From the NCBI GenBank assembly GCA_037447655.1, contig JBBHKE010001907.1, positions 189,125 through 253,124 of the forward strand: a stretch of 64,000 nt of DNA. The letters run 5' to 3'. Positions within the stretch are counted from its first letter, which is position 1; every line of letters starts with the position of its first letter. The DNA comes from Zygnema cylindricum (Eukaryota > Streptophyta > Zygnematophyceae > Zygnematales > Zygnemataceae). Shown piece after piece: positions 1-64,000 of this stretch. Both the position numbers and the translations under genes were made by a program. The notes beneath the pieces are model-generated. The model saw only the letters and a list, made by a program, of their open reading frames with translations. It ran no database searches and was not told where the DNA came from.

Positions 1-2702
1 AAGATGAGTCTACAAGTCAGTCGGGATCTGAGGATGATGACGAGGGAGAAGAGGGAGAAGAAGGAGAGGAGGATGAGGCAGGAGAAGGAGAGCACGACGC
101 CCCCCCTGGAGTGGCACCGCAAGAATGGGTGAGTTACACATAACTGATGTTTGTGAAGGGGGGAGATTTATAAGCATTTCTTATGCACATAAATGGTCAT
201 AAAGGCTCAAATTTATTGAGTTTTCCTGTTTTAGGTTTTTCTTTTATGATTTGGGTTTTTTGAAAATGTGGGCAGAATCAGTTAAGTTTGTTGAAAAGGA
301 TGAAACATGTTCAGGCTCTTAGAAGTGTCAAAACTCACACTAATTGTGGTATGAACGCTAAGCATGTACAAGGTAACAGCCTCTTTCTCTCTCTTGCTTT
401 CTCACAGCAGTGGTGATTCGGGGGGGGGAAGGGAAGGGAAAGGCTGATTTTATGGGAGGAAATAGAATGTGATTCCTACCCTGTTTCTGTGTCTCTCAAA
501 AAACAGAACCTGTGTTGCGTAAGTGTTATCATGTTATTTAGTGGTGTGGATATCGATATGGATTGAAAATACTTCTAGTGAAAATCATGCTATTCCATGA
601 ACAGATGGAGGTCTTAACATGGGTTTTCGAGTCTTGTGAGATGAAATTCACTCTGTGAGTTGTTAAGAGAGTTTTTGTCTTTTGGTTACGAAAGGGTAGA
701 GTACTGTTAAAGTCTATATGTTGTTTCCACAAGTTATTGTTATTGTGTTGAGCCGTAGAAAAATCATTTTCTTTAGAGCTGATAGGGGGTTTGTGTCTAA
801 CCCTTTTACTGGCTTTTTATGTGCTCCATTCCATACTTGCTTTTTTCCCCCCTAAAAAAAAGTGAAACAAAAAAGTGAAAAAGTGAATACCTTCTCCTTT
901 TTGTTTCCTCGTAGAAAAGCAGAATGGGAGAGGTCAAAGAAAAAACTGGTTTTGTCAGTCCAAATTGGAAAGAATGGGGTCCACTAATTCAAATTAAGGG
1001 TTCATGTCGGTCCACCCTGGAACAAAAAATACTTAAAACGAATCAATGGATACGGCTTTCCGAGCACCGACTTTGTTGTTCTTGGAAGTTCTCGGAAAAC
1101 CGTACAATAGAACTTCCTCAAAATATTTGAGGATATTGAAGTCGGGTTAAGGTTGCGTCTTTCTTTGAAACAAGCCAACGGTAAACCCAAAAGCTGACCA
1201 AGCAAAAACAACATCCGAACAGCTATTTCATTGTTTTCGCGCGAAAAAACTGCCCAACTTGGCGGCGGAAGGGAAGAGGGGGATGTATTAGTAAGTTTGA
1301 AAAACTGCAGGTTTGTTTTCACGCCTATGTTTGATGACGTCGAAGCGTGTGACGTGTCACAGGTCACCTTCAATCGGAATTACCCGTTTTCCAATGAGTT
1401 TGGGCAAATTCATCGGAATGGGCAAAAAGTTATAAATGCTTTGGTGGAAATAGGCCAGATAGATAATTAAAATTAAGGGTTCATGTCGGTCCACCCTGGA
1501 ACAAAAAATACTTAAAACGAATCAATAGATGCAGTTTTCTTATTCACCTCTCCTCTCCCTCTCTCTCTTCCCTCTCTTTCAGCAGATTGCAGAAAAACCC
1601 TCTCTCCCACCTCCCCCTCCTCCCCCTCTCCTGCCTACCAATGGTGCCCCATCCAGCAGCTCTACCTCTCCCTCTCCCACTATCCCTCCTCCTCCTCCTC
1701 GGCGTCCTCCCCCTCCTCCTCCACGCCCCACAGGCCTACCTCCACCCCCTCCAGCCCGTCCGCCTCCTCCCACTCCTCCCCTTGGTCGTCCCCCTTTTAT
1801 GCACTCTATCCCGGGTCCTCCTCCGAGGGATGGCCCTCATGCTGCCCCTATGGGAATGAGACCTCCTCCGGGACCTCCTCCCCTCCCTCTCTCCTCTCAG
1901 TCTCGATCAGAAGGCTCCTCTTTTGGGCCACCTGGCATGGCTCCTCCCCCTGGCCCTCCCCCTCGGACAGGTTTACCGCCTCCTCTCTCTCATCCCAACA
2001 CACATCCTGGACCTCCTCCTCCTCCTGGGATGCGTCCACCTCCTGGGCCGCCACCTGGCGCTCCTTTGTCTGCTTCTGGAAACGTGATAGGTGGTGATGG
2101 GAAACCGTCTTATATTAAAGTTGCAGCTCCGACTGTTGTTAAACGGCCCCTTGCTCATCATATACCAGAATTGACAGCCATGGTATGTTAAAAGTTCAAT
2201 TTTTCTTTGGTTTTTCCTCTTCGGGGATGGTTTGAGGAATTTTCAATTACTGAAAAGCTGGCATTGTTATCTCTTACGGTTGTTTATCTCTTAGGCTTGT
2301 TGTATGGCCTGTTTTATCACATTCGATTTTGTGACATTTTGGAAACAAATGTTATTGGAACACAACCAGTGTGTGGTTCCATAACCAGTGTGTAGTTCAA
2401 CTTTGTGTTTTTGACATGTTCTGAGCTTATTTTGTGACCGACTTTGTGATATTTTGCGACCAATGTTGTGCCATTTTCTGGTCCATTTTGTGACATGTTG
2501 TCTCCTCTGTTGGCAGGTTCCCGCGTCCGTGCGAGTGAGAAGGGAGATCGCCTCTAAGGCGAAACCAAAAGTGGTGGCTCCCACACCAGCATCTGTCGGG
2601 ACAAAATCGTCTTTATCGGGAGTAAAGCCGGCGAGTTTGGACGAATCATATTCTGCTTTCTTGGAAGATTTGAAAGATCTTGGAGCATTTGATGAAGGTT
2701 AA
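1..2702 (+). CDS. WBP11/ELF5-like splicing-associated protein, C-terminal exons (5' end outside window)
   Basis: Three exons can be read: 1-128 (partial), 1583-2182 and 2517-2702; all junctions are GT-AG, phase 0. The first encodes an acidic tract ([20 protein letters not shown]) ending in QEW. The second is about 200 codons of proline-rich sequence with repeated PPPGPPP blocks, the PGR-type ligands of WW/GYF domains. The last encodes [10 protein letters not shown] and ends in a helical [18 protein letters not shown] tail. Acidic stretch, then PGR repeats, then a conserved (P)(A/T)S(V/L)RV(R/K)R motif plus a short FxxxxxxL tail is the order in WBP11 (animals) and ELF5 (plants), nuclear proteins tied to pre-mRNA splicing; function here is inferred from that family. 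The 129-1582 intron carries a repeat insertion. The N-terminal half lies upstream of the window. Confidence 0.85.
991..1526 (+). repeat. Repeat 'X' copy 1 flanked by 57-bp direct repeats, in the WBP11 intron
   Basis: A core of about 411 bp (1051-1461) starts with a small hairpin (TACGGCTTTCCGAG pairing with CTCGGAAAACCGTA) and is nearly identical to 4011-4422. It is bracketed by two identical 57-bp direct repeats, 991-1047 and 1470-1526 (both run from AAATTAAGGG to AACGAATCAAT). The second repeat sits only about 55 bp before the splice acceptor of the proline-rich exon. No protein-coding capacity is visible. Confidence 0.8.
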
Positions 2703-3605
2703 ATTGATGGGATGTGTTTTTTTTGCGAACCCTTTCCTTTTGGAAGAAGGTTATGGCACGCGGAGTCGCAAAGAGGAGATGACTATGAAGTCACTGGTGT
2801 TTGTTGTAGTTTTTTCCTCGCATAAAAGGAGGTCTTTCAGAAATGATCGTATTCATTTTTTTTTTTTTGGGTTGTAACAAGATTGCAGATTTCGCACAAG
2901 TTTTGGAAGGACAAAAAATTGTCCACTATGTTGTTATTTCCAAAAGTTACATTTTTGAGGGAATTAGTAGAGGTTTAACGAGTTTGAGATATACTCCAAT
3001 CTGTACATTGTGGACAAGGTAGTTGTGGAGATGTTTCAAATATAAGGATGGATGGTGCTAAGAATGTTCCCTGTTTGGAAATAAAGTATAGACAATCATT
3101 GAAAAACAGGGTTGACTGATAACACTGTGGTGGGCACCGGTTGCAACTACCAGTCCGATTGATTTTTATTGAAAAGAAATAGGCAGTAGTATTGCAGCCA
3201 TGTCTAGATTTGTTCTTGTTTCTTTATCACGCCTTGGAAAAACTCTTATTTGTTCCATGTACGGGCAAGTCAATTTTGTCTTTTTTGGATAGCAATCTGC
3301 ACATCAGTAAGGTTACACGTCCATTGTCAGTGCAATAGTATGTGTCTTTGCCGGTTGCTGGGGGGTTTTTCAATTTCAGCTTGTCATTGGCCAGTTTATG
3401 TTTCAAAAAGCAGAGCGAATATACTGCTGGAACTTGACATTCAAATGTATGTACCAGTAGATAAGCTTGCTGGTTCATTTTTTGAAAAACGTACATGTGC
3501 AATATTTTACAATTCATGCAATCTAATCTTATGTTTTCTACTCGTCGTAGGTGATGTTGTTTCGCTTCCAAGTCCAACAAGCAACTATGGATTTCCATAT
3601 ACGCG
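2207..3605 (+). repeat. Segmental duplication, copy 1 (WBP11 last intron, last exon and 3' flank)
   Basis: Sequence from TTGGTTTTTCCTCTTCGGGG onward matches 7261 onward at an offset of 5054 bp with only scattered substitutions and small indels up to about 3558. The match resumes for about 45 bp (TTCCAAGTCCAACAAGCAAC) after a 318-bp stretch present only in copy 2. Confidence 0.9.
3080..3085 (+). terminator. Polyadenylation signal AATAAA of the WBP11-like gene
   Basis: A canonical AATAAA lies 378 bp after the stop codon in the 3' flank. The duplicated downstream copy keeps it at 8134-8139. Confidence 0.5.
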
Positions 3606-4010
3606 TGTATAAGAGCACGTATAATAGGAGATGACCAGATATAGCGATTCCACTTGTTTTAGCACTTTTCGAGCTACATTTTTAACCATAGTTGTTCAAA
3701 ACGCATTTGACGCATGATTCAGGCGCGCAATTATACGTAGGTAACGCATTGAATGATTTGAAAAAATCGTTAAAATCGTTGATGAATTTGTATCCGTACT
3801 ATTCCGTACATGTAAAAATAATAGAATTTTACATGTACCGCAGTTTGTACATTTGTCGTTAAATGGGCCCTAAACAATTGAAAATATTTAAATAATTATT
3901 ACACTTCCTACGCGTATCGGAAATTCTACATCAATAGGTTACGGACAATTGATAGCCTATTCCTACTGGAAAAAAATTCACTTCCGCAACAGATGGGCAT
4001 TCGAATAATG
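3606..4010. other. Intergenic repeat remnants, no gene
   Basis: 3605-3680 is shared with 13265-13345 (GTGTATAAGAGCACGTATAA). 3690-3835 begins CATAGTTGTTCA and resembles the hAT terminal region at 9090-9225. No coding sequence is visible. Confidence 0.6.
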
Positions 4011-4422
4011 TACGGCTTTCCGAGCACCGACTTTGTTGTTCTTGGAAGTTCTCGGAAAACCGTACAATAGAACTTCCTCAAAATATTTGAGGATATTGAA
4101 GTCGGGTTAAGGTTGCGTCTTTCTTTGAAACAAGCCAACGGTAAACCCAAAAGCTGACCAAGCAAAAACAACATCCGAACAGCTATTTTCATTGTTTTCG
4201 CGCGAAAAAACTGCCCAACTTGGCGGCGGAAGGGAAGAGGGGGATGTATTAGTAAGTTTGAAAAACTGCAGGTTTGTTTTCGCGCCTATGTTTGATGACG
4301 TCGAAGCGTGTGACGTGTCACAGGTCACCTTCAATCGGAATTACCCGTTTTCCAATGAGTTCGGGCAAATTCATCGGAATGGGCAAAAAGTTATAAATGC
4401 TTTGGTGGAAACAGGCCAGATA
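4011..4422 (+). repeat. Repeat 'X' copy 2
   Basis: Nearly identical to the insertion at 1051-1461 from TACGGCTTTCC to GGCCAGATA, but without the 57-bp flanking repeats. Confidence 0.85.
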
Positions 4423-4500
4423 CAAAGATATTTGCGGCTACTCATAGGACCAGGTTCAAATCCTGGCTAACGCATTTTTTTTATCAATTTGTCTGTCTGA
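4423..4500 (+). repeat. tRNA-derived SINE-like tail
   Basis: Contains a perfect tRNA T-arm (CCAGG, TTCAAAT, CCTGG) with a Pol III B-box (GGTTCAAATCC), then CTAACGCA, a T run and TGTCTGTCTGATACTAT. A relative with the same order lies at 9286-9365. The A-box half is not evident, so this is a fragment or tail. Confidence 0.45.
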
Positions 4501-5660
4501 TACTATGATAGCCTATTCCCACCGGAGCATTTGTAACTTTTTGCCCATTCCGAAGATTTTCCGAGAACTCATCGGAAAACGGGTCTTGTTCACACCAAAA
4601 TGTTGGCACGTAACTCCGATTGAAGGTGTCCTGTGACACGTCACAATTTTTAGTAAACATCTTTTTTAAAAAAAAAAAAAAAAACAATACGGCTTAGTAC
4701 GGAAAGGTACTTTCTCCAGTAAACAACCCCACTTTTCGCCTGATGGAAGGTTACCCTTACTAATACGCGCGAAAACAAAAAAATAGCCGTGCGAATGTTG
4801 TTTTTGCTACGCCAACTTTTCAGGTTACCGTTGGTCTGTTTCACAAAAATTAGCTACTTTAAACCGTCTTCAATATCCCCCAATATTTTGAGGAAGTTAG
4901 TTTGTACGGCTTTCCGAAAAGGGAATTGCTAATCGCAAAGACGATTTTTGTTGCGTGCAGGTACACCGCGAATCGTTATTAGCGTTAAGAAATTATTAGA
5001 GTTGAAAATTAATTAGGGTTATCAACACTAATTACGATTTTTACTTTTTTTTTTAAAAAGGTTTAACTCTAATTGATCTATAATTCTATTTTTGGTACGA
5101 CGGATATGCCATCAAGATCTTCACGGTAAAATAGATAAAAGTACAAAATTTGATAAATCGTACACTATTGCGTCCTTTGACTCAAATTTGTTTATAACTC
5201 TAATCTGGGTGTTCGCGCGAATAATTATCACGCCACACACATTTTTACATGTTCGACGGATTGACTGTCAAATCTGAACTTAAAGGTACGTAGCTTGTAC
5301 GAAATTGTACTTCAAATGTACAATTTCTGACAACTACCTGCGCGCGACAAAAACCGTCTCTGCGATTAGCAATTCCCTTTCGGAAATTTCAGAAAACAAA
5401 AAAAGTCAGTGCTCGGAAATCCGTACATTATTCGAACGCCCGTCTGCTGCGGAAGTGGAATTTTTACCAGAACCTTTGTAACTTTTTGCCCATTCCGATA
5501 ATTTTTCGAGAACTCGTCGGAAAACGGGTCTTGTTCACACCAAAATTTTGGCACGTAACTCCGATTGAAGGTGTCCTATGACACGTCACACGCTTCGACG
5601 TCATCAAACATAGGCGCAAAAACAAACCTACAACTTTTCAAACTTACTAGTACTTACTAA
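4495..5660 (-). repeat. Repeat 'X' copies 3/4 in reverse orientation, split by a palindromic insert
   Basis: 4505-4640 and 5465-5660 are both reverse-complement matches to the 3' half of repeat X (CATTCCGA...GGAAAACGGG...CACGTCACA). Between them, 4921-5377 is bounded by inverted repeats of about 50 bp (GGGAATTGCTAATCGCAAAG left, its near complement ending at 5377). The left end of the insert also carries TACACCGCGAATCGTTATTAG (4962 onward), the terminus of the Stowaway-like family described at 55341. Confidence 0.6.
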
Positions 5661-6390
5661 GGGTCAAGTTCCATCAATCGAAAAGTGGGGTAGTTTATAG
5701 AAATTCACGCTTATCCGTACCAATTCGTACCGCTTATTTTGTTTTTATACGCGAAACAACATTACAGAGAATCTTGCCAATACTCTCCGAAGGTCTTGGA
5801 GGTAACACTGACCGTCGGATGTTCATCCGCGTGGCGTTCGCTTCATTTTTCTCTATAGCTGCCAACGTACCTGTAAGAGGTGGGTTGGCAGATACAGAAA
5901 AAATTAATAGTGACACGCTGGACGAATAAGCTACGTGTCACAATGGAAAACCAACGAAAATAGACGAAATTTGTACATGGTATGTACTTTTCAAAATGCA
6001 ACTGAAAATTAAAAAAATAATCTCGAAACGGTCCTTCGTCGCGCAATTTCTTTCGTCACACTATTTCCAACAAAGGATTTTCGTCATGTTCGAAATCAGG
6101 TACCCTAAAAAATGAGCTGGCGTAAAAGACTGGCGTTTGCATAAAGTACAAAAGTTTTGTCGTATTATGACTTGGTACGCAGGTACATGGTACGCAAGTG
6201 AAGACTTGAAGTGAAATTTGTCGGTGTGAAGATTTTTAAAAGATTTTAGATATCCGGTCAAAACCCACGTGGTGCCACTCATTGTATAACACGTGGGTTA
6301 CAGACTCTTCGTGATGGAACATCGACTCAATTAACCCGACCCGTAGAGTTGGCTGTACGATTACAGAAACGAGTGATGGAACTTGACCCT
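5661..6390. mobile_element. PIF/Harbinger-like MITE 1 (730 bp)
   Basis: Terminal inverted repeats GGGTCAAGTTCCATCA (left) and TGATGGAACTTGACCC (right) match perfectly. It is flanked by TAA at 5658-5660 and TAA at 6391-6393, the 3-bp TWA duplication typical of PIF/Harbinger elements. No transposase ORF is seen. Confidence 0.8.
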
Positions 6391-6393
6391 AAG

Positions 6394-7111
6394 GGTGAAG
6401 TTTCATTAGACGAAAAGTGAGGTTGTTTGCATAAATTCGGACCTCTCCGTACTATGACGTACCTCTTATTTTGTTCTTATCAGGAAAACAAGAGAATCTT
6501 GCCAATATTCTCCAAAAGTCTAGGAGTTAACAATGGCCATTGGATGGTTTTTCGCGAAGCATTCGCTTCAAAAGTTTCTCTAATTAGTGATGTACCTCGC
6601 GAGGTACATCATCAATTACAGAAAAATTTGAGCCGCGACACGCTGGATAATGAACAAACGTGTCAATATGTTAACCAACGAAAATCAAAAAATTTCGCAC
6701 ACGTTATACACATTAAAAAATACAACAAAAAATATAAAGGAAATCTCGTAACGCACTTTTGTCACGCTATTTTTGTAAGCGCCCATTCGTCACACTATTT
6801 TTGGCAGCGCTCATTCGTCACGCGTAAAAACAGGAACCCTAAAAAAATGAGGTGGTATCAGACAATGCGTATGCAAAGAGTATAAAAGTTGTGTTGCGCG
6901 ATGACTTGGTACCCACGTGCATGGTACGCAAATGAAGATTTTTGGTCGGTGTGAAAATTATTGACGATTTGCAATATCCAATCCATAGTTACGTGGCACC
7001 ACTCTTTTGTTAACACGTGCATTACAGACTCTGCGCAATGGAACTTCGTTCAAATTGTCGCATTCTGTAATGTTGGCCGTAAAATTACAGTGTCCTAATG
7101 GAACTTCACCC
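6394..7111. mobile_element. PIF/Harbinger-like MITE 2 (718 bp), abutting MITE 1
   Basis: Ends GGGTGAAGTTTCATTAG and CTAATGGAACTTCACCC are inverted repeats with one mismatch, flanked by TAA at 6391-6393 and 7112-7114. The central TAA is shared with MITE 1. Internal sequence is related to MITE 1 and to 34222-34340. A perfect 24-bp palindrome centred on CTCGCGAG lies at 6588-6611. Confidence 0.75.
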
Positions 7112-7115
7112 TAAT

Positions 7116-7125
7116 NNNNNNNNNN
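7116..7125. other. Assembly gap (10 N)
   Basis: Ten N bases. Their round number suggests a scaffold join of unknown true length. Confidence 0.99.
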
Positions 7126-7260
7126 GGAATCTCCGCTAGAGGGAAGAGTGAGCGTGCCTGCGCCCTTGGACGGTTGTCTTCTCTGTTGTACAGTGCTTTA
7201 CCTGGTCTTTTACCGTGTTGTAACCAGCGTTTTATAGTGTTTTAGCCAGTGTTTTGTGTT

Positions 7261-8978
7261 TTGGTTTTTCCTCTTCGGGGATGGTTTGAGGAATTTTCAA
7301 TTACTGAAAAGCTGGCATTGTTATCTCTTACGGTTGTTTATCTCTTAGGCTTGTTGTATGGCCTGTTTTATCACATTCGATTTTGTGACATTTTGGAAAC
7401 AAATGTTATTGGAACACAACCAGTGTGTGGTTCCATAGCCAATGTGTAGTTCAACTTTGTGTTTTTGACATATTCTGAGCTTATTTTGTGACCGATTTTG
7501 TGATATTTTGCGACCAATGTTGTGCCATTTTCTGGTCCATTTCGTGACATGTTGTCTCTTCTGTTGGCAGGTTCCCGCGTCCGTGCGAGTGAGAAGGGAG
7601 ATCGCCTCTAAGGCGAAACCAAAAGTAGTGGCTCCCACACCAGCATCTGTCGGGACAAAATCGTCTTTATCGGGAGTAAAGCCGGCGAGTTTGGACGAAT
7701 CATATTCTGCTTTCTTGGAAGATTTGAAAGATCTTGGAGCATTTGATGAAGGTTAAATTGATGGGATGTGTTTTTTATGCGAACCCTTTCCTTTTGGAAG
7801 AAGGTTATGGCACGCGGAGTCGCAAAGAGGAGATGACTATGAAGTCACTGGTGTTTGTTGTAGTTTTTTCCTCGCATAAAAGGAGGGCTTTCAGAAATGA
7901 TCGTATTCATTTTATTCTTTTTTGGTTGTAACAAGATTGCAGATTGTCGCACAAGTTTTGGAAGGACAAAAAATTGTCCACTATGTTGTTATTTCCAAAA
8001 GTTACCTGTTTGAGGGAATTAGTAGAGGTTTAACGAGTTTGAGATATACTCCAATCTGTACATTGTGGACAAGGTAGTTATGGAGATGTTTCAAATAAAG
8101 GGTGGATGGTGCTAAGAATGTTCCCTGTTTGGAAATAAACTATAGACAATCATTGAAAAACCGGGTTGACCGAGAACATTGTGGTGGGCACCGGTTGCGA
8201 CTACCGGTCCGATTGATTTTTATTGAAAAGAAATAGGCAGTAGTATTGCAGCCGTGTCTAGATTTGGTCTTGTTTCTTTATCTCGCCTTGAAAAACTCTT
8301 GTTTGTTCCATGTACGGGCAAGTCAATTTTGTCTTTTTTGGATAGCAATCTGCACATTAGTAAGGTTACACTTCCATTGTCAGTGCAATAGTATGTGTCT
8401 TTGCCGGTTGCTGGGGGGTGTTTCAATTTCAGCTTGTCAATGGCCAGTTTATGTTTCAAAAAGCAGAGCGAATATACTGCTGAAACTTGGCATTCAAATG
8501 TAGGTACCAGTAGATAAGCTTGCTGGTTCATTTTTTTAAAAAACGTACATGTGCAATATTTTACAATTCATGCAAATCTAAACTTATGTTTTCTACTTGT
8601 CGTATGTGATGTTGTCTCTATGTTATGCTCTTATTGGCTTCCTACAAGGTTAAGGGATAAGAGACTTCCAAGGCTGACAAACAGGATAGATAAAAGAAAG
8701 AAAAAATTATACAACTTACATTAAGAATGTGTGATGGTGCAAGAAGTAGGAGAGGCAAAATGAAAGGAAACTTACAGCACGTGTACTAACAGAGGACGTC
8801 ACTGTTCATCAGTGGATTTAGTTCAACAATTGCTAAAGTGGTCCATTTTAGATAGTGTCTTGACACGAAAGATCGATACAGTTGTACATATCAGTAGAAT
8901 TAATCCCTTCACGCTTAAACATCATTTTTTTTGCTTCCAAGTCCAACAAGCAACTATGGATTTCCATACGATTTGAGC
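7261..8978 (+). repeat. Segmental duplication, copy 2
   Basis: Matches 2207-3605. 7261-8612 aligns almost continuously, 8613-8929 is extra sequence, and 8930-8978 resumes the match. The proline-rich exon and everything upstream of 2207 are not duplicated. Confidence 0.9.
7571..7756 (+). pseudogene. Duplicated last exon of the WBP11-like gene
   Basis: Encodes exactly the same 61 residues and stop as the genuine last exon (2517-2702); I see one synonymous change (GTG to GTA). It has an acceptor AG (TTGGCAG) and the same downstream AATAAA, but no acidic or proline-rich exon lies between 3.6 and 7.2 kb, so on its own it cannot make the protein. It could be a recent partial duplication, a second haplotype wrongly placed in tandem, or an alternative terminal exon. 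Confidence 0.75.
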
Positions 8979-9089
8979 AATTAGAATGCTTGAATCTCAC
9001 ACAATCAACACTAAAAATATTTGTTCGTCTTTTCTTAAGCAATCCTCTATATATGCGCTTTTTAACCATAGTGGAAAATCCGAAAAAAC
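8979..9089. other. Short spacer, no gene
   Basis: Unique AT-rich sequence between the duplicated segment and the hAT elements. CCATAGTGG at 9065 resembles a stray hAT terminus. Confidence 0.4.
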
Positions 9090-9770
9090 CATAGTTGTTC
9101 ACGGCGTTTAGTGCGAACGATTTAATCGCGGCGAATTATGCGTAACAAACGCATTGGACCTTTTAAAAAGATCGTAAAAATCGTTAATGAATTTTTGTCC
9201 GTACTATTCCGTACATGTAAACAAAACTGAATTTTAAATAATACCACAGTTTGTAAGTTTTCCGTTACAAATGCTAAATAGGCTATAATGGAAGAGCGTA
9301 GAGCCAGGCTCAAATCTCGGCCAACGCAATATTTTTGTCAAAGTCCGTCTGTTGATACTATCTGACAGGCAGATTCCTGGCAGAATTTCAACATTCCATG
9401 GCGGCTTCTAAAATAATTGAAGAAGACGTTCGTACATTTTTCAAACTTACCGCGCGCAAATAGTGTGACATTTCAAACGTCTCTTTTCGAAACTGTCCGT
9501 ACATCTTCGAAAAATTACGTACATGAACTGTGAAATTTATGTTCAGTTTACTGGACAGAAAGTACTAATAACTGCGTATGTTTTCTTCAAATTCCGTACA
9601 TTACTGCAAAAGTCCGTACATGTTATGGGAAACGCTGTACTTTTTACGTAATTGTCCGTACAGTTTACCAGACAAATAGTACATCGCGATTTTTTGCGAT
9701 TTTTTCAAAAGTCACGAATTATACGTTTCAATCGGAAAAAAGGAAAAAATCGCGCGATTTGACAACTATG
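9090..9770 (-). mobile_element. Non-autonomous hAT-like element, head-to-head with the next
   Basis: Begins CATAGTTGTTCACGGCG and ends in the inverse, CAACTATG. Its first 135 bp are the inverted counterpart of 13095-13227 (the 3' end of the neighbouring hAT). Its right part, 9389-9770, is the inverted counterpart of 9777-10158 (that element's 5' end). It is therefore an internally deleted copy of the same family in opposite orientation. A SINE-like fragment (GCCAGGCTCAAATCTCGGCC) sits at 9286-9365. Confidence 0.65.
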
Positions 9771-10253
9771 GAAAAACATAGTTGTTCAAATTGCGCGATT
9801 TTTTCCTTTTTTCCGATTGAAACGTATAATTCGTGACTTTTGAAAAAATCATTAAAAAACATCTACTGTAAACTGAAACTGAAATATTTACGGAAACCTG
9901 TAAACAAATTACTGTAACTGAACATTTTTTTACGGATATGTACGGAATAAAACGGGAAATATGCGTCGTAGATATTGGTACTTTCTGTTCAGTGAACTGA
10001 ACATAAATGCCAAAGAAGCTGTACGTTTTAGAATCGAAAATGTACGGACATTTTCGAAAAGAGACGTTGAACGTCACAATAATTTCGCGCGTTCAGTTTG
10101 AAATTTGTACAGGCGTCTTCTTCAGTTTTTTTTGAAAGAAGACGCCATGGAACATTGAAAACGAAACCGCGAGGAAGCCGCTTCCCCATATCCTACCCTC
10201 CTCCCTCCCAAGCTTTTGACTATCCTCGCCTCCGGACTTCGACAAAAGCAATC

Positions 10254-12666
10254 ATGCCCAGAAATCGAGGAGAGGAGTGGGAGCACGTGAAGGCTGCAAA
10301 CGGTGGGATTCTCCTGGCCAACGGATTATGCATCTGTATTTATTGCAACTTCGAATATAACGCCCAAGCGACGAGGATCAGAAATCATCTCCTTGGAAAC
10401 GTAAAAAATGCAGGGATTAGAGCCTGCACAATGTGCACAGATGAGGTGAAGGAGGAGTTTTGTGCATCGGAAACCCAAAAATCTGCAACTTCCTCTCAAA
10501 AACGTGTAATTTCCGACTTGGATGATCTCACCAGTAGTTTTCCATCGATTCCTAGTCCCAAAGTAAGAGGGGTGCAGACTAGAATACAGGATGCTTTTAA
10601 TAAGTGTAATAAGAAAGAGGTCGATTTAGCATGGGCCACAGCTTTCTTCGCCAATGGATTGCCATTCCGACTTTTAGAGGATCCATATTTCAAGCCAGCG
10701 GTGAATAAGACCGGTGTTCTAGGAGGATCTTACAAGTTACCAATCCTTAGTGCAATGAGAAATCGTCTCCTGTTAGAGACCAAGGCGAAGTGGAGAAAGA
10801 TTTAGCAAGTTACGAGGAAACTATTTCTCTCACCAGTGCCACGATCACGTCAGACGGGTGGACAGCAACCGACGATAAACCTCTCCTAAATATTCTAGCT
10901 GTCACCCCGAAAGGTGACATGTTTTTGACGGCGGAAGACACCAGTGGGCATATTAAGGACGCTAACTTCATATGTCAGGTGTTGGAGAAGGGAGTGCTTG
11001 CTATAGGGGTGGAGAATGTGGTGCAGATTATTACCGATTCTGCCCTAGTGAACAAGGCTGCAGCATCGTTGCTCGCGACAAAGTACCCTTCTATCACGTG
11101 GACGCCATGCGCTTCGCACATTCTCGACCTGCTGTTGGAAAATTGGAGTAGGTTGTCGTTTATGTCAAAACCTATCCGAGAGGCGAAAAAAAATTATAAA
11201 ATTCATCACTAAACATAGCATGAGTGTAGCCATATTCAATCGAATTTCTAAACTTCGGCTTCTAAAACCTGGAGAGACTAGGTTTGCTACTAATTTTATT
11301 ATGCTCCAAAGGTTATTAGATGTGAAAGAGAGTTTGGAGCGTTTAATGTTTGATAACGAATTCAAGGAATGGGTGGGGTAACCTATGTACAGGATAAAGG
11401 GGGCTAAGGTTAGGGGCCACATTCTAAGCACGGAGTTTTGGGTTAGAGTGAGTGAAGCCGTGTCAATTTCAGAACCGGTGGTAAGGTTGATGAGGGAGTG
11501 CGACAAAGGTGGCCCGAATGTGGGGAAGGTTTACCACGGTTTTTACGTGATTGGTCAGTTTTTGGACAATTTAGCTTGCGCTGGAGGAGGTAATATTCAA
11601 GAGGGCATGCAGACTTTGGAAGAGTTGAAGACGGCTTGGGTGGCGAGGTGGAAGATGGCCTACAGCCCGATTTATGCGGCCGGTTTTGTACTCGATCCGA
11701 AGTATCAGAATCTTGCATATGGGCAACGTGCTAACTCGACAGTTATGGACGGTTTTGAGATAATGTTGGAGAGGATGCTTCCAAATGTGGAGGAGATAGA
11801 AGAAGCCCACATGCATTATTCAAAACATAAACTTTTTGAGGGAGTTTTTGGTAGGGAAATAACAAAATCTTGTGCAAAGAAAATGCCGGCGTGGAATTGG
11901 TGTCATGACTTTGGCCATGCCAATCCTATCTTGCAGAAGGTTGCAACAAAAATACTTGCGCAATGCTCAGCTGCAAGCTCCTGTGAGCGTAATTGGTAGT
12001 GTTGTGTATCGGTAAAAAAGTTATCGCGATAACACCGATACCGATAGTTATCGGTTATCGAACGGTCAAAGCTACCGATATATTTGTACTTTCTGTACTT
12101 TCTGTCCGCAATACACGTGGCAGGTTTCCAGTGGATCCCAAGGAAGAAAGGGACAAGCCATAACGTCGGATGTGAAAGGTACATCTTTTTATCTGGAGCC
12201 GTACTAAAACTGTACATATCTTATGCCGGCTACGGTACTTTCGGCCTGTACAAATGATCTGATTGGTAGGCACCTCAGTACGTTTATTTTTGTTTATGAT
12301 TTACGTGTATGATTTGCCGTACTTTTATCTATACGGTTCGTACATATATCTCCGTACCGATATATTGATTATCGGCTACCCGAAAAGAGGCCCGTATCGG
12401 TTATCGGCAAATCCTTACCGATACACAACACTAGTAATTGGTCAACATATGACCATATACACTCAAAAAAAAGAAATAGATTAACGACTAAAGGGGCTAA
12501 TGACCTGGTATGGGTTTTCACTAATTTCAGACTGTTAAAGAAAACAAAGGATGTTAGCTATGAAAAGAGCATGGTGGCATGGGAAGAAGAGGAAGGGGAA
12601 GTAGGGGAAGAGGGTTCGGATGAAGACATCATGGACGTCGATGTAGGGGAAGAGGATTTAGAGTAG
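10254..12666 (+). pseudogene. hAT-family transposase (BED finger, DUF659-like, hAT dimerisation), disrupted
   Basis: Starts MPRNRGEEWEHV and has a BED-type finger (CIYCNFEY...RIRNHLLG). Next come an SYKLPI block and a DUF659-like segment (TITSDGWTATDDKPLLNI, then DSALVNKAA, TPCASHILDLLLE). The C-terminal dimerisation region (AAGFVLDPKYQN, SAASSCERNW) continues after the MITE as STYDHIHSKKRNRLT and ends with an acidic tail and stop at 12664-12666. Breaks: a one-base frameshift near 10790, a second in an A8 run near 11190, an in-frame TAA near 11380, and the 437-bp MITE at 11997-12433 inside the most conserved motif. Not functional as it stands. Confidence 0.85.
11997..12433. mobile_element. 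hAT MITE nested in the transposase gene (437 bp)
   Basis: Perfect 16-bp terminal inverted repeats TAGTGTTGTGTATCGG and CCGATACACAACACTA. A perfect 8-bp target duplication GTAATTGG lies at 11989-11996 and 12434-12441. Removing the element plus one duplication restores the reading frame at the SCERNWS motif. Internal sequence (CACGTGGCAGG, ACCTTTCACATCCGAC on the complement) is shared with 34437-35326. Confidence 0.95.
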
Positions 12667-12899
12667 AGATAGACGAAAAATATGTATTTTTTTTTTATTA
12701 ATGTGATTGATATTTTTTAAATATCTTGTTTTTATATGTCGTGCAAATTGCTGAATGTGAAAAATAAAAAATGTCATTAGTTCTTGGTCTATATTTTATT
12801 TTTGGACTAATGCGCTGTCTGCGAGATAGAGAAAGAAGGCAGACAGAAGGCGGCCATGTCTGTCTGTCAGATAGGCTCGGACAGACGAAATTTCACAAA

Positions 12900-12985
12900 A
12901 TTATACCTTCGTGACATTCGAACCTGGGTGCGTCACCACCGCAGCGTAACCTAAGGTGGACATCTGAACTACCAGTTGGTGAAGA
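12900..12985 (-). repeat. tRNA-related SINE-like sequence
   Basis: On the minus strand an A-box-like CTGGTAGTTCAGATG is followed about 45 bp later by a B-box-like GGTTCGAATGTC, with CCACC...GGTGG between. The layout is that of a tRNA-derived Pol III promoter. The cloverleaf is imperfect, so a genuine tRNA gene is unlikely. It lies in the 3' part of the hAT element. Confidence 0.45.
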
Positions 12986-13227
12986 ATTTTTGACACCAGC
13001 AAAGAGTGTGATAAAAATATAAAGAATTTATTGTTTTACCTCTCATTCAACTCAAAAAACTTGCAAACTGCGTTATATGTAATAGTTTTTTGTTTTTTTA
13101 TGTACAGAATAGTACGGAAGGAAATTCATTAACGATTTTTTACGATTTGATCAAAAGGTACAATGCGTTTGTTACGTATAATTCGTCGCGTACGGTACGT
13201 TCGCACTAATCGCCGTGAACAACTATG

Positions 13228-14424
13228 TGTAAAAAACATAGATGCCCTGTACGAATGTACTGGTCACCCCATACTATACGTGTGTATAAGAGCACGTATA
13301 ATAGGAGATGACCAGATATAGCGTTTCCACTCGTTTTAACACTTTTGAGCATAGTTCAAAAGTAGGCGTTTTATGGTAGGCCTTTGGTAGGCGCAAGTTG
13401 TGTTATGGGCTTTTCATGTGATCTTCTTAGGTCGCTACTTTGATCGCTACTTTGATCAGCGACCATCCGATGACGTTTAATTCTCTATCGAACGATGCGC
13501 AACTCAACCCTGTTACCTTTCTTTTTCATTTTGCGACCAATACAATATGGGTCTTAAGGGCATAATGTATGTTTTGCGTACAATAGGCATACTGTATGGG
13601 CCTACATTCACCTACTTTTGAACTATGCTTTTGAGCTACGGTTTTAACGACTCAAAAATTCAGGCCACTTGGGAAACGCACGTGACGTCTCTTGTTTTGA
13701 AAGGACTTCCATAGTTCATTTCCGATATTACTTGCATTCCCGTCACCGCACATCTATCTGTCTTCGTACATGCACCTACTGTACAATAACCAGATAAACA
13801 CGTGTCAAAATTTTTGTACAATGCCGAACCGCGGGAAATGGCCACGTTTTTAAGATTGACGCTCTTTTGTTCCAATGCTGTAGCCAATTGGACCGACTGA
13901 CACGGGTCGACATTCGAAGCTCTCTTGCTGGGCTATTTTCGTCTGTTTCGAACTTTCTGCTGACCCTTTCTTCTCTTTTGTTCCCTTAGATTCTCTTTTG
14001 TTCTACTAATTTTTCCCTCCCTGCGACAAGCAGAAAAGACTGGGAAGTTTAGCCAAAACGTAACATTGCTGTCCATCCTTCAAATACTTTCTTGCTCCTT
14101 TTTGCACCTGCATGTGCACCATGTAGGCTACAGTAGCAGAAAGTAAAAATGGGCGACATAACAGTACTGAATCTTGGGGGCTCCTTAAGCTGACATCGTA
14201 GCATTCCATGGTGCATAGCGTTAACGTATCGAATTGTATATAAAAAATTGTACAACCTTCATCAAATTCGCTACGTTTCTTGAAAACAACCTGAACACAA
14301 CCTGAAACAGCCTGAAGACAGTTTGAAAAATAGGTCGTCTCTACAAAAAAAATTCCCATGCACACAACCTGTTAAGGACATTAGAACAAATAGGTTTTCA
14401 GGTGCTGAAAGGGATAAGTTTGAA
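13228..14424. other. Intergenic region upstream of the ABC1 kinase gene
   Basis: 13265-13345 repeats 3605-3680. The rest shows no coding signal. The last few hundred bases presumably contain the promoter and 5' UTR of the kinase gene, but no convincing TATA box was picked out. Confidence 0.5.
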
Positions 14425-16602
14425 ATGGGCCGTAGGAAGGAAGAACATGTGGTCAAAAAGAGTGGTTCGGGAGGTGGACCTGTTGTACTTCTTGTCGCAG
14501 GGGCAGGAATTTTTGGCAGGTTGCTGGTAAATGTAGCAAAGATTGGTGTAGTTCTGACAGCCAAGACATTTTGCTCTCGCGCTTGGCCAATTCTTCGAGG
14601 AACATGCCTCCTTCAGTTACAGCCATTGCGGAATCAGGTTAAAACTGCATTTTTAAAAAACGCTACATCGGTTTTAGGATGGAACTACCTAACAAGAACT
14701 ATGTTAGGGTCATTTTCTTATTCTGCTTCTGTGTCAATGCTTTCAAGTCAAATTTAATTTTGTCGCTGAAGTCGCCAAAACGAAAGTATTCCTCATGATG
14801 CTAATTCGTAACTGATTTTGTTGAGGCAGTGGTTTATGAGCTGGAAGTATTCCAGGAAAGCTTTATTCTTCTCTAATGTTTCTATATACAGTGATATTTG
14901 CTTCATTTAGACTAGCAGACAGAAAACTGCTCATTTTCTTTGACTGTTGCTGATATACATTGTTAATGCTTTATTTGCCACTTACTTCTGCGTTATCTGC
15001 ATGAACGGTGCCCCATTCTGAAAAATCTTTTCTGGTTTTACCTGGATCTTTGTTTGAATGCTTTGCTCAGTGACACCACGATCTTCTCTTTCTAAGGTTC
15101 TCCTTTGCTTTTTATTCGACTGTGCTTTTTGCAATCAGCTTCCCAAGCCTGTAAAAACGCTCACAGCGCCTTTTCAGCCATTTTCTCTCCCAATGTTGGC
15201 CATAAGTTTTTCGACACCTCTAGTCCAATATTTCTGTCCTGACCTTTGGCGAACATTACGATACTGGCGTCGCTTACTTCCCATTTATGCAGGGTAAGCA
15301 GCTGTTTAAAGTGTTCGTATTTTGTTTGCAAAAAAGTTCTGCTTCTTGTTACGTTACAGTTGAATTTTATTTCAGCCTTAACTTCTGCAAAATTTCTGCG
15401 TTAACAAATGAACAATATAAGAATATTTTCTTCCTTTTATGGCAAGTAATTCGAGTGAGGCTTGTCAAGAATTGTGCTCAATCTGCGGTTTACACCCTCT
15501 TGAATTCTTTTTTTTTAATCCAACTTGCTTTTAATTTATTTTATTTTTTTCCTTTTTGGCTTTCTCCGTCACTCAAGAGGTGTCATGATGTTTTGTGAGG
15601 TCAGCCAGGTACATGAAGACCAAATATACTGTAAGAGGAAAACCGAGAGAAGAGCGAGATCAGATTTGGGCAGTGCGTCATGAATGGGGAGGCGAAAAGG
15701 TTTATCAGCTCACACTGGAAATGAGCGGGTTTTATGTTAAATCTGCCCAAGTTCTGGCAAGCAAATCTGTAAGTAACCTCTTTAAAGCACTCAAAGCGGT
15801 TTAGTCTCTCCCATCCGAGACTACGTAAAATTTCCATTGAGTGACGAACTTAATTCTGAAGGTTGCATAATGAGTGCGGGAGGTCATGTGTTCACGGCAT
15901 ATTCTCTCTTAGTTGTTGCGATGGTTCAATGGCTTTGTTGTGGGTTAACAGGGAGGTGGCAACCACTTGGGCAAATATGATTATGGAAATGCCAGCTTAT
16001 TGGCTGTGAAGGTTCATAATGGGATGTTTCCAATACTGCTGTACTTCAACTTTACAGGATTTTATGCCTGAACCTTGGACTCGCCGACTCTCAACTCTAT
16101 TTGATAGTGCTCCACCAAGGCCTTTTGCAGAAGTATCACGCAGTATTAGACAACAACTGGCTCTCACACCGTACAACTCAAATTTATCCTCTGGCAAAAG
16201 TGGATTGCCGCAACTGAGTTCTGCATTCTTAGAAGTTGATTCGACTGCTTTGGCTGCCGCCTCAATTGCCCAGGTCAGCACTTATCTCCAAGTATCATGT
16301 TTTACTGTATCATCGTTTCTTCATAAAGTAGTCTAAACGAACTGTTAAATGTAGAGGGGGGATAGGCTGGTTTTTCACCACCTATGTAAAGTCACTATGG
16401 ATGCTTAAAGTCTTCATAAATTTCAGACCTAAACAGTGGTCCACACTTATCTATTTGTTGCTTCTAATTCAGCAATTGAAACTAGAATGGTTCAAACTAG
16501 TTCCACTGAGAGATGAGAGAGAGAGAGGGAGAGGGAGAGATAGAGAGAGAGAGAGGGAGAGATAGAGAGAGAAAGAGAGAGAGAGGGAGAGAGAGAAAGA
16601 GA

Positions 16603-16697
<95 letters not shown>

Positions 16698-19600
16698 GGT
16701 GAGGGAGGGAGATCATCCAGGCTGCAAATTATGTGCCATGGAAATGCTTTTGAAAAAGTACATAACACATTTGCAATAAGTCATGTGCATTTTTTCCTCA
16801 AAAATATTAATTCGGTGGCCATGTTTTTTGCAAGCTGTATCTCGTAATAGGATTCTGGCAGCTTCCTGACTTGATATCAAAAGATTGTTTCTTGTGGGAT
16901 GTAGTTGTTTTTTTGTTAATATACAAAACTTTTGTGTTGTTTTAAGTTCTGTATTTCCTAGCGGACTTAACAATCTTTAAATACTGTTCTCCTGTTTTTA
17001 AGCTTTTTTCTACTTGTATTTGAGGTTGATCCGCTTGATGCAAAAAAGGTCCTCTTTTATTTAGTAATTTCTCCTTATATGTTTTTTCAATACCCTGCTT
17101 TGATTGTTTTTACTTCCACCAGGTGCATGCTGCTCGACTATTAGATGGGACACCTGTCGTTATAAAGGTCCAACATTTGGGAATGAAAAGTTTAATGGAT
17201 TCAGACTTACGAAATATTGGACGAGTTGCCAAGTTCTTGAAAAGTCAACTGCCATTCGACCTCTCGGCTGTAAGTTCTCGAGAAAGGATATGTCTGATTG
17301 TGTTCGAAAGGATATGTATCACATGGCTGGTTGCAGCAGTTTAAATGAAATCAGTGCCAGAATTGTTTCTTGTCACTTATCTTTTTGCCTTCCTCATTTG
17401 ACCTTTTTGTGACATCGGTTCGTAGAAAGAAATTGCTATAGGGTTTGTTTCTTTTAAAACATCATTTAGAGGTTTCGGATAATCTGATGGATGACTTGTT
17501 GCCACAGATCGTGCAAGAGATTCAAACTACTATTCCTAAGGAATTTGACTTCAATCGGGAAGTTGCTTTCATGACGAAGATCAAAGAGAGCCTTGAGAAT
17601 AATGTATTGGAGGAAATCGTCTGTCCCTATCCTTTCACAGAGCTTTGTGCTGAACAGATGATTGTCATGCAAGTAAGCTCCGAGAACATTCAAATATAAT
17701 ACTCCTTGCATTGCTATTAGAGTTAGTGAAATTATTAGTGTTGAATTGGATTTAGTATCAACTACACTGTATTGTGTTGTGCCACCTGGCTCATTATGGG
17801 ATACTTAACAAAACAAAGTTATAAACACTAATTTATGACTTTGGGTCAAAAATTCCCTTGCTCTAATGTTAGTGGCTTTAACTTTGATAGCGATAGGCTA
17901 AGTAGTCATGAACCAGAGAACCAAATTAGCAAATGCCACTGGTCTAAGACTTTCCTTTTAAGATCCTCCAACAGGCTATCAATCGCCGGCACAACAAAGC
18001 CATTAAAACGGAGTAGCAAGTCTCGTAAGTTTGCCCCACTGGGCCAATCCTTATTGTAGGGAGCAATGCCTTTCGTACCAAGCGAATCTAGTTTTACAGG
18101 ACTACATTTGTATCTGATGAAGAATTTGACTCATTGTTGAAGCTCTGAACTCTGGACACTCATTTTTTGTTTCTTCCTGATTTGGATAAGCCAATCAGGC
18201 AATGTTTTAGTTTTATTTGTGGCCGATTTGACTCAGTCAATTCCAATCATTCTAGTTATTGCTCGAAACAATAGTTGTTTCAGCCGATTTTTGCCTTCTT
18301 TATTTTTGCCATTCAGGCCCAAAGTTGATGAGCCATTTCTGGCAATTATTCTGATATTATTAATTCTCCAGTGAATCGCTCCTGGAGTAAAAATATTATT
18401 AGTGTGGGGTTTGTATTAGTGTTATCGATTCTGTTTCCAAATGACACTTCCAAATGACATGTCTGTTTTTGAACCGCTAAGAGAATCGGCATCAAGAAAA
18501 AAAAAATAGTATTGTTAACGCTATTTTGTGGTCAAAAGACTAAAAAATAGGCACCGATGGTTAACCGTGCACAAGCTGGCATCAGTCATTGCTTGCCATT
18601 GACGGAAAGGGGTAGAGGGGGAGGGAGGGGGAGGGGGAGGGGGAGGGAGAAAGACAGGGAGAAAGGGGAGGGAGAGGGAGAGGGAAAGGGGGAGGGAAGA
18701 GGGTGAGAGAGGGAGAGAGGAAGAGAGGGAGAGAGGGAGAGAGGGAGGGAGGGAGGGAGAGGGGAAGAGGTGGAGAGGAACCATGGTACTCTCCTTCTCT
18801 TGACTTGGTTTTTCTTTTATGTTAATTGTTTTTTTTTTTTTCCCCTACTCGATTCCCATTTTCTTCTCTTCAATTGCGGGTCGTTGCAGGTTTGTCAGGA
18901 ATGATTTATTTATCTTGCTCGGATCGTAAGATAAGTTGATAGTGAAGGTTTTGACTGGTGTGAAGAGGGTTTGTGTGTAAAAAAATGGAAAGAGTTCACA
19001 TTGCCTCGTCTTGATTTCACTTTCTACAGAATATTCTGAAACATAACTGGGAACCTACAATTAAAGAATTTAATAACTCTCATACTAAAATGTGCATCTT
19101 CAAGATCAGTGGACAGCAACATCATTCAAATAAAAAACTTTGTATACTGACATATACTTGGAGAGGTGAGGTCTATTTTTACAGAAGCTCGAAGGGATTC
19201 CATTCACGCAAATACTAAGGCCGTCGGCTGACCCTGTCTTACAAGTAAAAGCTGGGAAAGCTCTGAATGGCCTTATAAAAGCTTATGGGCAAATGCTACT
19301 AGTTGATGGTATTTTTCACGCCGATCCTCATCCGGGAAACCTTCTCTTGATGCCAAATGGATGTATTGCCCTCCTCGATTACGGACAGTCTAAGGTTCTT
19401 TTGGAAGGAACGCGTTTAAAATTTGCTCGTCTTGTTCTCGCATTGGCTGGAGGAAACAAAGATGAGATTGGGGAAGCTTTGACTGCCGCAGGAATGACTT
19501 TTGGGAGTGATGATTTGAGCAAAGCAGATAATAGTATTTTGGCGAAACTCGCATATATTATGTTCGATACGAGACCTCTCCCAGAGGCGCAAGTTTCTCC

Positions 19601-20299
19601 CATGGCCGCCGACTCTCTTCTTCAAACCAATCCACTCACAGCTTTCAATCAGGACTTTTGGCTGGTAATGCTACTTTTTTTCTATTTTTACCTTTTTTTC
19701 ATCTTTTCTCCCCAGTGTTTGCACATTTTGTTTATCTATTATGATAGCGTCTTCAGGTTTAGAAACAGATCGTGTACTAAGGCAGACTAAGCATGGGAAT
19801 TGGATGTTGGAAGAGAAAACGAGCTTATTTATGTAAATGTAACTTGTTTTCTGTTGCTTTTTTCAAAGCTTGATTGGTCAGAAATTGGGTCAAGAGACTT
19901 GTCAAACTATCACCTTCTGTGATTGTACTTGTGCAGTATGTATCTCATATTTTGTTGCCCGTGAATGGTTAAACAATTGTCCTTTCTTAGTGTACTACTG
20001 CTATATATCTCACATTTTATCGACCGTGAGTAGTTAAACAATTGTTCTTTCTTAGTGTACTTTAGCTATATATCTCATATTTTGTCAACCGTTTTTGTTT
20101 TTTTCAGGTTGTAAGAACAGTGCTCCTTTTGAGGGGACTTTGCAATTCTCTCCAATTGGATATTTCGGCAGCGGTCATATGGCAACCATATGCACAAAAT
20201 GGTTTGCAGAATCCACCACTAGATGACAAGAACGCAAAAGATTTTTTAACTCATCTAAATCAGCTAAATCATATCCCAAATGGAGTCAAAAGTAGATAA
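14425..20299 (+). CDS. ABC1/UbiB (aarF)-family atypical protein kinase
   Basis: Proposed exons 14425-14637, 15139-15293, 15609-15768, 16058-16273, 17123-17269, 17472-17672, 19185-19664 and 20108-20299 give 587 codons plus stop. The last six are well supported; the first two and the start are tentative (an upstream in-frame ATG is at 14323). Family signatures: KSAQ (167-170) at the KxGQ position, AAAS loop (242-245), VVIK lysine (K263), EFDFNREV (E327), catalytic HADPHPGN (409-416) and LLDYGQ metal-binding Asp (D429); FW(L)[11 protein letters not shown] near the end recalls one plant ABC1K subgroup. ABC1 kinases act in mitochondria or plastids on isoprenoid-quinone metabolism. The N-terminus has a hydrophobic stretch ([14 protein letters not shown]) but the compartment cannot be decided here. 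Confidence 0.88.
16513..16700. repeat. GA microsatellite in an ABC1K intron
   Basis: Interrupted then pure (GA)n ending in a G run, inside the 16274-17122 intron. Confidence 0.95.
18603..18780. repeat. Purine-only G/A tract in an ABC1K intron
   Basis: About 180 bases of GGGAGG/GAGA units on the plus strand within the 17673-19184 intron. Confidence 0.9.
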
Positions 20300-20418
20300 G
20301 TGTTTAAGAGTTATATTCACCCTATGCATAATTATTTCCTGTTGGTCCTAGGTGCTAGCAATTCTCGAAAATATGTTTTTTTTATATATAATACGGGATT
20401 GTATATGATTTATCCATG

Positions 20419-20424
20419 AATAAA
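20419..20424 (+). terminator. Polyadenylation signal AATAAA of the ABC1 kinase gene
   Basis: AATAAA 120 bp after the stop codon; a TG-rich stretch (20442-20462) follows. Confidence 0.55.
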
Positions 20425-23155
20425 GACTTTTGAGGGCTTCTATCTCTGTGTGTGTGTGTGTCAAGTTTCTTTGTATCTCTGACCGTATGGTGAAGTAATT
20501 TTTCTGGTCTCTTCTTTTGAATACATTCATTGTGTATCATTTGAACACATAGACAAATTTTTGGTTTATGTGGATTTGGTGATTGAACTTTACGGCCGTT
20601 TTTGACTAAGGAGTCTGTTATGACTTTTAGGAGTGTGTCCTTTTGGTGTCAATTTTGGCTTTCAAGGATACGTTTCCATAATATCCTGCGATTGTATTCA
20701 GTCAAACAACTCGTTTAGCGTGTTCTTTAATTTTGTTGACATGTGAAACTTACTATTCCCAGTGGGGTACATGTTTATCTTTTCTCGTCTTTGTGCCAAC
20801 TTGCAATCTCGCTTTTAGTGAGTAATTGCCACTTTTCTTATATATTCGTCTCCCTGTGTGCTTACAATTGATGGAAATACAAGAAAAGCACGACATGAAA
20901 ATGGTGGCTTCTAGTTTAAAAATTATAGGGGAGGAAACATTTGTAGAGCATGTAAAACATGCGCATACATCTGTGAAATTGTAGACACATTAGGGAAATT
21001 GATGGAGTTCCTATTCCATTCCATTCCATTCCATGTTCCATTACCTGAATGTTCCCATCCAGCCAGCCCCATTCCTGTTCGTTCCTTTGACTATTCCTCT
21101 TCTTCCACTTTCCTATGTTGTTCATTCCCTTCCTTCCATCTTCCATTATTTCATCCATCCCTTCCCATCCATTCCATTCTTTCCTCCACCACCCCTGTCC
21201 CTAATTTGGCCCCCCCCCCCCCCCCCCCCCCCCCCTCGTATCAGCAATACTCCCCTCCTTCCACCCTCCCCACTCAACCAGCAACGGTAGTTCCCCCTCC
21301 CATACCAAATACATTTCCGGTCCTAACCCTTCCCCCTCCTTCCTCGAAGACACTTCGAGAACGCTTTCATGGTTCCATTTTGTAGAGTTTATGATTTGTT
21401 TTGCAATGTCTTGCCTTTTGAGGTGAGTGCTTGTTTGTTCCTTTATCGCACGTGGAAATATTCCTCTCAAGATTTTTGATCTCCTTACGACGACTTACCT
21501 ATTCGTAGTCACCGAGCTACAACAGTGGATTCTCCCATCCCCGTGACTGACGTAGTATATTGGTTGGTGACCCATCCCTTTTGTATATAACTCTAGACCA
21601 TGGTCATTCAATTTTCATGGTTATTATCGCCTCTTCAGTTTGGAGTGGCAACTCGGGGAGGTTGTGAGGCCTTGGTTCACGACATTTAGGATTTGTTAGA
21701 TCTCCATCCAGATTAGTGAGTTCTTCGGGTTGACGTTTCAAAAGTTTACAATACAATTTATATGAACGTTTGTGGCATTTGTTCTTCTTGCGCGCCATCA
21801 CTTTTGTCTCACCTCTTTCCACCTTTGTTGATTACCACCATTTCCTCCGAGTTTCTTCACGTGCCCACTCTTTGGGACCCTTAATCTAGTGTAGCTTTCG
21901 TTTCATCAATTTTTTTTATCGTACATTACATGACCACTCAACTCATTAGTACCCTCAAAGTTGTGGCTTGCCCCCCCTCATCCACCATTACTCGACCATC
22001 ATGTTTGGTCGTGCGATTGTGTTTTTCAACTTGATCATTTGCCTCGTTTCTCGCATGGGTGCGAGTTGATTCAGACGCACGACATTGTTGTACCACCATT
22101 GATGCTATTAATTTTGAAGGGACGGGTTCACATTTTGTTCTTTCGTGGTAGATTGATATTGTTTTGCCTAATGATTCGTGCGCTCGACATGTTAGAGTGG
22201 TAGCGGGTGACGTTGGTAGGAAGAGAGACCGTGATTATGTACACCACGATCATACAAATGACTTTATTGTGATAGGAGGCGAAGGAGTTGCTTTGGATAG
22301 ATTCCTCCGTACTTGTGGTCGAAGTTATTTTGAGAATAGGGCCTTGGGAGCCCTCCTGCTTCTGTCCTCTTTTCATTGTCATAATTGTTTGTGGCTTTAC
22401 GTGAAGTGCAAGCTTTTTTCCTCCTTTTGAACTCCGATTGTTTTTATTAATCGTTGACGTGTTCCAAAACTCAGTCAACTTGTTCCGCCGAGCCCGAGAG
22501 ATTAAAGGGTTGCTTTTTGTAGTCTTTTAGATAAGTTGACGCTCGGTTAGGCAGTTTTAATTTTGCGTTGCCATTTTCCTTTCGTTTTTTTGCTTGTTGT
22601 TCTTTTCAAGTGTCTTTGTTAGCTTGCCGTTTGTGTTAGTTGATTTCGCTATATTTTTCCTTTTAGTAGAGTTTGGTTTTTGCCTTTCGTTTTTTGTTAC
22701 ATGTACTCCAATGCTTTACCATCGTGCTTTTATAATAAAATTGCTGCATTGTACACCCCATTATTACTTAGTTCTCACCTTCGGAAAATCCATTGACGTC
22801 ACCATCGCGATACGGGGTGATACATGTTGTCCCCCCCCCCCAACCCGTGAGTTAAAACGACGTGAACTTTTTACTGTTTTGTTACCGGTAGTATATTCTA
22901 TCTGGGCGATTTTTGGGAATCTTGTTTGTCGGCGCATCAAAATTGCTGTTCTGATTGTAGACGTCACGCGTGACCCGATTTGCATATGTGAGCATAGACG
23001 TTAGCGAGACTCCACAACCTGCTCCGGTTCAGAACCACGCAGTCGTCCGTAATTTTTTCCAAAAGGTTCCAGAAGTCAGTTTTAACCACTTTGGAAACAA
23101 CGGTGTCTTTCTAGGGCCTATTTTTTGCCTACATGAAGGCAGCCCTAACAAAAGC
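20425..23155. other. Intergenic region: low-complexity DNA and undecoded sequence
   Basis: 20999-21200 is rich in TTCCATTCCA pentamers and 21211-21235 is a long C run. Proline-rich open frames across this stretch come only from the base composition. 21400-23150 has short open frames on both strands without recognisable motifs. A second C run is at 22831-22840. Confidence 0.5.
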
Positions 23156-23370
23156 TACACCGGTCGTCGTTATTGGAGTTAAAGTTTTTTGGCCACTTAA
23201 AAAAAAAAAAAATGTGCACATTAATAAAATCGTCGATCCGACGGCTGCTGCTGGAAAGCAAGATTCTCACCTTTCTTCTGGCGGTCTTCGATTGACAATC
23301 CGTCATGTGCGCGCGGAGAAAAGATGTTTTGAGTGGCAAAAAAAACTTTAACGCTAATAACGATGAGCTA
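23156..23370. mobile_element. Stowaway-like MITE copy (215 bp)
   Basis: Flanked by TA. The left end TACACCGGTCGTCGTTATTGG and the right end ACGCTAATAACGATGAGCTA are imperfect inverted repeats. The interior (AAGATTCTCAC, TGGCGGTC, GGAGAAAAGATGTTTTGAGTGG) aligns with 54509-54733 and 56464-56687. Confidence 0.6.
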
Positions 23371-24247
23371 TGTAGTTAGGTCGGTTATGTCAGGGACAGA
23401 AGTCACAGAACCTTCCTTCGACGCCGTAGATTTCAATTTTCAAACCTGTTCGAGTGACGTCATGCAAAACCTCATGAGAATGAGTTTACTCTTTAGACGC
23501 GTTGTCAGGTATTAAGGGTGAATACCGTAATTTAGAGCATTGGAAAGTATGTGGTTAAAAACAGCAAAAATCTTTTCTCAAATGTAAATCCACGATGCGC
23601 ACTTGGTATCGGACGGTACTTTAACATCTGGAGCGTCCATTTCGCCTTCAGCGCTCCCACCGACAGGCATCTCAGATATTCAAGTAGAATCTCGCAGTGC
23701 CAAAGCCACGAATGTTATAGGTTCGGTATGCGACAGTGACCCAGACCAGCGCCGGAGCGACTAGACTGTACCGTACCGTTATGAATGCACTGTACTTTCA
23801 TGATTTTGCCTCACCATTTTTCAACACCGAGAAGAGCTATACCGTCCGATTACAGGTTCAAGAAATATATTTGTCGTTTTAGCGTTAGTGAAGTTATTTT
23901 TGCCGGTTTGTAGCGCTTTTTAGCGTTACCTTTACGTACGATAAAGGATTTTAAATCAATAAATTGTTTAGGCAAAAATAACAATCAAGGACCTGGAAGT
24001 CTTTTAGTGTACGTACTAAAGGAGAAAGACGCTGAGGGCAAAATTTCGGTGGAGTGCAAAGAATATTGTCATTAGAATTAGTCAGCGGACATTCCAGCTG
24101 TAGGATTTTTTGGGGAAATACCGAATCTAAAGAACGAAGTTTTCATCATCGGCGGCCCCCTCTTGATTTTGGAAGTACGAAGGGCCGTGTGTAAAAGCCC
24201 CTTTTCCCCCGGCTTCCGGAAAATATCCCCACCGTGCCCGTTACTGT

Positions 24248-24253
24248 CACGTG
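24248..24253. promoter_or_regulatory. G-box CACGTG upstream of PHS1
   Basis: A palindromic G-box core about 420 bp before the PHS1 start codon. Such boxes bind bZIP/bHLH factors in light, sugar and stress responses. One hexamer in 400 bp can occur by chance; regulatory use is inference. Confidence 0.35.
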
Positions 24254-24338
24254 TGAGACGCTCGCAAAAGCGACAGTGCCCTGTCCGGTCGGTTTCGCAC
24301 AGATGTCTGCCACCTGTCATATCTGCCGTTCGTTCCAT

Positions 24339-24346
24339 TACGTGGC
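24339..24346 (+). promoter_or_regulatory. ABRE-like TACGTGGC upstream of PHS1
   Basis: Matches the ABA-response element core ACGTGGC, 327 bp before the ATG and about 90 bp from the G-box. Paired ACGT elements are a common functional arrangement; this is inference from sequence alone. Confidence 0.35.
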
Positions 24347-24672
24347 TTCCTTCAACGACGATCTTTACTTCTGATTCGCTGCATTGACCATTTCTCGCCG
24401 TGATTGGCTGTTAACTTCCGCTGTTTTGCGGAACCATTCATTTTAACTCGCCATTCTGCGAATTAGGTACCATTCGGCCGAACTGGAAAAGGGACACCGC
24501 GAGAAATATCGCAGATTTCGTTTCTAGAATTATAGGAACGTGATGCTATATTTTTATCATTCTCCGCAACTTTGAACATTGTAGGAACTCCGCGAGCATC
24601 TTGGACAGTAGCTTGAAAAGCATTTTGCATTGCAGCTCGGACATCCACTTGTAGTGTATGGTATAGGCAGCC

Positions 24673-27600
24673 ATGGCTTCTCTCTGCAATCAGCTGGTTT
24701 CGTCTCCTATCGTAGCAAATGAAATTGTTAAGGGAACTGATTCTGGAAGGTCTTGCAGCCAAGAGGTCCGAAGTAGTTTTGTAGGACAAAGTCTCCGATC
24801 TCGCAGCAAGACTTCTCGCAGCACAAAAGTGAATGCTAGTTCGTTTGTGGTGAAGAATGTGGCAAGTGAGCCCAGATCTGCTCCAGCTAGTACTAATGGA
24901 GGTACTCACATGTCCATTCTGTCCATGCTAAACGTTTAACATTATCCTTCTTGTATATTTTAGTCAGTTATTACAGCGGATTGTTTTTTTGCTTTGTTCC
25001 TCTGTAGAAGTAACCATTTTGTGCCATTTAATTGGATCTCTTGCATTGTTAACTGCTTTCCAATCGATTGCTCCTTTGAACGTGATCTCACCATTGCTAT
25101 TGTTTATTTAGTTTACTTCTGTTTTTGATTTCTTTTGCCATAATAAGTGTCTCCTCTAGCAGCGTGGTGGAAAAGTCTCTTTTTTGTAGCATTTTGTCGA
25201 GATCCAATGTGGTGTGCTGTATAGATCTGCCTATCCTGGTCTTGTTCCGCATGACATAATTTTGAAAGTTTATTTGTTCTTGCAGCTACTCCTAGAGCCG
25301 ATGATGCTTTTGCCATAGCTGCAAACATCAAGTATCACGCTGAATATACTCCTTCGTTTTCATATGGAAGTTTTGAGACTCAACAAGCTTATCTTGCAAC
25401 TGCTCAGAGCATTCGTGATATTCTGATCCAACGTTGGAATCTGACTTTCGATCATTTCGAGAAAACTAATCCTAAAATGATTTACTACTTGTCCATGGAG
25501 TTTCTTCAGGTGATGCTGCTATTTATCTTGTTGTCTGTTTCTAGGTCGACTCACGCGAATGCTAAGGCCTCCACCATCTTAAAGCAATGTCAATCTTAGT
25601 TTCTCTCATCTGGTTTTATCCCTTCAGGTGGGAACTAACTTTTTGCTGCATTGATTTGTATTTTGTCTCAGGGACGCGCCTTGATCAATTCTTTAGGAAA
25701 TTTGGGCGTGACTGATTCATACTCTCAGGCCCTTCAGAAGCTTGGAGTCGCATTGGAGGATTTGGTGGAAGCGGTAAGTTTCTCTGTATTTTGTTGAAGT
25801 TGCTGTGCTACTACTTATGCTGTAAGTCTCTGAAATTGAGGATATCTTTGCCAAACCTCACTGATCGGATTTTTATAGTTTTGTACTAACACTCAGTTTT
25901 TCGGAAAATGCGCAGGAACCCAATGCTGCACTTGGCAATGGTGGTCTCGGGCGTCTGGCTTCATGTTTCCTCGATTCCATCGCTACACTCAACTATCCTG
26001 GTTGGGGTTATGGCCTGCGTTACAAATATGGCCTGTTCAAGCAGGCTATCAGTGAAGCAGGGCAAGTTGAAATGGCTGAGCCCTGGCTGGAGGTAATTGT
26101 AATGTGCTTTAATGAAAATGAACGTCGAAGCTGTTTTTTCCCTTTTTCCGTCTTTACAATGTGCACCTAACATTAACTTTCTCTGTGGCAGACTGGAACA
26201 CCTTGGGAGATCGTCAGACATGACATTTCCTACCCGATTAAATTTTTTGGGGAAGTAGTTGATGGAAAATGGGTTGGTGGTGAGAATGTGAAGGCCGTTG
26301 CCTATGACGTCCCTATTCCTGGTTACAGGTAATACTTTCATGCTCTTGGGCGTTTCAAGAATGTTGATCCTGTTCTGGCCTATTTTCAATCTCTTTGATG
26401 GTTTTTTAAACTCCCTCTCAGGGTCGATTTGCAGGATTGTCTGTGTCTGTAAGTACGCTATTCACATTTTTCCTGAGGGGTTTGCAGAACTAAGAACTGC
26501 ATCAGTTTACGATTGTGGCAAGCTGTTGCACCATCTTCTGATTTTGACTTAGCGGCTTTTAATAACGGCGAGCATGAAAAAGCAGCGTTTGCTCAGGCAA
26601 ACGCAGAGAAGGTATGGGTCTGATTTTGAATAATTGTGTGTTAATTTTGTATACTGACTCTCTGTTGTCATGGATGACAGCTTGTCTCTTAGGGTTTTTT
26701 TAGTAACTTTTTTGTTTCTTTCCAATTTCATTTGTTCACATTCTCCTTTATTCGGTGGCGATGATTATCTGTGCATTGGTCTTCCATGTAATGCAGCTTT
26801 TCATGCTTGTTTTGGGGTTGTTGCGCCAGATTTGCTCTGTCCTGTACCCGGGTGACAGCAGCATCGAAGGAAAGGAGCTTCGTTTGAAGCAGCAATACAT
26901 GCTCTGCAGTGCCTCTATCCAGGTATAGTCTAACAGTGGATTTTTATGAGCTCTGTATCTGGCATTTCTGGCGCACTAATCCTAGCACTTAAACCTGTGT
27001 GATTTTGTGTAAGTTTCTGTACTGTCCAGCGATTACTGGCAAGTATTGCCAGTGACTGAGTAATTTTTTTTTTAAATTATCATATTCTCAAATTGGTGTT
27101 ATTAGGCTGGAAAGGTTGCATTCCTGTTCTATAATCTTATTTTGCATTTTCTACTGTCGCTGTTTTCAATGACTACCAGCTTATTTTTACAATCCAATGT
27201 ATTTCAGGACATTCTTGCAACTTTCGAGCGGCGAAGTGGGCCTGGTGGAACTGTATGGGCAGACTTGCCTAATAAGGTTGCTGTTCAGATGAATGACACG
27301 CATCCAACATTATGTGGACCCGAGATTCTTCGTATTCTTATTGACGAGAAAGGTTTAACATGGGAAGAGGCATTCCCGATCACGCAAGCGTGAGTATTTC
27401 ATCTTTCTATTAAAGCCCGACTGACAATATTTTTATTTTTCCCTCTGTTGGCTATTTGAACTCGGTTACCTGGCAGAATTTTACCTGTTGTTGAATTAAC
27501 TAGTGGTATTTAGGTCTGTTGTGTTTGTTTATCTTTAATTTTTATCTCTTAGTTCTTGATGAGCTCTTAAGGTATGATTTTTAAAAATATTGAAAAATAT

Positions 27601-30600
27601 TTTACTTGTTTCAGTACTATCGCCTACACCAACCACACAGTTCTTCCAGAGGCTCTGGAGAAGTGGCCATTGGACCTCATCAAGAAGTTGATGCCCCGCC
27701 ACTTGGAGATCATTGAGAAAATTGATGAACAGGTTTGTCCTCATTTATTCCTAGAATCAGTTTTCTTAGTCTCACCATGATTCCTTTACCCTTTCTGTAC
27801 TGCAATTTTTCTAGGTGTCAGTGTTTGACTCTTTCTTGCAATGTGATTTAAGTTTACTAGGCCCAGCATCTAGCTGATTGTTTGGAGCTCATCAATTGTC
27901 TTTTTGTGTTCTGTTGTTACAGTTCATCGAAGAGCTTGTTGCCTCATTGGGATCTGCTGAGAAAGAGGTGGTCTTGGCCAAAATTGAAAGCATGCGGGTG
28001 CTTGAGAATGTTGAGCTACCGGAGAGCGTGAAGTCTAAATTCGCTATTGCAGAGCCTGCAAAGGCTCTCGCGGAACTCGAGACAGAGGAAGAAGTGAAAC
28101 CCAAAAAGGAGGAGAAGAAAAAGCCAGGCTTGATTCGAATGGCTAACTTGGCAGTTATTGAGGGACATGCTGTGAATGGAGTGGCTGAGATCCACAGTGA
28201 AATTGTTAAGGATGAAGTCTTCAATGATTTCTACCAGGTCTGTTTGATTGTTTCATTTTATTTTTCCTAGAGCTTGTCTAGTTTCTTAGTCAAAATTCCC
28301 TGCGTTTTTTTTTTATCTGCATGTGGTTACGCCTCACCTGTTTTGTTAATTTCGTTCAGGATGCTCTTTTGCTAAGCTTTGAACTGTTGATTATCACTGT
28401 ATTGTTGCAGTTATGGCCAGAGAAGTTCCAAAACAAGACAAATGGTGTTACTCCAAGACGCTGGATGAGCTTCTGTAATCCAGAAATGAGCAAAGTCATC
28501 ACTAAGTGGCTCGGAACTGAGGACTGGGTATTGAACGCAGATCTGTTGGCTGGCTTGAAGGAGGTACGGTTTAAGACTTTTTCATTGCGTTATTGCATTT
28601 GCTCCAAAGTTAAATTGTCGGCATGTTTTACTCTTGTTTTGCTCTCGAGGTTTGTCTGATTGTCTACTCCTCTATTTGCAGTTTGCGGACAACAAGGAGT
28701 TCAAGGCTGAATGGGTAGCTGCAAAAGTGGCCCGCAAGGAAATTCTTGCAACCTACTTGAAGGAGAAAACAGGATATGAAGTCAACAAGAACGCCCTCTT
28801 TGACATTCAGGTAATCACTCCTTCTGACATATCTTTTGCAGTTCTGAATGTTTGAGTGACTTCACGACTCACTTCAACTAAGGCTATTTCTTGTAGGTAG
28901 GCTTACGTTTCATTTTATCCGTCTAAGCCTACCAGTGTTTCTAGGAGATTTTTCAATGTTCTTGCTGTCGGTCTTCGCAGAAGCTTGGCTCATTGTAAAT
29001 GCATAGTGCTAATTAATTTAAGTGACTTTTCACCCGAATTTTTCAATATCTTAGGTCTTTTTCTTTTTTGAAACCTCAGCTCTTAATCAGCCCAGATGTT
29101 ATTTCTAGAAATGTAGATCAAGTGGCGGAGTATTTCAGTCCATCTTTCTGAGCCTCTTGTCTTTCCAGCGGGGCTAGTTAAAGAGTTTTGAGCAATTTCA
29201 AGGCATTGTTTCTGTTGATGTCGTCACATTTGTTAGTTCAAATTTGATTGCTGAGCTTTTTTCTCTTGTGGCTTTTTTTTAGGAGTTGATTACATTGTTG
29301 ATTTAGACTGTTTGGCTTGAAATAAATAGACTGTGACTGCATTTTCCTCTTGACACTAATTTTTAACCAAAACTATTCTGGGTTTGTTTTGATGCAGGTT
29401 AAGCGTATACATGAGTACAAGAGACAACTCTTGAATATTATGGGTATCATTTACCGTTATAAGAAGATGAAGGAGCTTTCACCTGAGGAGAGGAAAGCCA
29501 AATATGTTCCCAGAGTGTGTTTGTTCGGAGGCAAGGCATTTGCTACATACTGGCAGGCTAAGCGAATTGTTAAACTTATTACAGATGTTGGGCGATTAGT
29601 GAACAACGACCCAGAAATTGGGGATTTGTTGAAGGTGAGCTATTTTGTTTGAAGGAGGTATCTTGAGGCATTGGCCTGCATGTGTGCCAAAGTAGGTAAC
29701 CTCAGTTTGAAAATCAGTTTGATATGGAGGAGGAGGAGGTCACTTAATGCAATTTTTTTACTTTGCAGGTTATTTTTGTCCCTGACTACAATGTCAGTGT
29801 GGCGGAGGTTTTGATTCCTGCAAGTGAGCTGTCTCAGCACATCAGGTACAACATCTGACCCCATGCTTTTTGTTATTGAAGAGTCTGAATTTCAAAGAAT
29901 GCACATCATGCATCAGATTGTGCATGGTAAATCGTAATAATTTTTTGTTGATGAATTATTAATTTCAAAGAATGCACCTCGTATGTCAGATTGTGCATTG
30001 TAAATGGTAGTAACTGAATGAAAGTAACTAGGGCTTTTGTTCTAGCCATTTGACGGTGCTGCTCTTTTCTTGTCCATTGCAGTACTGCTGGTATGGAAGC
30101 GAGTGGTACAAGCAACATGAAGTTTTCCATGAATGGATGTATTTTGATCGGAACCCTCGATGGTGCCAATGTGGAGATCCGAGAAGAAGTTGGAGAAGAT
30201 AACTTTTTCCTATTTGGAGCTTACGCAAATGAGATTGCAGGTCTTCGAGTAGCACGATCTAAGGGCGAGGTAAGGGTCATCTTGATGCTGTTCCTTTTTG
30301 GTGGATGGTGTCTGGTGGCCACTAACAGCTTTTTCATTTGGATGAGGTAGACCTCCTAAATCAGGAATCAAGATATGGTCCATCCAGGCTGTTTTATGCT
30401 ATCAATGCCAGATGCTGTAAGACTCCTATGTTCATGATTATTGATTCAAACAGGGTGAAATGGACATGATTTCTGATGCATGATATACTGTGTGTTTCCT
30501 TTGGTACAGTTTGTCCCTGATCCACGATTTGAGGAGGTGAAGGAGTACATTAGGTCAGGTGTGTTTGGGGAATACGACTACAATGAATTATTGGGTTCCT

Positions 30601-30959
30601 TGGAAGGCAATGAGGGCTTTGGCCGTGGTGACTATTTTCTTGTCGGTTACGACTTCCCAGCCTACATTGAGTGCCAGGACAAGGTTGACGAGGCCTACAG
30701 AGATCAAGAGGTGGGTTGCTCTTATTCAGTAACAAGAACTGTACTACATTCTTTGAAGATTTGCTTTTATAAGAATCGCACTTTCGTAAAATTGTGTTTC
30801 CTGGTTTCTGATGTGAGGTTATCTGTTGATTGTGATTAACAGGCTTGGACACGATCTTCTATTTTGAACACAGCAAATTCCGGAAAGTTTAGCAGTGATC
30901 GAACTATTCACCAGTATGCCAATGAGATTTGGGGCATCTCGCCATCCCCAGTTGCGTGA
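24673..30959 (+). CDS. PHS1: Plastidial alpha-1,4-glucan phosphorylase (Pho1 type)
   Basis: Seventeen exons: 24673-24901, 25286-25509, 25672-25773, 25916-26092, 26192-26328, 26488-26611, 26830-26922, 27208-27389, 27615-27732, 27923-28237, 28411-28563, 28682-28810, 29398-29634, 29769-29845, 30083-30269, 30510-30710, 30843-30959. All introns are GT-AG and phases agree; the sum is 2802 nt, 933 residues. The enzyme reversibly transfers glucose between glucan and glucose-1-phosphate with pyridoxal phosphate. Seen: Ser-rich leader (about 1-70, likely transit peptide), [44 protein letters not shown], and [14 protein letters not shown] with the PLP lysine near K779. A charged Glu/Lys insertion (about residues 480-525) splits the catalytic core, marking the plastid Pho1 form; it is shorter than in many seed plants. 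No frame break seen. Confidence 0.95.
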
Positions 30960-33240
30960 ATGGGAAGGTGTTTTTAGACATTGATAGCAAAGAGTACATC
31001 TATTGAGAAAGGGCTGCCAATTTATTAAAGTTGACACTGCGATATCCAAAAGCAGTTCTCGTATCTAGCAAATAATGCCGAGGCTTCTGAGTAGAAATGT
31101 TTGGCTTTGGTCTGTTTCATTTGGTAAATACGAGCAGTCTCTATCTGAGGTTTTGTGTAATGTATTCTGTCCATTTTTATTAGCTAAGAGTATAAAGAAT
31201 CACGAGTTTACATCTAGATTGTTGGCAATGCACTTACAGAAGAGTTTCAAAGGCCTTTTTGGTAGATGGAATGTGGTTGTTTGTGGCCCATACTCAAATT
31301 AATTTGTAATGAAGTTACCAGTTGAACTATGGGTGAGTTATCCCATAGGGGTTTTCAAGCCTATCTCCAAAGCAATCATTTTTATGCTCTATCATCATCA
31401 TCTTTCAGTGTCTTTTGTGTGACGTACTGGTTGATTTTGACAGGGTTTTACACACTTGAAGTAATCTAAGTAAATGCCTTTCTGACTGAAGTTAATTTGA
31501 CTAATAATAACCAAAGAAGAAAAGAACCCTGCTGGATTTTTCGCAGTGAAAGGATAATGAGAAGAATCATAGATCAGACGTATCCCCATTGTAAAGGGGA
31601 CAGCAAGTTGTCAGAACTATGGTGTAGATATCTTTGTGCCAATTGGACAAGGATTGGGAGGTTGTCTAAATTATAACAATGGAAACGATTGTGAATTGGT
31701 GAAGAAAACCACTAATTTTATGATGAAGATTTTACAGTGACAAAATAATGTGGCATCTCATCATCATTATGTGTTGCACAAGTACCCACATTATGACACC
31801 CGCATTTGAAAATGTAATTCCGTAATAGGGGGCAAAATACAAAAATTTCCAGCTGAAGATGATTACTGTATCACCTTCTGTCATGTCTTGATTTGGTGTT
31901 TCTTTATCGTCAGCCCCATACCTTCAACCGCAGCAGCCCTGGCTCGGAACGTACGTTATTGATGAATTGATTCATTTCCTTCTGAATAGCCGTCTCTGAT
32001 GTCTAAATAGCCGTCTCTGGTGCGCCGTTCTGCCCAATTTTGATCCGAAGTATACCGGGTTTCGTCGCTTTCCAATCCCTAAGCTCTTTTTCCACCATTC
32101 GCAACATCAATGTATCTCACCGACCGCCAGCCTATCAGGGCGGCCAAGATGCTCACACGTCGGACAGACCTGCTTGCTGACGATCTCGTGCAGTAAATCA
32201 GATTTGGGGCGGACGCAGCAAAAGGCCAAAAGCTGTCTTAGGGAATCTAAAAGTGGGCGCAACTCATCGTACCTTTCCTCAAAAACGTTTTTTATTGCTA
32301 CGGAAATTATTGTACGACTCGGCGCCATTCCAACGTAAAGCAGCATTTGAAACTAGATGTTCGAAACGTGAAACGTTCTCTACATTACAATGCGTACAGT
32401 CGTATCATACGAAAATCCGAAATCATGAATGATGCGGAGAATTGAACCAGATTTTCTGATAAAACTGTAGTGGACGTTAAAATAATAAAATATAGTAGCA
32501 CGACCAACAATATGTTTTGTGGAATCTCATATTCGATTCTAATACGTTTCATTTTATTTTATAGGCTAAAAACATAAAAATAAATACATACTTGAAATAG
32601 AAACATTGGGGATAACAACTTGGGTAATTAAACCTAACATTCCTAGAGGTTTATTAAATCAAATGGTTGCATTCTCTATTTAGTGTAGACCAAAAATTGG
32701 TACCATTAAACATGTGAAATTCTAAAATTGGTGCATCGCCATGCGAGAGAATTTAATATTTTTGTATTTTTTAATTTAGTTATGAGAAACTACAGTGTGA
32801 AACAACACTAAAATTCAGCAATGAATAAAACAGTATTGATATTCATCACTGAGAAAAAAAAAGCACAATACTAAAAATGTGCACATTGAGAAACAATCTT
32901 AATTAATCACTAAAAATAGTGAAAATCCATCACCGAAAAACAGGAGTAAAAACAACGCACTAAAATACACCACTGAGAAACATTACTAAAAAAACACATT
33001 ACTAAAAAAAAACACTACTAAAAAAAAATGTACTAAAACGCACAGCTTGGTTCGGTAATTACAGAGATTTTGCTATAGTTTATGATGTTCCCCCATAAAT
33101 TGTGAAAAAATAATCCTAGTCATTCTGTACTATTTATGATTCATCTTTGACGTACACGTCGCATCGTTCCGTACGAGAGGATTTCCAATAGAACATAGTG
33201 GAATCTATTTCGTTGTCGGGACTCGCGACGTCAACATTAA
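30960..33240. other. Intergenic region downstream of PHS1
   Basis: 30960-31300 is presumably the PHS1 3' UTR and flank. 31900-32350 has coding-like texture on the minus strand (listed separately). 32820-33050 is A-rich with degenerate repeats of CACTAAAA/ACTAAAAAAA. Nothing else is recognised. Confidence 0.5.
31930..32346 (-). pseudogene. Unrecognised coding-like remnant
   Basis: A 79-codon minus-strand ORF (32107-32346) contains ERYDELRPLLDSLRQLLAFC and CPTCEHLGRPDRL. Beyond its stop, another frame continues with coding-like residues (LRMVEKELRDWKATKPGILR, MNQFINNVRSEPGLLRLKVW). This suggests a frameshifted or spliced gene remnant. I recognise no family, and a spurious ORF cannot be excluded. 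Confidence 0.25.
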
Positions 33241-34203
33241 GGGTACTTTCGCATGTGCTAAAGTTACAGTTATTTTCTGTCGTTTTCCTCCATAACTTAG
33301 AAAAAAACGAGAAAATCCGCAGCCGTACCAAAAAAATGAAATTGATACCGTACAAGTTGCGTTACCTTACAACTTTAAATGTACTACAATTTGTTGTCTT
33401 GCGCGAAACAGTTTGTCATTTAGCGCATTTCGACCCAATTTCGCGTCCTTCCAGCTCATCTTCAAACTTTATATAAAATCACCTTGCGACGTGATTTTAA
33501 ATAAAGTTCCACGAGTTAAACGAATAGGCAGATGCTGTCGCACGTGCCGGAAGTTTTTTACATTTTTTGAGCGCGGAGTACCAAAAAAAAAACCCACCGC
33601 ACGTTTCCAGCCTGTGCGTGACTTTTTTCCGTGGGCTTTTTTACGTACAGGGGCCGTGGAGGAGGTTTCGACCAACGGACGCCATTTCGCAAAAGCGAAG
33701 TCCGTGAAAGCGCCTCCCTCTCTCTCCTTCTCCCATTAACGCGTCTATCTCACAATTCTTGCAATGGAAAAAGGCAAGAAAGGTATCAAATGAAAGATTG
33801 ATAAAAAATGTTTATTTTGGCTGTCTTTTAGCTTATTTTGGTGGCAAGTAGAGTGAGAATGGAAGAAAAAACAAAATCGGAAAACCATGGTGGAATGTTT
33901 TGGAATTTGTGACGTCGACGCTATCATAAGTACGCATGACGTCAAAATGTCACGAACCCTAAACATCTACAATGTCACAAGTAGCTCCAAGTCTACAACC
34001 GTCTCTATTTTGTAAACGTTATCAATTGTCGGGAGTTTTGTACGCGTCTACAATCGTCACAAATTACACCCACGTCTACATCCGTCACAATCTAAAGTTA
34101 CGATTTCATTTTTTTACATACGAATGCTCTGAAAGATGTACGAAGAATCTTCGCTAAAAAACAAAGTAACAAGACTAAGCTTCGGTTACATGCGAAAGTA
34201 CCC
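33241..34203. mobile_element. PIF/Harbinger-like MITE (963 bp)
   Basis: Perfect 15-bp inverted termini GGGTACTTTCGCATG and CATGCGAAAGTACCC, flanked by TAA at 33238-33240 and 34204-34206. Rich in GTCTACA/GTCACAA words. A related, rearranged copy in reverse lies at 57545-58140 (GTGACGGTTGTAGACG, GTAGACGTCTACA). Confidence 0.8.
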
Positions 34204-34221
34204 TAAGGATTTGCCTGGTAA

Positions 34222-34345
34222 GGGTGACGTTCCATCAGACGAAAAATGAAGTTGTTTACAGTAATCGGGACCTCTCCATACTATACCGTACCTCTTATTT
34301 TGTTTTTGTACGCGAACAACGTTACAGAGAATCACGTTAGGGTTA
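34222..34345 (+). repeat. Fragment of the tandem PIF-like MITE family
   Basis: TAA followed by GGGTGACGTTCCATCAGACG, then GTACCTCTTATTTTGTTTTTG, matching the left ends of the elements at 5661 and 6394. The right end was not found, so the copy is truncated. Confidence 0.6.
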
Positions 34346-34436
34346 ACTTTCAGCAAAGTGGGGTACACCGAGTATCGCTATTATTGTAAAGTTTTTTTTC
34401 GCTTGTTTAATCATTTCTTCTCCATGTGCAATTCTC

Positions 34437-35326
34437 TAGTGTCGTGTATCGGTAAGGATTTGCTGATAATTGATATGGGCCTTTTTTCCGGGACCCGATA
34501 ATTGATATATTGGTACGATATATCGCTATCAGTTTTATCGCCGATAAGTAGCCGATAATATCGGCTACTTATCGGCGATAATGCCGATAACGATAACTAT
34601 CGGCGATAACTGTACGAACCGTACAGATAGCTGTACGGCATGTACACTCAACTGTACGTCTTATTCCCCCGACGCGCCCTACTAACAACCCTTGAGGTAC
34701 CTACCAATCAGATCATTTGTACAAGCCGAAAGTACACTAGCCGACATAAGATGTGTACGGCTTTAGTACGGCTCCAGTTAAAACGATGTACCTTTCACAT
34801 CCGACGCCGTGGCTTTGTCCCTTTATTTTTTTTGGGATCCACTGGAAACCTGCCACGTGTCAATCCGTCGGCTTTTTTGGCAAAAGCTGCCAAAAAAGCC
34901 ATTCCGAGATGTTGGCGCTCACGTTGACCGTCCGCTCGTATTTTCTCATTGAATGTCGTCCGTTCGATTCCGGCAGTGCGCATAATGTTATTTTGCATCC
35001 GTTGTACTTTGTGTCCGCCGTCTTTTTTATCGTTCCATGATAATCAGTTTATCGGTACAATTCTGTACGTTCCCGTAAAATTTATGTTCAGTTAACCGCC
35101 CAAAAAGTAATACAAAGTGCAACGTAATTTTTCGTCAAATTTCGTACATTTCCCGTAAAAAACCGTACATTTCTCGTAAATTTACCATTCAGTTTACCGG
35201 ACAGAAAGCACTCCGGACAGAAAGTACAGAAAGTACTAATATATCGGGACCGCTGACCGTTCGATAACCGATAACTATCAATATCGGTGTTATGGCGATA
35301 ATTTTTTTTACCGATACACAACACTA
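34437..35326. mobile_element. Larger hAT-like element with the 11997-type termini (890 bp)
   Basis: Ends TAGTGTCGTGTATCGGTAA and TTACCGATACACAACACTA match the MITE at 11997-12433 with one mismatch, and 34690-34870 is the reverse complement of that element's interior. No 8-bp duplication is visible, so the insertion is old or rearranged. It includes a perfect 23-bp-arm hairpin at 34535-34581. No transposase ORF. Confidence 0.7.
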
Positions 35327-38211
35327 GTTATTAGACTAAAGAAATTATTAGTATCAATAACAAAATAGTGTCATTGATGCTAATTTGTGTATCAATCCCA
35401 TCGTCAAAAAAATGTTTAATTGTAATTTATCCTTAACGCTGATTTAGGTATACAGGATCCGCCGTCATTACATATATGTTAAAATAGGTAGAAGTACAAA
35501 CCGTGACAATCCGTACCACGTGGCGTCCTTACCGAGAAATAAATCCATAACTCTAATTGGTGTTTGTTGATAAACAATCATTACGTCGTTCTTAGTTATA
35601 CACTAAAATGAAAAGGCAGGATAAATTAAAAAGTATAATGGAAACCCATCTGAGTCCAGGGTACAAAAGGGGTGGCATGGCCAAAACTGAAAAACTACAA
35701 TATAAAACAAATAGAGCGATGGGAACAAAAAGAAAAGAAAAGAAAAGAAACGATCAACAAGGAAAATAAAAGCACCCAAACTCAAAATGAAAAGCACGAC
35801 AACTCAAAAAACCAAAACCACAACCCCAACCCCAAAATAATTAAATATCTACGAAAAGCAAACCCTTAAGCCCCCTCGGTCTGGTACATGTAAATTGGGT
35901 CGAAAGGTACGGGTTTTTGTCCTTTCGTTCACTTGTAATTATAATTGTAATAAGGGTTTTTCGCACGCGTGAATATTACTACAGTAAAAGAGGTGCGAGT
36001 ACAACATATGACAAACTGTACATTTTTCAATTCCATGTTTCGACCTGTAAAACGCAGTGACCGTATAACTTTAGTACGTTCGTTCGGTTCAGTTAAGTAT
36101 CGTGTATGAACGAAACTATGATGACATGTATTCTATGTATTTGTTTCGTTTCATTTAACTTACACTGAATTATGTGATCGATTTTAATCTTCCTTGTCAT
36201 TCGCGTGGATATCGAGCGTTGTATGACGTTACATATGGACCATTAACTTTAATAAGGTGTTTGTTGGGTTGCTTTATTATAATTCATACATTGTATTATA
36301 GGCACTTAATTATGATAAAGATGCGTTAGTCACGACAAACGAGTGAGGATCATTTTTTTAGTATCACTATTAATTGTAATTGAGGGTCCAACTAGGAACA
36401 AACCACATTTAAGATACATTTTAATTCTAATTGGAGGTAAAACGCCGACGACAGCTGCTCAACCGCCGTTGGAAGAGAATCATTGGTTATTGCCGAAAAA
36501 CGTGGCATGTTTAATGTCCACGTATTTGTAAAAGTTAAGGTGATCGAAGACAACGATTGAAAAACCGTGTATCGGTGTTACAACCCACGAATGTCATCTA
36601 ATCAAATATTAGCTGTACAACATGTAATCTGGAGGTGTTCCATGGCGCTGTCAATATTTTCGGCAACAACGTGATTTTGGAAATATTCAGTCAAATTGCA
36701 CCAAATTATATGTGTTCCTGCTTTTATTCTCTTGTTTTTAAATATTTATAATAGCGAGGGTTAAAAAAACGTTCAAATTTTGGAATTTTGACGTGAATTG
36801 CATTTCCATCCATTTTTTCCGCACAAATTCAATATCGCTTGCATCTCTTCTACTATATAGATGCATCGGTGAAAATGACAAGCTCATTACCAACTATCTA
36901 TCTTCATTTTATTTAGTTGCCATTCTTTTCTTTTGTGGCTGCTCTTTCACCTTGTTCATTTAGTGTATATTTTGTTTGGAAGTATGTGGACCTTCACTAG
37001 GATTTGGGGTGCCAACTTTGGCAATAGCATCACTGTTCCCCATAATCCACAAATTGAACATGATGCGGAAGACAAGACGATCAACGAGGAAAACGGGTTT
37101 TCCAAACGAGGAATACGGTGAGAAGAACGACGACGAGAGCAGGCTGGAAGTGGAAACGTCGGTTGATCCTGCGACGATCGTGGATGGGTTTTTTCCGTCC
37201 TCAGGCAATGCGAGAGGACGTGTTGCCCACCGAAAAATTCAACACATGTCGCCCAAGGTTACTTGATTGCGAGTAATAAACTGGATGTTGAAAGACTGCC
37301 AAAATAACGGGTGGAAGGACCTCATTCCAAGAACCATGAAGAAGTTTCTCGAACATTTTACCGGAGTGTACGGTACAAGTAAGCAATATCGTCATACCTT
37401 ACCCCATGTATTAAATGGTTTTATTGCCCCACTTAAAACACATATTTTAAATTAAGTTTCGTTGTGACTTTTTAGTAATTGCATGTTTTAATGTTGGACC
37501 GCCGTCTTCCCCTCTCAATATATGTAATAATCACACTTTTCCTCCACATTAGTGCGTGTTTTTTATTGTTGTCGGATAGTCAATATTGTGTTTGGCATTT
37601 TTTGGTCTTTCTCCTCCACGTGTCGTACGATTTCTGTTTAGGTTCATCATTTTATCGACAACATTGCCTTGTATCGTTGTAGACGACGAAATCATGTCCT
37701 CGCTTCAATGATGGGCGCGACAAAATTACAGTATGTACAGTAACACCTCGTTCGGAGGAAAGTTTGAATGACGGCCAACAATGGTTCGGCGTCATCGACG
37801 ACACGAGGTTAAAAAACCCAACGACGGTATTCTCAAATTAAATTCGCGAGCGACGACATTCTTTCGACGAGTCCCTGTTGGGTCCAATGAACGATCCACG
37901 ACATTTTGCCGTTGCTTATACGTCCCTCCGTAAGTTGCAAGGTCAATGTTTAAATAGGTTGGGATTGAATGGCGATCTATAACCAATTCCTAACTATTTT
38001 AGTAAAGACGCTCGATAAAGAGAGTTTTTTAAGTTGTTTTTGTCACTCCTAACTGTTTACCTGCTTAGTTTCCCGGGAAGGAGTATTATTTCTTCTTCAT
38101 GGAGGGCATCCAACCACTATGGAAATGTCTTCGCTCCGCCATTCAGCGAGGAATTCCTCCACGGCCAACGGAAACCGAGGTGGGGGGTTATATACTTGAG
38201 GGGAAAACTTA
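35327..38211. other. Intergenic region, AT-rich, nothing recognised
   Basis: Short open frames only. The frame at 36976-37266 contains some coding-like residues (SRLEVETSVDPATIVDGFFPSSG) but no family is recognised. Confidence 0.4.
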
Positions 38212-39520
38212 GTGAGGGAAGTAGCGGGGAAGGAAGAAAGAAGAATGTTGGCTGAGGAGATGGTAGAAAGGGATAGATACCCAAGGGAGGGTTTGAATAG
38301 AGACAGGGAGGAGTTTCTCAGGGTAGGGGATGTGGTAGAAGAGGTTGGTGGAAGAAAAGGGGTTGGATTGGAGCTTGTGTTGAGGGAGGGGGAGGAATCA
38401 GATTATGAAATAGATGACAATGAGGAATCGGATGAGGTGGGAAGGGAAATGACGAGGACGGATATGGTGGAAACAGAAAGTGAGTTGGACAGGGAGTTAT
38501 AAGATGAATCGGTTATGACAGAGGAGGTAGGTGTACGCGAAGTAGAGGGGGGTAAAGACGTTGATGCAAATTATCACCCATCGGGAACCGATACCGACGA
38601 GTTTATAGTGGATGCGGATCACCCTACCGAAGAGGATGAAGAGCCAAAACAAACCTTACCGTCGGATATTTTCCGATGACAAAATACGATGACGATCCCA
38701 CAACCTCAGATGACGAATCTTCATAGAGCTCGGAAAGACGTATAGAAGGAGAGTATGTGGACGAAGACGAGGTAGTCAGTTTTCCTCTTTCATCGGACCG
38801 CGATACGACTCTCATGGCGGTACAACCGGCTCAAAATCTACCGAACCGTGAAGTTCCCGTCACAGAGGAGGAAGAGGACTAGTTTTTTCTGCCCCCGTCG
38901 AAGATGAGGCCATGGATGGCTTCCGACCAACGACGGCGCATTACATTCCGGTGGAGGATTTGCCTGATTATTGTCTTTATGGGGAGCCTGGACCCATCGA
39001 CCGGTCGTTGAACCTCGTCCCTGAAATCCTCGATATCCCTCCGGATGTCTTCACCCGGCCAACATGGTTGTACATCACATCTTACAACCATGCTTCGAAT
39101 TTCCGATACATTAGGCATTTTCAGCCTAATGATGCCCGATTCACTTGGGTTGTCCGTAGAGTGATCGGATTCGAGATTGATGTGCCAGAATTATTGCGCC
39201 ATTATCATCCTTGGGACCCACGGTTATTCACTATCCTTCGTGGTGCAATTCATACTCCGGACCTAAATGTATTTTTAGATGCCCGAAGTGCGGTTTTGCA
39301 ACGCTTCTAGAATGTACAAGTGCTACGAACTTATCTTTGGGAAATTCCGAGGGTTCCACATGTCGATGAGCCTTTTCCACCACCGGTAATAGAACAATTG
39401 ACGAATGAGGTTGAACTTCTCAATCGTTGGGTGACGGCTCAAGAAGTAGCCATGGTAGGGGTTCGTTGGTTGATTAATAATTTGACTCAAGAGCTTGCAG
39501 AGGTTAGGCGACGTTGATGG
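38212..39520 (+). pseudogene. Unrecognised acidic/coding-like ORF cluster, broken
   Basis: A highly acidic run (38240-38880: EGEESDYEIDDNEESDEV, DANYHPSGTDTDEFIVDADH, VTEEEED) spans three frames with stops. It leads into a better-preserved 132-codon frame (38912-39310; YIPVEDLPDYCLYGEPGPID, RFTWVVRRVIGFEIDVPELL). After one in-frame stop at 39308 it continues (39320-39517; LTNEVELLNRWVTAQEVAMV), ending in a basic ELAEVRRR. The texture suggests a decayed protein of several hundred residues, possibly an accessory ORF of a transposon. I do not recognise the family. Confidence 0.4.
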
Positions 39521-40019
39521 GAGATGATGAAGGTCATATTTATGCCCTTCATTCGACGGAGAGGTATCCCGATTTCTCCTTCACCCTCTATTGTGTGCCC
39601 CATTGTTTTGCTCACTTTTATTTGTCTATACGTGTATGAATTTCGTGTTTCAATTCCATTTACTCATCTTATGCACGTTCAAAAATTGTTAACTATTTTT
39701 ATGGTTTTGTTGTTGTCACGTTTATGTGTGATACTCTTAATTACCGGTTTACCGATGAGACAGTGTCGTCGCTGGACGGACGGTGAACTTGCAAAAAATC
39801 ATGGGTAGTCCACAAACGATTATATGTCAAGGGATACACTAGGAAATAAATGTGACGTGAGTGAATTAGCGACAACAATTAGTCTTTGCTAATTATGTTA
39901 CATCAACATTTCGTCGCTAATTTTTGTTGTTCATCATAAAATTTTGGGAAATGGATCTACATGCATTTTGAACCTTAGTCTTTATATATTGTTTGTTTCG
40001 TTGTTTATTGTGTACAGAG

Positions 40020-40343
40020 TATCAAAAAGCCAAGCGATGGTGGGTAGAAAAGAGGTCCATGCTCGATGGGATAAGAGAGACAACGCGACTATTTTGCACT
40101 TCGAGTTTTGGGAGGAGATCGGTGGCGGTTACCAAGGCATTGCCGAGACGAGGTCGCAAGGAAGCCACTTGGGTCACGATTATACACGATGAGTTAATTG
40201 AGGATTCTGAATGGTTTAAGAAAGCGCGAATAAAGATGTTCACCGCAATTCTTGCGAACATTGCACGGGACACAATAAGACAAAGGAGAGAAGAATACGG
40301 ACCGAAATGGTACAATAATGATGGGTCCGAAAACACCCAATAA
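40020..40343 (+). other. Unrecognised ORF, basic, possibly element-derived
   Basis: An open frame from about 39993 encodes RGRKEATWVTIIHDELIEDS and ARIKMFTAILANIARDTIRQ before a stop at 40341-40343. W-rich basic residues recall SANT/Myb-like modules of transposon accessory proteins, but no clear match is claimed. It may belong with the ORFs at 38-39.5 kb. Confidence 0.3.
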
Positions 40344-42859
40344 TCAATAAAAGGTGGGTGCAACGGTGTCAAGGGAAGCACAACATTGTTGTGCGTGCAC
40401 AAAAGGGGAAACTACAATGTAGTCATGAGAAAGAGGACTACATAGAGCGAACCGTAGGCTTCCACATGGGCGAAATAAAACAAGGTTTTGAATCGAATAA
40501 GCCACGCTTGATTATGAAGTTATTATGCTAATGATTTGTTTATTTGTATTGAGTTTTCATTTCATATTATTTCCTACTTAATGACACGTACTCACCAAGT
40601 ATTATTTTGTTGATTTTTGGTTTGTTGTCGCATGTATACTGTCATGTCGTATCACGTCGCCGCATTTTAATCGCATTTTAATTGCATTTAATCGCACTTA
40701 CTCGGACAAAACCGACCTTTTATAACCAAGGCCTCACTAATTTCAGTTTAGTACGATTTGGTGGTGGCGGGTCGTACAGATTGGAGTCCGTACGCGAAAT
40801 TGTCAAGCGTCGTGAAACGCGTGATCTAGATTTGGGTGCGTACGTCTATTTGTTAGGCGCCGATATTTCCGAGAACAACTTTAAGTTTTGTACGTACGAT
40901 TGGCGAACCGAAACGCAAACCTGGAAATATATCAAGACCAGCGCGAATTCGAACGCGCATCTACGGCCACAAATGATGCAGACGATTCAGATTTAGTCTG
41001 CACACGTCGACGCAATTGGATAATTTTAAGTCGTGGACCCTTGGATGTCTCACGCATTCACATGTAGCGTAGAAAGGGTTTTTATCCTTAGGTTGTAGAT
41101 TTTGTAACACAAGGCATATGATTCTGGTCGCCTATTGGCCAGAATCCAAACTAGGCGCAGACGACTACATAGAACGCATGTATGAACAATAGGTTAGACG
41201 CGCAGCTGTAGACTTTGTACTTAGTGAATTTTAGGTGAATTTTGTGCGCACAATTTCAATAGCACAGGAATTCATTCTTTCTTTCTTTTCTCTTTTGGAA
41301 GATTTGACCTCTGCTTTTATTATTTTCTTGTGAAATTGTTAGGATAGTTTAGCCACTATTTTTCTGGTCATTAAGCGTTTTGCTGCCTAGCTCGCACTCA
41401 CCTTGCTTTGTAATTTGCCTTGCAATTTAATCTACGCGGTTCACGCCGAGGCCTAACCGGCTTCCCTTCACATCTTCTCTCGTCTTAACGAGTGGATTGC
41501 TGCTCAGCCTTATTTTCTCAGACTATTGGTGATTGTGATTGGACAGTTTTGGGTCCGCTTGTGTGGTTTACTAGGTGATAGTGGATTAGGGTTGGCTTTC
41601 ACTGTATATTTTGTGTGTGACTAAATCAGGATATCTCAGATTTGCTCGCAGTTTGCTACATTTTCAGTTTATGTGTTGTGATATTAGGTTAAATCTTTAT
41701 TTATTGAACTCCTGAAGGAATATAAATTGACCAAGGAACCTTGTGGCTATCCGTTGGCTTAACATTCCTGTGCTCTTGAAATTGTCAACACTTTCTATTT
41801 CGTGCAATTTGACATTGTCAGTCTTGCTCTATTTTATGCGATTTGACATTGTCAGTGTGATGCTATCTTCCGCAATTTAACCTTAACAATTTTCTATATT
41901 TTTTGCAATTTAAAATTGCCAATTTTTCACTATTTTATCCGATTTAGATTTGACATTATTTTTGGGTGTGTGTGCGATTTGATAATAGATCCTTCCATTG
42001 TGGAATATCTTTCTAAGTTGTACTTCTTTGTTTGAAAAAAATAAACAAAAGAAAAAAAAATCTATAACTAGTTTTGCAATTTTAATTACTGTTTGCTTAT
42101 TAGTTGACACAATTATCTCATTGGCTAGTTTTCGGCCAAAAATATACTACAATAATTTTGGTATTTGGGGTTTTCTTGCTAGCTCTTGGTTGATCGAAGG
42201 CATCGATCCATCACATTGTGACATACCTCACCAAAGAGTGGAGATAGTGGAGCTGATTCGTTTTTTTTTTTTAGTTTTGCAAAACTCCGGTTGGAGCGAA
42301 CAATTGCAATTCACCCTTAGCAATCACCAAATTGCTAAGAGTGGTTTGTAAGTTCACGATGCCTTACGAGTGCAGGCGCGTGTCAGGATAGTTGTTGATC
42401 GTTTAGAGGGTACGTGAGTGGATTGGGTCCAATCGGATCCAATTGTATTGAGCACCTTCCCTGTCCACGCTTTCCATGTTTGCCATTTGGCCGTGAGTGG
42501 CCTTGTGTTTTTTTTTTTGGTTGTATGTTTGGCATGGAATTTTATTGTTAGATCTGGCCGTTGGTGGCTTTAGATAGAACTATTTTTTGCCTGTGGAGCT
42601 TTAGATCTGCACCTCCGGGTGCTTGTTTAGCAATTTTTTGCCTTTATAGATCTCGCCTTTCGGCCTTTCCCACTTGTTTGCAAGGTAGAGGTTTCGGTAA
42701 AAACGGCTTCTTGATTAGATATGGCCATCGTGGCCTTGTTAGAGAATTTTTGAGATTGTTGCCTACGTGTGTTGTATGGTTTACCATTTGCTCCACCTCA
42801 TATAGAGCTTATCCATTAGCGGATTAGTTCGTTATCTCAGTCATTATTATGCCCAGTGA
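40344..42859. other. Intergenic or retroelement-flank sequence, no gene recognised
   Basis: 40940-40965 contains a palindromic GCGCGAATTCGAACGCGC resembling an inverted tRNA T-arm. 41640-41960 has repeated (A/G)CAATTT/CGATTTGACATT units. No ORF has recognisable motifs. The stretch next to 42860 may be the 5' leader of the gag-like remnant. Confidence 0.35.
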
Positions 42860-43412
42860 TTGGGATCTATACGTAGTGGTGGAACTTTCCGTTCATCAAA
42901 TTTCGATCAATCGAATTTAACAAATTCGGTTCCTTTCATGTTAAGTCCTTTAATTAAATCTAGAGCGTCCTCTACTCGTCCAGATTTAACCCCCGTATCA
43001 TCTTTGTCATACATTCTTTCCACGCTATCTGTGGAAGAGGTTGATAACGAAAGGGAACCCGATTCATATTCCCTTTCTTTTTGGTCTCCGTTAGCACCGA
43101 TCCAGGCTTTCAATTCAGCTTACTCGTCTCTTCCAATGGCCTTCACAGCGGAGGGTCCTCCTGGTAAACTTCAATTCTGCTTTTCCAGAATGAAGGATAC
43201 TATGAGTTTATCTCATTTTTGAATGCTATTGGACACTAAAATGCGATATCTAGCTTTTTGTTATCAAGACAGGTTAGACATGCGTGTCACTCTCTCCCTT
43301 CTCGAGCGCTATCTTTGCGGTTCCGCCCTTACCTTATATTCCTGAGTGTATGATTGCATACTTACAATGACTAAATATTCTCCACAGTTTGTTAGTACGC
43401 CTGAGGTCATGG
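42860..43412 (+). pseudogene. LTR-retroelement gag-like remnant, truncated by copia A
   Basis: Encodes coding-like residues typical of plant gag capsid regions (PPGKLQFCFSRMKDTMSLSH, then after a stop MRYLAFCYQD and VTLSLLERYLCGSALTLYS). It is cut at 43412 by the LTR of element A. The assignment rests on the capsid-like pattern only. Confidence 0.35.
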
Positions 43413-44409
43413 TGTTGAAAATCACTAGATTTATAGGATATTTTCTAGGTCTAAAATAAAAAAAAAGAGTAGGCAGCTTGCTTTCACCTTTCCTCTCTAT
43501 CCCCCATATTTGTTGTAGTCATTGAAGGAGAGAGAGAGAAAGAGAAGGGAAACCATGGCTGCCTCGGCCTAATAAGCAGGATTGAAGAGTGACTTATATC
43601 ACTCTAAATAAAAGGTTCGATTTCGGCAAGACTCAAACCACCGACCGGTAGAGCGAGGCATAGTCGTCACCCCTAACCAGTTTGCCATGGAAGTTCGTTG
43701 AAGTATATAGGGTATGATTAATATTTAAACTATGTTACGGTCAATAAACCGATTAACAAAAATACAAATGAAACAACATAGAACCTGTTATATAGAGTGC
43801 GAATATAATACTGCACGGAACAAATGAATCGGACATTTGTTTCGGCGGTCAATATTGAATGCCGATTTTTATCCAACGGCGCACATCATCGCCGAGATCT
43901 CGGAATGGTCACTTTGGCGTTTTATGACGTGGCATGACTTTACGCCACGTGGAGAGATAACATTTGGTTGTGGGAATTACGAGGACTTTACGGACGAGTG
44001 AAAAGTGGACACGCGTCTCCTTAATAGCCTTGTCGTACAAAGGCCATACAGAAAATACATCGGCAGAAGTACTTTTTTGTACTGTATAGTGATATTATCG
44101 GTTCCTACAATCAATAGATAGGGGTTGTAAGAGGGAACTAGGACTTAGAATAATTTGGTAGGTAGTCCTCTCTCTCTTTGAGAGTTTGTATAAATTGGCA
44201 TCATTGCCACCCTATAACTATTCGCCTGGTTGGGCTTTTTCAATGATTCATTTTTGTACGGGCTTATGGAAGTCTAGGCCGCACCAGGGTGCAATCATAT
44301 TGACTACTTGTCTGCTTAGGCAGCAGTGGTTGCCATTGGAATTGGGTTGGTTAGCAATTATCTAGAGGCATCTTGAATTTTGTAGTCCAATAGAGGACAC
44401 AGAATTGCA
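43413..44409 (+). repeat. 5' LTR of copia element A
   Basis: 997 bp, TG...CA ends. Shared landmarks with element C (opposite orientation): AGCCATGGCT, the AGAGTGACTTATATCACTCT imperfect palindrome, the tRNA-like segment, and the end next to GGTTATGGGCCCACC. Confidence 0.8.
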
Positions 44410-44424
44410 GGTTATGGGCCCACC
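44410..44424 (+). promoter_or_regulatory. Primer-binding site of element A (half-tRNA iMet type)
   Basis: GGTTATGGGCCCACC directly follows the LTR end AATTGCA. Confidence 0.7.
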
Positions 44425-45074
44425 CTCTAGGGTGCCCATCTTCAATAGATCACGGTTCATCTATTGGGAAGCCATGATAAGAGGGGCTTTGTGCGAAAAA
44501 TGATACTGGGGTATTGTTAGTGGACAAATGAAACGTCATCCTCAAGGAACTTCACCAGGGTTCGGTGGAGTAAGGTTTATTGCAGCAGCATTTGCTGTAG
44601 CACAAGAGGCAGATGATGGAGACAGCAACATCTCTGAAATGGGGAAAGAAAAGGAGACACCTCTTGCTCCCATTGCTCCTATTTCCACGGGATCTGGAGC
44701 GGGGGATCGTGAAGAACACAGAGAACGACACCCAAATGTGGGAAGACACCAACATGGCTGCCAAAAACGTCATTCTGAGACACCTCACTCGAGCTTTGGC
44801 AACTCCTCATCTTCACGTTTACAAGGTCGAGGAGTTGTGGGTGAGTTTAATACAGATCTATAGAGCTGGTACAATTCAGGAGCTCCAGTTGGCAAAGAAA
44901 AAGTTGGGAAATTATACTTATAAAGGAGGAAAGATGTTAGACTATTGTAATGATCTTTCTTGTCTATATATGGAGATGGAGAGTGCCCAATGGACACGTA
45001 CAATGAAAATGAAAGCTAACACTGTCATCAAGAAGTTACTTGACGAGTATGAGAACATAGTGTACCGAGTACAG
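44415..45074 (+). pseudogene. Gag remnant of copia element A, N-terminal part
   Basis: Reads from the ATG inside the primer-binding site (MGPPSRVP). It carries an in-frame TGA at CEK*YWGIVSGQ and frame changes, and continues through the helical region (YKGGKMLDYCNDLSCLYMEM, ENIVYRVQE). The frame is cut at 45074 by element B and resumes at 47583. Confidence 0.8.
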
Positions 45075-45079
45075 GAAAT

Positions 45080-45672
45080 TGAAATTATATGAGCTCCATT
45101 ACCACACAGAATTCGCAGGTCCAAAGGAAGCTAATCTAGATGGTGCCGACTCCAAGTTAATAGAAACCCAAATGATTGACCCCTTGACAATCAGAACCCC
45201 ATTACAGCTTCACCCCTGTGAAATAAGACTTTCTGTGTGCTCAGTTTCACTACAGAATGCAAAGTTAGAATATGAGTTTAGGATAACATTCCCCACTTTG
45301 ACTTTCCCTTAGAAATGCAGCCACCCAGGCAAGCAAAAACTCTGACCGACTACACCCCTGTGTAGCTTAGACTCCCCTGAGTCCGCAGCAAAAAGAATCA
45401 CTGAATTTGGTCAACTGAATTGATAGTTATGGCTGGCCAAAGTTTGCCATTTATACAAGGTGCTCTCTGGGAGAGGCAGCTACCTACCAAAAATATTCTA
45501 AGTTCTAAACCCCTCTCTAAACCCTCTAGTACTGAGGTACGGACCAATCGCATTACTGTATAGTACATAAAGGTACAAATGCCGGTGTACCTTCTGTACG
45601 GTCATCGTACGACACGGCTAAAAAGTCAACACATGTTTTATCCGGATTCGCTCTTGTAATCCCCGGAATTCC
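45080..45672 (-). repeat. 3' LTR of element B, truncated
   Basis: Aligns with 46270-46863 at high identity, from TGAAATTATATGAGCTCC, and breaks off after CCGGAATTCC where gag sequence joins directly. Confidence 0.85.
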
Positions 45673-46289
45673 CCTCAACATATAACGCAGCAATATCATT
45701 GCAAAACCTCTGTCATGCTACCGCCTTTATAAACATAGGCCTCTATCTCTTGTCTTACTAATTGCTGCCTCTGTATAGTCTCACTCTTATAAATCTGAAT
45801 TAGTGTGTCCCAAATTTCTGTAGACTTGGTTAGATTTAAAAGAGTGATAGCTATAGACTTAGACACATATCTAAGTATGAGATGTTTTGCTATAGTGTTT
45901 TTATATTCCCAAATTTTTTTATCATTTTCTTCTGTTTTTGGTTCAGTTATAACCCCCACAAGTGGAACCGTAGCCGAGAGCCTAGCTCCCCTCACCATAG
46001 GTGTCCCTTTATCCTTCTCCCCTATTTCCCCTTCCACGGTAATGATTTTCCCTTCACCTTCCGTTGCATCTGAACTCCGGTTGGTTTTCTGGGCAGCCCC
46101 AGATGATTCTCCATAGTGAGCTCCACCAAAGCCAGGTGGCGGACACCTCACTTGTCCCGAAACAATTCCCCACAAGTGCTTCTCGAAAAGCAATCCCTCC
46201 ATCGTGAACTCCCAATAAGTGAAGTCTGTTCCATCGAACATAGGCACCCTAGATGGTGGGCCCATAACCTGAAATTCTATGGGCTCCAT
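45673..46289 (-). pseudogene. Gag fragment of element B
   Basis: Minus-strand frame encodes the copia gag N-terminal region (QVMGPPSRVPMFDGTDFTYW, EKHLWGIVSGQVR, ETIQRQQLVRQEIEAYVYKG), then a frameshift near 45700 followed by the deletion. An in-frame ATG lies within the LTR end, upstream of the ATG in the primer-binding site. It is more diverged from A and C than they are from each other. Confidence 0.8.
46255..46269 (-). promoter_or_regulatory. Primer-binding site of element B (half-tRNA iMet type)
   Basis: GGTTATGGGCCCACC on the element strand, immediately after the LTR, complementary to the anticodon arm of initiator tRNA-Met (see findings). Confidence 0.7.
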
Positions 46290-47577
46290 TACCACACAGA
46301 ATTCGCAGGTCCAAAGGAAGCTAATCTAGATAGTGCCGAATCCAAGTTAATATAAACCCAAATGATTGACCCCTTGACAATCAGAACCCCATTACAGCTT
46401 CACCCCTGTGAAATAAGACTTTCTGTGTGCTCAGTTTCACTACAGAATGCAAAGTTAGAATATGAGTTTAGGATAACATTCCCCACTTTGACTTTCCCTT
46501 AGAAATGCAGCCACCCAGGCAGGCAAAAACTCTGACCGACTACACCCTTCTGTAGCGTGGACTCCCCTGAGTCCGCAGCAACAAGAATCACTGAATTTGG
46601 TCAACTGAATTGTTAGTTATGGCTGGCCAAAGTTTGCCATTTATACAAGGTGCTCTCTGGGAGAGTCAGCTACCTACCCGAAATATTCTAAGTCCTAAAC
46701 CCCTCTCTAAACCCTCTAGTACTGAGGTACGGACCAATCACATTACTGTATAGTACATAAAGGTACAAATGCCGGTGTACCTTTTGTACGGACATCGTAC
46801 GACATGGCTAATAAGTCAACAAATGTCATATCCGGATTCGCTCTTGAATTCTCCGGAATTCCTGCCTCCAAATCTTATCTCTCCACGTGGCGCCAGGTCA
46901 TGCCGCGTCAGAAAACGATACCGTACAGGAAAGTACAAGTGCCGGAGTACTTTTTGTACGTACATTGTACGATGTCGCCATAGTGAGACATTTGTCACTC
47001 CCGGATTTGTTTTCTGCCGTTCCGGAAATTCCGTAATCCCGTACGATGTTGCCATGTGTCATCCAGAGTGGCGGCGTCTGCAAACTGCCAAATTTTCTTT
47101 TCCGCGATGTCGGCGCTTACCACGGCCGTCCGATTTACATTGTAACTAAAACGGACCGTCGAAATAAATGTCCGTACTATTTATTTCGTCCGGTGCTAAA
47201 AGTACAACTGTTTCTATGCCCTGAATACCGTAATCCAGTTAAATGGAATTCCCTACCTGTAACTATATAAATATCTATCAAACCCTATATGTACTAGCAC
47301 TAGTCCTAGACTAAATGGACAAAGCTAACGACTACGGGACGGTTCACCGACGGTAGGTACCAAGATCAATTCCTAGGTCGGTCAAATACCATTTTGGTAA
47401 ACATACCTATATTATCTATTCGTGTCTCTCTGGAGAGCTTAGGCAGCCATGGCTCTAGCTCCCTCTCCAGCCTTCGGTGACTACGACAAGTGTGGGGGCT
47501 TGGAGAAGGGAGTCAGGGCAGACTGCCTCTACTCTTTCCTATCTAATAAAGACCTAGAAAATACCCAAATATCAACA
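46270..47577 (-). repeat. 5' LTR of element B (1308 bp)
   Basis: Plus-strand ends TGAAATTCTATGGGC and ATATCAACA; TG...CA in both readings. Next to the primer-binding site at 46255-46269. Confidence 0.88.
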
Positions 47578-47582
47578 GAAAT

Positions 47583-48390
47583 GACTAATAGTTCATGGAA
47601 GTGGAATAAAGTGGTTTGCATGATACTTGTGCAAGTGAACACGATTGAGTTCAAGAGAGGGGGAAAGAGCGTGCAAGCTCTAGCCGCCGGGGGGGACAGG
47701 TGAAGACAAGACCCAAAAAAACCATACAAAGGAGAAAGAGTTTAGCCTGGAGGACGAAGCCCCTTAAGGGCCTTTGTCATTTTTGCAGAAAGCCGGGACA
47801 CTTTATCGCGGATTGTGTCAAGCTGTCGGAGCTGAGGCTCCAAGAGAACCGTGCAGGGGGTTTTTCCGGAGGCGGAGGGAAGAAAAAATCACTTATGGTC
47901 ACAAAAGTGACAGGAGAAACCGAGGACGAGTCCTCTTAGGAGGATACGGAGCTTCTTCTTGACGAGAGTATTGGAGGAGAAGAAGATCCATCGGAGACAA
48001 AAGTGTGCCCTTGGAGCAATTCGGGAAGCTCCATAGGAGGGATAGATCATCGACTCAGGTGCATCCATGCATATGTGTCGTGACAACGACCTCTTCACTA
48101 AGCTAAAGAAAATCCCTACTATAGAAATAGAGTATGGGGATGGGAGAGTGGTTACTACAGATCTAGTGGGATCTATAGATTTGAAAATCTTAGTGGAGGG
48201 TAAGACTTCTATACTCACTTTCTCAGATGTGCTCTTTATTCCTTAGTTGAGTTAAAATCTTGTCTCTACATCTGTGTCAGAAGAGAAAGAGTTTGATACC
48301 TTCATTAGAAAGGGAGTCTTTACAGCTAAGTATGGATATGAAGTTTACTCCACTGCAGATAAATGAAGCGAAGGAATGTTTAGGCCCAAC
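47583..48390 (+). pseudogene. Gag C-terminus and protease remnant of element A
   Basis: Resumes exactly where B interrupts (SSWKWNKVVCMILVQ). It contains the CCHC zinc knuckle CHFCRKPGHFIADC (47765-47820), the ETEDES acidic linker, and a protease-like DSGASMHMCRDN near 48055. Several stops and shifts make it non-functional. Confidence 0.8.
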
Positions 48391-48513
48391 TAGTTCCACC
48401 TGATTCAAATTTCGCGATGGAAGGAAGTCCACCTATACCATCATGGTATGCTGTCCACACATCTTTGACCGTGTGTAGTCCAGCTCCAATTTGTGTCATT
48501 TAAAATACTTGAA
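48391..48513. other. Junction between truncated copia A and the Crypton-like gene
   Basis: Homology to copia stops near 48390; no TG...CA end or target duplication is seen. Confidence 0.5.
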
Positions 48514-51500
48514 TTAAGTTTTCTTGCGATAGAAAAAGACGTGGAAATTTTTCAGTTGTCCTTGTCGTTTTACAGGGGTTTCATGTTCTTTGTCTTCACC
48601 TCGAGGAAGATTTCGTTCTGGAGTCCAAATTCCCATAGCTGATTCATTTTTTGATGATATATTTTGATTTTCAAAAGGTTGTGTTCCATGCAATGGATCT
48701 TCGTGAACGTTCACCATGTGCATAATGCGGGTTAACTTGTCATCTATATTACAAAATTTATCTTTCAAGCTTGAAAGTGTCTCTTTTACATAAGACATTT
48801 CCTGTCCCATATAATCAATTTTTTTTCCACAGGTTTCACTCCACATGAATAGCGAATCAACTGATTTTCCCACTTGTGAAATTGTAATCGGCACATTTGC
48901 TTCGGCATCAACAATTGAAGCCCACATGTTTGATGCTTCATGACACATTTTTTTGACTTCGTCTTTGAACGATGACCACAAACGAGATTCGAACAGTTTG
49001 TGCTTGAAGATAGGAAGATCTAGAAATAAATCTTGGAAAAAATCATGGTCATGTAAAAACACACTTTTGAGCCATAACATGGTGTGAAGGAATTTTTTTG
49101 TGCTTAAATCTCTTTCAGATTTAGAACCTCGAGCATTTTTTTGCACAAAAAAACATTTGTATGTTTTAAAAGAAGAATAATCCATTAAGTATAAAACAAC
49201 AACCAAAAAGATAATACATTAAATATATATAAAAAATTATGTATATATATATATTAAATATGTAAGAAAAAAATGTGATAGAAAGAGAAAAAAATAAAAA
49301 AATAAAAAGATATTAAGAGGGAAAGAAAAAAAAAAACAATTAAAGGAAAAACAAATTACCCAAAAAACATGTAAAAAAAAACATAGAAACAGAAAACAAT
49401 TTAAAAAATAAAAAAATAATTGAAAAGACAAAAAAATGAAAATAAACAAAAAACAACAAAAAAAAATCAAAATAAGTGATACAAGAAAAAAAATAGAATA
49501 ATATAAAAAAAAATGCGACGAACATAAAACACCAACTATTACTTAACACAAAAAGTAATGATATAAATGGTGAGAGTTTTTATAAACATACCGTTGGCAA
49601 CTCAACATATGCCATTTCGACCCATGGCCAAATTATAGCACAAAGAGTAGCAAGGGGTTTCACTCTCGAACGAGGTAGAAAATATTTTCTGGTGTTGTTT
49701 TCGTGGCCAAAAGCTTGAAGTAGAATGTCCGTTGGCAAATCCGTGACATATGCGTATGAAAAGTGGTCGGATGTCCAACGTCCATCACTTTGATGGCTTC
49801 TTGATCAGCACTGAAATATTTACCATAAAAGAAATCAAAAAATTTGGAAAATTAGAACATAAATAACAAAACTTTATTATTTCAAATAAATGCATGATAA
49901 AAATTAAATGGTAAGTTTACGAAAACGCACCCTCTTGTTGCCAACATCGTTGCTCCTTAACCACGTCCGGCATGGGTTTTATGAGACAAGGAAATATTTT
50001 TGGTTTGAAATGTTTTTTTTATATATTGAAACTGTGTATTATAGCAAAGAGGTTGCATGAACAGTGTTTATTTTCTTTCTTGGTCTTTGGCTAAAACTCC
50101 CCTTTCCGTGAAAGGCTCACGGTACCAGGTTTCTTTCGTCGAAATTTTTTGGAATTGCATTTTTATTTGTAGCTAATTCCCACCTCCAAAAAAAATGTTG
50201 GGCCAAAGCACCTACCGGACAAACAAGAAGGTCTAAGCATGCATTTGATAAATTCCGCACGACCATTATGCGGTTAAAAAATACCATAAAAAAACAGAAA
50301 AAAATAGTAAAATTTGTTTTAGGGTTATGTACAAAACATTACAAAATACACATTTCGTTAAATCTTCAGCTTTATACATTACTTACCACATTAGTTTTCC
50401 CATTTCTTGTAACCATCGCCAAAACATAACCTTTGTCCGACCCAAGATAAGGAAGATCATTCGAAAAAAACATTCGCTAACTGAGCATTTATCAAATCAT
50501 CGCCTCGATTGAGACATGCATGGTTCATGAAAATTGACTCCTACAAAAAACAAAAACAAAACATCAAAGAGACAAAAAATGGCAATGTTACAAACATAAT
50601 TGGAGCTTTATTTAAAAGAATGTATATTTTCTCCCAAAAACAAAAATTGCATATAATTTTCGTCTTTGCTTTAAATAGACTTTGGAGTTAACTTCTTAAA
50701 ACTCTTTGAATCTCGAAAAAACATATTAAAGAAAATGTAATGCAAAGTCAAAAATTAAATTCTAAAGCCTAATATAACTAAATTGGATAAGAATCTCAAA
50801 AAAAATGCACCCTATAAAATAAAGTGTTAAGTAAAAAACAACATGAATCAAAAAAATGAAATATAAAATTTAGTATTTTTATCGATACATACCTCACTTG
50901 AATGCTGGTGTAGGGTTCCATCCCCAACTTTTTTTCTTTTTGCTTTCTTTCAGCCAACTCCAACCAAAATGTTGAAAACCCTTTGTAATATTCGAGAGAA
51001 TACGCTTCTCGTATGCCTTCTTGACGGTCTTCATGGTTTTTTTTTTTTTAATTTTATGTATTTTTTTTGGACTCTTGTAAAAGTTTTTGGATGATATTGT
51101 TGTCTCTAAGATTTTCACCCCCCTCCTTTTATGGCTAATTGCGTTTTATACGAGTCTTTGAGTCCTTTCACCCATTGTATGAGTGTGGTATAACTTTTAT
51201 TTTTGTTATTCTCCAATAGTCCAATAACCACATCAAGTGTAATAGCTACATTTGGGTGCCCTTGTGCACTCCAAAATTTTTTATACTAATTTAAACCAAC
51301 TTGATAAGCTTTTTCTGTGTTTGGGTTACGTTGTTTTAATGTATCTTTGATGATCCGTGCTCTATCTGTTTCACTATATTGTGGAGGGTTTTTTATTCCT
51401 ACATTGCTATCGTCATCTTCTAAATGAACAATTTTTTGACAGTTTCCAAATGTGAGCCCTGTGACAATACTAGGTAAAATTTGAAAAATTCCCATACGCC

Positions 51501-51546
51501 AAAAAAACATTGAAAATAAAAATTTTATGAAGAAAAAAAAAATCAT
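48514..51546 (-). pseudogene. Crypton/Ndc10-type tyrosine recombinase gene, multi-exon, decayed
   Basis: Read on the minus strand. 51546-about 51130: SAM-like N-terminal part (NPNTEKAYQVGLN, stop, YKKFWSAQGHPNV, TLIQWVKGLKDSYKTQ). About 51030-50898: EYYKGFSTFWLELAERKQK. 50540-50387: NHACLNRGDDLINAQLANV, frameshift, VLAMVTRNGKTNV. About 50275-50070: CPVGALAQHFFWRWE, frameshift, TWYREPFTERGVLAKDQ. About 50010-49931: KTHAGRG, stop, GATMLATRG. 49810-49592: GRWTSDHFSYAYVTDLPTDI and PRSRVKPLATLCAIIWPWVE. 49206-48514: FLHTMLWLKSVFLHDHDFFQ and DLPIFKHKLFESRLW plus a coiled C-terminus. These motifs in this order are those of the Ndc10/CBF3-domain tyrosine recombinases of Crypton transposons. Most exon edges are GT-AG. 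At least two stops and three frameshifts. Confidence 0.75.
49207..49591. other. AT-rich intron-like spacer in the Crypton-like gene
   Basis: Almost pure A/T, starting on the minus strand with donor-like GTATGTTTAT at 49591. The A-rich composition produces spurious Phe-rich open frames. Confidence 0.6.
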
Positions 51547-51680
51547 AATAAAAAGAAAATAATAAGAAAAACCTTTAAAAAGTTTAATTTAAAATAAAGG
51601 TGTTGAAAGAAAAACAAGTAAAGAAATAAAAAAGATTAAATTAAAAAAGTAAAATAAAAACAAAAACTCCAACACAAAGT

Positions 51681-51840
51681 TGTAGGATTTAGGGTTAGGC
51701 TGTACGATTTATGGTTAGGCTGTAGGATTTAGGGTTAGGCTGTAAGATTTAGGTTTAGGTTGTAGGATTTAGAGTTAGGCTGTAAGATTTAGGGTTAGGC
51801 TGTAGGATTTAGGGTTAGGCTGTAGGATTTAGGGTTAGGC
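51681..51840. repeat. 20-bp minisatellite with telomere-like core (8 units)
   Basis: Eight tandem 20-bp units of TGTAGGATTTAGGGTTAGGC with few substitutions. Each holds TTTAGGGTTAGG, close to the plant telomere repeat TTTAGGG. Confidence 0.95.
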
Positions 51841-52778
51841 TGATTTAGCTGTTGGTTTTAACACTAAATACATTAAAACGTAAATCAAAACCTATGGTTA
51901 AAGCGCACGTTATAAATAGATTAACGTACGTCCATATTTATTTACGTTTTAAAACAATACAATTTGAAACATAATCATTTGCGATACATACTGAAAAAAA
52001 ATGGTTCACATTTGAGTGTACGAAATTCGTGGGGAGGGTTAATGTACATTGGAGAGTACATTGCGTACGGAATTCGCGCGGAGAGGTAATTTACATTGGA
52101 GAGTACGGAATTCAATTTTACCACGTACGGACGTCAGCGAGGAGAGTTAATCTACATTGAAAAGTACGGAATTTCACTTTCGACCGTATGGAATATGATA
52201 AATAACGTCACATTTTGGAGTAAGTAAATAGTACACGCGGATTTGTCCTGTACTTTTTAAAATTTGAATATACATACCTTCTCCGCTTTCAAAATACCTT
52301 CTTCTCCTTTCAAAATACTACTTCAATGATGACTGTAGGATATTTTTACACTCTCCGCGTATGATCCTCATTTCACGTAGCGTAGTAAAAAAAAAAATCG
52401 CCTGCGACGCCAAAAGACGACAATATGACTGTACTTTTTTTTGTTTGTAATGTCATACGTAAAGTATTATCCCGTGACGCGCGACTCAGTTGTTTGACGG
52501 ATTAAATGGTAGTGCTTAAAGTGTGAACGTTTTTAATATTATGTAGATATTTTGAGTCGCGAACGCGATTTACATGTTCTCATGCGACGCGCGTGACGCT
52601 ATTTGTGGTGAATGCTCTATATGAGAACGTTGTTAGTATGAACACTTTGTTCTTTTTTTGTATTTTTTTGTCCATCTGACCTAATCAGCGAGGAGACTCC
52701 TAAAAAAAAAAAAATTGCGCTTGTCCTTATCAATAACTAGGAGGGATTTACATTGCCCGGGCGAAATCCTCCTCGAAG
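51841..52778. other. Intergenic region, GTAC-rich repeats
   Basis: 52000-52200 holds degenerate repeats of TACATTGGAGAGTACGGAATTC. No coding sequence is seen. Confidence 0.5.
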
Positions 52779-53188
52779 TAGTGTTGGGTATCGGGTAAAT
52801 TCATATCGCGATAATTTCGATATTCGATATATCGAATATCGATTGAGCAGATTCCTCGATATATCGTACCGGGACCAACATAAATTATCGCGATATATAT
52901 CGCAAAATCTGGGTGTCCGTACAGTCCTAGTACGAAAAGTCATACGGTGATCGTACGGAAAATCGTACGGACCCCCCCCCTCCCGTGGCGCGCGCTTAGT
53001 GGGGGGGGGGAGGGGCAAAAGGTTTTCCGTACGGTTTTCCGTACTGTATTTGTAGGGACATCCAAATTCTACTAAATGTATCGCGATATAATATTCTGGT
53101 CCCGATAGGATATAACGTGGCCTTTGACCGATCGATAATCGATATGTCGAACTTATTGCGATATGATTTTATCCGATACCCAACATCA
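52779..53188. mobile_element. TIR element with dense TATCGATA-type palindromes, copy 1
   Basis: Ends TAGTGTTGGGTATCGG and CCGATACCCAACATCA are near-perfect inverted repeats, similar in form to the 11997-type hAT termini. The interior is filled with CGATATATCG words. 52805-52975 is practically identical to 55004-55178. Confidence 0.65.
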
Positions 53189-54508
53189 GAAAATGGTATA
53201 ATCCACGGCAGTGGTCGCAAACATCCAACCGAAACCGTGACCCACCGTTAACCGACCGCCCGTGCCGGATCCGAAACAGATTCGGTTGCCAAATTTTGGG
53301 GCCGGGCCGTCGCAGTCGGTTGATTCACCAGAAAAAAAAAAGTCGGTTACGGTGTCAAGCAAAAAACGAAAACATGAAAACTTTGTACTGTTCATACAAT
53401 CCAACATTATTGTACTTTGTACTCTTTGTTATCGTGGAAGTACATGACATCATGATTAGCGTCGCAAATCTGACACGTTAGTAACACTTCATTTCGCAAA
53501 TCTTAAGGAACCCGACAAATCGTAATTATTGGCTTATTCATACGTCGTCAAAAACTAAGATTTTTTTTGTACTTTTTCGGTTACGGGCGGGTACGGTTTG
53601 TCGCGAGAAATCGAGTTTCGGTTAACTTTTATTTTCGTAAACGACGGTCGTTTAATGGTTATCAATTTTGGAGCGTGACATAACCCGGTCGGGCGTCGGT
53701 TACTCAGATTTTGAAAAAAAAAACGGTCGGTTTCGGTTATGTAAAATTTTGACTTTTGCGACCTCTGATCCACGGCGGACGAGGGATGACGACCTCACAA
53801 TTGGCAAAAGCCACATGCCTTCGTACAGGGCGGATTTAAAGTACAAATTTAATTTTCATTTTGAAAAGGATTTCGAAACGGTTGGTACAACGAAATGATA
53901 AGAACGTACACATTATAATCTGCTTTCATCCGTACATGCGCCGTTCAGATTTTGTGCCTTTCGAATCTTTTAATATTCTTCTTGGCTGGTTGAGCTGGAT
54001 CTTACGTGGTTCCAATCGCAATGAAGTACGTAACCAAGAAGTGCCTTGCTGGCACGACCTAATGGAGAAGTGATACAAATATTGCTGCCAGTGTCGATTA
54101 ATGGAAACGCCAGATGGACCACTGCCCTTATTTTCCCAAATGGAACTACGAAAAACTGACGCGCGCATAGAAATTTTTCTGTACGGATATTGCGGGCTGA
54201 TGAACTGAAAATATTCGTCTGGAATAGTTCGTATTATTTTTGACACGCGGCATTTTACGTACGGAATAGTGGAATTCCCATCGGAACGTAATGCAGCATG
54301 TTCTGCTGTCGGGACGCTAGAAGTTAAGCGTCGCACCGGGAAAGCTAAGCGTTTACAATTACAGGGTGGTTATGCTACAGTATTGTAGCAGAAGCGACAG
54401 AAAAACGCATTGCAGTAAGTTTCCTTGTAAGTGTCACCTAAGAAAGGACAAATCGATTTACAGTACTAAGGAAATCTGTAGATAATCTTAACATGTCGGA
54501 TTTCATAG
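53189..54508. other. Intergenic region, no gene recognised
   Basis: Short open frames only. CGGTTACGG/GTCGGTT words are frequent at 53220-53760. Confidence 0.45.
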
Positions 54509-54733
54509 TACAACCGTGAATCGTTATTAGTTTAATGTTTTTTTCGTCTATATAAACATCTTTTATCCGTACACGAATGTCGGTTCTTAGATCTGACGGT
54601 TGCGATTGAAATTTAAGATTCTCAGCTTCCGATTGACGGTCTGAAATTGAAAATCGGACAAAAGTGTACGGTGAAAAGATGTTTTAAGTGGAGAAAGAAT
54701 TATTAACACTAATAGCGATAAATGGTAGTTGTA
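54509..54733. mobile_element. Stowaway-like MITE copy (225 bp)
   Basis: Left TACAACCGTGAATCGTTATTAG and right CTAATAGCGATA...GTTGTA, bounded by TA. The interior (AAGATTCTCAGCTTCCGATT) aligns with 56464-56687. Confidence 0.65.
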
Positions 54734-54977
54734 CCTGAGGGAGGAACCGTGAAGAACACCTAAAAAGTAAAAACCAACCAGAATAACGGCATTTTATTTT
54801 CGTAATATCTATTATGCACTTCATTTTACGTTTTATTTAATTTGAAGAGTCTGCGTTTTGGAACATAATTGGTTAACTCAGAATCTGTGTCAATGCCTTG
54901 AAACAAAACAAAAGATTGCACTAAAGATTCGAATATCTTGTTAAGATACGATCTCAAGTAATATGAAGCAAATATTG

Positions 54978-55342
54978 TAGTGTTGGGTATCGGGTGGTGT
55001 CATATCGCGATAATTTCGATATTCGATATATCGAATATCGATTGAGCAGATTCCTCGATATATCGTACCGGGACCAACATAAATTATCGCGATATATATC
55101 GCAAAATCTGGGTGTCCGTACAGTCCTAGTACGAAAAGTCATACGGTGATCGTACGGAAAATCGTACGGACCCCCCCCCCCGGCGCGCTTAGTGGGGGGG
55201 GTTGATTTTAAATGCCTCGATATATTGGCGATATATCGGGATGGTTTGGTTTTCGATATATCGAAGCGATATATCGATTATTGGGTTCCTGAAATTCGAT
55301 ATACATTGAATATCGGCAAAAGGTCCTCGATACCCAACACTA
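54978..55342. mobile_element. TIR element with dense TATCGATA-type palindromes, copy 2
   Basis: Ends TAGTGTTGGGTATCGG and CGATACCCAACACTA. Its left half equals copy 1 at 52779; its right half differs. Its last two bases TA are shared with the next MITE. Confidence 0.7.
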
Positions 55343-55884
55343 CACCGCGCATCGTTATTAGTGTCAACGACACTAATTTGGGTTCATAAAATTTTGATTT
55401 TTTTCCTCAAATAGGATACATGATTTTAATTTTTCCTTGACGTTAATTAAGGTACCGTACAAAATAGCGTAAAGTATGAAAGTACACTAAAATTTAAATA
55501 GTATGGTGTACGGTCTATGTCAGACCGTACATAAATGTACCTCTTCAAGTGAAAATTTACAAAATATGAATTAAATCAGACGCGCACTCATAGGAACGTG
55601 CGCTCAAAAAAACGTGATTAGTCTGACACGTAAATTACTATAGCATGTACGAATATTTTAGATTCGCGACGGCGTACGATTTCCAATATTTTGTAAAAGT
55701 ACATATATTAATGTATATAATCGTACGGCGAATATTCCATTTTTGCTGTTCCCAAATTAGCATAAACGCCGAAATTAGAATAAACCTTTTTTTTGAAAAA
55801 TTCCAAATTCTTCATTAGCATCAATTACGGTAAATTTTCTTCAACACTATTTAAAATTTGACACTAATAACGATTTGCGGTGTA
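55341..55884. mobile_element. Stowaway-like element, long form (544 bp)
   Basis: 27-bp inverted termini with two mismatches: TACACCGCGCATCGTTATTAG... left and ...CTAATAACGATTTGCGGTGTA right. TA at both edges fits Tc1/mariner-type duplication. No transposase ORF. Confidence 0.75.
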
Positions 55885-56463
55885 CTGCACCAAAAGTACA
55901 GCTGTTTTTTCCAAATTATATATGTTCAGAATATGAGACGTCTGTGGCAAAACAAAGGGAATAAAAACAGCAGAGAAATGGCGTGTGTACGGATGTCGTG
56001 TCTCATATCCACAGACACCTACGGCAAGTCAAAAAGTTGACAGCTTGTATTAACGCAAATATGTTGAAGCCGTACAGTTGTGCAATCATTATAAATATAG
56101 CTGGTTTTTACGGACAGCAGAATGAGGATCTTTCGGACTGCTAAACTTGTACGACACGATTATACAAGTTGCCTACCTGTCAAGGGTTTCGATGTTTCCT
56201 TTGGAATACCGTTATTTTTTGTTTTTTGTTTTCTAGCGCCACTATTTCAAACAAGTGCGTGTAACGTGATGTTGTACATCTGCTAATATGTATGTAATTA
56301 TGTATACACCATCTGTACGAAAAATTCCGTGCGGTTTGTCGTGCGGTGGTGCCTGTAATACTGTAATCTGGTTGTGTGACGTCTCGCAACGCCACGTGTA
56401 TACGTCGTTTTTTTGTACTTTTTTGTTAGCCCTGTCACATCGAATATTTCTATTCGATTTCAC
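55885..56463. other. Intergenic region, no gene recognised
   Basis: Short unsupported open frames; nothing identified. Confidence 0.4.
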
Positions 56464-56687
56464 TACACCATGCCTATCAGGGTTAATATATTTTTCGCCG
56501 CTTAAAGCATCTTTTTTCCGTACATACTTGTCGTATTGTAGATCTGACAGTTGCGATTGAAAGGTAAGATTCTCAGCTTCCGATTGGCGGTCTCAAATTG
56601 AAAATCGGACAAGTGTGTACGGAGAAAATATGTTTTAACTTTTAAGTGGCGAAAAAAATATTAACACTAATAGCGATACACGGTGTA
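56464..56687. mobile_element. Stowaway-like MITE copy (224 bp)
   Basis: Left TACACCATGCCTATCAGGG and right CTAATAGCGATACACGGTGTA, TA-bounded. The interior matches 54509-54733. Confidence 0.7.
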
Positions 56688-57544
56688 CTTCACGCGCATT
56701 GATGAAAATGACTTGGAGACAAAAAAAACAAAAAACTTTGTTATATTTTGAAATTTGAAACGTGTGACAGCTACGAAACTCGTACGACGGGGTCCTAAAC
56801 GTGTAGAAGTCCACAAAATATAGCATGCCCGTACTAATAGCGAACTGATCGTTTTCAATACTTTCGTGTTAATGTAATAAGCTGTCAATTTTTGTCCTAT
56901 TCCGGGTTTCACGGAGATGAGATACAGCCGCCGTGGATATTTCCGATCCCTAAAAAATAGCGATATCTGTGACATCTGTATATAGCGCCCTTCATGTTGA
57001 ATGTTTTTGATGTGTTTCACAATGTCACGCCGGTTTAAATTATAGTGACGTAACGGTTTCTTAAAAAGATTATATTTCCAATAACACGATGGTAATACCA
57101 TCAAAGTACAAAACATGATTGTCGCTAAAAAGTATTGATGACCAACAAAGGTTAAAGACCAAAATCCTAAAGGACTAAAAACACAACAAAAATGCATGAA
57201 AAGCCTAAAAGGAAAGAAAGAAAGTAAGTACAACAAAACCAAACTAATGAAACACTACAAACTAACCGAGCCGCTAAAGCCTCAAACTACGCCCAACTAA
57301 AGATCAAAACTATGGATATCGATTATATGCACCAGGTGGCGCGGCGGTAAGTCGTGCAGCCCTCGGCCATCAGTCACCACCGTGCTCTGTCGGATAATGG
57401 CCGAAGCTTGTGGTTTCTTCCTCACAATGACTTCCTCCGTCTTCTTTTTGACTTTTTCAATTTGTGCATGATTATTAATCCCGCGGTGACATCACAATCT
57501 TTTTCTCCCAATACAAAGTTCCATCCTAACAAATTTCATTTTTA
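56688..57544. other. Intergenic region, no gene recognised
   Basis: A 191-codon minus-strand open frame (56667-57242) lacks recognisable motifs and overlaps the MITE end, so it is treated as chance. Confidence 0.4.
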
Positions 57545-58140
57545 GGGTACGTCCCCATGTAAGCGATACGTTGAAAAAGTACTTTGGACTGTAGTGAAGT
57601 GTTCCTACTTTGAAAAGTGTCCCTATGTGCGAAAATGAAATCGGAACTTTGACATGTGACGGTTGTAGACGTAGGTACAACTTTGTGACGGTTGACGACG
57701 ACTACGAAATTGGTGACGCCAACAAAAACAGAGAAAGTTGTAGACGTCTACATTTTTGTAATTTTGTGACATGGCACATGTTTAGGGTTTTGTAACATTG
57801 TGACGTCACACTCACTTGTGACGTCACAAATTTAAGAACTTTCAACCATGGATACCCGATTTCATTTTCTCTACTTTATTCGCTCTACTTGCCATAAAAA
57901 TATACATAAAAGTAGTCAAAAGAATTATTTTTCAAAAAACTTTCATTTCATACCAGTTTTGTCGTGCCTCATTCTAAAAAGTGTGAGATAAAAGCGATAG
58001 TGTGAGAGGAAGAGGGGAGAGGCGACAACGATGCAAAATTCTACCGACGAACCCATGAATGACATTGGAGGTCCGAGACCCTTGCAGATTTTTTTTCGTA
58101 CATCCTCGTCTTTTCCGTACATGTACCTGACGGGCAAGGA
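57545..58140 (-). repeat. Relative of the 963-bp MITE, reversed and partial
   Basis: Begins TAGGGTACGTCCCCATGTAA, then shares GTGACGGTTGTAGACG, GTAGACGTCTACA and the GTGACGTCACA words with the complement of 33241-34203. The distal end was not located before copia C at 58199. Confidence 0.5.
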
Positions 58141-58964
58141 GAAAAATAACGAGTACTCTCCCTCGTCCTAAACGTTTCCCACTCGTGTGGCGCGTGCGTG
58201 CAATCCTGTGTCCTCCATTGGACTACAGAAAACAGGAAGCCTCTAGATAGTTATTAACTAACCCACTTTCAATGAAAACCACTGCTACCCAAGCAGACAA
58301 GCAGACAATTTGACTGCACCCTTGTGCAGCCTGGACTCCCCTCAGTCCGTAGAAAAAAAAATCTCTGAAAACGCCCGACCAGGCGATAAGTTATAGGGTG
58401 GCAAAGATGCCAATTTATACAAACTCTCAAAGAGAGAGAGGACTATCTTCCTGATTTTTCCTAAGTCCTAGTTTTTCCTAGTTCCTCTCACAGCCCCTAT
58501 CTACTGCATGTACGAACAATTCAGAACACTGTACAATACCAGAAAGTACTACTACCGATGTACTTTCTGTACGACCTCTGTACGACAAGACCATTAGGTG
58601 GACGCGTGTCCGCTTTCCACTTGTCCGTACGTTCCTCCGAATTAATGCGACCAAATGTTGTCTCTCCACATGGCGCCAGGTCATGCCACGTCACTAAATG
58701 CCAAAGTTACCATTCCGGGATTTCGGCGATGACGTGCGCCGTCAGATTTGACGCGAAATGTAATCTCAGCCGTAATAAATACTTGCGCGATATTTGTTTC
58801 GATGTCGAAACAAAATGCGCGATATGCGTTTCAATTAGTATAGTACTTCGTACTTTGTCAAACTGTATCAATCCATGGGGTAAAGATTTTCAGTTAAATG
58901 ATTTCTGTATAGTACAATAGTTTAAATACTAATCAAACCCTATATATCCTAACGGACTTCTACG

Positions 58965-59032
58965 ACAGACTGGTTAGAGCTAACGGCTACGCCGCACTCT
59001 GCCAGTCAGGGGTTCGAGTCCTGCCGGACTCA
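58965..59032 (+). promoter_or_regulatory. tRNA-like segment inside the LTR, antisense to the element
   Basis: GGTTAGAGCTAACGG (tRNA D-arm/A-box-like) is followed about 45 bp later by GGGGTTCGAGTCCTG (T-arm/B-box-like). It is present on the corresponding strand of the LTR of A and, diverged, of B. The cloverleaf does not close well, so a working tRNA is unlikely. Confidence 0.5.
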
Positions 59033-59043
59033 ACCTTTTGTTG

Positions 59044-59063
59044 AGAGTGACTTAAGTCACTCT
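59044..59063. repeat. Perfect 20-bp palindrome in the LTR
   Basis: AGAGTGACTTAAGTCACTCT, just downstream of the tRNA-like segment and followed by a T run. Conserved with one change pair in the LTR of A (near 43585). Confidence 0.85.
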
Positions 59064-59243
59064 TTAGTCTTTTTTATGGAGCTGAGGCAGCCATGGCTCC
59101 ATCGCTCTCTCTCTCCTTCAGTGACTACAACAAGTATGGGGGGGAGAGAGAAGAGATGGAGGCAGGCTGCCTACATTTTCTTCGCATGTTTTCCGCTAAT
59201 TAATTTAGACCTAGAAAATACAATAAAACTAGTTATTTCAACA

Positions 59244-59255
59244 CTCCACTTATTT
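59244..59255 (-). other. Polypurine tract region of element C
   Basis: On the element strand AATAAGTGGAG directly precedes the 3' LTR start TGTTGAAA, the expected place and composition for plus-strand priming. Confidence 0.65.
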
Positions 59256-60362
59256 TCTAGTCTAATTTTAATTTTTCTTTTAATCCACACTTTTCTCTGC
59301 AATATTTTAACATTGGAGAGGGCACAGGTTTGGTCATCATGTCAGCCACCATTTCCTCATCAGATCTATATACAAGATTCACTATTTTATTCTCCACTTT
59401 TTCTCTTACAAAACTTAATCTTATGTTCATATGTTTAGCCTAAAATGATGTTTTGGATTGGCTGCAATTGCTATGGCCGCTTGATTGTCACAAAACACTT
59501 CATGCACTCCCTCCTTCATATACCCAATTCTTGCAGCAAGGACTTGACCCACATCAACTCTTTCACAAGAGAAGAAGAGGCCATGTACTCAGCCTCCATA
59601 GTGGACTGAGCAACCACCTTTTGTTGCTTACTGCTCCAACAGCAAGCACCTTCCCCAACATACAACACATACCCAGAAGTGCATCTTCTCATAGGTGCGT
59701 CTCCATAACTGGCGTCACTCCAAGTAGTGATGTCCGTGTGCTCCCCTCCCAATTGCAACCATAACTCTCTAGTTCCTACCAGATATCTCATGACTCTCTT
59801 GGCTGCCTCCCAGTCTCTCTTCCTAGGATCATGAAGACTCCTACTGAGTACTCCAACTGCTGCCGCTATGTCCGGTCTGGTACAATTCATAAAATAGATT
59901 AAACTTCCTACGATCTGTCTATAAGGGATAGAATTCATAAACTCTCTCTCATCTGGACTCATCTGATCATCTAAGATCATCACTCCTCCTTCTACACTCC
60001 CATCACTTACTTTTTTCAAGTCCATGGGAGTGGTACAACTGTTAGCATTTTCCATCAGGAATTTCTCAAGCATATTACCTATTGCTTCTTTCTGAGTAAG
60101 TCTAATAATCTTCTTCCCCCTATCTCTCTCCATTTGAATCCCCAAAATATATCTTGCCTCTCCTAAATCTTTCATATCAAATCTGCTTCTAAGATCTTTA
60201 TTTATTTTATTGATATTTTTCAAAGATTTACTCAACACAAGCAAATCATCCACATAAATTGCAATAAAAAAGACACCATTCTCATCTTCAAACATATAGA
60301 TAGAATGGTCAGAACTGATACAGATATATCACAGACCGGTAAGAAACTCATCTAGTTTCTTA
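59256..60362 (-). pseudogene. Copia C: RT C-terminal part and RNase H
   Basis: The frame 59516-60295 begins MFEDENGVFFIAIYVDDLLV, holding the RT YVDD active-site motif, then DLGEARYILGIQ and the RNase H segment (TWSDASYGDAP, STMEAEYMASSS). It ends early at LLQELGI. Beyond that, shifted frames continue the usual ending (CDNQAAIAIA, SFVREKV, DEEMVADMMTKPVP). A frameshift and a TGA near 60365 separate it from the upstream RT part. Confidence 0.9.
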
Positions 60363-62126
60363 TTTCACTGTCGGGGACCCTGCTTCAGTCCATATGAGCC
60401 TGCAGACTTTGCTCTCTTCTCCTTCTTCCACGAACCCCTCGGGTTGTCTCATGAAAATTTCTTCCTCTAACTCACCATTTAGAAAAGCGGTCTTAATGTC
60501 CATCTGGTGGATTTCCATGTCTTCTGCTGCAGCCAGACTGAGGAGAATCCTTACTGATGGGAACCGAACAACTGGAGCAAAGGTCTCCTCATAGTCAATC
60601 CCCTCCTTTTGGGTGAACCCCTTTGCTACCAATCGAGCCTTATATCTCTCAATGGTATTATCTGGGTTCAGTTTTAGTTCAAATACCCATTTACACCAAA
60701 TAGGTTTTCTGTCTGGAGGACAATCCGCTAGTTCCCAAGTATTTGCTTCCATGATAGAAGCCATCTCATCATTTATGGCTCTAATCCATCTTTCTTTTTC
60801 TGGACTATTCACTGCCTCTGAGTAAGATTGAGGCTCATCAGGGTGAGATAGCTTAGTTACCTTATGTGCGGCTTGTTTTTCCTGTAATCTTTTGCTGCTC
60901 CTCCTTCCTCCCTCAAACTCTGAAGCTGGAATGGATGGGAATCTTGGATTTCTTCTCACTATCTCATCCTCTCCCCTGTCCATGGAAACCGGTTCTTGTC
61001 GCGCTTCTTCTATCTCCTCGAAGTCCATAGGAGTATGTGAGGTTTTCGGTGAGTCTCCTGTATCTTGGATCTCCCCTGAATCTGTAATCACGGTTTCACT
61101 CATGTCCCTTTCGCGAACGACCGAGTTCTCCTCAATTTCAGACTCAAATCTGATTCTTATCTTCTTTGTATATTTAAAGGGGTCAAATGACTTTCTTTCA
61201 TCCATGACAACTAAGTGTTTAACCAGAATGATATCTTTCTTTGCTAAGTCATATACTCTATATCCCTTAACATCCTCATCATATCCCACAAAGTATCCAG
61301 GTTTTCCCTTTGCATCTAGTTTCCAGTTTTTCCTATCCGTGTCAAGACTGTAAACTTGGCTACCGAATACTTTAACGTGTGAGATATCTGGTTTCCTTCC
61401 AACCCATCTCTCATAAGGTGTCACTCCCTTTACAACCGAGGTAAGGACTCTATTTTTAATGTAGTTGGCACAGTTCATTGCTTCTGCCCAAAATCTCTTT
61501 CCTATCTTCTTGTCTGCCAACATACTACGTACACTATCTCCAAGTGTTCGATTCAACCTCTCACCTACCCCATTTTGTTCCGGGTTATATGGTACAGTTT
61601 TCTGGTGCTGCACTCCCTCATCTCTCAGATATTCCTCAAACTCGTTAGAGGTATATTCCCCCCCATTATCACTCCTTATCCTCTTAATGGGGGTTTCATG
61701 CAACTTCTCACTCCAAGCTTTATATTCTTTGAAGTAAGTTGATGCTTCAGACTTTGTTTTCAGAAAGTAGACTCTAGAGTATCTAGACCAGTCATCAGTT
61801 ATGGTCATCATGAACCTCTTTCCTCCAACCGAAGGTACTTTTGCAGGTCCCCAAATATCTGTGTGGACCAAATCTAACACTTTCTCACCTCTATATGTGG
61901 CGGCTTTGGGAAAGGGAAGTCTGTGAGCCTTACCTTGAGCACAACCACTACAATCATCCATCATTTCATTATCCCCAAACTGAATGCCATCTACTACCCC
62001 AAGCTTTTTCATTTCCCTCAACCTATCAAAATGCACATGCCCCAACCGCTTATGCCAAATCATCACCTTAGGAACACCAACATAGTAAGCATTCTTCTTT
62101 TCATTACTCAGGTTAAGCCTAAACAT
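60363..62126 (-). pseudogene. Copia C: integrase and RT N-terminal part
   Basis: A long open frame with the GAG-pre-integrase HHCC zinc region (WHKRLGHVHFDRL...CSGCAQGKAH) and an integrase core with DIWGP, DNGGEYTSNEF and the glutamate in YNPEQNGVGERLN. Then come a GKPGYFVGYD motif, an acidic linker and RT (WVFELKLN, RLVAKGFTQKEGIDYEETFAPV, IHQMDIKTAFLNGELEEEI). It stops at a short deletion within the YGLKQGPRQ region near 60380-60400. Confidence 0.93.
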
Positions 62127-62641
62127 CCCTTATCTGCTGTGAAGTAAACTTCATTCCCATACTTAGCTGTAAAGACTCCCTTTCTGGTGAAGGTATCAAA
62201 TTCTTTGTCATCTAGCACAGACGTAGAGACAAGATTTTTACTCAACTGAGGAATGTAGAGCACATCTGAGAATGTAAGTATAGAAGTTTTACCCTCCACT
62301 AAGACTTTCAGATCTACTGATCCCACTAAATCTGTAGTAACCACTCTCCCATCCCCATACTCTATCTCTACAGTAGGGATCTTTCTTAGTTTAGTGAAGA
62401 GTTCTTTATCGCGACACATATGCATGGATGCACCTGAGTCGATAATCCATCCTTCCTGCGGAGCTTCCCGAATTTCTCCAAGGGCACACTTCTGTCTCCG
62501 AGGGATATCCTTCCCCTCCAGACTCTCGTCAAGAAGAAGCTCCCCATCCTCCTCAGAGGACTCATCCTCGGTTTCTCCTGTCACTTTTGTAACCACAAGC
62601 GCCTTTTTCTTCCCTCTTGAAGAACCCCCTCCACGATTCTT
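62108..62641 (-). pseudogene. Copia C: protease region
   Basis: In the same frame as gag, separated only by one TAA (62642-62644). An acidic linker (ETEDESSEEDGELLLDESLE) is followed by the aspartic-protease motif WIIDSGASMHMC and DVLYIPQLSKNLVS. It is shifted out of frame with the integrase ORF near 62115. Confidence 0.88.
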
Positions 62642-63640
62642 TTAGAGCCTCAGCTCCGACAACTTGATACAATCTGCGATGAAGTGTCCAGGCTTTTTGC
62701 AAAAATGACATAGACCCTTTGGGGGCCTCAATCCCCCAGGATGATCTCTTTCCCCTCTGTAAGGTTTCTTCGGGTCCTTCCCCCATCGGTCCCCTCCTGC
62801 AGCTAGAGCTTGAATGCTCTTTCCTCCCCTCCTAATCTCCATTGTGTTTTCCTGCACAAGTATCATCCTGACCACTGTGTTCCATTTCCATGAACTATCA
62901 GGCAATTCCTGTACTCGGTACACTATGTTCTCAAACTCATTTGGTAACTTCATGATGAGTGTGTTAACTTTCATTTTCATTGTATTTGTCCACCCGGCAC
63001 TTTCCATCTCCATATACAAACAAGAAAGATCATTATAGTAATCTAACATCTTTCCTCCTTTGTAAGTGTAACTCACTAGCTTTTGCTCAGCCAACTGGAG
63101 CTCATGAATAGTTCTAGCCCTATAAATCTCCACTAAACTCACCCACAACTCCTCGGCCTTGTAAATGTGAAGATGAGGGGTGGCCAACGCTTGAGTGAGG
63201 TGCCTCAGAATGAAGTTCCTGGCAGCCATGTTTACATCCTCCCAAATTTGAGTATCGCTCTCCGCGGTCTTCACGATCGCCCCTCCCGGTATAGTGGCAA
63301 TAGGAGTGAGGGGTGTCTTTTTCCCTTTCCTCTTTTCTGACACACTGGTGTCCCCATCATCTGCCTCCTCCTCTGAGGCAGCCGTTGCTGTAGGAAACCT
63401 TACGCTGTCCCCATCATCTGCCTCCTCCGCTGAGGCAGCCGTTGCTGTAGGAAACCTTACTCCTCCAAATCCTGGTGGAGTTCCCGAAGGTGGAGGTTTC
63501 ACTTGTCCACTGACGATGCCCCAATATCGTTTTTCGCACAAAGCTCCCAACATCATGGCTTCCCAATAGATGAACCCAGATCCATTCAAGGTGGGCACCC
63601 TAGAGGGTGGGCCCATAACCTGCAATTCTGTATCCTCCAT
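62642..63640 (-). pseudogene. Copia C: Gag
   Basis: 332 codons, ending at a single TAA where element A still has CAA. It starts either at an ATG within the LTR end (MEDTELQVMGPP) or at the ATG inside the primer-binding site (MGPPSRVP). Seen: YWGIVSGQVKPP, a 60-bp in-frame tandem duplication (RFPTATAAS...EADDGD twice), the UBN2-like helical core (HLTQALATPHLHIYKAEELW, MLDYYNDLSCLYMEMES), a basic patch, and the CCHC knuckle CHFCKKPGHFIADC. Gag forms the intracellular particle that packages element RNA. Confidence 0.9.
63606..63620 (-). promoter_or_regulatory. Primer-binding site of element C (half-tRNA iMet type)
   Basis: GGTTATGGGCCCACC on the minus strand, directly next to the 5' LTR end TTGCA. 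Confidence 0.75.
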
Positions 63641-64000
63641 TGGACTACAGAATACAGGAAGCCTCTACATAGTTATTAACTAACCCACTTTCAATGGAAA
63701 CCACTACTACCCAAGCAGACAAGCAGACAATCTGACTCCACCCCTGTGCAGCCTAGACTCCCCTGAGTCCGTAGAAAAAGAAATCTCTGAAAATGCCTAA
63801 CTAGGCGATAAGTTATAGGGTGGCAAAGATAACAATTTATACAAACTCTCAAAGAGAGAGAGGACTATCTTCCTGATTTTTCCTAAGTCCTAGTTTTTCC
63901 TCGTTCCTCTCACAACCCCTATCTACTGCATGTTAGAACCAATCAGAACACTGTACAGTACCAGAAAGAACTACTGCCGATGTACTTTTTGTACGGCCTC
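63621..64000 (-). repeat. 5' LTR of element C (partial, continues past the window)
   Basis: Matches 58199-58570 of the 3' LTR with scattered substitutions. Confidence 0.9.

Follow-up and report, generated by a model that had tools for sequence, protein, structure and literature searches.

The window analysed here is a stretch of 64,000 nucleotides of Zygnema cylindricum DNA, located on contig C1430. On its minus strand, at 48386-52778, lies a truncated Crypton copy that corresponds to positions 57-4646 of L016, a 6916-bp element on another contig of the same assembly. The aligned pieces of L016 are 87.7-92.2% identical to the window copy. Six elements (L010, L014, L016, L018, L019 and L021) align in pieces from 52778 down to 48386, and L023 does so from 52777. 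Measured against L016, the copy has lost about 56 bp on the left and about 2.3 kb on the right.

The copy contains the remnants of five exons, all on the minus strand. The first, at 50893-51510, is homologous to exon 1 of the open genes in L016 and L014; it encodes the N-terminal part in a broken frame and has a weak Phage_int_SAM_1 match (E 0.1). Exon 2 (50387-50540) carries the motif HACLNRGDDL with the catalytic arginine, exon 3 (49931-50267) carries CPVGALAQHFFWRWEL and THAGRG with the histidine and the second arginine, and exon 4 (49592-49810) carries GRWTSDHFSYAYVTDLP with the catalytic tyrosine and has a frameshift inside. Exon 5 (48386-49140) holds the end of NDC10_II and then, in another frame, the start of GCR1_C, where the copy is cut off. 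Only this first part of GCR1_C is kept; it was placed at about 48388-48499 by comparison with L016, and there is no Pfam match to it on the window itself. The gene is disabled by frameshifts, stops and the loss of two of the four splice acceptors, those of exons 3 and 5, while the catalytic R, H, R and Y are still readable.

We compared the protein pieces of the window with Pfam. A read-through of all minus-strand pieces, with X at the breaks, matches NDC10_II with 59.1 bits (E 4.9e-16), the curated cut-off being 26.3 bits. Two parts give separate matches at consecutive profile positions, each with a single score below that cut-off: the piece from exon 4, a query of two frames run together (profile 189-261, 2.4e-4), and the C-terminal exon, which is open there and was used unedited (268-313, 2.1e-4). 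DUF3504 is not matched by the window pieces up to an E-value of 1, and an Rfam scan of the window gave nothing at the gathering threshold.

The initial annotation, made from the letters of the window, had proposed a Crypton/Ndc10-type recombinase with GT-AG introns and disabling mutations, and the profile match, the lesions and the open relatives bear this out. Its seven coding patches are replaced by the five exons of the open relatives. The motifs it listed are indeed all on the minus strand, in another order than it gave: the gene order is HACLNRGDDL, RNGKTN, CPVGALAQHFFW, KTHAGRG, GRWTSDHFSYAYVTDLP, PRSRVKP...IWPWVE, and then the C-terminal exon. The profile search of the joined protein and the search for intact copies in the same assembly, both of which it had suggested, were successful. 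The same genome further holds features that it had not described: open copies, elements with defined ends, another family, and a gene-like relative that is catalytically dead.

The copy is enclosed by other repeats. Its 3' cut abuts a truncated Copia retroelement on the plus strand (43412-48387); this element is homologous to the Copia at 58.2-64.0 kb up to a point near 48388. At the 5' cut there is a palindromic repeat (52782-53185), rich in TCGATATATCGA-like stretches, with a second partial copy at 54977-55201. The 5' leader contains a 20-bp minisatellite (51681-51842, minus strand) that is matched by other element copies and includes TTTAGGG, a plant telomere-like sequence. Elsewhere in the window, 2206-3563 and 7260-8618 form a 1.36-kb direct repeat of 96.8% identity, with a 10-N gap (7116-7125) before the second copy. 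As both ends are missing, the window copy should be unable to move by itself.

Open copies and the family in the genome

The window's own assembly (352.8 Mb, 2689 contigs) was searched with the NDC10_II profile. Up to an E-value of 1e-3, at least 60 matches were found on 44 contigs, the decayed exons of the window not being among them, and the same profile had no match in 14 control genomes. No relatives were confirmed among the collections of viral and genome contigs. We sampled 20 loci of about 10 kb and five further short stretches; for 24 of the 44 contigs, the coding part of the matches is thereby covered. All 20 loci match the window protein. Nineteen belong to the family of the window, family A, and one, L009 on contig C623, is distant, with 29-53% identity over its pieces.

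The best pairs of family-A elements are 96.8-97.0% identical over 6.7-6.8 kb; they have the same ends and different flanks. Many states of decay are seen among the copies. A fully open gene is present in two of the 19, L016 (C647) and L014 (C312), and absent from the other 17. Among these 17, the sequence obtained for L012 and L015 is incomplete (that of L015 contains an N run), and the rest carry stops. Four of the five short stretches (L029-L032, on C750, C1027, C423 and C249) form a second family, B, whose protein is about 20-36% identical to those of L016 and L014. In L032 the tetrad motifs of family B can be read as AAGRGNSAR, THAMRGSGAR and SYLTSIP.

Each of the two open genes has five exons separated by GT-AG introns. 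The proteins, 758 amino acids in L016 and 773 in L014, are 87% identical. They match NDC10_II over nearly the whole profile (L016 1.2e-38, 29-313 of 317; L014 3.2e-41, 27-313 of 317) and GCR1_C above its cut-off (2.2e-9 and 1.1e-9, respectively). Phage_integrase is matched below its cut-off (E 0.033 and 0.022), and this match ends at the putative active tyrosine. No DUF3504 is found among their Pfam matches up to an E-value of 0.1, and a PDB sequence search with the recombinase gave no match up to E 1. A single protein is encoded by the open members: its N-terminal part is followed by a tyrosine recombinase of the Ndc10_II type with the R-H-R-Y tetrad, then by a linker and, at the C-terminus, by the DNA-binding domain GCR1_C.

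The putative tetrad of L016 consists of R219, H358, R361 and Y393, with the same residues in L014. It was assigned from the R-H-R-Y motif and the position of the sub-threshold Phage_integrase match. Y393 is kept in 18 of the 18 family-A copies that cover the position, the window copy included. Another residue of the tetrad is lost in L010, L013, L019, L020, L024 and one of the two pieces of L025.

Over 757 codons, L016 and L014 have a dN/dS of 0.187 at a dS of 0.344. Exons 1-4 are 91-96% identical without a single gap, exon 5 is 84.6% identical with 51 gap columns, and the introns are 79-87% identical with 3-145 gap columns. The low dN/dS and the gap-free exons 1-4, next to gapped introns, therefore indicate that selection has acted on the recombinase protein. 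Apart from the recombinase exons, neither strand of L016 contains an ORF longer than 131 amino acids. The GC content of L016 is 40.1 in exons and 20.2 in introns.

Element ends, insertion sites and a head-to-tail junction

Pairwise alignments of different loci share both their start point and their end point. The left end is (A)TACCGTAGTGGTATT, the right end is GAAGCAGTATACC(G), and the flanks differ between copies. Seven elements with both ends are 6.7-8.0 kb long and have a repeat-rich 3' part. In none of the seven are terminal inverted repeats found (1-8 of the 20 end bases match in register); both ends instead carry a short direct repeat, TACC(G). Left ends are present in 10 of the 20 loci and right ends in 14, and four of the ten left ends (L021, L023, L025, L027) deviate from TACC. 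Alignment ends cluster beside TACC with no motif supplied. A pattern search found 83 left ends genome-wide and none with the reversed pattern; the pattern includes TACC, so that core frequencies among the 83 ends, or the 40 sites sampled from them, are biased and not independent evidence.

Empty versions of insertion sites were identified, also in the window. The joined flanks of L016 (311 bases) align continuously, with 84.7% identity, to a host repeat at 55341-55651 on the plus strand, where the target GTACCGTAC is at 55452-55460. Weaker relatives of this repeat in other loci (67-71%) have no intact core. The joined flanks of L019, of whose left side only about 25 bp are covered, match tandem repeats in L027 and at 53281-53505 in the window (minus strand, core TAACG). 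Several units of this tandem repeat have TACCG; others have AACCG, TAATG or TAACG. Among the 40 sampled left ends (L034-L073, of the 83), at least 14 share one position within a single dispersed repeat, and empty copies of that repeat read GTACC/GT in L013 and L023, the slash marking the position, and GTACA/CC in a second L023 copy. Because there are empty sites with a TACC(G) core and recurrent hits at one point of a repeat, we conclude from these comparisons that family A inserts in a site-specific manner, at TACC(G) or very near it.

At locus L074 (C944:5000-14950), a 3.54-kb non-autonomous element is directly followed by a second left end, with one core between them. It shares about 870 bp of the left and about 255 bp of the right part with family A, its interior is unrelated and contains microsatellite sequence, and no recombinase match is found in it. 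The junction reads CGAAGCAGTATACCGTAGTGGTATT, with the 5-bp inverted arms ATACC/GGTAT around GTAGT. This is the single head-to-tail junction in the loci sampled.

These features would fit a cycle of excision and integration. The recombinase would join the two short direct repeats (TACC/G) and release the element as a circle, following the Crypton proposal cited in PMC3212892. The circle junction is predicted to be AGTATACC-GTAGT-GGTATT, i.e. AGTATACCGTAGTGGTATT, and the junction of L074 is identical to it. Recombination of the circle site with a chromosomal TACCG would then leave the element with a single core on either side and without inverted repeats. Family A may still be active today.

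The gene on contig C623

The distant relative L009 (C623:60000-69999) differs from the family-A copies. A splice model of eight exons, all with GT-AG introns, gives 776 amino acids without a placed start codon; the exon edges were chosen by hand with the transposon as guide. The protein matches NDC10_II with 1.1e-33 over positions 27-313 of 317. At the C-terminus it shows homology to the L016 region that holds GCR1_C (33% identity, E 5e-11), and GCR1_C itself is absent from its Pfam listing, as is DUF3504 up to an E-value of 0.1. By alignment, intron positions are common to the gene and the transposon, and two exons have equal lengths (154 and 220 nt). The catalytic histidine is replaced by phenylalanine and the tyrosine by arginine, with both arginines kept.

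The 776 codons contain no stop, compared with a mean of 40.6 and a minimum of 23 in 500 base shuffles, and the silent divergence from the transposon is saturated (pS 0.81-0.84). A search of the gene strand across the 10-kb locus gave no element ends. The GC content is 48.1 in exons and 38.0 in introns, against 40.1 and 20.2 in L016. We reject the idea of a simply decayed copy, since all 776 codons have stayed open while silent divergence has reached saturation. The gene is probably a domesticated recombinase, parallel to Cbf2/Ndc10 and Gcr1; less probably, it belongs to a separate, still mobile lineage. According to Kojima and Jurka (PMC3212892), Cbf2/Ndc10, Gcr1, Msn1 and Hot1 of Saccharomyces are Crypton-derived, and the catalytic site is lost in Cbf2/Ndc10 and Gcr1. 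As in Cbf2 and Gcr1, similarity to the tyrosine recombinase is kept in the C623 protein and the catalytic site is not. Unlike the Saccharomyces genes, it is at a plant locus, has eight modelled exons and still matches NDC10_II over 27-313 of 317.

Classification and significance

Family A has the features of CryptonF: an Ndc10/Crypton-type tyrosine recombinase, R-H-R-Y, GCR1_C, terminal direct repeats of 4-6 bp and no terminal inverted repeats. The CryptonF elements that Kojima and Jurka (2011, PMC3212892) describe from fungi and oomycetes likewise combine the recombinase and GCR1_C in one protein, with the same tetrad, short terminal direct repeats and no inverted ones. They differ from family A in that the latter has a green-plant host, four introns in the gene, the core TACC(G), an element length of 6.7-8.0 kb and a 3' part rich in repeats. 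CryptonA/DUF3504, CryptonS and CryptonI, also elements with a Crypton-type recombinase, are without GCR1_C in the account of PMC3212892, and family A is further set apart from CryptonA/DUF3504 by the absence of a DUF3504 match. By the architecture and ends of its family, the window copy is very probably the dead remnant of a CryptonF-type DNA transposon, a member of a family that resides in the genome of a green plant.

In Fusarium, MarCry is a composite that is moved by another enzyme. The elements could be composites of this kind with TACC as an ordinary target-site duplication, since the repeat by itself does not differ from a 4-bp duplication. We give this reading little credence: L016 has neither terminal inverted repeats nor another long ORF, the core is recurrent, and the single head-to-tail junction has one common core. 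A composite driven by a DDE enzyme is therefore rejected as improbable. Green algae are known to contain retrotransposons of the DIRS/Ngaro type, which also encode a tyrosine recombinase. In Viridiplantae, PMC4157794 records DIRS1-like and PAT-type elements. Beside the recombinase exons, neither strand of L016 has an ORF of the size of a reverse transcriptase, and the elements have NDC10_II with GCR1_C and ends of 4-6 bp, so that this origin is very improbable.

Fungal or oomycete DNA in the assembly could also be suspected, given that CryptonF is described from these groups (PMC3212892) and that PMC4157794 suspects such a contamination in Nasonia. The initial annotation had taken the window for plant DNA and the copy for an old resident, and both views hold. 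The window contig carries exons of a plastid-type starch phosphorylase (27878-30839, plus strand). Among PDB entries, plastid enzymes match it best (4.7e-18, and 5.1e-18 for an entry named chloroplastic/amyloplastic), compared with 4.4e-8 for the first animal enzyme, and a further PDB comparison gave 1.1e-23; the matches 5lr8 and 8r48 are the barley and the potato enzyme. Crypton relatives occur on 44 contigs, the copies are in many states of decay, and the sampled insertions sit in repeats that are also present in the window contig. Contamination is very unlikely, because of the plastid-type phosphorylase and the repeats common to its contig and the Crypton-bearing ones.

Table 1 of PMC3212892 covers animals, fungi and stramenopiles and has no plant; in the same paper, Chlamydomonas appears as a name suffix in the legend of Figure 2, and one passage names a green-algal mitochondrion as the place of a candidate DUF3504 gene. 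For a sample including three plants, the Crypton part of PMC4157794 reports a single Crypton, in Nematostella, besides the suspected contaminant. Tables of plant transposable elements count Cryptons without description, 535 in soybean (PMC8729191) and 'Crypton-H/A' in cherry (PMC10722297); PMC11630846, PMC3537659 and PMC3627910 were also consulted. None of the papers retrieved with 'CryptonF' has a plant topic by title, and Repbase may hold an undescribed plant entry.

For the lineage as a whole, we lean slightly towards a reading in which a green-plant lineage has at least two CryptonF-like families that are mobile through site-specific recombination, with TACCG as the site of family A, and in which a further, catalytically dead CryptonF recombinase, that of C623, has been taken over by the host as a protein that binds DNA, much as Ndc10 and Gcr1 arose in yeasts. 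With open genes, ends, empty sites and a tandem junction, this multi-copy family allows tests of Crypton integration in a plant, and a site-specific recombinase of plant origin that uses a short core could have practical value. A plant Crypton family bears on the spread of Cryptons between kingdoms, and the C623 gene is a candidate second case of domestication like that of Ndc10 and Gcr1.
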